A stretch of 34,619 nucleotides of DNA from an uncultured Clostridia bacterium (GTDB lineage: Bacteria > Bacillota > Clostridia > Christensenellales > Aristaeellaceae), in NCBI GenBank assembly GCA_944362695.1, contig CALVTQ010000124.1, forward strand, positions 1 to 34,619, given 5' to 3'. The notes beneath the pieces were generated by a model. That model searched no databases, was not told where the DNA came from, and worked only from the letters and a program-made list of their open reading frames with translations. The translations under genes and the position numbers were made by a program. Shown here in pieces: positions 1 to 34,619 of this stretch. Each line of letters starts with the position of its first letter. Within the stretch, counting starts at the first letter, position 1.

Positions 1-1
1 G

Positions 2-139
2 TGCCGGGGAAAGGAGAAGGTGAGCGCCGAAATTGCCCTCAGCTTCCTCGCCTATAATCTACGCCGCGCCATCAACCTGTTGGGCGCAGGCGCTCTTGTC
101 GCGCACTTTAACGAAAGAAAACGGAAAGACAGGGGTTGA
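2..139 (+). pseudogene. Transposase C-terminal end (cut by window edge)
   Basis: An open frame enters from the left edge and stops with TGA at 137-139, giving 45 residues. It contains SFLAYNLRRAINLLG followed by a basic tail. A segment of this kind (S/T-x2-YNLRR-x-INLLG) is typical of the extreme C terminus of DDE transposases of the IS1182/IS5 type. The body of the protein lies outside the window, so it cannot be said whether the element is intact. The hairpin repeats that follow may be the end of the insertion sequence. Family assignment is from pattern memory on a short segment. Confidence 0.6.
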
Positions 140-157
140 AAGGCCCCCGTTTTTTGC

Positions 158-220
158 TTTTTCAGACGTTTTATGTTAAAAATGGACAACAAAAAAGTCT
201 GAAAACCGTTGTTTTCAGAC
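158..220. repeat. Inverted repeat downstream of transposase (possible IS end or terminator)
   Basis: GTCTGAAAAC at 197-206 and GTTTTCAGAC at 211-220 form a perfect 10-bp inverted repeat with a 4-nt loop. A third, slightly diverged copy of the same arm (TTTTTCAGAC) lies at 158-167. Its place just after the transposase stop suggests the terminal repeat of the element, or a terminator protecting it. The matching left end is outside the window. Confidence 0.5.
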
Positions 221-230
221 AAATTGTGGT

Positions 231-300
231 GGGGTCGAGGGGCAAAGCCCTCGCAGGGTTTGGGACAGCGTCCCAACGTTCCCCCCCCTATGGCGCAGCC
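231..300. repeat. Intergenic GC-rich palindromic repeat
   Basis: Two adjacent hairpins are visible: GAGGG/CCCTC (237-241 with 248-252) and TTGGGAC/GTCCCAA (260-266 with 270-276). A C-rich run follows. The layout resembles the dispersed REP-like palindromes common in GC-rich bacterial genomes, often near insertion sequences. No coding frame in this stretch looks real. Copy number in the genome cannot be judged here. Confidence 0.45.
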
Positions 301-394
301 ATTCCCCAAAACCGTCAGGAAGCGAAGCGGCCCCTGACGGCGGCAGAACCGCAAACCCACGCATACCGCACACCCCGTCCCCCAAAACGTACAC

Positions 395-429
395 AAAAAG
401 GCCACAGGACAAATATCCTGCGGCCTTTT
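395..429 (-). terminator. Intrinsic terminator of the HAD hydrolase gene
   Basis: AAAAGGCC and GGCCTTTT arms enclose CAGGA/TCCTG with a single A-C mismatch, giving about 13 bp of stem just downstream of the minus-strand stop at 438. On the minus strand it is followed by a T-rich run, and it is nearly symmetrical, so it could also stop plus-strand transcription. Confidence 0.75.
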
Positions 430-437
430 GCTATGCG

Positions 438-1100
438 TCAGAATTCCAAATCCGCCAGACTGCGTATCACCGCAAACGCCCCGTCGTCGCGCCCGCCCTT
501 GCGGTCAAGCAGCACCGGCGTGATGCCCAGCTCCTTGGCGGGGAGCATGTCCGATGTGACGCTGTCGCCGATCATGACGGCCTCGTGCGCCGCGACGCCC
601 GCCATCTCCAGCGCCTTGTCGAATATCGCCCGGTGCGGCTTGCAGGCGTGCACCAGCTCCGCGGCGACGATGCCCGCCACGCGCACGCCCTTCTCATCAA
701 AGCTCTGCTCGATGTAGCAAAGGTCGTCGTTGGTGACGGCGTAGACCGGCAGCGGGCACGCGGCGAGGAAGGGCAGCACGTCGTCAAACAGCGGCGCGTG
801 AATCCACGACTTGCGCCAGATGGCGTGCATGTGGTCAAGGTCGCCCGAAAGGCCGTAGTGCTCCACGCAGTAGGCGAGGATGCGGTCGGCCATATCGTCC
901 TTGCCGATGAACGCATCGCCCACGCATTCCTTCTCGATCTGCTTGATCATGCCCCAGACGACGGCGAGCGCCTGCTCGGGCTTCTTTAAATCGCTGTGCG
1001 TGAGGAAATAGGTGAGCAGCTCCATCGTGTAGGGCTCGTCCTCGCGCACCATCGTGCCGGTGTAGTCAAGGAAAATCGCTTTTTTGTCGGTGAGCTTCAT
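438..1100 (-). CDS. HAD-superfamily hydrolase
   Basis: The 220-residue protein has the haloacid dehalogenase fold signatures in order: motif I FLDYTGT with candidate nucleophile Asp12, a helical cap (about 20-90), a CKPHRAIF segment carrying the motif III lysine, and motif IV GDSVTSD. Enzymes of this size class are usually cytosolic phosphatases acting on sugar phosphates, nucleotides or phosphoglycolate. The substrate cannot be assigned. The residue two after the nucleophile is Thr, not the Asp usual in HAD phosphatases; this is the arrangement of P-type ATPases (DKTGT). The gene is monocistronic, with its own promoter at 1151-1178 and a terminator at 395-429. Confidence 0.85.
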   Translation of the reverse strand: MKLTDKKAIFLDYTGTMVREDEPYTMELLTYFLTHSDLKKPEQALAVVWGMIKQIEKECVGDAFIGKDDMADRILAYCVEHYGLSGDLDHMHAIWRKSWIHAPLFDDVLPFLAACPLPVYAVTNDDLCYIEQSFDEKGVRVAGIVAAELVHACKPHRAIFDKALEMAGVAAHEAVMIGDSVTSDMLPAKELGITPVLLDRKGGRDDGAFAVIRSLADLEF

Positions 1101-1150
1101 GCGCGGCCTCGCTTTCGTGTCCGTCGGGGGGAATATCGCTTTATCCCATT

Positions 1151-1178
1151 ATTATATCACGAAGGGGGCGAAAAGCAA
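1151..1178 (-). promoter_or_regulatory. Promoter of the HAD hydrolase gene
   Basis: On the minus strand a perfect TATAAT (1151-1156) lies 16 nt after TTGCTT (1173-1178), about 50 nt upstream of the start codon at 1100. The -10 is consensus and the -35 is weak. Confidence 0.55.
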
Positions 1179-1206
1179 GGCGAAACGCGGCGCATTTTTG
1201 CATGCG

Positions 1207-3309
1207 TCACGGGTCGGCGAGCGTGAGGTCGTGACCGGCGGCGGGCATGGCGTCAAACGGCGAGAGGGTCATCGTTTTGGAGACGGACAGATATTCGATA
1301 AACCAGATGACGCCGTCGGGAGACTTCTGCACGTCGATGCTGTAGCTATTGGCGGCGGTGAAATCGCGCACGTCGAGGCTCGCCCCGCCCGCGGCGCTCA
1401 GATGCAGCGCAAAGCATTGATAGATGCGCTTGGAGTGCGCCACCGATGTGCCGTAGAGCGTGACAGCGCCGTCGCCCGTGACCTCGCAGTGATCAAGCCG
1501 CTTGACGCGCTCGTCGCCGCGCAGCCGGAGCGTACGGTCGTGCGTGCCGCCGGGCGTGATGTGGTGGACAAGCAGATCGCCGGTGTAGCTCATGTTTTCG
1601 CCCATCCACACGCCGTTTGCGCCGTCGGTAAAGAATTGATAGTTGACGCTTTCGCTTGAATTTTTAATGGAGATCGACCAGAGGCGCGCGCCCGTCTCGT
1701 CGAGGGCGTAGACAGTGTGGCCGCAGAGCGCGCGGATGGTGCCATCCTCTGCGAAGAAATAGGTCTCGGGCCGATCGGGAAGATCGAGCTGAATCTGCGC
1801 GCCGCCGGCTTTGGTGAGAACAAACCCGCTGCCGGTTTTCGTGACGACGCCGTCATCATACATGACAGCCAGCCCGTCGGAGCGATACGTTTCGACGGTC
1901 TCAAGGCCGTTGTCCGTCCAGCGCAGCCGTTCATAGGTCCTCGTGCTGCCGCCCTGCGCGGAGGTCTCGGCGATGAGCTCGATTTCCGACGCGGAGGTGT
2001 CAATCTCGAAGACGTTTTGCAGGCTGCTGATGTCCAGCGCGTCCGTGATGCCGTGCTCGTCCGCGGTGAAGAGAAACGTTTTTTCGTAGTTATCTGTGCA
2101 ATATGTTCCGGCGACGCGGCCATCCGCAAGCAGGGCGACGCGGTCGAACACCGCGCCCTCAGGCGGCATGAGGGCGAACGGCTTCGCATTTGCGCTCACG
2201 GGATTGGGCATTGCTATGGGCAGGGGTGTGGGGGTTAGATCGAGCGGGGCGGTGAACGGCACGGTGCCGCTATCCTGTGCGGCAAAGGGACGAAGCGTGA
2301 CGGCGTTTGTTTCGCCGTCGCGGATGCTGACGTGCGGCGCGCCTTTGTAACGCACGATGAAGCCGCCGCCCTCGCCGGTCTCGCCGGAAAGGAGCTCGCC
2401 GGTATCCGAGAGCGCGACGTGGAAGGCGGTTTCCTGCCCGGCGTCCGTGCCGTATATGTCGTAGCCGCCGGTTCTGTTCTGCCCGGCGATGTGCGCCGCG
2501 AAGCCGTCGAGGGTGCAGGCGTAGTCGTACTGCCACGTCACATCGCATGCGCTGTCCAGCCGCACGGCGCGAAGGGTTTGGCCGTCGTCCAAAGAGAGCA
2601 CGGCGAGTGCGCCCGCGTATTCGCTGGCGGTGATGGCCTGAAGCTGGCAGGCATCGTATGCGCCGAAGATGTAATAGGCGATGTCGCCCGTCATCAGGTC
2701 GAGGGAAAAGACGGCGGTCTGTGTGCTGCCGTCGGGCGCGGCGAGCATGGCGTCAAAAAACAACGTGTTCGCGCTGAACGCGGCGAGCTGCGAATCGGCG
2801 ATGCGCCCTTGCAGCGATGCGCCGAAGCGCTGTCCGCGCCAGCTCTCGTATGTAATGGTCTGCGTGCCGGTGACATCATCATAGGGCGAGGTATAGAGCA
2901 CGCCTGTGTCCAGCGCGGCGAGCGGCGCGCAGTCCGCCATGAGGGCTGTCTGCTCGACGGTCTCGCCGTTGTGGTTGAGCAGACGGGCGTCCCACGGCGC
3001 GCCCGCACCCGTGCGGCCCACGAGCGCATAGCCCTTCTCGCCCTCGCAAACCTTGAAGCGCGAACCGGTCACATACGGCGTGGGCAGATCAAAGCGCCAG
3101 CGCTCGGAGCCGTCCGCGTTTATCAGGCGCAAACCGGACAAGCCGCCCGCGTCGGTCAGCACGGAGAAGAGCGCGCCGCCGTCCGTGTGATACGCCATGA
3201 CCGCGCCGTTTTCGCCGGGATGCAGCGTGACGGCGTCCTCGGCGAGGGCTGCCGTGAGCCAAAGCATCATCGCGGCGGCAAGCGCGAGGGCGCGGCGGAT
3301 GTTTTTCAT
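1207..3309 (-). CDS. Secreted beta-propeller-like protein of unknown function
   Basis: The 700-residue product starts at the ATG at 3309, chosen because GGAGG sits 7 nt upstream and a clean signal peptide follows (MKNIRR, hydrophobic core, cleavage after ALA before EDAV). The frame is open for a further 23 codons upstream, but these lack a ribosome site. The mature protein is rich in short beta repeats with recurring Trp-containing strands (GSERWRFDLP, VTWQYDYA, ARLWSISI), the look of PQQ-like or WD-type propeller blades. No catalytic motif or membrane anchor was recognised. It is probably an extracytoplasmic binding or scaffold protein, and the fold assignment is inference. The gene lies between a terminator at 3389-3419 and the HAD gene. 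Confidence 0.7.
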   Translation of the reverse strand: MKNIRRALALAAAMMLWLTAALAEDAVTLHPGENGAVMAYHTDGGALFSVLTDAGGLSGLRLINADGSERWRFDLPTPYVTGSRFKVCEGEKGYALVGRTGAGAPWDARLLNHNGETVEQTALMADCAPLAALDTGVLYTSPYDDVTGTQTITYESWRGQRFGASLQGRIADSQLAAFSANTLFFDAMLAAPDGSTQTAVFSLDLMTGDIAYYIFGAYDACQLQAITASEYAGALAVLSLDDGQTLRAVRLDSACDVTWQYDYACTLDGFAAHIAGQNRTGGYDIYGTDAGQETAFHVALSDTGELLSGETGEGGGFIVRYKGAPHVSIRDGETNAVTLRPFAAQDSGTVPFTAPLDLTPTPLPIAMPNPVSANAKPFALMPPEGAVFDRVALLADGRVAGTYCTDNYEKTFLFTADEHGITDALDISSLQNVFEIDTSASEIELIAETSAQGGSTRTYERLRWTDNGLETVETYRSDGLAVMYDDGVVTKTGSGFVLTKAGGAQIQLDLPDRPETYFFAEDGTIRALCGHTVYALDETGARLWSISIKNSSESVNYQFFTDGANGVWMGENMSYTGDLLVHHITPGGTHDRTLRLRGDERVKRLDHCEVTGDGAVTLYGTSVAHSKRIYQCFALHLSAAGGASLDVRDFTAANSYSIDVQKSPDGVIWFIEYLSVSKTMTLSPFDAMPAAGHDLTLADP

Positions 3310-3388
3310 GCGGATTCCTCCCGATGTGTGTTCACCATATAAGACGGGGCAAAGCGCGGAAAGTTTCATCTTTTTCAAAAAAATTCAG

Positions 3389-3419
3389 AAAAAAAACGGA
3401 GCGCCCGTATAGCGCCCCG
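3389..3419 (-). terminator. Intrinsic terminator of the MATE transporter gene
   Basis: On the minus strand an 8-bp stem (3397-3404 with 3412-3419, one G-U pair) with a 7-nt loop is followed by eight consecutive T (3389-3396). It lies 12 nt downstream of the transporter stop codon. Confidence 0.9.
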
Positions 3420-3430
3420 GTGATAGCAAA

Positions 3431-4834
3431 TTACGCGGCCTTGGCCGTGCGGTTTAAGGGGTTCCACGTTCCGCGCACGTAGCAGCGCAGGAACAGGACG
3501 AACAAAAGCAGGTTGTGCGCGATCATGCACGCCCACGCGGCGACGAGGCCGAGGCCCAGCAGCTGCGTGCAGATGAACGTGCCGACGATGCGCACCAGCC
3601 ACATGCCCGCGATGTTAAAAAGGAACGGCTGGCGCGTCTGGCCGACGCCCTGCATCATGCCCTCGACGATGATCGAGAAGCCGTAGAACGGCTCGGACAC
3701 CGCGACCATGCGAAGGACCGTCGCGCCGAGGCCGATGACCTCCGGGCTGGCGGAGAAGATGCGCATGAGCGACGGCGCGAGCAGGAACAGCAGCGAGCCG
3801 GAGACGATCATCAGCCCGATTTCGATCGGCATGAACATGGCGGCGAGGTCGTCCATGCGCTTTTTGTCCTTCGCGCCGTAGGCGTTGCCCGCGAGCGTGG
3901 CGGCGGCGGTCTGCATGCCGTAGCCGGGGATGTAGAACGCGGACTCGACCGTGTTGGCGATGGTGTGCGCGGCGGTCGCGACGTCGCCCAGCGAGTTGAT
4001 CATCGAGGCGAAGAACACGTAGCCCAGCGACGTGCCGAAGCGCTGGAGCATGTTGGGCAGCGCGACGCGCAGGCAGGGGCGCAGGATGGAGGCATCCGGG
4101 GCGATGTGCTGTCCCCTGGGCGAGACGCGCGGGTGACGCCAGAGCTTGACGGTGATCATCACGCCGCCGACGGTGAAAGCGATGGCGCTTGCGACGGCCG
4201 CACCGACGACGCCCAAACCCGCGCCGGGCATGATGATGTCCATGCCGAGGATGGTCATGGGCCGCGTCTCGTAGATGAAGAAGAAGTTCAAAACGACGTT
4301 GACGAGGTTGACCACCACGCCGATCTTCATGGGCGTCTTGGTGTCGCCCGCCGCGCGCAGCACCGTGCCGAATATGATGGACGCCGTGCGCGGGAGCATC
4401 GGGACGTAGAGGATGAAGAAATACGTCGCGGCGAGCTCGCGGATGGACGTATCCACCTGCATGAGCACGGGCACGACGGGCGAGAGCGCCAGAGTGAGCA
4501 CGGTGAACAGCGAACCCGTGACCAGCACGGAGAGCACGGCCTGTCCGCTCGCGCGCTTGGCGGCTGCCTCGTCGCCCGCGCCGAGCTGACGGGCGATGAA
4601 GGACAAAAAGCCCACGGATATCGCGGAGATCGTCGAGCTGATGAGCCAGTTGACCGTGCTCGTCGCGCCGACGGCGGCGGTCGCCTGCGTGCCCAGCGAG
4701 CCGACCATCGCCGTGTCGATGTACTGCACGGCGGTCTGCATCATCTGCTCGAGCATGGTGGGCCACGCGAGCGCCATGATGATGCCGATCATCTCAAAAT
4801 TCAGCGTGCGGCTGCGTTTTTGTCTGCTTTGCAT
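3431..4834 (-). CDS. MATE-family multidrug/sodium antiporter
   Basis: The 467-residue polytopic protein has about 12 hydrophobic segments in two homologous halves. The N-terminal half carries PTMLEQMMQTAVQYIDTAMVG, the recognisable first-helix pattern of MATE/DinF exporters (P-x2-E-x5-Q-x2-D-x2-M-V). These proteins use a Na+ or H+ gradient to export cationic drugs, toxins or metabolites through the cytoplasmic membrane. Length fits the family (440-480). The start at 4834 is the first Met, with GAGG about 11 nt upstream. The gene has its own -10 element (4896-4901) and terminator (3389-3419), so it is transcribed separately from the hydF operon just upstream. The substrate is unknown. Confidence 0.9.
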   Translation of the reverse strand: MQSRQKRSRTLNFEMIGIIMALAWPTMLEQMMQTAVQYIDTAMVGSLGTQATAAVGATSTVNWLISSTISAISVGFLSFIARQLGAGDEAAAKRASGQAVLSVLVTGSLFTVLTLALSPVVPVLMQVDTSIRELAATYFFILYVPMLPRTASIIFGTVLRAAGDTKTPMKIGVVVNLVNVVLNFFFIYETRPMTILGMDIIMPGAGLGVVGAAVASAIAFTVGGVMITVKLWRHPRVSPRGQHIAPDASILRPCLRVALPNMLQRFGTSLGYVFFASMINSLGDVATAAHTIANTVESAFYIPGYGMQTAAATLAGNAYGAKDKKRMDDLAAMFMPIEIGLMIVSGSLLFLLAPSLMRIFSASPEVIGLGATVLRMVAVSEPFYGFSIIVEGMMQGVGQTRQPFLFNIAGMWLVRIVGTFICTQLLGLGLVAAWACMIAHNLLLFVLFLRCYVRGTWNPLNRTAKAA

Positions 4835-4895
4835 GGTAAACTAAACCTCGTGAAATGGGAGTGGCGCGCGAAAGGCGCGAATCAGCGTATCCTCT

Positions 4896-4904
4896 ATTAT
4901 AGCA
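4896..4904 (-). promoter_or_regulatory. Extended -10 promoter of the MATE gene
   Basis: The minus strand reads TGCTATAAT, a consensus -10 (4896-4901) with the TGn extension, 61 nt upstream of the start codon. No clear -35 hexamer is present, as is usual for extended -10 promoters. Confidence 0.6.
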
Positions 4905-4944
4905 CATCTGCGCCAAAAGGGAAGCGGGCGCAGGGGCGGCGCAT

Positions 4945-4981
4945 AAAAAAAGCGATGCGCAGAAGCTCGTCCGCGCATCGC
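4945..4981 (-). terminator. Intrinsic terminator of the nine-gene nif-like/hyd operon
   Basis: Perfect 9-bp stem GCGATGCGC/GCGCATCGC (4973-4981 with 4952-4960), 12-nt loop, then seven T on the minus strand (4945-4951), starting 16 nt after the hydF stop. It closes the operon cleanly before the MATE promoter. Confidence 0.95.
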
Positions 4982-4997
4982 GTGTGTTATGGGGAAA

Positions 4998-6197
4998 TTA
5001 TTCGTCCAGCAGTTTGAGCATATCCGGGAACGGCGCAAGGCTGCGGCGCAGGATGCCGTGCATGTGCGCGATGGCGACGCCGTAATTGACGATCGGGATG
5101 CCCGATTCGCGCGCGTGGGCGATGCGCCATTTCATCTCCTTTTCGTTGAGCATGCAGCCGCCGCAGTGGACGCAGAGCTTGTAGCCCGACAGATCCTGCG
5201 GGAATTCGCCGCCGGAAGTGAAGCCGTACTGCGGCTTTGCGCCGGTGAATTTTTCAATCCACGCGGGCATCTTGATGGTGCCGATGTCGCCGCACTGACG
5301 GTGATGCGTGCAGCCCTCGGAGATCAGCACGCGGTCGCCGTCCTTGAGGTGGAAAAGCGCAGCCGCGCCGCGCACCAGCTCGGAAAGATCGCCCTTATAG
5401 CGGGCGAAGAGGATGGAAAACGACGTGAGCGTGATGTCGTCGGGGGTATCTTTGCTGACGCGCTCAAACGCCTGCGAATCCGTGATGACGAGCTTGGGCT
5501 TTTTCGCCAGACACTTGAGCGTCGCGGCCAGCTCGGTATCCTGACAGCAGACCGCCGTGCAGTTCGCATCGAGGATGTCGCGCAGGGTCTGTTGCTGCGG
5601 CAGAATCACGCGGCCCTTGGGCGCGGCGGCGTCGATCGGGATGACGAGCACGACGAGGTCGCCCGGCTCGAGCAGATCGCTCACGATGCGCTTGGTGCTC
5701 TCCACCGGCTTGGCGAGGCGGCCCAGCGTCTCCTTGAGCTCGTGGATGCCCTCGCCGGTCTTCGCGCTGACGGCCAGACCGCCCTCGCAGAGCGTGAAGC
5801 CCGGCAGGTCGGCCTTGTTGCAGGCCACCACGTAGGGAATCTGCCTCTCCCTGAACAGGGCGATGAGCTGGCGGTCGGTGTCCGACAGGCCCGCTGTGCC
5901 GTCCACGACGAGCACGGCGACGCCGGTCTGCGCGAGGATGCGCCGCGCCTTTTGGACGCGCAGCTCGCCGAGGTCGCCCTCGTCGTCCATGCCGGGCGTG
6001 TCGATGATGACGACCGGGCCGATGGGCAGAATCTCCATCGCCTTTTTGACGGGGTCGGTTGTCGTGCCCTTCACATCGGATACGACGGCGAGCTCCTGCC
6101 CGGTGACGGCGTTGACGACGCTGGATTTTCCGGCGTTGCGGATGCCGAAAAAGCCGATGGAAACGCGCTCAGAGGAAGGGGTTTGATTCAGAGACAT
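4998..6197 (-). CDS. hydF: [FeFe]-hydrogenase H-cluster maturation GTPase HydF
   Basis: HydF is a GTPase and iron-sulfur scaffold that carries the 2Fe subcluster precursor built by HydE/HydG and delivers it to the hydrogenase. The 399-residue protein shows the GTPase motifs GIRNAGKSS (P-loop, 18-26), DTPG (66-69) and NKAD (127-130), a middle dimerisation region, and the C-terminal cluster signature CTH (C296, H298) about 45 residues before HCGGC (C345, C348), which is the HydF-defining C-x-H ... H-C-x2-C pattern. Length matches the family. The start at 6197 has AAAGGAGG upstream. It is the last gene of the operon, 57 nt after the binding-protein gene. HydG and a hydrogenase are not in this window, so either they lie elsewhere or HydF serves the nitrogenase-like proteins here. 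Confidence 0.95.
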   Translation of the reverse strand: MSLNQTPSSERVSIGFFGIRNAGKSSVVNAVTGQELAVVSDVKGTTTDPVKKAMEILPIGPVVIIDTPGMDDEGDLGELRVQKARRILAQTGVAVLVVDGTAGLSDTDRQLIALFRERQIPYVVACNKADLPGFTLCEGGLAVSAKTGEGIHELKETLGRLAKPVESTKRIVSDLLEPGDLVVLVIPIDAAAPKGRVILPQQQTLRDILDANCTAVCCQDTELAATLKCLAKKPKLVITDSQAFERVSKDTPDDITLTSFSILFARYKGDLSELVRGAAALFHLKDGDRVLISEGCTHHRQCGDIGTIKMPAWIEKFTGAKPQYGFTSGGEFPQDLSGYKLCVHCGGCMLNEKEMKWRIAHARESGIPIVNYGVAIAHMHGILRRSLAPFPDMLKLLDE

Positions 6198-6254
6198 GGT
6201 GGTGGCCTCCTTTGATGATCCCGCCGGAACGCAGCGCCCCGGCGGGGAATTGAC

Positions 6255-7352
6255 TTAATCGAGATTGATATCGCCGACAATCGCGGGCGGGTTGAAGATC
6301 GAGGAAGCCTGCTCCTCGGTCAGCTCCACGCCGAACACGTCGCGGTAGTATTCAACCGTCTTGGCGGCGATGTCGATATCGGCGAACAGCTCGGGATACG
6401 CGGCCTTCGCCAGCCACAGCAGCGTGATCGGGGTGTCCGCGCCTGGGGTGTAGCTGCGGTACATGCCCAGCGGCATCTTGTGGACGTTGCCGTTGGCGAC
6501 GGCGTCGACGGCGCTCCAGTCGTCGTTGCCCACGGCGTTATTCATCAGGTCCTCGGGCTTGACGGTGTTGAAGTTGGTGATGAAGATGATGGACGGGTTC
6601 CAGGCGTAGACCTGCTCCATGTTGACGGTCACGGCGTTGTCGGCGGTGATCTCCTCGGCGACGTTCTTGCAGCCGATGGCGTTGGCCCACCAGTGGCCGA
6701 AGAAGCTGGAGCCGGAGGTCTGGAGCATCGTGTCGTTGTAGGTGAAGATGAAGAACGCGCGCTGACGCTCCTCGTCGGGGATATTCGCCACGCGCTCCTG
6801 CACGAGGTTATAGGCCTCCTCGGAATACTTGGCGACCAGCTCGGTCTTGTCGTTGTCCGGGAAGATCTCACTGAGCAGCGAGATCCAGTTGTTCAGCGTC
6901 TCGATGGTGTTGTATTCCCACTTGTTGACGGAAATCGCGACGGCGGCAAAGCCCGCGTTGGTGAGCGTCTTGCCCAGCTCCGGGTTGCTGGCGGAGTAGA
7001 ACACGACGTCCGGCTCGAGCTTCATGAGCTCCTCGGCGTTGACCGACGCGCCCTGCATGAAGGTCGTGTTGGCGTTCAGAATCTCCGGGTAGATCTGGCC
7101 GAGCAGACCGTTCGCGGCGGCGGCCATCGAGTTGGGCGACATGCCCTTGATGATCTCGGCGGAGTCGAAGAACACGGTGAGGACGGACGGCAGCGGCAGG
7201 ATGTCGGTGACGACGACGCTGTCGATCTCATTGGGGACGGCCACCACGTTGCCCGCGTGGTCGGTCACATCGTGCGTCGCGCCCTCGGCGAAGGCCGAAA
7301 CGGCGAGGCACAGGCAGAGGATGAGGGTGATGAGGGTCGCAAACTTTTTCAT
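6255..7352 (-). CDS. Periplasmic-binding-type solute receptor of ABC importer (FecB/BtuF class)
   Basis: This 365-residue extracytoplasmic receptor (Peripl_BP_2 type) should capture an iron complex, heme, corrinoid or similar ligand and deliver it to the FecCD-type permease encoded at 12807-13826. The sequence shows a signal peptide (MKKFAT, hydrophobic stretch, AFA before EG), then the class-III layout with NAEELMKLEPDVVF at the end of lobe 1, a long linking helix, and VYAWNPSIIFI in lobe 2. The start at 7352 is preceded by GGAG; the upstream in-frame GTG overlaps that site. There is no lipobox cysteine after the signal peptide, unusual for a Gram-positive receptor. The position between the nitrogenase-like genes and hydF ties transport to the reductase. 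Confidence 0.88.
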   Translation of the reverse strand: MKKFATLITLILCLCLAVSAFAEGATHDVTDHAGNVVAVPNEIDSVVVTDILPLPSVLTVFFDSAEIIKGMSPNSMAAAANGLLGQIYPEILNANTTFMQGASVNAEELMKLEPDVVFYSASNPELGKTLTNAGFAAVAISVNKWEYNTIETLNNWISLLSEIFPDNDKTELVAKYSEEAYNLVQERVANIPDEERQRAFFIFTYNDTMLQTSGSSFFGHWWANAIGCKNVAEEITADNAVTVNMEQVYAWNPSIIFITNFNTVKPEDLMNNAVGNDDWSAVDAVANGNVHKMPLGMYRSYTPGADTPITLLWLAKAAYPELFADIDIAAKTVEYYRDVFGVELTEEQASSIFNPPAIVGDINLD

Positions 7353-7385
7353 GTCAGGCACTCCTTTTATGTTAAAGTTTTTCCC

Positions 7386-7406
7386 GGGCTTGCGCTTGGC
7401 AAACCC
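7386..7406 (-). other. Intra-operon hairpin before the binding-protein gene
   Basis: The minus-strand RNA has an 8-bp stem (7399-7406 with 7386-7393, one G-U pair) and 5-nt loop within the 116-nt gap before the receptor gene. No T-tract follows, so it is not a clear terminator. Hairpins at this place often protect the 5' end of a processed mRNA and let the binding protein be made in excess; that role is inference. Confidence 0.45.
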
Positions 7407-7468
7407 ATATCGTAAAGCGCTTGCGCATCGCCGGGCAGCTTTGCGTCAGCGGTTTACTTCATATGAAA

Positions 7469-8602
7469 TTACAGCTGCGAAAGGATGGCGTCGATGCCCG
7501 CGGCGGGGTCGATGATCTCGCTGCGCCAGAGCCTGCCGCTGCACGCCTCGTGCGCGTTGTGGATGAACTTGGCGCCTTTGGGCGCGATGGGCGCGAACAT
7601 CGGGTCGGCGATGACCACCTTCGCACCGTCCAGCGCGGCGATGACGTCGTCCTCCCACGGGGCGTACACGTCGCCCGGGCGCAGGATGTCCTCGTTCACG
7701 GAGGAAATGACGCGGCAATCGCGGCCCGTCGCAAGCGCAATCGCCTCGGCCAGTGCGATGGAGCGCACGTTTTCGCCGATGATGGCGATGTCGCCCGTGC
7801 CCGCGTGCGCCGCGCACAGACCGTCCCTGCGCGTCCTCGCGGTCTCGCAGAGCAGGTCGGCCAGCGCGTCGGCGTAAGGCCCGGCGACAGGCGTGCCGAT
7901 GACATAGGGGATGCCCAGCTCGGCCTGCATCCACTTCGCGGCGGCAAGACCGCAGGCGGAGACGACGAGGTTGACGTGCGCCGCGCCCGCGTTCACGAGT
8001 TCGTCAAACGTGCAGCCCATCGAGAAATTCGCATTGACGGCAAAGCCCGCGCGCTCGCAGAAGCGGACGACGGATTCGGCCTCGCCTTTGATGGAAAAAT
8101 CCAGCGGCGTCATGCCGACGATGTTGACCGACGGCGCATCCGTTTTCGCGGCGTCGCGCTTGACGAATTTCTCGCAGAACATCTTATACGCGCGCGACGC
8201 GCCGAGGACGTAGCTGTTCATGCCGGTGGTCGTGACGCCGAGCGCGGGGATGCCGGTCTCGCCCTCGATCATGGCGGCGCATGCGGCGTAGTCAAAGCCC
8301 GTCATCGCGGGGATGGGCGTACCGGCGACGGCGACGAAGCGCGGATGCAGCTCGCGCGCGGCGTCGGCGATGTCGGAAACGAGCTTGCTGTCCTCGCCCA
8401 TGATGGCTTCCATCTCGGATATGCCGCTGATGTAGACCATGGCGTCCATGTCCATCCAGCGCGGCTCGTCGTGCGTGGTGTAGGTCGAATTGCAGCCGGA
8501 GGCGTCGTGCATGACGACCATGCCGCCCAGCTCAAAGAGCGCCGAGCAGACGCCGAACACGTCCGCCGAGTAGGTCGAAATGATGCCGGAAGTCTGTCTC
8601 AT
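7469..8602 (-). CDS. Nitrogenase component-1-like subunit (NifK/NifE-type), second subunit
   Basis: This 377-residue protein belongs to the oxidoreductase/nitrogenase component 1 superfamily (NifD/K/E/N, BchN/B/Y/Z, CfbD). Near its N terminus it has VCSALFELGG ... DASGCNS (C19, C37), the two-cysteine pattern that in NifDK and NifEN helps bind a cluster at the subunit interface. Then come the Rossmann-like repeats of the family. The third family cysteine (TC before an I/T-G-D/E segment) is replaced by GTPIPAMTGFD. The protein is much shorter than NifK (about 500). The start at 8602 overlaps the upstream stop as ATGA; an upstream extension of the frame would lie inside the previous gene. It should pair with the 437-residue protein and accept electrons from the NifH-like protein. 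The substrate is unknown. Confidence 0.85.
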   Translation of the reverse strand: MRQTSGIISTYSADVFGVCSALFELGGMVVMHDASGCNSTYTTHDEPRWMDMDAMVYISGISEMEAIMGEDSKLVSDIADAARELHPRFVAVAGTPIPAMTGFDYAACAAMIEGETGIPALGVTTTGMNSYVLGASRAYKMFCEKFVKRDAAKTDAPSVNIVGMTPLDFSIKGEAESVVRFCERAGFAVNANFSMGCTFDELVNAGAAHVNLVVSACGLAAAKWMQAELGIPYVIGTPVAGPYADALADLLCETARTRRDGLCAAHAGTGDIAIIGENVRSIALAEAIALATGRDCRVISSVNEDILRPGDVYAPWEDDVIAALDGAKVVIADPMFAPIAPKGAKFIHNAHEACSGRLWRSEIIDPAAGIDAILSQL

Positions 8603-9912
8603 ACGCAGGAACACCCCATTCCCTTGATCGCGACCAGCTCGCGCATCGGCTTCGCATTTTCGTGCGCATCGAGCATGAGGCTGCACAGCGACAGAATCGC
8701 CTCATAGCCCCAGTGACCGCCGCCCTCGACCTCGTTGACGAAGTGGTCCGTGCCGCAGAAATACGCGGCCTTCTGGCCCACGGCGAGGCACGGCATCTCA
8801 CTGACGGCGAAGCGCATCGCGGCGTGCGCCGTCGGGTGAATCGTGATGTCGGCGTTGGCCGCGCGCAGGGCGTCGTAATCGCCGCGCTCAAAGCCGGTGA
8901 AGCTGTCGGCGTACACGCGCGTCACATGCAGACCGGCCTCGTGCAGAAGCCGCGCCGCGCCGAGCACGCGCGGGCAGTAGGTGTAATCGACCGTCACGTC
9001 CTCGGTGATGACCTCGCGCAGCTTCGCCAGCGCCGCGTCGCACGCATCGCGCATGGGCTTGGTGTCGGGCATGTCGCAGCCGAGCAGGTCGGCGAGCTTT
9101 CGCAGGTTCGCGTCGATCTCGTCGTAATCGAGCGTATACGGGATGTGGATGTGCGTGCCGCCGATGCGCTGCGCCAACGCCTCGCCGCCGGGGATGGCGC
9201 TGGGGTAGGTCGTGATGTAAATCGACGCCTCGCCGAGCTGCTGATAGTCCTCATACGTTTTGCAGCGCTGAATCTCGAGCAGGCGATAGCCCGCGCCGCG
9301 GATCATCTTGGCAAGCTCGCTGTCCTCGTTCAGCTCGAAATCGCTGCCCAGAATCGCGACGCACTTGGGGTCCTTTTCGCGCGGGCGGATCAGGCTGTAG
9401 AGCTGGCGGCGCATGAGCTGATCGGGCGTCAGGCCGCTCTTGCGCATGATGGGGTTCATATAGCAATCGGTAAAGTCGATGTGCGGGAAGCGGGCGCGCA
9501 GCTCGCGGTAGCACACGTCGAGGTCGCAGCCGGTGAAGTGATGCACGCAGCTCGTGTAGACCAGCACGGCGCGCGGGGTGTAGGGCAGCTTGCGGATGAC
9601 GTCGCTCACGCCCTCGATGATCAAATCCTCCATGTCGCCGTCGAGCAGGTTGTTTTCCTTGACCTCAACGGTGGAAAAGCGATGGCTCGCGCCCATCTCG
9701 GCGGCTGTGAGCACCACGCCGCGCAGACAACCGGCGGCGCAGACAAAGATCTCGTGCGCCTCGGGCATGAGCATGCCGACGTGGGCGATATTCCACGTGC
9801 CGCGCGCGGGCGCGGCGTATTCAAGGCCCGACGCGAACGGCGCGGGGAAGGCCGCGTCCTTCAAATGCACGTGAACGTTCGTGCGCGGGCTTTCGTTGAC
9901 TCGTTTGAGCAT
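8599..9912 (-). CDS. Nitrogenase component-1-like subunit (NifD-type), first subunit
   Basis: This 437-residue component-1 homologue starts at 9912, one nucleotide after the NifH-like stop, with GGAGGG upstream. Cysteines are concentrated in the N-terminal third: VCAAGC (C58, C62), TSCVHHFTGC (C122, C129) and C134. These are candidate ligands for an interface iron-sulfur cluster together with C19/C37 of the partner. The remaining sequence has the repeated beta-alpha domains of the family (AILGSDFE, IYITTYPSAIPGG, THIHIPYTLD). The N-terminal region holds several His residues (HVHLKD, H44). It is not NifD: it is shorter and lacks recognisable FeMo-co ligand context. The C-terminal Cys pair (GCSCV at the very end) is unusual. 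It is translationally coupled on both sides, so a stoichiometric complex is likely. Confidence 0.85.
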   Translation of the reverse strand: MLKRVNESPRTNVHVHLKDAAFPAPFASGLEYAAPARGTWNIAHVGMLMPEAHEIFVCAAGCLRGVVLTAAEMGASHRFSTVEVKENNLLDGDMEDLIIEGVSDVIRKLPYTPRAVLVYTSCVHHFTGCDLDVCYRELRARFPHIDFTDCYMNPIMRKSGLTPDQLMRRQLYSLIRPREKDPKCVAILGSDFELNEDSELAKMIRGAGYRLLEIQRCKTYEDYQQLGEASIYITTYPSAIPGGEALAQRIGGTHIHIPYTLDYDEIDANLRKLADLLGCDMPDTKPMRDACDAALAKLREVITEDVTVDYTYCPRVLGAARLLHEAGLHVTRVYADSFTGFERGDYDALRAANADITIHPTAHAAMRFAVSEMPCLAVGQKAAYFCGTDHFVNEVEGGGHWGYEAILSLCSLMLDAHENAKPMRELVAIKGMGCSCV

Positions 9913-9913
9913 G

Positions 9914-10666
9914 TTACCCTCCGCAGATGTCGATCAGGGTTCTGGCGAGCGCGCGGTACTCCTGCGCCTGCTCGCTGTCGGGGAACGCCTCCACGACCGT
10001 CTTGCCGAGCTCCTCGGCCTCGGTCACAAGGTCGCAGCGGCTGATCGTGCCCACGACGCTCGTGCCCATGTCGCTCGCCAGCTCGGCGGTTTTCTCGTCC
10101 TCGTTTTTGACGTTGCGGCGGTTTAAGATAATGCCGCCCAGCGCCGCATAGCCGCGATTGCCGAAGCTGTTGACGGCGGTCGCAATGTTGGCCGCGGCGT
10201 AAATCGCCATGTTCTCGCCGGAGGTGATGACAAACACCTTGTCGGCGTAGCCCGCGCGCATGGGCATCGAGAAGCCGCCGCAGACGACGTCGCCCAGCAC
10301 GTCATAGAGCACCACATCGGGCTTGTAGGCCTCGTACGCGCCCTTTTCCCTGAGCTTTTCCAGCGCCGCGATGATGCCGCGCCCGGCGCAGCCCAGACCC
10401 GGCGTCGGGCCGCCCGCCTCCACGCAGATGACGCCCTTGTAGCCCTGCACGACCATGTCCGAAAGGGAAAAGTCCTTCTTCTCGCGCACGAGGTCGAGCA
10501 CAGCCGGGATGCGCGTGCCGCCGTGCAGCGAGACGGTCGAGTCCGCCTTCGGGTCGCAGCCGATCTGCATCACGCGAAGGCCCATATCCGCCATGGCCGC
10601 GGCGACATTGGAAACCGTCGTGGATTTGCCGATGCCGCCCTTGCCGTAAACCGCAATCTTAATCAT
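9914..10666 (-). CDS. Nitrogenase iron protein (NifH)-like ATP-dependent reductase
   Basis: The 250-residue protein is a strikingly well conserved Fe protein: P-loop GKGGIGKST (8-16), switch I CDPKADST (37-44), GCAGRGI with cluster ligand C93 and R96 (equivalent to the NifH arginine that is ADP-ribosylated in some species), and switch [18 protein letters not shown] with ligand C129. Such homodimers hold one [4Fe-4S] cluster and couple ATP hydrolysis to low-potential electron transfer to a component-1 partner, here presumably the two downstream products. It is slightly shorter than NifH (270-295), mainly at the C terminus. The start at 10666 has GAGG upstream. It follows hydE by 18 nt. Equally close relatives include CfbC, BchL/ChlL and the methylthioalkane-reductase Fe protein; which group it joins needs a tree. 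Confidence 0.93.
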
Positions 10667-10684
10667 ATGAACACCTCACTTGGC

Positions 10685-11740
10685 TTACACTTTTTGATAA
10701 TCGCCGCGCCCGACGATCACGCTGTATCCGATTTCCTCCATCTGGCCGCGCAGAAGCTCGATGCCCTGCCTGGCGGTCAGCTCGGTGCCGGATTTGTTGT
10801 TGTAGAGCATGTATTTTTTGCGCACATCCGCCGGGCTCAAATTCGGCATGACGACGTTGCAGCCCGCCAGCACGCCGAGCTTGCGCCCGTCCGCCTGCGC
10901 CGTGCCAAGCGCCGTCGTCGAGGGCAGCAAAACGCGCGGGAGCATGATGCGGATCAGGCTGATCAGAAGCAGCGTCAGCTCCACCGAACCGGCCTTTTCG
11001 TCCCGGAACGGCGTGTCGCTGTGCGGGATGAACGGGCCGACGCCGACCATCTCGGGGTCAAGATCCGCCATGAAGATCATGTCGCGCGCGAGGTGCTCGG
11101 GTTTCTGATACGGCGAGCCGACCATCATGCCCGCGCCGGTCTGGTAGCCCAAATCCTTGAGGTCGCGCAGGCAGCGCATGCGGTTCTCGAGCGTCTGATA
11201 CGGGGGATGCAGCTTGGCGTAGTGCTCGCAGTCCGCCGCCTCGTGGCGCAGGAGGAACCTGTCCGCGCCCGCCCCGCGAAGCAGCGCATACGATTCGCGC
11301 GAGCGTTCGCCGATGGAGAGCGTCACCGCGCAGTCGGGATACGCCGCCTTGATCTTGTGAATCATGCCCACAAAGCGCTCGTCGGTGAACGCCGGGTCCT
11401 CGCCGCCCTGAAGGACGAACGTGCGGAAGCCGCTCTCGTAGCCCTTCTCGCAGCAGCGCAGAATGTCCTCGTCGGTCAGGCGGTAGCGGGAGAGCTTGGC
11501 GTTGCCGCCGCGTATGCCGCAGTAGTAGCAGTTGTTCTTGCAATAGTTGGAAAACTCGACGATGCCGCGGAAGAAGATGTTCTTGCCGAAGCCGGAAATC
11601 GCGATGCCCTGCGCGAGCGCCCGTGCGTATTCGCGGTCATCCGGGGTGTAGGTCGATATGATCTGCACCCACTCGGCCTCGGTGAGCCTCTTTTCAGCAT
11701 TGAGCTTGTCGATCAATTGGATGTTCGTCATGGCGATCAT
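10685..11740 (-). CDS. hydE: [FeFe]-hydrogenase H-cluster radical SAM maturase HydE
   Basis: HydE is a radical S-adenosylmethionine enzyme that processes the iron-CO-CN synthon made by HydG during assembly of the 2Fe subcluster. The 351-residue protein has the radical SAM motif C67-x3-C71-x2-C74 within NYCKNNCYYCGIRGGN, the family-typical FVLQGGEDP, GADRFLLRHEAA and GCNVVMPNLSP segments, and normal HydE length (about 350). The start at 11740 overlaps the ATPase stop as ATGA. It sits directly before the nifH-like gene rather than beside hydG/hydF as in ordinary hyd operons. Either it serves a hydrogenase encoded elsewhere, or this HydE branch makes or modifies a centre for the nitrogenase-like complex. 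The sequence closely follows HydE rather than BioB or PylB. Confidence 0.92.
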   Translation of the reverse strand: MIAMTNIQLIDKLNAEKRLTEAEWVQIISTYTPDDREYARALAQGIAISGFGKNIFFRGIVEFSNYCKNNCYYCGIRGGNAKLSRYRLTDEDILRCCEKGYESGFRTFVLQGGEDPAFTDERFVGMIHKIKAAYPDCAVTLSIGERSRESYALLRGAGADRFLLRHEAADCEHYAKLHPPYQTLENRMRCLRDLKDLGYQTGAGMMVGSPYQKPEHLARDMIFMADLDPEMVGVGPFIPHSDTPFRDEKAGSVELTLLLISLIRIMLPRVLLPSTTALGTAQADGRKLGVLAGCNVVMPNLSPADVRKKYMLYNNKSGTELTARQGIELLRGQMEEIGYSVIVGRGDYQKV

Positions 11741-12810
11741 TCTTTCTCTTTGCCGTTTTCTTTGCCGTATAGGGTCTTGACGCTCACGTCCGGCAGGATG
11801 GCGAGCCTGTGCGTCAGCTCCGCGATGCGCGCCTCGTCGCCGTCGAACGTCGTGTGGATGATGAACATGCCGCGCTTGCGGTAGGGCATACCCATGCGGC
11901 CGACGATGATGTCGTTGTATTCGTGCAGAAGTTCGTTGATCTTCGTCGATGTGTCAAAGTCATTGAAGATGATCGTGATCGAGGCGAGCGTGTCGTGGGG
12001 ATTGGCCTCGCCCGCTGCGTGTTCGCCGCTTGACAGGTGGAGCGGGATGACGTTCTGCACGACGGACTCGCGCGTCTCGATTTCGCCGATGACGGCCTTG
12101 ACGCCGAACGCGCGCTCGATGTTCTCCTCGGTGAGAATCCGGGCCGTCGGGCCGAACACAGCGTGTCCGTCCGCCAGAATCAGCGCCTTGTCCGAACGCT
12201 GCAAGGCGTGCTCGGGGTAGTGCGTGTTGAATATGCAGGCGATGCCGGATTGCGCGAGGCGGCTCATGGTGTCCAGCACGATCAGCTGGTTGCGGAAATC
12301 GAGGTTGCTCTCCGGCTCGTCGAGAATCAGCACCTCGGGATCGGAGACGAGCGCGCGGGCGATGAGCACCATCTGGTATTCGCCGCCGCTGATCTCGGAG
12401 CAGCGCTTGTCGCGCAGCTTGATGACGCCGAGCGTCTCGAGCGTGTGCTCGGCGCGCTCGATGTCCTCACGGGTCGGCTGGGCGAATACCCCGATGCGGC
12501 TGGAGCGGCCCAGCAAAACCGCCTCGAGCGCCGTATACGAGCTGGGCGAGGATTTCGCCTGCGGCACGTAGGACAGGCGGCTCCACAGGCGCTTTTCGGG
12601 GATGCTGCGGATGTTCTCGCCGTCAAGTAAGCTCGCGCCGCTCGTCCATTTGAGCATGCCGGTGATGCAGCGAAGCAGCGTCGTCTTGCCCGCACCGTTG
12701 GGGCCTAAAATGGCGAGGAAGTCGCCGGAATTGACCGAAAAATTGATGTCGGTGAACACGTTGTGCTTATGGTTATAGCTGAACGTGCCATGTTCAACGG
12801 AAAGATTCAC
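11737..12810 (-). CDS. ABC importer ATPase with C-terminal TM1266-like domain
   Basis: The 357-residue protein has two parts. Residues 1-255 are a FecE/BtuD-type ATPase: Walker A GPNGAGKT (36-43), Q-loop Q84, signature ISGGEYQ (140-146), Walker B LILDEP (161-166), switch His197. Residues about 275-350 form a small alpha/beta domain homologous to the protein encoded at 13823-14080; both share I-x-GRMG-x-PYR and the same strand order. That domain is the ACT-like TM1266 family, annotated as iron-only hydrogenase system regulator. The start is GTG at 12810, chosen because GGAGG precedes it and it overlaps the permease stop as GTGA; the longer frame upstream is antisense-like sequence within the permease. 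The fusion suggests that ligand sensing by the small domain gates transport or that the ATPase carries its own regulator. Confidence 0.9.
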   Translation of the reverse strand: MNLSVEHGTFSYNHKHNVFTDINFSVNSGDFLAILGPNGAGKTTLLRCITGMLKWTSGASLLDGENIRSIPEKRLWSRLSYVPQAKSSPSSYTALEAVLLGRSSRIGVFAQPTREDIERAEHTLETLGVIKLRDKRCSEISGGEYQMVLIARALVSDPEVLILDEPESNLDFRNQLIVLDTMSRLAQSGIACIFNTHYPEHALQRSDKALILADGHAVFGPTARILTEENIERAFGVKAVIGEIETRESVVQNVIPLHLSSGEHAAGEANPHDTLASITIIFNDFDTSTKINELLHEYNDIIVGRMGMPYRKRGMFIIHTTFDGDEARIAELTHRLAILPDVSVKTLYGKENGKEKE

Positions 12811-13826
12811 AGCCGCCAACCTCCCGACCTGCGCATGAGCGTGATGAAGAAGGGCGCGCCGATGATCGCCGTGAGGATGGAGATGGGGATCTCCGCAGCC
12901 GTGGCCGCGCGCGCCACGGTGTCCACGATGACCATGAAGCCCGCGCCGATGGAGATGCTCGCCGGGACGAGCGAGAGGTGGTTGCTGCCGAACATCATGC
13001 GGCACACGTGCGGCACGAGCAGTCCGACCCAGCCGACCTGACCGCACATGGACACGCAGCTCGCCGTCATCATCGTCGCTGCAACGATGGTCGTGCCGCG
13101 CAGGGCCGCGATGTTCATGCCGGAGGAGCGGATCTCGTCCTCGGTCAGCGGCAGCAGGTTCATGCGCCAGCGGATGAGGAACAGCACCACGCAGCCCACC
13201 AGAACCGGCGGCGCGCCGTACACGAGATTGTCATAGCCCGTGCCCTCGAGGCTGCCCATCAGCCAATACGTGATGGCCGGGAGCTGCGTCTCCGAATCCG
13301 CCGTGAACTTGACCAGCGACACCAGCGCCGAAAACAGCGAGCCGATCATGATGCCCGAAAGGACGATGGAGCTCAGGCCCTTGCCCTTGCCGGAACCGGC
13401 GATGTACGTGAGCGCCACGGCGATGGCGCCGAAGAGGAAGCTCGTCGTCTGGATGCCGATGAAGCCGAAGCCCAGCAGGATGCCCAGCGCCGCGCCGAAG
13501 CACGAGCCGCTCGCCACGCCCAGCGTGTCCGGCGTCGCCAGAGGATTCGCAAACAGCGACTGGAACGCGCAGCCGGAGAGCGACAGGCCCGCGCCGGTCA
13601 AAAGTGCGAGCAGGATGCGCGGCAGGCGGACGTTGAAGACCGTCATCATGACCGTCTTGGGGACGTCGCCCTCGCCGGTGATCTTCTGCATCACGGCGGC
13701 GATGAGCTGGCCCGGCTCGATTTGCATGCGGCCCATGCCCAGCGTCGCGCACGCGGCGGCGATGGGGAAGACGATCAGCAGCGCGATGGCCAGAGGCGGC
13801 AGCTTGCCGCTTGCGCCGCGCCTCAT
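12807..13826 (-). CDS. FecCD/BtuC-type ABC importer permease
   Basis: This 339-residue integral membrane protein should form the homodimeric channel of a type II importer for iron-siderophore, heme, cobalamin or a related metal complex. It shows the family signatures RLPRILLALLTGAGLSLSG followed by FANPLATPDTLGVASG, GQVGWVGLLVPH near residue 260, and the C-terminal EIPISILTAIIGAPFFITLM. About ten membrane segments are visible. The start at 13826 overlaps the upstream stop as ATGA, and the ATPase start overlaps its own stop. With the ATPase (11737-12810) and the receptor (6255-7352) the importer is complete within the operon. Confidence 0.92.
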   Translation of the reverse strand: MRRGASGKLPPLAIALLIVFPIAAACATLGMGRMQIEPGQLIAAVMQKITGEGDVPKTVMMTVFNVRLPRILLALLTGAGLSLSGCAFQSLFANPLATPDTLGVASGSCFGAALGILLGFGFIGIQTTSFLFGAIAVALTYIAGSGKGKGLSSIVLSGIMIGSLFSALVSLVKFTADSETQLPAITYWLMGSLEGTGYDNLVYGAPPVLVGCVVLFLIRWRMNLLPLTEDEIRSSGMNIAALRGTTIVAATMMTASCVSMCGQVGWVGLLVPHVCRMMFGSNHLSLVPASISIGAGFMVIVDTVARAATAAEIPISILTAIIGAPFFITLMRRSGGWRL

Positions 13827-14080
13827 GCCTTTGTGACGACGTTGGAGTACGCCGTCTTGGCCGTGACGCCCGGGAGCTTGCCGATCTTGCCGGAGAGCGT
13901 GGAGATGGCGTCCTGCGGCGCGTCGATGGCGATGGAGATGATGTTGATGTTCTTCTCGCGATAGGGGATGCCCATGCGGCCGATGATGTACTGGCCGTAC
14001 TGATGCAGCAGGTCGTTCATCGCCTGCACGGACTCGGGCTTCTCGATGATGATGCTGATGACGGCAACGCGCGTATCCAT
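13823..14080 (-). CDS. TM1266-family small protein (iron-only hydrogenase system regulator)
   Basis: The 85-residue protein is a single ACT-like alpha/beta domain with the segment IIGRMGIPYREKNINIISI. Proteins of this family are found beside hydE/hydF/hydG in many Clostridia and Thermotoga and are named putative regulators by context; no mechanism is established to my knowledge. The start at 14080 has AAGGAGG upstream; the longer frame above it runs through the leader and is not credible. It is the first gene of the operon, about 200 nt after the promoter. A second copy of the domain is fused to the ATPase two genes downstream. It has no DNA-binding helix, so any regulation is more likely allosteric or through protein contacts. 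Confidence 0.85.
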   Translation of the reverse strand: MDTRVAVISIIIEKPESVQAMNDLLHQYGQYIIGRMGIPYREKNINIISIAIDAPQDAISTLSGKIGKLPGVTAKTAYSNVVTKA

Positions 14081-14278
14081 GATTGGCCTCCTTGCAATAC
14101 AAAACGGGCTGCGTCCGCGAAAGACACAGCCCGATAAACACATCAAATGCACATACGCAAAGGCGCGTATGTCTATATGAAAGGACGGCTCGGCGCGAGG
14201 ACGCTTCCCGGCGCAAAGGCTTCCCGTGTTTGTGATTCGCTGGTCTTTCGCCGCAATGCATATTTTGGCGTCAGATTT
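14081..14278 (-). promoter_or_regulatory. Structured 5' leader of the nif-like/hyd operon (unknown class)
   Basis: The RNA from the predicted start near 14278 to the first codon is about 198 nt and has three ordered elements: a long-range stem (CGGCGAAAG at 14253-14245 with CTTTGCGCCG at 14218-14209, one bulge), a perfect 8-bp hairpin at 14151-14172, and the terminator-like hairpin at 14105-14133 just before the ribosome site. CGGGAAGC occurs twice (14219-14226 and 14203-14210), once within the loop of the first stem and once just after it. This is the architecture of a transcription attenuator or riboswitch. I could not match it to cobalamin, Moco, c-di-GMP, THF or NiCo consensus motifs from memory. 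Confidence 0.45.
14101..14133 (-). terminator. Attenuator-like hairpin before the first gene
   Basis: An 11-bp stem (14123-14133 with 14105-14115, one G-U pair) with a 7-nt loop is followed by TTTT, and lies about 20 nt upstream of the start codon. The T-run is short, so termination may be partial or conditional. Confidence 0.6.
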
Positions 14279-14284
14279 GCTCAC

Positions 14285-14313
14285 ATGATAGCATATGAAT
14301 TACAGCTTGTCAA
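14285..14313 (-). promoter_or_regulatory. Sigma-70-type promoter of the nif-like/hyd operon
   Basis: The minus strand has a perfect TTGACA (14308-14313), 17-nt spacer and TATCAT (14285-14290). The predicted start is near 14278. No other credible promoter lies between here and the first gene, so the nine genes are probably co-transcribed from it. Confidence 0.85.
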
Positions 14314-14463
14314 GGAACATCGCACAATTTTACCGGAGATTCACATCTGCACGGATGTACAGATATGGAAGGATTGGGCGAAAAAGGCGGCTTCTTCCAC
14401 AAGATGTGGTGATGCGCGGAATCGTCCCGTGCGCTTACATATAAGTAAGTACATATAAAATAA
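14314..14463. other. Intergenic spacer between divergent promoters
   Basis: This part of the 451-nt gap between the operon start (14080) and the flavoprotein gene (14532) holds no gene that I can support. The only visible structure is a short inverted repeat (CATC/GATG) near 14343-14356 and AT-rich sequence approaching the plus-strand promoter. Confidence 0.4.
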
Positions 14464-14464
14464 G

Positions 14465-14500
14465 TGCGTACTTGTACAATATTGCGTACCTTGCTATGAT
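14465..14500 (+). promoter_or_regulatory. Promoter and candidate operator of the flavin reductase gene
   Basis: TTGTAC (14472-14477), 17-nt spacer and TATGAT (14495-14500) lie about 30 nt before the start codon. A direct repeat TGCGTAC occurs at 14465-14471 and 14483-14489, 18 nt apart, flanking and overlapping the -35. Related GTAC-containing words continue upstream. The repeats could be a repressor site; no regulator for this gene is encoded immediately next to it apart from the convergent TetR. Confidence 0.5.
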
Positions 14501-14531
14501 GAACTTACCAAATGAAAGCGAGGTGCTCATC

Positions 14532-15083
14532 ATGGGCAAGAACATCGTCATTCTCAACGGCAGCCTGCGCAGAAAGGGCAACACGTCTGCGCTTTGCGAG
14601 GCGTTTGCGCGCGGCGCGCAGGAGGCGGGGCACAGCGTCGTGACCTTCCACGTGGGCGGGATGGACATCCGCGGCTGCAAGGGCTGCTTCGGCGGGAACA
14701 GCGCGCGCGAGTGTCCGTGCGTGCAGCGCGACGCGATGGCGGAGATCTATCCCGCGGTCAGGGACAGCGACGTGGTCGTGCTCGCCTCGCCGCTGTATTA
14801 CTGGAACATGTCCGGCCAGCTTCGCACGGCGGTGGATCGGCTGTTCGCGCTGGAGGAGGGTGGGGAGAACCTGCTTCGCGGGCATAATCGCGCGTCGGCG
14901 CTGCTGATGGCCGCCGAGGGCTACGGCTTTGAGGACGCGGTCGTGTATTACGATCACCTGCTTGAGCATCTGCGCTGGAAGAATCTGGGGCATGTGCTCG
15001 CGGGCGGCGTGATGAACGCGGGCGACATCGCCGGGCGCGCGGAGCTGGACGAGGCGTTTGCGCTGGGTCAATCAATTGAGTGA
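14532..15083 (+). CDS. NAD(P)H-dependent FMN reductase-like flavoprotein
   Basis: The 183-residue protein has the flavodoxin-like fold of the NADPH-FMN reductase/iron-sulfur flavoprotein family: N-terminal KNIVILNGSLRRKGNTSAL phosphate-binding loop for FMN, a GMDIRGCKGCFGG cysteine segment (C-x2-C), a further pair CPCVQ, and ASPLYYWNMSGQLRTAVDR, the second flavin loop. Such enzymes reduce FMN, quinones or other acceptors using NAD(P)H. The four cysteines near residues 50-67 resemble those of multimeric flavodoxin-fold proteins, some of which bind an iron-sulfur cluster. The start at 14532 follows GAGGTG; the frame extends upstream through the promoter and is rejected. It is divergent from the nif-like operon and could supply electrons, but that is speculation. 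Confidence 0.82.
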   Translation: MGKNIVILNGSLRRKGNTSALCEAFARGAQEAGHSVVTFHVGGMDIRGCKGCFGGNSARECPCVQRDAMAEIYPAVRDSDVVVLASPLYYWNMSGQLRTAVDRLFALEEGGENLLRGHNRASALLMAAEGYGFEDAVVYYDHLLEHLRWKNLGHVLAGGVMNAGDIAGRAELDEAFALGQSIE

Positions 15084-15114
15084 GACAAGCCGTACAATAT
15101 GGTATATAATAGAA

Positions 15115-15142
15115 GCGCCTGCGATCGGTCAATCACAGGCGC
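15115..15142. terminator. Bidirectional hairpin between convergent genes
   Basis: GCGCCTG (15115-15121) pairs with CAGGCGC (15136-15142). It lies between the stops of the flavoprotein gene and the TetR gene, with T-rich sequence on both sides, so it probably ends both transcripts. Confidence 0.65.
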
Positions 15143-15160
15143 CTTCACTTTGTTTGTGTG

Positions 15161-15787
15161 TCACTTGAGCGGATTATCGTGCAGCCTGTCCAGCGCGCCG
15201 ATCGTGCAGCGGGCGACGAGGCCATGAACGCGATGCCAATGCTCGTCCTTCTTCCAGCGCATGGCGCGGTTCATATAGAACGTGCCGTATATGTCGCGCA
15301 TAAAAAGAAGCTGCGCCTCCTTCTCGGAGAGGTGGGCGTACTGCATGTAGACCGTGGACATCTGGTGGCGTTCGGAGAGGTAGATCTTCTGGATGACGTA
15401 GGCCGAGAGCGTGTCGTCCAGCAGCAGCGGCAGATATTTCTCGTTGTCTGCCACGCGCTGGCAGGCGGGGAAGAGATTCTGGTTGGCGCGCAGCTCGTCG
15501 AGCGTCGTCGCGGCGGCGAGTGTGCGCAGGTCGGACAGAGAATCCTTGCCCGAACCGGCGGCATGGGTGATCTCCAGCGCGTCGTCCACGAGCTCGCTGA
15601 CGACGGCGGACAGGTCGCTGTAATGCTGATAGAACGTGGTGCGCGTGATCTCGGCCTGACGGCAGAGGGCGGCGACGGTGATCTTCTCAAAGGGCTGGGT
15701 CTTGAGCTGCTCCAAGAAGGTATCCTTGATCGCGTTTCTTGTGTAGAGCGTGCGGCGGTCGGTCTTGTGGCGCTTTTGTTCAGCCAT
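15161..15787 (-). CDS. TetR/AcrR-family transcriptional regulator
   Basis: The 208-residue protein has an N-terminal TetR helix-turn-helix (about residues 14-60: TRNAIKDTFLEQL, ITVAALCRQAEITRTTFYQHYSD) followed by an all-helical ligand-binding and dimerisation domain. These dimers repress neighbouring promoters until an effector binds. The start at 15787 is chosen because AAAGG lies 9-10 nt upstream; two earlier in-frame Met codons lack room for a ribosome site. The gene diverges from the membrane GH3 gene, and an imperfect palindrome lies over its own -10, so it probably controls itself and the GH3-GH3-GtrA operon. The effector is unknown. Confidence 0.9.
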   Translation of the reverse strand: MAEQKRHKTDRRTLYTRNAIKDTFLEQLKTQPFEKITVAALCRQAEITRTTFYQHYSDLSAVVSELVDDALEITHAAGSGKDSLSDLRTLAAATTLDELRANQNLFPACQRVADNEKYLPLLLDDTLSAYVIQKIYLSERHQMSTVYMQYAHLSEKEAQLLFMRDIYGTFYMNRAMRWKKDEHWHRVHGLVARCTIGALDRLHDNPLK

Positions 15788-15825
15788 GGGACTCATCCTT
15801 TCTGGCGGCCGCAACCGCATTTGAT

Positions 15826-15867
15826 CTGTATCGTATCAATTCTATACAGTTTTGGCGAATGTGTCAA
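15826..15867 (-). promoter_or_regulatory. Promoter and likely operator of the tetR gene
   Basis: On the minus strand TTGACA (15862-15867), 17-nt spacer and TAGAAT (15839-15844) form a strong promoter. CTGTAT (15826-15831) and ATACAG (15844-15849) make an inverted repeat spanning the -10 and start region, a suitable place for autorepression by a TetR dimer. Confidence 0.7.
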
Positions 15868-15895
15868 GAAATAAAACAGATTTGAAAAGATGTTC

Positions 15896-15925
15896 TTGCA
15901 ATCAATCGGCCAAATCGTGTATATA
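15896..15925 (+). promoter_or_regulatory. Promoter of the GH3 operon
   Basis: TTGCAA (15896-15901), 18-nt spacer and TATATA (15920-15925), in an AT-rich stretch about 130 nt upstream of the GH3 start codon. It is divergent from the tetR promoter, with about 28 nt between their -35 elements. Confidence 0.5.
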
Positions 15926-16055
15926 AAATTTAGGTAAAGTGCTGATATGAGCGCGGGAAGCCATGAGACAGATTGACCAAGGGCATGGCGCTGTTTTGCG
16001 GCGAAGCGGCGAGCGGCACAAGAGAAGTCAGAGACATACAGACGAGGTGAAGGAA

Positions 16056-18941
16056 ATGCTCAACATCAACATGGAAGACGTCGTGGGCGTCCTCAAAACG
16101 TGCAAAAATCAGCTGATCGTTCTGGTTGTGCTGCTGGCGGTGTGCGTCATCGCGATCATCGCGGCGGGCGTGAGCAGGAAGATGAGCAAGGCCGGAAAGA
16201 AGCTTGTGCGCGGCACGAGCCTCGTGGCGATGCTGCTGAGCATCGTGCTGGTGGCCAACATGATCTGCTTCGGCCCGATGAACAACCTGATCACGCTGGC
16301 GACGACGCCGGTTGCCGTGGTCTCCGATGCGACGAACGAGGAAGCCAAGGCCATCATGGAGCGCACTGCCGAGGAGGGCTTTGTGCTGCTTGAGAACGAG
16401 GACAACGTCCTGCCGGTCAAGCACACCAACAAGCTCAACCTCTTTGGCTGGATGTCCACCAACCCGCTGTATGCGGGCGGCGGCTCCGGCGGCATCAACA
16501 ACCTGTTTGAGAAGGTCAGCCTGATCAAGGGCCTTGAAAACGCCGGTTTTGAGGTCAATCAGGAGCTCGTCAAGTTCTACACCGACTTCAACAGCAAGCG
16601 CGCCGAGATGAGCATCGAGTCCCAGAGCTGGAGCCTGCCCGAGCCGACGGTCGAGGCCTATTCCCAGGAGCTCATCGACAACGCGAAGGCGTTCTCCGAC
16701 GTGGCCGTGGTCGTCATCGCCCGCGCATCGAGCGAGGGCCACAACGACCTGCCGATGGATGTGAGCCAGGTCGGCTACGACAACAACTCCACCGAGTATG
16801 AGGACTTCCCGGCGGGCGAGCACTACCTGCAGCTCAGCCAGACCGAGCGCAGGATGATCGAGATGGTCTGCCAGAACTTTGACAAGGTCATCGTGCTCTA
16901 CAACGGCGCGAACGCCTTTGAGATGGGCTTTGTCGAGGAGTATCCGCAGATCAAGGGCGCCATCTGGTGCGCCGGCGCGGGCAACGTGGGCTTCAATGCG
17001 CTGGGCCGCATCATCAAGGGTGACGTCAACCCGTCCGGCCATGTCCCGGATACCTTCGTCTACGACATGACGAAGGCCCCGTGGTGGAACAACGCCGCGA
17101 AGGTCAACTACTCCAACATGCTGGACATGACCGTGGACGGCATGAACGCGGGCAAGCCGCAGAAGTACAGCCCGTCTTTCGTCAACTACACCGACGGCAT
17201 CTACGTGGGCTACAAGTTCTACGAGACGGCGCACGACGTCGGCATGCCGGGCTTTGACTACGAGGCGACGGTGCAGTATCCGTTCGGCTTCGGCCTGTCC
17301 TACACCACGTTTGACCGCGCGATGACGATGACCGCCGACGACAAGCAGGTCACCGTCGAGGTCACCGTCACCAACACCGGCGACGTCGCGGGCAAGGACG
17401 TTGTGGGCATCTACTACAACCCGCCGTACACCGAGGGCGGCATCGAGAAGGCGACCGTCAACCTCATCGACTTCGGCAAGACCGGGCTGCTCGAGCCGGG
17501 CGCTTCCGAGAAGCTGACGATGACCTTTGACATCGAGGACATGGCGTCCTACGACTACATCACCAACAAGGCGTACGTGCTGGAGGCGGGCGACTACGTG
17601 ATCTCCGCGCGCACGGACAGCCACACCGTCATCGCCAGCGACGTGGTGAACGTCCCGTCCACCGTCGTGTACAGCGGCGACAACAAGCGCGAGAGCGACG
17701 ACGTGGCCGCCACCAACAAGTTTGACGACGTGCACGGCGAGGTGACGTATCTGTCCCGCGCGGGCCAGTTCGCCAACTTCGCCGAGGCAACCGCCGCCCC
17801 GAGCACGCTCGAGATGCCGGCTGACCAGATCGCCGAGTACGAGCAGAACAGCAACTTCGACTACGACAAGTACATCAACCCGGACGACGTGATGCCCGTA
17901 ACCGGCGCGAAGAACGGCCTCAAGCTCGCCGATCTGCGCGGCGCGGACTACGACGACCCGCGCTGGGAGCAGCTGCTTGACCAGATGACGGTCGAGGAGA
18001 TGCTCGAGCTGACGAGCATGTGCGGCTATCAGACCCCGGCGGTCGAGTCGGTCGGCAAGGTGCAGACCAACGACGCCGACGGCCCCGGCTCCATCAACAA
18101 CAACTTCTCCGGCGCGGGCTCCCTCGGCTTCCCGTCCGTCTCCGTCATCGCGAGCACGTGGAGCAAGGAGCTGACCTACGAGTACGGCCGCATCATGGGC
18201 AAGATGGCCCGTGAGCTGGACGTGGCCGGCTGGTATGCCCCGGGCATGAACATCCATCGCTATCCGTTCGGCGGCCGCAACTACGAGTACTACTCCGAGG
18301 ACGGCGTGCTCACCGGCCTTCTGACCGGCAACGCGGTCGCGGGCGCGGCGGAGAACGGCGTGTACGCCTACATCAAGCATCTGGCGCTCTACGACGGCAA
18401 CTACAAGATGGTCTGCATCTGGTCCAACGAGCAGGCGATCCGCGAGGTGTACCTCAAGCCGTTTGAGATCTGCATCAAGGACTTCGGCGCGAACGCGGTC
18501 ATGGCGTCCTGGAACTATCTGGGCACCACGTGGGCGGGCGAGTCCGGCGCGATGATGAACGACGTGCTGCGCGGCGAGTGGGGCTTCCGCGGCATGATCA
18601 TCTCGGACTACTTCCGCGACAACGGCCACGGCTTCATGAACGCCGACGCCGCGCTGCCCAACGGCATGGACGCCATGCTCTCCACCTACGGCTCCGCGTG
18701 GAACGTGCCGCACGACGCGGCCAACCCGTCCGCCAGCACGGTCAAGTATCTGCGTCAGGCGAGCAAGAACATCATGTATGTGGTGGTCAACAGCTGGGAG
18801 TACGAGAGTGATGTCGCGGACGGCGGCATGGCCGGCTGGGCGAAGCTCGCCATCGGCGCGGACGTGATCGCGGCGGTCGTGATCCTCGGCCTCGAGGCGC
18901 TGGTGATCAAGTCCTATCGCAAGAAGAAAGCGGCGAAGTAA
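16056..18941 (+). CDS. Membrane-tethered GH3 glycosidase with reversed domain order
   Basis: The 961-residue protein opens with two membrane segments (about 19-39 and 54-73, separated by a basic loop), and ends with a third (about 932-951) and a KSYRKKKAAK tail. The large middle part is a glycoside hydrolase family 3 enzyme whose alpha/beta sandwich (C-type) domain comes first (about 95-400), then a fibronectin-III-like domain, then the catalytic barrel (about 640-930). Barrel motifs include GGRNYEYYSEDG, IKHLALYDGN and GEWGFRGMIISDY with predicted nucleophile Asp851. This order is known in some Ruminococcus-type beta-glucosidases. The usual Asn in KHFALND is Tyr here. Basic loops place the enzyme domain outside the cell. 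The start at 16056 follows GAGGTGAAGG. Likely role: hydrolysis of beta-linked oligosaccharides or glycoconjugates at the cell surface. Substrate unknown. Confidence 0.88.
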   Translation: MLNINMEDVVGVLKTCKNQLIVLVVLLAVCVIAIIAAGVSRKMSKAGKKLVRGTSLVAMLLSIVLVANMICFGPMNNLITLATTPVAVVSDATNEEAKAIMERTAEEGFVLLENEDNVLPVKHTNKLNLFGWMSTNPLYAGGGSGGINNLFEKVSLIKGLENAGFEVNQELVKFYTDFNSKRAEMSIESQSWSLPEPTVEAYSQELIDNAKAFSDVAVVVIARASSEGHNDLPMDVSQVGYDNNSTEYEDFPAGEHYLQLSQTERRMIEMVCQNFDKVIVLYNGANAFEMGFVEEYPQIKGAIWCAGAGNVGFNALGRIIKGDVNPSGHVPDTFVYDMTKAPWWNNAAKVNYSNMLDMTVDGMNAGKPQKYSPSFVNYTDGIYVGYKFYETAHDVGMPGFDYEATVQYPFGFGLSYTTFDRAMTMTADDKQVTVEVTVTNTGDVAGKDVVGIYYNPPYTEGGIEKATVNLIDFGKTGLLEPGASEKLTMTFDIEDMASYDYITNKAYVLEAGDYVISARTDSHTVIASDVVNVPSTVVYSGDNKRESDDVAATNKFDDVHGEVTYLSRAGQFANFAEATAAPSTLEMPADQIAEYEQNSNFDYDKYINPDDVMPVTGAKNGLKLADLRGADYDDPRWEQLLDQMTVEEMLELTSMCGYQTPAVESVGKVQTNDADGPGSINNNFSGAGSLGFPSVSVIASTWSKELTYEYGRIMGKMARELDVAGWYAPGMNIHRYPFGGRNYEYYSEDGVLTGLLTGNAVAGAAENGVYAYIKHLALYDGNYKMVCIWSNEQAIREVYLKPFEICIKDFGANAVMASWNYLGTTWAGESGAMMNDVLRGEWGFRGMIISDYFRDNGHGFMNADAALPNGMDAMLSTYGSAWNVPHDAANPSASTVKYLRQASKNIMYVVVNSWEYESDVADGGMAGWAKLAIGADVIAAVVILGLEALVIKSYRKKKAAK

Positions 18942-18979
18942 GGCAAAAAAGCTGCCGCAAACGCGAAAAAGCAGCCATA

Positions 18980-19012
18980 GGGAGGGCCTTGTTTTGGGGT
19001 CCTCCCTTTATC
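18980..19012 (+). terminator. Hairpin between the two GH3 genes
   Basis: GGGAGGGCC (18980-18988) pairs with GGTCCTCCC (18998-19006) including one G-U, followed by TTTAT. It could be a partial terminator that lowers expression of the second GH3 gene, or a processing site. The T-run is short. Confidence 0.5.
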
Positions 19013-19031
19013 CCAAAGGAGAGAATAACGA

Positions 19032-21464
19032 GTGAAACATGAAAAACTGATCGCACAGATGACCCTTGAGGAGAAGTGCTACCTCTTCTCCGGCAAGGAC
19101 TTCTGGCAGACGCGCGCCGTCGAGCGGCTCGGCATCGCGAACATGGCGCTGTCCGATGGACCGCACGGCATCCGCAAGCAGGAGGGCGCGGGCGACCAGC
19201 TCGGCCTCAACGCGTCCGTCCCGGCGACGTGCTATCCCACGGCGGCGACCATCGCCAACAGCTGGGACCCGGCGCTCGGCGAGGAGATCGGCACGTATCT
19301 GGGCGAGGAGGCTGCTGCGCAGGACGTCTGCGTGCTGCTGGGCCCGGGCCTGAACATCAAGCGCAGCCCGCTGTGCGGCCGCAACTTCGAGTACTTCTCG
19401 GAGGACCCGGTGCTCGCGGGCAAGATGGCGGCGGCCTATGTGCGCGGCATCCAGAAGAACGGCGTGGCGGCATGCCCCAAGCACTTCGCCGCGAACTCGC
19501 AGGAGCTTAGGCGCATGGCGTCCGATTCCGTGATGGATGAGCGCACGCTGCGCGAGATCTACCTGACCGGCTTTGAAATCGCCGTCAAGGAGAGCCATCC
19601 GCGCACGATCATGTCGGCCTACAACCGCGTCAACGGCGTATACGCCAACGAGAACCCGCATCTTCTGCAGGAGATCCTGCGCGACGAATGGGGCTTTGAC
19701 GGCATCGTCGTCTCCGACTGGGGCGCGTCCAACGACCACGCGGAGGGCGTGCGCGCCGGTTCGCATCTGGAGATGCCGACGACCGGCGGCGACTCCGATC
19801 TCGAGCTCGTGGAGGGTGTGCGTTCGGGCAAGATCAGCGAGGCGGAGATCGACAAGCGCCTTGATGAGCTGCTGGACGTCATCCTCTCCACGACCGCCGC
19901 TGTGAAAAAAGCGCCCAAAACGTTTGACGTCGATGCCCATCACGCGATGGCGAAAAAGGCGAGCGAGCAGTCGATCGTCCTGCTCAAGAACGAGGGCGGC
20001 ATCCTGCCGCTGGCCAAGGGCGCGAAGGTCGCGGTCATCGGTGAGTTTGCGCAGAAGGCGCGCTATCAGGGCGCGGGCTCGTCCGTCGTCAACCCGACGC
20101 GCGTGGATCACACGATGGATGTCATCAAGGACTTCGACCTGGATGTCGCGGGCTTTGAGCCGGGCTATCCGCGCAGCGGCAAGGGCGCCCCGGAGATGGT
20201 CAAAAAGGCCGCCGAGCTCGCGGGCAAGGCGGACGTCGTGCTTTTGTACATCGGCCTTGATGAGATCAGCGAGAGCGAGGGTCTCGACCGCAGTCACATG
20301 CGCCTGCCGGAGAGCCAGGTCGAGCTGATCGAGGCTGTGGCGAAGGTGAACCCGAACATCGTCGCCGTCATGAGCGCGGGCAGCGCGGTCGAGATGCCGT
20401 GGCTGGGCAAGTGCAAGGCGCTCGTGCATGGGTATCTGTGCGGACAGGCGGGCGCGGGCGCCGTGCTGGGCGTCATCACGGGCAAGGTCAACCCGTCGGG
20501 CAAGCTCGCCGAGAGCTACCCGGTCAAATACGAGGACGCGCCCTCCGCGCCGTACTTCCCGTCCAAGGAGCGCACGAGCGAATACCGCGAGGGCCTGTTC
20601 GTGGGCTACCGCTACTACGAGACGGCGAACGTGCCGGTGCTCTTCCCGTTCGGCTACGGCCTGAGCTACACGACGTTTGATTACAGCGACATCGAGGCGA
20701 GCGAGACGGCGGTCTCCTTCACCATCACCAACACCGGCAGGATGGACGGCGCGGAGGTCGCGCAGGTCTACGTCGGCAAGAAGGACAGCAGCGTCTTCCG
20801 CCCGGCCAGGGAGCTCAAGGGCTTTGCCAAGGTGTTCTTAAAGAGCGGCGAGAGCAGGAGAGTGACCGTGGCGCTCGACGACAAGGCGTTCCGCTGGTTC
20901 AATGTCACGACGAACCGCTACGAGATCGAGGGCGGCGCGTGGCAGGTGATGGTCGGCGCGTCGGTCGCGGACATCCGCCTGACCGCCGAGGTCAGCGTGA
21001 GCGGCACGGACGCCAAGAGCCCGTATGACAAGAAGAAATTCGCCAAATACTTTGCGGGCGACATCAGAAATATCAGCGATGCGGAGTTCACCGCGCTGCT
21101 GGGCCATCCGATCCCCGACGGCCATTGGAGCGGCGAGCTTGATATGAACGACGCGATCTGCCAGCTGTACTACGCCAAGAGCTTCCTCGCCCGTCAGGTC
21201 TGGAAGATCATGACGAACATGCTCAACAAGAGCATCGCCAAGGGCACGCCGGACCTGAACATCATCTTCATCTACAACATGCCCTTCCGCGGCATCGCGA
21301 AGATGACGGGCGGCATGTGCACGATGGAGATGGCGCACGGCCTGCTGGATATGTGCAACGGGCATTTCCTGCGCGGCATGGGCGCGGTCATCGGCGGATT
21401 TTTGCGCAGCGGCAAGAAGCGCAAGGCGGCGGACGCGCCGGGCTTTGTGCTCGAGAAAAAGTAA
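19032..21464 (+). CDS. GH3 beta-glycosidase, canonical domain order
   Basis: This 810-residue enzyme has the standard GH3 order: catalytic barrel (1-270) with LSDGPHGIR, CGRNFEYFSEDP, CPKHFAANSQE and FDGIVVSDWG (nucleophile Asp229), then the sandwich domain (about 300-520, QSIVLLKNEGGILPL, GLSYTTF near its end), then a fibronectin-III-like domain (FTITNTGRMDGAEVAQVYV), and a further helical tail of about 130 residues. No signal peptide or membrane segment is evident at the N terminus, so it is probably cytosolic and acts on imported oligosaccharides such as beta-glucosides or xylosides. The start is GTG at 19032, with AAAGGAG upstream; the nearby ATG is out of frame. It follows the membrane GH3 gene by 90 nt. 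Confidence 0.93.
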   Translation: MKHEKLIAQMTLEEKCYLFSGKDFWQTRAVERLGIANMALSDGPHGIRKQEGAGDQLGLNASVPATCYPTAATIANSWDPALGEEIGTYLGEEAAAQDVCVLLGPGLNIKRSPLCGRNFEYFSEDPVLAGKMAAAYVRGIQKNGVAACPKHFAANSQELRRMASDSVMDERTLREIYLTGFEIAVKESHPRTIMSAYNRVNGVYANENPHLLQEILRDEWGFDGIVVSDWGASNDHAEGVRAGSHLEMPTTGGDSDLELVEGVRSGKISEAEIDKRLDELLDVILSTTAAVKKAPKTFDVDAHHAMAKKASEQSIVLLKNEGGILPLAKGAKVAVIGEFAQKARYQGAGSSVVNPTRVDHTMDVIKDFDLDVAGFEPGYPRSGKGAPEMVKKAAELAGKADVVLLYIGLDEISESEGLDRSHMRLPESQVELIEAVAKVNPNIVAVMSAGSAVEMPWLGKCKALVHGYLCGQAGAGAVLGVITGKVNPSGKLAESYPVKYEDAPSAPYFPSKERTSEYREGLFVGYRYYETANVPVLFPFGYGLSYTTFDYSDIEASETAVSFTITNTGRMDGAEVAQVYVGKKDSSVFRPARELKGFAKVFLKSGESRRVTVALDDKAFRWFNVTTNRYEIEGGAWQVMVGASVADIRLTAEVSVSGTDAKSPYDKKKFAKYFAGDIRNISDAEFTALLGHPIPDGHWSGELDMNDAICQLYYAKSFLARQVWKIMTNMLNKSIAKGTPDLNIIFIYNMPFRGIAKMTGGMCTMEMAHGLLDMCNGHFLRGMGAVIGGFLRSGKKRKAADAPGFVLEKK

Positions 21465-21478
21465 TCAGGGGAATCACC

Positions 21479-22069
21479 ATGAATTTTCTGGATAGCTTCG
21501 CGAAAAAGCACCCGAAGGCGGCCGAGTGGCTGTGCAAGGGCGGCCTGTTTCTGATCTTCAGCTACGTCGTCACGTTCCTGAAGATGCTGCTGCTCATGTT
21601 CCTGCCGGATATGTATCGCGGCGCGGTCGGCAATGCGGAGTGGCTCTGGCCGAATATCCCGGTCGAGCTGTTCGGCGTGCAGTTCAACCTCGCCATCGTG
21701 GGCAACGCGCTGGAGGAAGTGAATGGCGTGGTGACGGGCGGTCTGGCCTTCACGCTGGCGAACTTCACGGCCATCGTGCTCGGCGAGTGCGTCAACTTCC
21801 CGCTTCAGCGCAACGTGACCTTCAAGAGCCACGGCCCGGTGCTGCCGCAGGTGCTGCTGCACGGCGTGGCGACCATCGGCGTGTTCCTGGTCATGAACCT
21901 GTTCACCTGCGTGTGGAACCCGGTGACCAACGCGCTCATCGCCAACGAGGCCGTGCGCAACACGGTGCAGAGCCTCGTCACCACCATCGTGACCGGCGGC
22001 GTGGCGATGGTCATCATCTTCGCGGTGGACAACAAGATCTTCGCGCCGGATTTCGGCAAGAAGGCGTAA
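21479..22069 (+). CDS. GtrA-like four-helix membrane protein
   Basis: The 196-residue protein has four predicted membrane segments (about 20-42, 85-108, 122-145 and 163-186). Between the second and third is NFPLQRNVTFKS, resembling the N-x2-L-x-R-x-W/V-T-F motif of GtrA-like proteins, which are linked to flipping or handling undecaprenyl-phosphate sugars in cell-surface glycan synthesis. The start at 21479 follows AGGGGAA and is 14 nt after the GH3 stop, so it is co-transcribed. With a surface GH3 and a cytosolic GH3, this suggests remodelling of a lipid-linked or surface glycan instead of simple sugar feeding. The family call rests on topology and one motif. Confidence 0.6.
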   Translation: MNFLDSFAKKHPKAAEWLCKGGLFLIFSYVVTFLKMLLLMFLPDMYRGAVGNAEWLWPNIPVELFGVQFNLAIVGNALEEVNGVVTGGLAFTLANFTAIVLGECVNFPLQRNVTFKSHGPVLPQVLLHGVATIGVFLVMNLFTCVWNPVTNALIANEAVRNTVQSLVTTIVTGGVAMVIIFAVDNKIFAPDFGKKA

Positions 22070-22130
22070 CGATTCGCCACCCCATTCATTTGCATACCCG
22101 CCCGGAGGCTGCACCCGCCGGACGGGGAAG

Positions 22131-22160
22131 GGCAGACGGTTTTTAGCCGCCTGCCTTTTT
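22131..22160 (+). terminator. Intrinsic terminator of the GH3-GtrA operon
   Basis: GGCAGACGG (22131-22139) pairs with CCGCCTGCC (22147-22155) apart from one A-C mismatch, followed by five T. It separates the GH3 operon from the thioredoxin promoter. Confidence 0.85.
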
Positions 22161-22197
22161 GTGTGACTTCATCACGGAAGGCGCGGCGAAAACGGGG

Positions 22198-22203
22198 TAT
22201 AAT
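22198..22203 (+). promoter_or_regulatory. -10 element of the trxA-rhodanese operon
   Basis: A consensus TATAAT lies 30 nt before the thioredoxin start codon. No convincing -35 hexamer lies at 16-18 nt upstream. Confidence 0.5.
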
Positions 22204-22233
22204 AAAGCCATCAAAGACAAGGAGGACAAGAAA

Positions 22234-22551
22234 ATGTTGGGAACAGCAGTCAAGCATATCACCATGAGCAATTTTGACAGCGAGGTCATGCGGGCGGACA
22301 AGCCGGTTCTGCTCGACTTCTGGGCGCCGTGGTGCGGGCCGTGCCGCATGGTCGGGCCGATCCTCGACGAAATCGCGGCGCAGCACAGGGACGACCTGAT
22401 CGTCGGCAAGGTGAACGTCGACGAGGAGCCGCAGCTCGCGCAGCAATTCGGCGTGATGAGCATCCCGACGCTCGTCGTCGTCAAGGACGGCAAGATCGTC
22501 AATCAGGCCGTCGGCGCGAGGCCGAAGCAGGCGATACTCGATCTGCTGTGA
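22234..22551 (+). CDS. trxA: Thioredoxin
   Basis: The 105-residue protein is a standard thioredoxin: FWAPWCGPCRMVGPILDEIA with redox pair CGPC, and the cis-proline loop MSIPTLVVVKDGK. It reduces protein disulfides in the cytosol, normally recharged by thioredoxin reductase, which is not in this window. The start at 22234 is 8 nt after GGAGG; the frame continues upstream but without a ribosome site. The rhodanese gene follows after 9 nt, so both are one transcript. Confidence 0.96.
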   Translation: MLGTAVKHITMSNFDSEVMRADKPVLLDFWAPWCGPCRMVGPILDEIAAQHRDDLIVGKVNVDEEPQLAQQFGVMSIPTLVVVKDGKIVNQAVGARPKQAILDLL

Positions 22552-22560
22552 GGCGGCGCG

Positions 22561-22872
22561 ATGCATAACATCTTCACGGGCATCGACATAGGTGCCGGCC
22601 TTCGCGAATACGGCGAAACGCGGGGCGCGCTGCTGCTGGACGTGCGCACGGCGGAGGAATACGCTGCGGGGCACGTGCCGGGGAGCGTGAATCTGCCGGT
22701 CGACAAGCTCGAGAAAACCGAGGAGATCGCGGACGAGGATACGCCGCTGTTCGTCTATTGCCGCTCCGGCGTCAGGAGCGCGCATGCTGTGCGGATGCTG
22801 CGAAGCATGGGCTACGGCGACGTACACGACATCGGCGGAATCCTTGACTACACGGGCGATATCGAGCGCTGA
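22561..22872 (+). CDS. Single-domain rhodanese-like sulfurtransferase
   Basis: The 103-residue protein has LLLDVRTAEEYAAGHVPGSVNLP and the active loop VYCRSGVRS, with the catalytic cysteine able to carry a persulfide. Single-domain rhodaneses move sulfane sulfur from thiosulfate, persulfides or cysteine desulfurase to acceptors. Pairing with thioredoxin is common, as thioredoxin can reduce the persulfide. There is no signal peptide. A strong terminator follows at 22896-22930. Confidence 0.92.
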   Translation: MHNIFTGIDIGAGLREYGETRGALLLDVRTAEEYAAGHVPGSVNLPVDKLEKTEEIADEDTPLFVYCRSGVRSAHAVRMLRSMGYGDVHDIGGILDYTGDIER

Positions 22873-22895
22873 ACGAAATTACAACATAACAAAAA

Positions 22896-22930
22896 CCGCG
22901 CTTTTCGCATGGAAAGGCGCGGCCTTTTTT
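22896..22930. terminator. Bidirectional terminator between rhodanese and Crp/Fnr genes
   Basis: A stem of about 10 bp (CCGCGCTTTT at 22896 onward with AAAGGCGCGG ending at 22922) has a T-run on the plus side and AAAAA upstream, which gives a T-run on the minus strand. It serves both convergent genes. Confidence 0.9.
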
Positions 22931-22941
22931 TATTTGCGGCA

Positions 22942-23601
22942 TCACGACGCGGCGAGGGCCTCGAGCTTGTCGCGGCCCGTGAGCGTGACCGTGCCGCGCG
23001 AGAGGGCGACCATGCCCTCGCTCTGGAAATAGCGCAGCATGCGGGTGATGACCTCGCGGCTGGAACCCAGGTGATTGGCGATGGTCTCGTGCGTGATGGA
23101 AAGGCTGTCGCTGCCCTCGATGGCGGATTCTTCCAATAAGAATGCGGCGACGCGGCGGTCAAGGCTCTTCCAGAGCACCTGCTCCATGAGCCATATGATC
23201 TCCGACAGGCGCGAGGCGATGAGCTCGCTGGTGTAATTGGCCAGCGGGGCGGAGAGCTGCATGACGCTCTTGTACACGTCCGGCGGGATGATCCACAGGA
23301 CGGTGTCGCGCTCGGCCTGGATCGTGACCTCAAGCTGCATGGACGGCAGCATGCACGAGGCCGAGAGCAGGCAGATGTCGCGCTCAAACAGGCGGTAGAG
23401 CGTGATCTCGCGCCCCTCGTCGCTCAATATGAACGTGCGCAGCAGGCCTGACGCCACGACGAGCAGGCCGGTGCAGCGCACGGAGCCGTTATGCACGATC
23501 TCGCCGCGTTTGGCCTCGCGGCGCACGGCGGCGGAGGAAATGGCATGCTGCTGATCGGGCGAAAGCTTATCCCAAATGGGAAAATACGAAGCGATTTCCA
23601 T
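22942..23601 (-). CDS. Crp/Fnr-family transcriptional regulator
   Basis: The 219-residue protein has an N-terminal cyclic-nucleotide-binding-type beta barrel (about 15-125), a dimerisation helix (about 125-150) and a C-terminal winged helix with recognition helix [14 protein letters not shown], which keeps the E-x-x-x-R spacing of FNR-type proteins. No N-terminal cysteine cluster is present, so it is not an FNR-type oxygen sensor; the effector is unknown. The start at 23601 has GGAGG upstream and fits the family length; the longer frame is rejected as it runs through the promoter. The gene is divergent from the fatty-acid operon with a shared 216-nt region, so control of that operon is plausible but unproven. 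Confidence 0.92.
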
Positions 23602-23625
23602 ATGCTTACCTCCGGGAATAAGCCC

Positions 23626-23654
23626 AGTATAGAGGATGCGCGCGGCGATGTCAA
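23626..23654 (-). promoter_or_regulatory. Promoter of the Crp/Fnr gene
   Basis: On the minus strand TTGACA (23649-23654), 17-nt spacer and TATACT (23626-23631), about 25 nt upstream of the start codon. Confidence 0.85.
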
Positions 23655-23670
23655 GCACGGCGGGTGCGGA

Positions 23671-23759
23671 TTTTTGCGAAAATTTTGCGGAAAAACGCGT
23701 TTTTGGAACGCGGGTGGAACACGCGGGTTCGCATTTTGGAACAGCGGGAACGGTATCAT
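23671..23759 (+). promoter_or_regulatory. Control region of the fatty-acid operon
   Basis: A -10-like TATCAT (23754-23759) lies 58 nt before acpP, without a good -35. Upstream are A/T tracts at 23671-23675, 23679-23686, 23691-23695 and 23700-23704, spaced about one helical turn apart. Four GGAAC words start at 23705, 23716, 23738 and 23747, and an inverted repeat GAAC-N6-GTTC lies at 23717-23730. These look like regulator sites on bent DNA; the lack of a -35 would fit activator dependence. Confidence 0.45.
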
Positions 23760-23817
23760 AGACGCCGGCGGCGGGAATGAGCCGCGACATCAACAGACAA
23801 AAATGGAGGAAACGATT

Positions 23818-24039
23818 ATGTATTTTGACGCGATTGCCAAGATAGTTGCCGAGCGCACGGGCTGCGATGTCTCCACGGTGAAGCCGGAGAGCAAGTTCTC
23901 CGACCTGGGCATCGACTCTCTGGACACCGTTGAGCTGCTGATGAATCTGGAAGATGAGATCGGCATCGAGATCGAGCTGGACGAGAAGGTCGAGACGATC
24001 GACGACCTGGACAAGTTCATCCAGAGCAAGAAGGGCTAA
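23818..24039 (+). CDS. acpP: Acyl carrier protein
   Basis: The 73-residue acidic helical protein has [11 protein letters not shown], where Ser34 carries the 4'-phosphopantetheine arm that holds growing acyl chains. Length is typical. The start at 23818 follows TGGAGG. It is the first gene of the fatty-acid operon; fabH, often placed just before it in Clostridia, is absent here. Confidence 0.96.
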
Positions 24040-24042
24040 GCG

Positions 24043-24987
24043 ATGATTCGTTCAGCAATTTGCGAAATGCTGGGCATCACATACCCGGTGTTTCAGGGCG
24101 GCATGGCGTGGATCGCCGATGGCAAGCTCGCGGCGGCGGTTTCCGAAGGCGGCGGTCTGGGCATCATCGCCTCCGGCAACGCGCCGGGGGCATACGTGCG
24201 CGAGCAGATCCGCATCGCGCGCGGCCTGACGGATAAGCCCATCGGCGTGAACATCATGCTCATGAGCCCGTACGCCGACGACGTGGCGAAGGTCGTGCTC
24301 GAGGAAAAGGTCGATGTGGTGACGACCGGCGCGGGCAACCCCTCGAAGTACATGAAGGACTGGCTCGCCGCGGGCATCAGGGTGATCCCGGTGGTGGCGT
24401 CGGTCGCGCTGGCGAAGCTGATGACCCGGCTCGGCGCGTCGGCGCTGATCGCGGAGGGCGGCGAGAGCGGCGGCCACGTCGGCGAGCTGACGACGATGGT
24501 GCTCGTGCCGCAGATTGTGGACACGACGAGCCTGCCGGTCATCGCGGCGGGCGGCATCGCGGACGGGCGCGGCATGGCGGCGGCGTTTATGCTCGGCGCG
24601 CAGGGCGTGCAGATGGGCACGCGGTTTTTGAGCGCCGTGGAGTGCAGCATCCACCCTGTCTATAAGGAAAAGATCCTCAAGGCGAACGACCTGTGTACGA
24701 TGGTGACCGGCAAGCGTCTGGGCCACCCTGTGCGCTCGCTGCGCACGCCATTCGCCCGCGCGTATCAGAAGGCCGAGTACGGCGGCATGCCGGACGAGGA
24801 ACTGGAGGCGCTGGGCACGGGCGCGCTGCGTCTGGCCGTGCAGGAGGGCGACAATGAGCGCGGCTGCTTCCTCGCGGGGCAGATCGCCGCGATGGTGAAG
24901 CAGGAGCAGCCCGCCGCGGACATCGTGCGCGAGGTCTGCGAGCAGGCCGAACCGATCCTGATGGGGGCGAGCAAATGGGTAAAGTAG
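24043..24987 (+). CDS. fabK: Enoyl-ACP reductase II (FabK)
   Basis: This 314-residue FMN-dependent TIM-barrel enzyme performs the last reduction of each elongation cycle, converting trans-2-enoyl-ACP to acyl-ACP with NAD(P)H. It shows the family pattern YPVFQGGMAWIADGKLAAAVSEGGGLGII at the start, GGESGGHVG (His binding region), and AAGGIADGRGMAAAFMLGAQGVQMGTRF for the FMN phosphate. It replaces FabI, a common arrangement in Firmicutes. It starts 3 nt after acpP and overlaps fabD by 13 nt. The related nitronate monooxygenases are the alternative, but the operon settles the call. Confidence 0.95.
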   Translation: MIRSAICEMLGITYPVFQGGMAWIADGKLAAAVSEGGGLGIIASGNAPGAYVREQIRIARGLTDKPIGVNIMLMSPYADDVAKVVLEEKVDVVTTGAGNPSKYMKDWLAAGIRVIPVVASVALAKLMTRLGASALIAEGGESGGHVGELTTMVLVPQIVDTTSLPVIAAGGIADGRGMAAAFMLGAQGVQMGTRFLSAVECSIHPVYKEKILKANDLCTMVTGKRLGHPVRSLRTPFARAYQKAEYGGMPDEELEALGTGALRLAVQEGDNERGCFLAGQIAAMVKQEQPAADIVREVCEQAEPILMGASKWVK

Positions 24988-25880
24988 CGTTCGTGTTCTC
25001 CGGGCAGGGCGACCAGCACCCCGGCATGGGCAAGGATTTATACGACAAATACGACGAGGCGAAGCGCGTGTTTGCGCTGTGCGACGGCATCCGCCCCGGA
25101 ACGAGCGAGCAGTGCTTTTCCGGAACGGCGGACGAGCTGATGGTCACGGCGAACACGCAGCCCTGCCTGTTCGCCTTTGAGCTGGCGGCGGCGCGCGTGC
25201 TGGAAAGCAAGGGCATCAAGCCCGATGCGGCCGCGGGCTTCTCGCTGGGCGAGGTTGCGGCGGCGACGGCCTGCGGGCTGCTTGATGAGGAAACGGGCTT
25301 CCGGCTCGTCTGCAAACGCGGCGAGCTGATGCAGCGCGAGGCGGAGAAGTTCGACACGTCGATGGCCGCGGTCGTCAAGCTCAGCGAGGACAAGGTCCGT
25401 GAGCTGTGTGCGAAATACGACGCGGTCTACCCGGTCAATTTCAACTGCCCGGGCCAGATCACCGTCGCGGGTCTGCGCGCGCAGATGGGCGACTTTGCGG
25501 CGGACGTGAAGAACGCTGGCGGCAGGGCGATTCCGCTTAAGGTCGGCGGCGGCTTCCATTCGCCGTTCATGAACGAGGCGTCGGCGGCGTTCGGCGTCGA
25601 GCTTTCGCGCGTGAACTTCGGCGAAATGCGCGTGCCGCTGTATGCAAACGTCACGGGCGAGCCGTATGACGGCGACCCGGCGCAGCTGCTCGCGCGGCAG
25701 ATTGCAAGCCCCGTGCGCTGGGAGAAGGCCGTGCGCGGCATGATCGCAAACGGCATCGACACGTTCATCGAGATCGGGCCGGGCAGGACGCTCACCAACA
25801 TGATCAAAAAGATCGACGCGGGCGTCACGGCGGTCAATTTTACCGAGGTATTGCAGGAAAAATCGGAGGGCGTATGCTGA
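24975..25880 (+). CDS. fabD: Malonyl-CoA:ACP transacylase (FabD)
   Basis: This 301-residue enzyme loads malonyl groups onto ACP. The nucleophile Ser90 is in GFSLGE (the common form is GHSxGE), the conserved arginine is R115 in KRGELMQ, and the catalytic His195 is in GGGFHSPFM. The N-terminal motif reads GQGDQ. The start overlaps the end of fabK, and the stop overlaps the fabG start by 7 nt, indicating coupled translation. Confidence 0.95.
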   Translation: MGKVAFVFSGQGDQHPGMGKDLYDKYDEAKRVFALCDGIRPGTSEQCFSGTADELMVTANTQPCLFAFELAAARVLESKGIKPDAAAGFSLGEVAAATACGLLDEETGFRLVCKRGELMQREAEKFDTSMAAVVKLSEDKVRELCAKYDAVYPVNFNCPGQITVAGLRAQMGDFAADVKNAGGRAIPLKVGGGFHSPFMNEASAAFGVELSRVNFGEMRVPLYANVTGEPYDGDPAQLLARQIASPVRWEKAVRGMIANGIDTFIEIGPGRTLTNMIKKIDAGVTAVNFTEVLQEKSEGVC

Positions 25881-26602
25881 AGGGAAGGACGGCGATTGTC
25901 ACGGGCGGCTCGCGCGGCATCGGCGCGGCGATTGCCAAAAAGCTGGCGTCGATGGGCGCGAATGTCGCGGTGATCTACGCGGGCAACGAGGCGGCGGCAA
26001 ATGCGGTGTGCGATTTTTGCCAAGGCGAATACGGCGTCGCGGCCAAGGCGTACCGCTGCGATGTGGCGGACTTTGACGCGGTCAAGCAGACGGTCAAGCA
26101 GATTCGCGCCGACTTCGGCGGGTATCACATCCTCATCAACAACGCGGGCATCACGCGCGACAACCTCATGATTATGATGAAGGAAGCCGATTACGACACG
26201 GTGCTGGACACGAACCTCAAGGGCGCGTTCAACATGATCCGCCACGCGTGCGGCCTGTTCATCAAGCAGAACGAGGGCTGCATCGTCAACATCGCGTCGG
26301 TCGTGGGACTTTCGGGCAACGCGGGCCAGTGCAATTACAGCGCGTCCAAGGCGGGCCTCATCGGTCTGACCAAGTCGGTCGCCAAGGAGCTGGCCCCCAA
26401 GAGCATCCGCTGCAACGCGGTCGCGCCGGGCTTCATCAAAACCGACATGACCGGCGACCAGGCGGAGAACCCGAGCCTGGCGCTCGTGCCGCTGGGACGC
26501 ATGGGCAGCGCGGAGGACGTGGCGGATGCAGTCGCGTATCTGGTTACGGCCAGGTATGTGACCGGCGAGGTGCTGCGCGTGGACGGCGGCCTTGCGATGT
26601 AA
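25874..26602 (+). CDS. fabG: 3-oxoacyl-ACP reductase (FabG)
   Basis: This 242-residue short-chain dehydrogenase reduces beta-ketoacyl-ACP with NADPH. It has the cofactor loop TGGSRGIG (10-17), NNAG (89-92), and the catalytic Asn114, Ser142, Tyr155 and Lys159 (YSASK). Length is standard. GGAGG just upstream of the ATG lies within fabD. Confidence 0.96.
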   Translation: MLKGRTAIVTGGSRGIGAAIAKKLASMGANVAVIYAGNEAAANAVCDFCQGEYGVAAKAYRCDVADFDAVKQTVKQIRADFGGYHILINNAGITRDNLMIMMKEADYDTVLDTNLKGAFNMIRHACGLFIKQNEGCIVNIASVVGLSGNAGQCNYSASKAGLIGLTKSVAKELAPKSIRCNAVAPGFIKTDMTGDQAENPSLALVPLGRMGSAEDVADAVAYLVTARYVTGEVLRVDGGLAM

Positions 26603-26629
26603 ACAATACATAGAAAAACGGAGATTTTT

Positions 26630-27868
26630 ATGAGCGAAAACAGACGAGTCGTCGTGACCGGCATGGGCGCGGTCACGCCGCTGGGCCTCACCGCCGCCGA
26701 GACGTGGCAGGCCCTGCGCGATGGCAAAAACGGCATCGGCCCGATCACGCGGTTTGACACGGAAAAATACAAATCGAAGCTGGCCGCCGAGGTGCGCGGG
26801 TTCGACCCGAGGCAGTATCTGGAGGTCAACGACGTGCTGCGCACCGACCGCTACACGCAGCTGGCCGTCGCGGCGGCGCAGCAGGCTGTCGACGAGAGCG
26901 GCGCGGTCGGCACGGTCGACCCGGAGCGCTTCGCGGTGATCTTCGGCACGGGCATCGGCGGCATCAGCACGTTCGAGCTGGAATACGCCAAGATGATGGA
27001 GAAGGGCCCGCGCCGCGTGTCGCCGCTGTTCGTGCCGATGATGATTTCCAACATGGCGTCGGGCATGATCGCCATCCGCCACGACTGCCGCGGCAGCGCG
27101 ATGCCCGCAGTCACGGCGTGCGCGAGCGGCTCCAACGCCATCGGCGAGGCCATGCGCCTCATCCGCCACGGCTACGCGGACGCGGCCATCACCGGCGGCA
27201 CGGAGGCGGCCATCAGCCCCTCGGCCATCGCGGGCTTTGCCAACATGCAGGCGCTGTCCACCGCCACCGACCCGGACGCGGCGTCCCTGCCGTTTGACAG
27301 GCGGCGCAGCGGCTTCGTCATCGGCGAGGGCGCGGTCGCGCTGGTGCTCGAGGAATACGAGCACGCCAAGGCGCGCGGCGCGAAGATCTACGGCGAGGTC
27401 TGCGGCTACGGCTCGACCTGCGACGCCCACCACATCACCGCACCCCATCCCGAGGGACGCGGCGGCGCGAAGGCCATGCAGGACGCCATGCGCGAGGCGT
27501 GCTACACCGATAGCGACACCGTTTACATCAACGCGCACGGCACCGGCACGCCGATGAACGACGTCGTGGAGACGCTGGTCATCAAGCGCGCGATGGGCGA
27601 GGACGCGGCCAAGCGCGCGCTCGTCAGCTCGACCAAGTCGATGACGGGCCACATGCTCGGCGCGGCGGGCGCAATCGAGGCGCTGGCCAGCCTGATGGCG
27701 CTGGACACGGGCATCATCCCGCCGACGATCAACCTCAAGGAGCAGGACGAGCACTGCGACCTCAACGTCGTGGCGAACGAGGCGGTGCATGCGGACATCA
27801 CGCTCGCGCTGTCCAACTCGCTGGGATTCGGCGGGCACAACGCGTGCCTCGCATTCAGGAAGGTGTAA
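26630..27868 (+). CDS. fabF: 3-oxoacyl-ACP synthase II (FabF)
   Basis: This 412-residue condensing enzyme elongates acyl-ACP with malonyl-ACP. The catalytic Cys164 lies in TACASGSNA, His303 in NAHGTGTPMND and His341 in KSMTGHMLGAAG, the Cys-His-His triad of KAS I/II enzymes. Without fabH in the window, it is the only condensing enzyme visible here. It starts 27 nt after fabG. Confidence 0.97.
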   Translation: MSENRRVVVTGMGAVTPLGLTAAETWQALRDGKNGIGPITRFDTEKYKSKLAAEVRGFDPRQYLEVNDVLRTDRYTQLAVAAAQQAVDESGAVGTVDPERFAVIFGTGIGGISTFELEYAKMMEKGPRRVSPLFVPMMISNMASGMIAIRHDCRGSAMPAVTACASGSNAIGEAMRLIRHGYADAAITGGTEAAISPSAIAGFANMQALSTATDPDAASLPFDRRRSGFVIGEGAVALVLEEYEHAKARGAKIYGEVCGYGSTCDAHHITAPHPEGRGGAKAMQDAMREACYTDSDTVYINAHGTGTPMNDVVETLVIKRAMGEDAAKRALVSSTKSMTGHMLGAAGAIEALASLMALDTGIIPPTINLKEQDEHCDLNVVANEAVHADITLALSNSLGFGGHNACLAFRKV

Positions 27869-27871
27869 GCG

Positions 27872-28303
27872 ATGAACGAGGCAGAAATCCGCAGATACGC
27901 GGAGCTGATGCAGGAACTGGGCTTAACCGGCCTTGAGATCACGCAGGGCGAGGCGAAGGTGCGCCTTGAGCGCAGCGCGGCCCCGGTTCGCGATGCCGTC
28001 TATGCCGTGCCCGACGCGCCCGCGCAGAATCCGCAGAGCGTGCAGAGCACGGCGAAGGCCGACGGCTGCGCGAGCGTCACCTCGCCGCTGGTCGGCGTGT
28101 TCTACGCCGCGCCCGCCGAGGACGCCAAGCCGTTTGTGAACATCGGCGACCGCGTCACCAAAGGGCAGACGCTTTGCATCGTGGAGGCCATGAAGCTGAT
28201 GAACGAGATCGCCGCCGAGGAGGACGGCGTGATCGAGGAGATCTGCGTCACCAACGGGCAGGTCGTCGAGTTCGGCACGGAGCTGTTCAGGCTCAAGAGG
28301 TAA
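27872..28303 (+). CDS. accB: Biotin carboxyl carrier protein of acetyl-CoA carboxylase
   Basis: The 143-residue protein has an N-terminal helical region, a Pro/Ala/Gln-rich flexible linker (about 48-70) and a C-terminal biotinyl domain with EAMKLMNEI, where Lys108 is biotinylated. It shuttles carboxylate between AccC and the AccAD transferase. It starts 3 nt after fabF and ends 2 nt before fabZ. Confidence 0.95.
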   Translation: MNEAEIRRYAELMQELGLTGLEITQGEAKVRLERSAAPVRDAVYAVPDAPAQNPQSVQSTAKADGCASVTSPLVGVFYAAPAEDAKPFVNIGDRVTKGQTLCIVEAMKLMNEIAAEEDGVIEEICVTNGQVVEFGTELFRLKR

Positions 28304-28305
28304 GT

Positions 28306-28722
28306 ATGAATCAGGAAGAGATCAAGGCGATTTTGCCGCACAGGGACGACATGCTGCTCATCGAGGATGCCGAGAACATCGGCGGCGAGGCGGTGGGCCA
28401 TTACCGCGTGCGCGGGGACGAGTTTTTCCTGCGCGGGCATTTCCCCGGCCACTCGATCGTGCCGGGCGTCATCCTGTGCGAGATGCTGGCGCAGACGGCG
28501 TGCGTGCTGATGGGCGAGCAGATGGCGGCGGGCAAGATGCCGGTGTATACGGGCCTCAACAACGTGCGCTTCCGCAGCCCCGTGACGCCGGGCGACACGG
28601 TGGAAACGCGCTGCCGCATCAAGCGCGCGAAGCATCCGTTTTATTTCGCGGAGGGGACGGTGCGCGTGGGCGAGCGCGTCTGCGTGACGGCTGAATTCTC
28701 CTTCGCGATCACAGGAGCGTAA
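28306..28722 (+). CDS. fabZ: 3-hydroxyacyl-ACP dehydratase (FabZ)
   Basis: This 138-residue hot-dog-fold enzyme removes water from 3-hydroxyacyl-ACP. The active-site His45 is in GHFPGHSIVPGV and the acid Glu59 in ILCEMLAQ. The N-terminal ILPHRDDMLLI is the family hallmark. The start at 28306 is preceded by AGAGG. A longer frame beginning inside accB is rejected. Confidence 0.95.
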   Translation: MNQEEIKAILPHRDDMLLIEDAENIGGEAVGHYRVRGDEFFLRGHFPGHSIVPGVILCEMLAQTACVLMGEQMAAGKMPVYTGLNNVRFRSPVTPGDTVETRCRIKRAKHPFYFAEGTVRVGERVCVTAEFSFAITGA

Positions 28723-28725
28723 AGC

Positions 28726-30033
28726 ATGTTTTCAAAGATACTCATCGCCAACCGCGGCGAGATCGCCGTGCGCATCATCCGCGCCTGCAAGGAGATGGGC
28801 GTGGCGACGGTCGCCGTCTACTCCGAGGCGGACAGGGACGCGCTGCACGTCGCGCTGGCGGATCAGGCGTACTGCATCGGCGCGCCGGAGGCGGGATCGA
28901 GTTACCTGAACGAAAACCAGATCATCAGCGCGGCGATATTGGCGGGCGCGCAGGCGATTCACCCCGGCTACGGCTTCCTGTCGGAAAACGCGCACTTCGC
29001 GCGTCTGTGCCGCAAGAACGGGCTGGTGTTCATCGGCCCCGACCCGGAGAGCATGGAGCGCCTGAGCGACAAGGCGATATTAAAGGAGCTCATGCGCGAC
29101 GCGGGCCTGACGGTCATCCCCGGCACGAAGGCGGTCGCATCGCTGGACGACGCGCGCCAGGCGGCGAGGGACATCGGCTACCCCGTGATGCTCAAGGCGT
29201 GCGCGGGCGGCGGCGGGCGCGGCATACGCCTCATCCGCAGCGAGGACGAGCTGGAGGGCAGCTACCTGCAGGCGATGAGCGAGGCGCTGGCGGCGTTCGG
29301 CGACGGCAGCATGTATCTGGAAAAGTACGTCTTCCCGGCGCGGCACGTCGAGCTTCAGATTCTCGCCGACGAGCAGGGCAACGCCGTGTGTCTGGGCGAG
29401 CGCGACTGCTCGCTGCAGCGCAGGAATCAAAAGCTCATCGAGGAGACGCCCTCGCCCGCCGTTACAAAAGCGCAGCGCGAGGCGATCATGGAAAAGGCCG
29501 TCGCCGCGGTCAAGAAAATCGGCTATGTCGGCGCGGGCACGCTCGAGTTTTTGCTGGACAGGCAGGGCAATTTCTGGTTCATGGAGATGAACGTGAGATT
29601 GCAGGTCGAGCACTGCGTCACCGAGATGCTCACGGGCTATGATCTGGTGAAATGGCAGATCCGCATCGCGGCGGGCATCCCGCTGGGCTTTTCGCAGAAG
29701 GACATCAAGATTCACGGCTCGGCCATGGAGTGCCGCATCAATGCGCTCGCCTGCGGGAAGATGGGCATGCTGCACGTGCCGGGCGGGCCGCAGGTGCGCT
29801 TTGACACGTGCCTGATCGAGGGGACGACGGTCTCGCCGTATTACGACTCGCTGCTGGGCAAGCTGATCGTCTACGCCAAGACGCGCGAGGAGACGCTGCG
29901 CAAGATGAAGGCGGCGCTTTGCGAGCTGGTGATCGAGGGCATCCCGACCAACATTGAGGAGCAGCTGCGCATCGTGGGCGACGAGCGGTTCGTCTCCGGC
30001 GATTACGATTTGACGTTTATGGGAAACAGGTGA
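28726..30033 (+). CDS. accC: Biotin carboxylase subunit of acetyl-CoA carboxylase
   Basis: The 435-residue ATP-grasp enzyme carboxylates biotin on AccB using ATP and bicarbonate. It shows ILIANRGEIAVRIIRACKE at the N terminus, the glycine-rich ATP lid GGGGRGI (about 161-167), and MEMNVRLQVEHCVTEM with the catalytic Glu/Asn/Arg. Length is slightly short of the usual 445-450. It starts 3 nt after fabZ. Confidence 0.96.
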   Translation: MFSKILIANRGEIAVRIIRACKEMGVATVAVYSEADRDALHVALADQAYCIGAPEAGSSYLNENQIISAAILAGAQAIHPGYGFLSENAHFARLCRKNGLVFIGPDPESMERLSDKAILKELMRDAGLTVIPGTKAVASLDDARQAARDIGYPVMLKACAGGGGRGIRLIRSEDELEGSYLQAMSEALAAFGDGSMYLEKYVFPARHVELQILADEQGNAVCLGERDCSLQRRNQKLIEETPSPAVTKAQREAIMEKAVAAVKKIGYVGAGTLEFLLDRQGNFWFMEMNVRLQVEHCVTEMLTGYDLVKWQIRIAAGIPLGFSQKDIKIHGSAMECRINALACGKMGMLHVPGGPQVRFDTCLIEGTTVSPYYDSLLGKLIVYAKTREETLRKMKAALCELVIEGIPTNIEEQLRIVGDERFVSGDYDLTFMGNR

Positions 30034-30037
30034 GCAC

Positions 30038-30898
30038 ATGGCATGGATGAATTTTCTCAAGCCGAAGAACCAGCTCGAGGAGGGCGGCCGAACCGGCGCG
30101 AGCGTCCACAGCGACGCGGGCGAGCCGGAGCGCACATGCCCGAACTGCCATAAGGAGATCCCGATGAGCCGCCTCTGGGCGAACGGGCTGGTCTGCGCCT
30201 GCGGGCATCACTTCCGCATGAAGGCGCGCCAGCGCATCGCGCAGCTCTGCGACAAGGGGAGCTTCCGCGAGCTGTACGCCGCGATAAAGGCGGACAACCC
30301 GCTCGATTTCCCCGGCTACCACGAGAAGGCGGAGACGGCGCGCGCGGCCAGCGGCGAGACGGAGGCCGTCGTCTGCGGGGCGGCGAAGATCGGCGGGCAC
30401 AAATGCGCGCTGTTTGCGATGGAGCCGGAATTCATGATGGGCAGCATGGGCAGCGCCGTCGGCGAGAAGATCACGCGGCTGTTTGAATACGCGATGCGCT
30501 ATCGCCTGCCGGTCGTGGGCTTCACGGTCTCCGGCGGCGCGCGCATGCAGGAGGGACTGCTTTCCCTCATGCAGATGGCCAAGACGAGCGCGGCGGTCAA
30601 AAGGCACAGCGACGCGGGGCTGCTCTATATCGCGGTACTCACCGACCCGACGACCGGCGGCGTGACGGCGAGCTTTGCGATGGAGGCGGACATCATCCTC
30701 GCCGAGCCGGGCGCGACGGTGGGCTTTGCGGGCAAGCGCGTCATCGAGCAGACGACGAAAAAGGCGCTGCCGGAGGGCTTCCAGACGTCGGAATTCGTGC
30801 TGGAGCACGGATTCATCGACGCCATCGTCCCGCGCGGGCAGCAGAAAAAATATCTGGCTGATTTGCTGGCCATGCACGACGGGAGGGCGGCATCATGA
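30038..30898 (+). CDS. accD: Acetyl-CoA carboxyltransferase beta subunit
   Basis: The 286-residue crotonase-fold subunit, with AccA, transfers CO2 from carboxybiotin to acetyl-CoA. Its N terminus has the zinc ribbon, but the second knuckle is C-A-C instead of the usual C-x2-C: CPNC, 15 residues, then CACGHHFRM. The codons are unambiguous, so one residue is missing relative to the standard ribbon. The downstream core (FTVSGGARMQEG, DPTTGGVTASFA) is normal. The stop overlaps accA as ATGA. Confidence 0.95.
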   Translation: MAWMNFLKPKNQLEEGGRTGASVHSDAGEPERTCPNCHKEIPMSRLWANGLVCACGHHFRMKARQRIAQLCDKGSFRELYAAIKADNPLDFPGYHEKAETARAASGETEAVVCGAAKIGGHKCALFAMEPEFMMGSMGSAVGEKITRLFEYAMRYRLPVVGFTVSGGARMQEGLLSLMQMAKTSAAVKRHSDAGLLYIAVLTDPTTGGVTASFAMEADIILAEPGATVGFAGKRVIEQTTKKALPEGFQTSEFVLEHGFIDAIVPRGQQKKYLADLLAMHDGRAAS

Positions 30899-31689
30899 CG
30901 GCGGCATATGATCGCGTCAAAAAGGCGCGAGAGAGCGGCAGGCCGACCGGCCTTGACTACATCGGCGGCATCTTCACGGGCTTCATCGAGCTGCACGGCG
31001 ACAGGCGATGCGGCGACGACCCGGCCATCGTGGGCGGCCTCGCGCGGCTTATCGGCCAGAGCGTGACGGTCATCGCCATCGAGAAGGGGCACAGCGCCAA
31101 GGACCGGGCGAGGCGCAATTTCGGCGCGCCGCACCCGGAGGGATACCGCAAGGCGCTGCGGCTGATGAAGCAGGCCGAAAAATTCGGCAGGCCGGTGATC
31201 TGCCTGATCGACACGTCGGGCGCGTATTGCGGCATCGGCGCGGAGGAGCGCGGGCAGGGGCAGGCCATCGCCGAAAATTTGATGGAAATGTCGACGCTGT
31301 GCGTGCCGGTGATCTCGATTCTGATCGGCGAGGGCGGCAGCGGCGGCGCGCTGGCGCTGGGCGTTTCCGACCGCGTGTGGATGATGGAGAACGCGGTTTA
31401 CTCGGTGATCTCGCCCGAGGGCTGCGCGAGCATCCTCTACAAGGACGCGGGCAAGGCGGCCGAGGCGGCGGGCAGCCTCAAGCTCACCGCGCAGGACGCG
31501 AAATCGCTGGGCATCATCGAGCGCATCCTCAGCGAAAAGGACATGGGCAAGCCGGAGTTCTACGCGCGCATCCGCGAGATGCTCGTGCAGGAGATCGGCA
31601 CGCTCGGGCGCGACGCGGAGCTTGTGGCGCACCGCTACGAGCGCATCCGCGCGCTGGGCACGAGCGCAGTGGGCAAGGAGCAAGCATGA
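30895..31689 (+). CDS. accA: Acetyl-CoA carboxyltransferase alpha subunit
   Basis: This 264-residue partner of AccD has ELHGDRRCGDDPAIVGG, the oxyanion-hole region GEGGSGGALAL and YSVISPEGCASIL. It lacks about 50 N-terminal residues compared with the E. coli protein, as in many Firmicutes. It is coupled to accD upstream and to the acyl-CoA synthetase downstream by ATGA overlaps. Confidence 0.95.
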   Translation: MTAAYDRVKKARESGRPTGLDYIGGIFTGFIELHGDRRCGDDPAIVGGLARLIGQSVTVIAIEKGHSAKDRARRNFGAPHPEGYRKALRLMKQAEKFGRPVICLIDTSGAYCGIGAEERGQGQAIAENLMEMSTLCVPVISILIGEGGSGGALALGVSDRVWMMENAVYSVISPEGCASILYKDAGKAAEAAGSLKLTAQDAKSLGIIERILSEKDMGKPEFYARIREMLVQEIGTLGRDAELVAHRYERIRALGTSAVGKEQA

Positions 31690-33320
31690 GCGTATACACA
31701 CGATTCTGCGAGGAAGAACTGGACGGCGCGGGGCAGCTCAAACACATTCGGCTGAACTGCCCCGAGGATTTCAACTTCGGTTATGACGTGGTGGACGGGA
31801 TCGCGCGGGAGAATCCGCAAAAGCGCGCGCTGGTCTATTGCAGCACGGAGGGCGAGGAGCGCGAGTTCACATTTGCGGACATCAGCAAAATGAGCAATCG
31901 CATGGCGAACGTGCTGGCCGGCGCGGGCATACATAAGGGCGACCGCGTGATGCTGATTCTCAAGCGCCATTACGAATACTGGTTCGCGGCGATTGCGCTG
32001 CACAAGCTCGGCGCGGTGATAATCCCGGCGACGCACATGCTCACCGTGGACGACCTCGTCTACCGCATCCATGCGTCCGGCGTGAAGGCGATGATCGTGA
32101 CGGCGCAGGACGGCGTGCCGGACAGGGTGCGCCAGGCGCTGAGCAAGGCGAACCACACGGCGAAGCTCTGGTGCGTGCGCGGGCAGGCCGAGGGATTTTG
32201 CGATATGAACGCGGCGATGGAGGGCGCGGGCGAGGAATTTGCGCGCGTCGCCACGCATAGGCATGACCCGATGATGCTCTATTTTACGTCCGGCACGACG
32301 GGCTACCCCAAGGGCGTCATCCATGATTTTTCCTATCCTCTGGTGCACATCGTGACCGCCAAATACTGGCAGCGCGCGCAGGAGGGTGGGCTTCACTTCA
32401 CCGTCGCGGAGACGGGCTGGGCCAAGGCGTCGTGGGGCAAGCTCTACGGCCAGTGGCTGGTGGGCTGCGCGGTGATGGTCTGCGATTTTGACAATTTTGA
32501 CCCCAAGCAGCTCGCCACGGTCATCAACCGCTACGGCGTGACCAGCTTCTGCGCGCCGCCGACGGTCTATCGCTATCTGGTGCGCAAGGGCGTGCCGGAT
32601 ATGCCGACGCTGCGCCACGCCTCGACCGCGGGCGAGATGCTCGCGCCGGAGGTGTTCGAGAAATTCACCGCGCGCACGGGCATTGAGCTGTGCGAGGGCT
32701 ACGGCCAGACCGAGACGGGCCTGCTGACCGCGAACTTTGCGGGCGACAAACCCATCGCCGGGTCGATGGGCACGCCTTCGCCGCTGTACCGCATCGAGCT
32801 GCGCGGCGCGGATGGCGAACCTGTGCCCGTGGGCGAGACGGGCGAGGTCGTGATCGTGCCGGACGAGAGCGGCTGGCTGCCGGGCGTGTTCGTGGGGTAT
32901 CTGGGAAACGATGAGCAGTATGCGCATGTCTGGCGCGGCGGCGTGTATCACACGGGCGACAGCGCGCACATGGACAAGGACGGGCGATACTGGTTTGACG
33001 GGCGGTTTGACGACATCATCAAGACCGGCGGCTTCCGCGTCGGGCCGTACGAGATCGAGCACGTGCTGGAGCAGCATCCCGCCGTGGCCGAGTGCAGCGT
33101 CATCGGCGTGCCGGACGCGCTGCGCGGGCAGGCGATCAAGGCCGTGGTCCGGCTTGGCGGCGGCTTTGATGCGAGCGCCGAAATGGAAAAGGACATCCGC
33201 ACGTTCTGCAACCGCAGGCTCGCGGAATACAAGTGGGTGCGCATCATCGAGTTCGTGGATGAGATGCCCAAGACGATCAGCGGCAAGATCCGCAAGGGCG
33301 AGCTGCGCGCGCGGGCATAA
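31686..33320 (+). CDS. AMP-forming acyl-CoA synthetase (medium-chain/ACSM-like)
   Basis: The 544-residue adenylating enzyme activates a carboxylic acid to an acyl-AMP and then an acyl-CoA. Motifs: YFTSGTTGYPKG (about 198-209), EGYGQTETG, YHTGDSAHMD, and the C-terminal TISGKIRKGEL with the adenylation lysine near residue 532. The overall sequence, with FTVAETGWAKASWGKLYGQW, resembles acetyl-/medium-chain acyl-CoA synthetases, not long-chain FadD. The start overlaps the accA stop (ATGA), so it belongs to the fatty-acid operon. It may activate exogenous or salvaged short or medium-chain acids to feed synthesis. Substrate not determinable. Confidence 0.9.
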   Translation: MSVYTRFCEEELDGAGQLKHIRLNCPEDFNFGYDVVDGIARENPQKRALVYCSTEGEEREFTFADISKMSNRMANVLAGAGIHKGDRVMLILKRHYEYWFAAIALHKLGAVIIPATHMLTVDDLVYRIHASGVKAMIVTAQDGVPDRVRQALSKANHTAKLWCVRGQAEGFCDMNAAMEGAGEEFARVATHRHDPMMLYFTSGTTGYPKGVIHDFSYPLVHIVTAKYWQRAQEGGLHFTVAETGWAKASWGKLYGQWLVGCAVMVCDFDNFDPKQLATVINRYGVTSFCAPPTVYRYLVRKGVPDMPTLRHASTAGEMLAPEVFEKFTARTGIELCEGYGQTETGLLTANFAGDKPIAGSMGTPSPLYRIELRGADGEPVPVGETGEVVIVPDESGWLPGVFVGYLGNDEQYAHVWRGGVYHTGDSAHMDKDGRYWFDGRFDDIIKTGGFRVGPYEIEHVLEQHPAVAECSVIGVPDALRGQAIKAVVRLGGGFDASAEMEKDIRTFCNRRLAEYKWVRIIEFVDEMPKTISGKIRKGELRARA

Positions 33321-33384
33321 CGGACATTGGGCAATGCGCTGCGAAGAAGTATCTCAAATTTTTTAACCATTCGGCCCCGGTTTG

Positions 33385-33418
33385 TGCTATACTGATAGGG
33401 AAAAACGCCGGGGAGGAC
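33385..33418 (+). promoter_or_regulatory. Extended -10 promoter and leader of the PAS sensor gene
   Basis: TGCTATACT (33385-33393) is an extended -10 lying about 50 nt before the start codon at 33442. The leader then has a short hairpin (CGCCG-gggagga-CGGCG, about 33407-33423) whose loop is a Shine-Dalgarno-like sequence, although the site used by the gene is the separate GAGGAAA further on. Confidence 0.55.
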
Positions 33419-33441
33419 GGCGCACCTGAGAGGAAACAGCG

Positions 33442-34619
33442 ATGAACGACATGATCGGAAATGCGCAGGACATACTCAGCACGCAGGTCAGCGGACTGCA
33501 CCAGCTCGCGCTGGACGAGCCTGCGCGCCTTGTCTACGCCAGCGAGAGCTTCTGCGCCATGCTCGGCGCGGATGCGGGCGAGCTCGTGGGCGAAAATGAG
33601 GATTTATATCTCAATTTCGTGCATCCTGCGGACAGGGAGATCTACCTGAGCTTCGTGCGCAGGCTCGCGTCGCAGGGCGGGACGCTCAGCGCGCAGTATC
33701 GCCTTGTCAAAAAGGACGGCGCGTCCGTCTGCGTGCGCGACACGGTGAGCGTGAGCGTGGGCGAGGACGGCAGGCGCACCGGCACGGGCGTGCTCACCGA
33801 CATCACCGAGCTCACGCGCGAAAATGAGAACCTGCGCTACCTGAACGAGACGATTCCGTGCGGCTTTGTGCGCTACACGTGCGAGATGCAGCCGCGCATC
33901 ACATACATCAACCAGCGGATGATCGAGCTGCTGCGCTTTCCGCCGAGCAGGCCGGGCGAGCTTGATTACCTCGAAATGTACAAAAACAACGTGTTCGTGA
34001 TGGTGCCGATGGAGGAGAGGCGGCGGTTCTCGAAGTTCCTGGGCCGCGTGTATTCCTCCGGCGCGCCGGTCGCGGGCGAGATGACGCTGCTTCGCTGCGA
34101 CGGCACGCGGGCGCACATATTCGGCTGGGTGTCCAAGGTCACGGGCGAAAACGGCGTCGAGGAATTCCAGAGCGTATGCATGGACATCACCGAGCGCTAC
34201 CAGGCGCGGCGCGCTGGCGAGACGAAGCGATACATCAAGGCGCTCTCCGACGTATACGACAAGATCTTCGAGTTCAACCTCGACGCGAACACGGTCAAAT
34301 GCCTGCACTGCGAGGAAGGGTCGTCCTTCAAGCGCGTGGAGGGCATCGCCGTGCAGATTGAGGACGCGATGGAGCGCTGGCTGCTGTCCATCGTCGCCAA
34401 AGAGGACAAGGAGCACGTGCGCGATTTCTTCACGGACTTCTGCCAGAAGCGCATGTTCGAGCCGGATGCGCGCCCGCCGCAAATTTCCTACGGCGCGCAG
34501 GACTCGACCGGCGCGATGCAGCGTTACAGCGGCGTGTTCATCCGCGTGGACGACTCGGTGAGCTTCTACTGCTGCCGCAAGCTGCAAAGCGACCCCGACG
34601 CCGAGGCGCTCAAGAGCGA
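33442..34619 (+). CDS. Multi-PAS-domain sensor protein (3' end outside window)
   Basis: The frame starts at the ATG at 33442, 7 nt after GAGGAAA, and runs open to the right edge (392 codons). Two PAS domains are visible: about 15-125 (RLVYASESFCAMLG, HPADREIYLSF, ending GVLTDITELTRENENL) and about 130-250 (ITYINQRMIELLRF, ending VCMDITERYQAR). A third PAS-like segment begins near 260 (DVYDKIFEFNLDANTV). No membrane segment is seen, so the part in view is cytosolic. The output domain is missing; in similar gut Firmicute proteins it is a GGDEF/EAL, kinase or receiver domain. The signal is unknown. Confidence 0.85.
   Translation, partial: MNDMIGNAQDILSTQVSGLHQLALDEPARLVYASESFCAMLGADAGELVGENEDLYLNFVHPADREIYLSFVRRLASQGGTLSAQYRLVKKDGASVCVRDTVSVSVGEDGRRTGTGVLTDITELTRENENLRYLNETIPCGFVRYTCEMQPRITYINQRMIELLRFPPSRPGELDYLEMYKNNVFVMVPMEERRRFSKFLGRVYSSGAPVAGEMTLLRCDGTRAHIFGWVSKVTGENGVEEFQSVCMDITERYQARRAGETKRYIKALSDVYDKIFEFNLDANTVKCLHCEEGSSFKRVEGIAVQIEDAMERWLLSIVAKEDKEHVRDFFTDFCQKRMFEPDARPPQISYGAQDSTGAMQRYSGVFIRVDDSVSFYCCRKLQSDPDAEALKS

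Follow-up and report, generated by a model that had tools for sequence, protein, structure and literature searches.

A nitrogenase-like clostridial operon linked to hydrogenase maturation and its occurrence in genomes lacking HydG

Gene content of the operon

We analyzed a 34,619-nt stretch of DNA (hereafter, the window) from contig CALVTQ010000124.1 of assembly GCA_944362695.1, which belongs to an uncultured Clostridia bacterium (Christensenellales; Aristaeellaceae). The window hosts an operon of nine genes at 4945..14313, all on the minus strand, in the order TM1266 - FecCD permease - ABC ATPase::TM1266 - HydE - NifH-like - NifD-like - NifK-like - receptor - HydF. Its features, in the direction of transcription, are as follows:

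14285..14313, minus: promoter-like site, sigma-70-type TTGACA-17-TATCAT (consensus scan only, 11/12 matches)
14235..14275, minus: leader RNA core hairpin YCU-GA-CRCC...GGYG-AA-AGR (covariance model)
14105..14133, minus: leader terminator-like hairpin, a putative attenuator (consensus scan: 12-pair stem then TTTT)
13823..14080, minus: TM1266-family protein, 85 aa (TIGR03959 and PF21699 over cut-offs)
12807..13826, minus: FecCD-type permease, 339 aa (PF01032, 264 bits)
11737..12810, minus: ABC ATPase with C-terminal TM1266 domain, 357 aa (PF00005 and PF21699)
10685..11740, minus: HydE radical-SAM maturase, 351 aa, CxxxCxxC (TIGR03956)
9914..10666, minus: NifH-like reductase (set 1), 250 aa (PF00142)
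8599..9912, minus: NifD-like subunit (set 1), 437 aa (PF00148)
7469..8602, minus: NifK-like subunit (set 1), 377 aa (PF00148)
6255..7352, minus: importer substrate-binding protein (receptor, Peripla_BP_2; PF01497), its start placed by its ribosome-binding site
4998..6197, minus: HydF GTPase scaffold, 399 aa (TIGR03918, PF18128, PF18133)
4952..4981, minus: operon terminator (consensus scan: 12-pair stem then T-run)

ATGA/GTGA overlaps join TM1266 to FecC, FecC to the ATPase, the ATPase to HydE, and NifD to NifK, and the remaining gaps are 18 nt (HydE/NifH), 1 nt (NifH/NifD), 116 nt (NifK/receptor), and 57 nt (receptor/HydF). An earlier sequence-only reading had put forward this nine-gene order with its overlaps and short gaps, and it was borne out by family profile matches and by the reading of the junctions. 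Since the same order recurs in many other genomes, it is beyond chance. The same reading had described one promoter and one terminator; a promoter-like site and a 3' terminator are indeed present, but an additional terminator-like hairpin lies in the leader at 14133-14105, before the first gene. The hydrogenase-related proteins score well over their curated cut-offs, i.e., TM1266 119 bits against TIGR03959 (cut-off 61), HydE 518 bits against TIGR03956 (cut-off 255), and HydF 546 bits against TIGR03918 (cut-off 326). The importer is complete (receptor, permease, and ATPase, of the FecBCD/BtuFCD type), the best named match of its permease being BtuC, far under cut-off. No Hyp genes were found in the window's own operon.

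Our data show that the NifHDK-like proteins belong to the nitrogenase superfamily, having the component-1 fold and the [4Fe-4S] ligand cysteines of Fe-proteins. The Fe-S cluster ligands C93 and C129 of the NifH-like protein are present in 86 of 88 rows. The NifD-like subunit has invariant Cys and His residues, among them C58, C62, C122, and C150 (87 rows), as well as a C-terminal CxC tail, and C37 of the NifK-like subunit is invariant (84 rows). AF2 models of both subunits display the component-1 fold (pLDDT 84 for NifD-like and 85 for NifK-like). In profile alignments, which are sequence-based, the position of the FeMo-type cofactor Cys ligand, which we take to be the equivalent of alpha C275, is occupied by a non-cysteine in NifD-like and NifK-like.

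Named profiles of this superfamily score under their cut-offs, namely NifH (326.5 bits for the NifH-like protein, cut-off 394.35), CfbC (330, cut-off 402), CfbD (21.5, cut-off 268), BchL (197, cut-off 345), BchY (20, cut-off 425), and BchB (53, cut-off 490). A superfamily tree, a check proposed in the earlier reading, was built for NifH only; in it, set 1 forms its own clade, apart from the nitrogenase and BchL rows and from MarH, the latter represented by one long row only; CfbC was not among the rows of this tree. DPOR (BchLNB), CfbCD, and MarHDK share with set 1 the NifH-type ATPase and the component-1 fold, but set 1 differs from them in its neighbors and in having no FeMo-type Cys ligand, and in the tree from the BchL and MarH rows.

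Conserved neighborhood and leader RNA

A scan uncovered 147 relatives of the operon, of which we kept 80 for analysis; nearly all of these are clostridial, and most come from rumen or gut metagenome-assembled genomes. The neighborhood, whose survey across Clostridia the earlier reading had called for, is therefore not unique to the source genome. The core set is TM1266-FecC-ATPase-NifHDK-receptor: in the 56 loci having enough flank, the permease, the ATPase, and the receptor each accompany NifHDK in 50, whereas HydE and HydF are part of only a minority of clusters (18/56 and 14/56, respectively). The ATPase match extends into the C-terminal TM1266 domain in 59 of 68 loci. In Clostridium clusters, HypF-C-D-E and a second NifHDK-like set (set 2) stand in place of the importer, and the importer never occurs together with Hyp and set 2 in the 56 loci. 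The core is thus either NifHDK with an importer or two NifHDK sets with HypCDEF. The proposal that the genes form a single pathway is supported by this linkage of the importer parts and from the leader RNA shared by several versions (see below), but HydE and HydF mostly lie outside the cluster.

In the Clostridium locus L083, HypF, HypC, HypD, and HypE are over their cut-offs and lie between or beside the two NifHDK-like sets. Its HypE has the C-terminal PRIC, a motif named in PMC12130793. These four proteins liken the Clostridium versions to the Fe(CN)2CO assembly of [NiFe]-hydrogenases, from which they differ in that their Hyp genes adjoin two NifHDK-like sets. According to the part of a 2022 survey considered here (PMC9431212), HypA/HypB were not detected in any of five C. 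ljungdahlii-group species. We also sought another conserved neighbor that could substitute for HydG; when 1341 ORFs of the 80 loci were clustered, no additional family reached beyond 16 loci, and the families in 10 to 16 loci lay in the flanks of some groups or were antisense frames.

A covarying leader RNA precedes many of these operons, with compensatory changes in 8 of 10 pairs among 30 distinct rows, and the minimum free energy fold yields the same hairpin. The window matches the covariance model at 40.3 bits, being itself one of the model's own rows. The leader RNA is found upstream of TM1266, of FecC, and, in one genome (G407), of a HydE gene away from the cluster. In addition, 33 of 70 leaders have a terminator-like hairpin within 300 nt before TM1266, vs 1.2 by mononucleotide shuffling. 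As a known Rfam class the leader was rejected: the window gave no match at E 5, and another leader (L024) gave only sub-threshold matches to L10_leader, PyrR, and S15. The leader RNA was also looked for before HydG, in 18 stretches preceding that gene in HydG-positive genomes of the order-wide draw described below, together with two stretches preceding HydF (G412 and G445). These 20 stretches gave a single weak match (14.2 bits, E 0.08), and the stretch upstream of HydG in locus L097 gave 15.2 bits (E 0.86).

The statement in the earlier reading that it knew of no described system with this combination went too far. One sentence in Dos Santos et al. (2012; PMC3464626) places NifHEN-like proteins of Coprococcus catus and other Firmicutes next to proteins of hydrogenase maturation; the authors also put other NifHEN-like proteins beside ABC transporters and note two linked copies, with no function shown in the passages concerned. 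Judged by this published description and not by sequences, the C. catus genes probably belong to the same wider family as set 1, given that they show the maturation-protein link, occur as two linked copies, and have a Cys pattern that is similar in part. They differ in that HydG loss, HypCDEF, importer replacement, and the leader RNA are absent from those passages. We found no tie between NifHDK-like genes and missing HydG in the literature searched, nor any discussion of these genes in the part of the C. autoethanogenum transposon study (PMC9004356) that was consulted.

HydG absence among genomes with NifHDK-like genes

HydG is thought to supply the CO and cyanide of the [FeFe]-hydrogenase active site. 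The key result of our analysis is a phyletic pattern: of 57 genomes having NifD-like relatives, all contain an [FeFe]-hydrogenase domain and 55 contain HydF, whereas only 7 have HydG over cut-off. For the 50 set-1 loci chosen from the 80 kept, the corresponding counts are 50/50, 48/50, and 4/50. All three H-cluster motifs occur in each of the 30 loci fetched (24 belong to HydG-less genomes) and in HydA of the source genome (locus L140); 20 of 20 genomes checked encode a close match to the window's HydE. The system resembles canonical HydE-HydF-HydG maturation in its hydrogenase, HydE, HydF, and TM1266, but differs in that 46 of the 50 set-1 genomes lack HydG over cut-off and have NifHDK-like genes with the importer or HypCDEF instead.

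No HydG over cut-off was found in the source genome (83% complete), and its weak match (L003), considered as a divergent HydG, is ThiH (505 bits, cut-off 380). The weak matches fetched in 20 other genomes likewise proved to be close to the window's HydE, and nine others of the 57 have weak HydG-profile matches of 117 to 217 bits; most of the 57 have no further such match above 100 bits. HydF (48/50) and the hydrogenase domain (50/50) were found in the same set-1 genomes, and therefore gaps in the assemblies do not account for the lack of HydG in this group, although they possibly do so in single genomes.

We assessed co-occurrence in C. luticellarii and 77 relatives. NifD-like proteins were found in 7 of 8 genomes with HydF but no HydG, 1 of 60 with both, and 0 of 10 without HydF (Fisher p 6.5e-8, uncorrected for kinship); without C. 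luticellarii itself, the first count is 6 of 7. An order-wide draw, in which 10 of 59 HydF-positive genomes lack HydG, displays the same trend, with NifD-like in 4/10 vs 3/49. Those four clear matches are set 1 in G000 (the source genome) and G136, set 2 in G049, and distant kin in G219, so that set 1 itself occurs in only 2 of the 10; any PF00148 protein over cut-off occurs in 5 of the 10. Kinship-aware tests gave no significance, the independent events being few. In the HydF tree (120 of 127 HydF-positive genomes; G478, G496, G509, G134, G187, G367, and G393 were left out), the independent pairs that differ all link NifD-like to HydG loss and never the reverse, but are too few for significance.

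Several genomes run counter to a role as HydG substitute. Three of them, G274, G161, and G462, have TM1266-HydE-HydF but neither HydG nor set 1, the only NifD match of G161 being weak and partial (E 5.5e-4). Set 1 occurs alongside HydG in G396, G412, G440, G445, and G460, as do distant kin in G031, G054, and G094. A Sporomusa termitida plasmid likewise carries related NifHDK genes together with FecBCD and siderophore receptors, and no Hyd gene was found in the 25 kb read.

Possible roles of the NifHDK-like complex

Judging from gene content and conservation, we think it probable that the operon provides a HydG-independent route to the ordinary H-cluster, with the NifHDK-like complex making or reducing an Fe-CO-CN precursor. 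The NifH-like protein, using ATP and ferredoxin, would reduce the NifDK-like complex via a single Fe-S cluster at the former P-cluster position. Because the FeMo-type Cys ligand is gone, this complex may work on a bound iron complex, either supplying CO or converting an Fe-cyanide/carbonyl precursor to the Fe(CO)2CN unit. The product, otherwise made by HydG from tyrosine, would be passed to HydE and HydF. In Clostridium, the precursor would be made by HypEF, providing cyanide from carbamoyl phosphate, by HypCD as the iron scaffold, and by set 2; in rumen and gut species, the importer that replaces these genes would take up an iron complex. Expression of the operon may be tuned by the leader RNA, perhaps in response to an intermediate of the pathway.

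The rival reading that survives best, though we consider it unlikely, is iron acquisition, in which FecBCD would import an iron chelate, the NifHDK-like complex would reduce it, and the freed iron would feed Fe-S proteins including hydrogenases. Fec-type transporter genes adjoin several other NifH-like clades, and the Sporomusa plasmid cluster adjoins an AraC regulator and TonB siderophore receptors. Nevertheless, the Clostridium set-1 clusters examined have HypCDEF and no importer, and iron acquisition leaves unexplained both the absence of HydG and the presence of HydE and HydF in the same operon and under the same leader RNA.

The close linkage of all parts in the window and the invariant Cys and His of NifD-like would suit an alternative raised in the sequence-only reading, i.e., that HydE and HydF build an organometallic centre of the NifDK-like enzyme, which would then be a new catalyst acting on some unknown small molecule. 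This we regard as improbable: HydE and HydF lie outside most clusters, the FeMo-type ligand is a non-cysteine in both subunits, and the ordinary H-cluster is preferred because the hydrogenase domain occurs in 57/57 genomes and HydG over cut-off is missing from 50/57.

A tetrapyrrole or corrinoid reductase with a BtuFCD-type importer, merely co-regulated with hydrogenase maturation, is equally doubtful. The superfamily does include the reductases DPOR and CfbCD, BtuC is the best named match of the permease (far under cut-off), and a CobW/HypB-type GTPase family lies near 10/80 clusters, but the scores are far under the BchY, BchB, and CfbD cut-offs, no tetrapyrrole-synthesis gene was identified among the shared neighbors, and the HypCDEF linkage indicates Fe-CO-CN chemistry. 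Least probable is chance with kinship, whereby HydG was lost in a small number of clades, or these manage with an atypical HydG or with trace CO/CN, and their NifHDK is a coincidence; the few independent events and, in the part of PMC9431212 considered, the ~1% activation by HydF made with HydE and without HydG and the atypical HydG proposed there are in its favor, but the Clostridium counts (7/8 vs 1/60), the like trend in another order (4/10 vs 3/49), the scarcity of further HydG-profile matches above 100 bits, and the tie of operon and leader RNA to HydE argue against it.

The HydG-independent route bears on two questions that thereby become testable, that of acetogens without a typical HydG and that of the anaerobic CO source for hydrogenases. 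In the part consulted, the 2022 survey (PMC9431212) saw no straightforward explanation for clostridial acetogens that have [FeFe]-hydrogenase and both HydE and HydF while lacking a typical HydG, and proposed an atypical radical-SAM protein as their HydG; it also reports that each species has a single [NiFe]-hydrogenase, for which the Hyp genes could serve, a point against a HydG substitute. The consulted part of a 2025 review (PMC12134894) describes the source of the CO ligand of [NiFe]-hydrogenase without oxygen, and the enzyme, as still unanswered. Many clostridia make iron-only hydrogenases without HydG, and the NifHDK-like operon may serve instead. If a nitrogenase-like complex supplies CO, a single pathway would connect nitrogenase chemistry with hydrogenase active sites, and many rumen and gut clostridia would depend for their H2 metabolism on an unknown cofactor route, perhaps with a shared organometallic nutrient.

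More tentatively, we postulate a third natural Fe-CO-CN route, in which the ATP/ferredoxin-driven complex might generate CO (e.g., from CO2 or a formyl donor) or remodel Hyp-type Fe(CN)2CO to Fe(CO)2CN, gut bacteria without the front half might import an organometallic iron complex from other microbes, and the leader, which would be a new, riboswitch-like class of regulatory RNA, might sense the pathway product.

A conserved module in Clostridia

The sequence-only reading had proposed a nine-gene operon at 4945..14313, which was borne out on the minus strand in the order TM1266, FecCD permease, ABC ATPase fused to TM1266, HydE, NifH-like, NifD-like, NifK-like, Fec-type receptor, and HydF. HydE, HydF, and TM1266 passed curated NCBIfam cut-offs, the NifH-like protein scored under the NifH and CfbC cut-offs, and the NifD- and NifK-like proteins fell far under those of every named component-1 family matched. 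The single promoter and single terminator of that reading stand in part: the operon has its promoter-like site and its end terminator, but the leader holds an extra terminator-like hairpin. The importer ATPase (11737-12810, minus strand) carries a C-terminal copy of TM1266, a regulator family that is thus built into the transporter, and the free TM1266 is the first gene. The receptor (6255-7352, minus strand) has no N-terminal (lipobox-like) cysteine, a residue that 64 of 66 aligned rows possess.

Scanning a species-genome collection with the window's NifD-like protein yielded 147 relatives, 80 of which were kept (73 to 50% identity, best segment). By record label, rumen and gut MAGs make up most of these 80 loci (Lachnospiraceae, Oscillospiraceae, Mogibacterium, Ruminococcus, and others), one being labelled Actinomycetaceae; the named species are Clostridium luticellarii, C. 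thailandense, and Intestinibacter bartlettii. The neighborhood is therefore a conserved module and not peculiar to the window's genome. Gene content was counted in the 56 loci whose sequence extends 5 kb or more before nifD and 3 kb or more after it, revealing TM1266 in 54 and permease, ATPase, and receptor in 50 each, with HydE in 18 and HydF in 14. Given these counts, the core is NifHDK, importer, and TM1266, with HydE/HydF joined to it in a minority of loci. When 1341 ORFs were clustered, every other neighbor family was confined to 16 or fewer of the 80 loci. A CobW/HypB/UreG-type GTPase family flanks 10 of the 80 (e.g., locus L036, 4432-5106, and kin).

Phylogeny and predicted architecture of the NifHDK-like proteins

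A NifH tree was built from 49 chosen rows, including three nitrogenase NifH, two BchL, and one MarH but no CfbC. Set 1, which includes the window's own NifHDK, formed one clade of 25 rows (support 100/100), with genomes G031/G054 and the long-branched G219 as nearest kin (88/81); set 2, the second NifHDK-like complex of the Clostridium versions, formed a separate clade of 9 rows (99/99), and a Sporomusa plasmid type a third. None of the three grouped with the nitrogenase NifH, BchL, or MarH rows tested.

All 87 NifD-like rows have C58, C62, C122, and C150, and 83 have a C-terminal CxC; C37 is present in 84/84 NifK-like rows. In the alignment, C122 corresponds to a NifE cysteine, which we take to be a P-cluster ligand position, and the FeMo-type cysteine is absent from the alignments of both subunits. 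Single-chain AF2 models (pLDDT 84 for NifD-like and 85 for NifK-like) matched component-1 folds, the TM-scores normalized to query length being about 0.5 to 0.7. The NifDK-like subunits probably hold one DPOR-kind cluster between them and leave an open cavity where a substrate would bind.

A related system lies on Sporomusa termitida plasmid pSPTER (L191, 7949-15273), comprising receptor, two permeases, ATPase, NifH (67% identical), NifD, and NifK; it adjoins AraC and TonB receptors and has no Hyd genes nearby. In other families of the window's order, NifH-like genes lie near Fec-type transporter genes at five loci (L155, L162, L163, L164, and L165), and no Hyd genes were found in the stretches covered there.

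Occurrence of the module in genomes that lack HydG

According to a 2022 survey covering eight Clostridium acetogens, tyrosine is the source from which HydG forms the CO and CN ligands in the known pathway; the survey reports HydE and HydF in 8/8, typical HydG in 3/8, and HypC-D-E-F without HypA/HypB in 5/8 (PMC9431212). Its authors could not straightforwardly explain why HydG is missing, and suggested either an atypical radical-SAM protein acting as HydG or the use of free CO and cyanide (PMC9431212).

The search for maturation genes covered 57 genomes that carry NifD-like relatives (7 from an even draw of the window's order and 50 selected from the 80 loci; G136 and G401 are the same genome) and found HydG over cut-off in 7, HydF in 55, and the [FeFe]-hydrogenase domain in all 57; the 50 selected genomes gave 4, 48, and 50, respectively. 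All three H-cluster motifs occurred in 30/30 hydrogenase loci fetched, 24 of them from HydG-less genomes. HydG-profile matches above 100 bits were few among the 57 beyond the seven with HydG, the one identified being ThiH; in 20/20 genomes whose weak HydG-profile match was fetched, a protein closely resembling the window's HydE was present. The window's genome (2.93 Mb, 83% complete) has HydE, HydF, and hydrogenase, its only PF00148 matches are the operon's NifDK pair, and its top match in the HydG search was ThiH.

In C. luticellarii and 77 relatives, HydF occurred in 68 genomes and HydG in 60. NifD-like proteins were present in 7/8 HydF+HydG- genomes vs 1/60 HydF+HydG+ (G460) and 0/10 HydF- genomes (Fisher p 6.5e-8, kinship ignored); G462 is the sole HydF+ genome with neither HydG nor a NifD-like protein. 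This set is centered on C. luticellarii, chosen as a carrier, without which the first count is 6/7. In the order draw (396 genomes; HydF in 59, HydG in 51), a strong NifD-like match was found in 4/10 HydF+HydG- vs 3/49 HydF+HydG+ genomes (p 0.012), and any PF00148 protein over cut-off in 5/10 vs 4/49. The four positives are the window's genome and G136 (set 1), G049 (set 2), and G219 (distant kin). Among independent pairs taken from a 120-genome HydF tree, a mean of 2.6 of 6 showed NifD-like presence together with HydG loss and none the reverse, which is too few to be significant.

Five HydF+HydG- genomes of the order draw had no PF00148 protein over cut-off: G161 (85% complete, with a single weak partial NifD match), G240 (69%), G274 (94%), G340 (97%), and G391 (91%). 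Since 2/51 HydG+ genomes of this draw lacked HydF, incomplete assemblies can be expected to account for some of these losses; set 1 could also be not always required. TM1266-HydE-HydF is kept without HydG in G274 and G161 of the order draw and in G462 of the Clostridium set. Operons of this type were seen at L149, L152, L157, and L187, in these three genomes without set 1 and in G049 with set 2 only. Set 1 and HydG occur together in five genomes (G396, G412, G440, G445, and G460), and distant NifD-like kin and HydG in three (G031, G054, and G094).

The chemistry of the pathway is best explained by the Clostridium version, in which set 1 adjoins set 2 and HypF-HypC-HypD-HypE in C. luticellarii (L083), C. 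thailandense (L082), a Eubacterium MAG (L062), and six further relatives (G448, G450, G452, G455, G460, and G464). In L083, HypF, HypC, HypD, and HypE scored 766, 71, 386, and 419 bits, all over cut-off; the same gene run holds TM1266, HydF, and HydE in G452 and TM1266 and HydE in G455. Set-1 NifH and NifD are fused in a single reading frame at L183 (10677-12794) and L184 (10712-12805), from G455 and G452, respectively. During [NiFe]-hydrogenase maturation, HypEF converts carbamoyl phosphate to cyanide and HypCD carries the iron (PMC12130793). The acetogen survey assigns one [NiFe]-hydrogenase per species (PMC9431212), and therefore the Hyp genes may serve that enzyme too. FecC gave no match in the stretches covered around the nine clusters. 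The 56 loci comprise 50 with the importer, 2 with Hyp and set 2 (L062 and L082), and 4 with neither (L036, L043, L058, and L063); importer and Hyp plus set 2 were never found together, which is most naturally read as replacement of the pathway's front half by the importer.

The operon and the NifHDK-like family certainly exist, and we lean toward the view that the operon serves to assemble the H-cluster in organisms poor in HydG. A bolder, testable proposal, which we regard as possible rather than probable, is that CO or an Fe(CO)2CN unit is made by the NifDK-like complex. To our knowledge, no known H-cluster pathway uses a nitrogenase-like complex, and such a route would therefore be new. The sequence-only reading knew of no described system; this holds for the route but not for the gene association, as Dos Santos et al. 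2012 noted NifHEN-like proteins adjoining those of hydrogenase maturation and considered that they may take part in active-site metallocluster assembly (PMC3464626). The D. hafniense genome paper mentions nif operons with transporters (PMC3306737). No paper linking NifHDK-like genes to the missing HydG was found in the literature searched, most subscription journals lying outside it.

A leader RNA upstream of the module

Two elements were mapped in the leader of the operon:
14235-14275, minus strand, leader RNA core, a covarying hairpin between the promoter and TM1266
14105-14133, minus strand, terminator-like leader hairpin

The core is a 41-position hairpin, YCU-GA-CRCC...GGYG-AA-AGR, with no Rfam match. 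Across 30 distinct rows, 87.8% of cells pair vs 72.5% in shuffles, both-side changes occur in 48 cells vs 19, and the covariation score is 0.44 vs 0.20; the other two of five measures (pairs with both-side change and further pair types) were not clearly above shuffles. A covariance model gave 40 matches (E <0.001) in 38 of 81 sources (1.39 Mb), 32 of them training rows, and four in 50 further sources, one being the genome of a training row. Its 11 new places include near-copies of training rows, and every one is located upstream of TM1266, in the interval from TM1266 to FecC, or upstream of HydE/HydF; one precedes a HydE of G407 that lies away from its cluster. The leader precedes TM1266, FecC, or HydE in many HydG-less genomes.

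A terminator-like hairpin follows the core at 36 of 44 places, and at 28 of these 36 pairing between the 5' arm of that hairpin and the core's 3' part exceeds that in shuffles. The leader has this terminator and possibly an antiterminator. At L066, L074, L080, and L093, we read the core as lying close to the start codon instead (41 to 44 nt upstream) and overlapping a ribosome-binding site.
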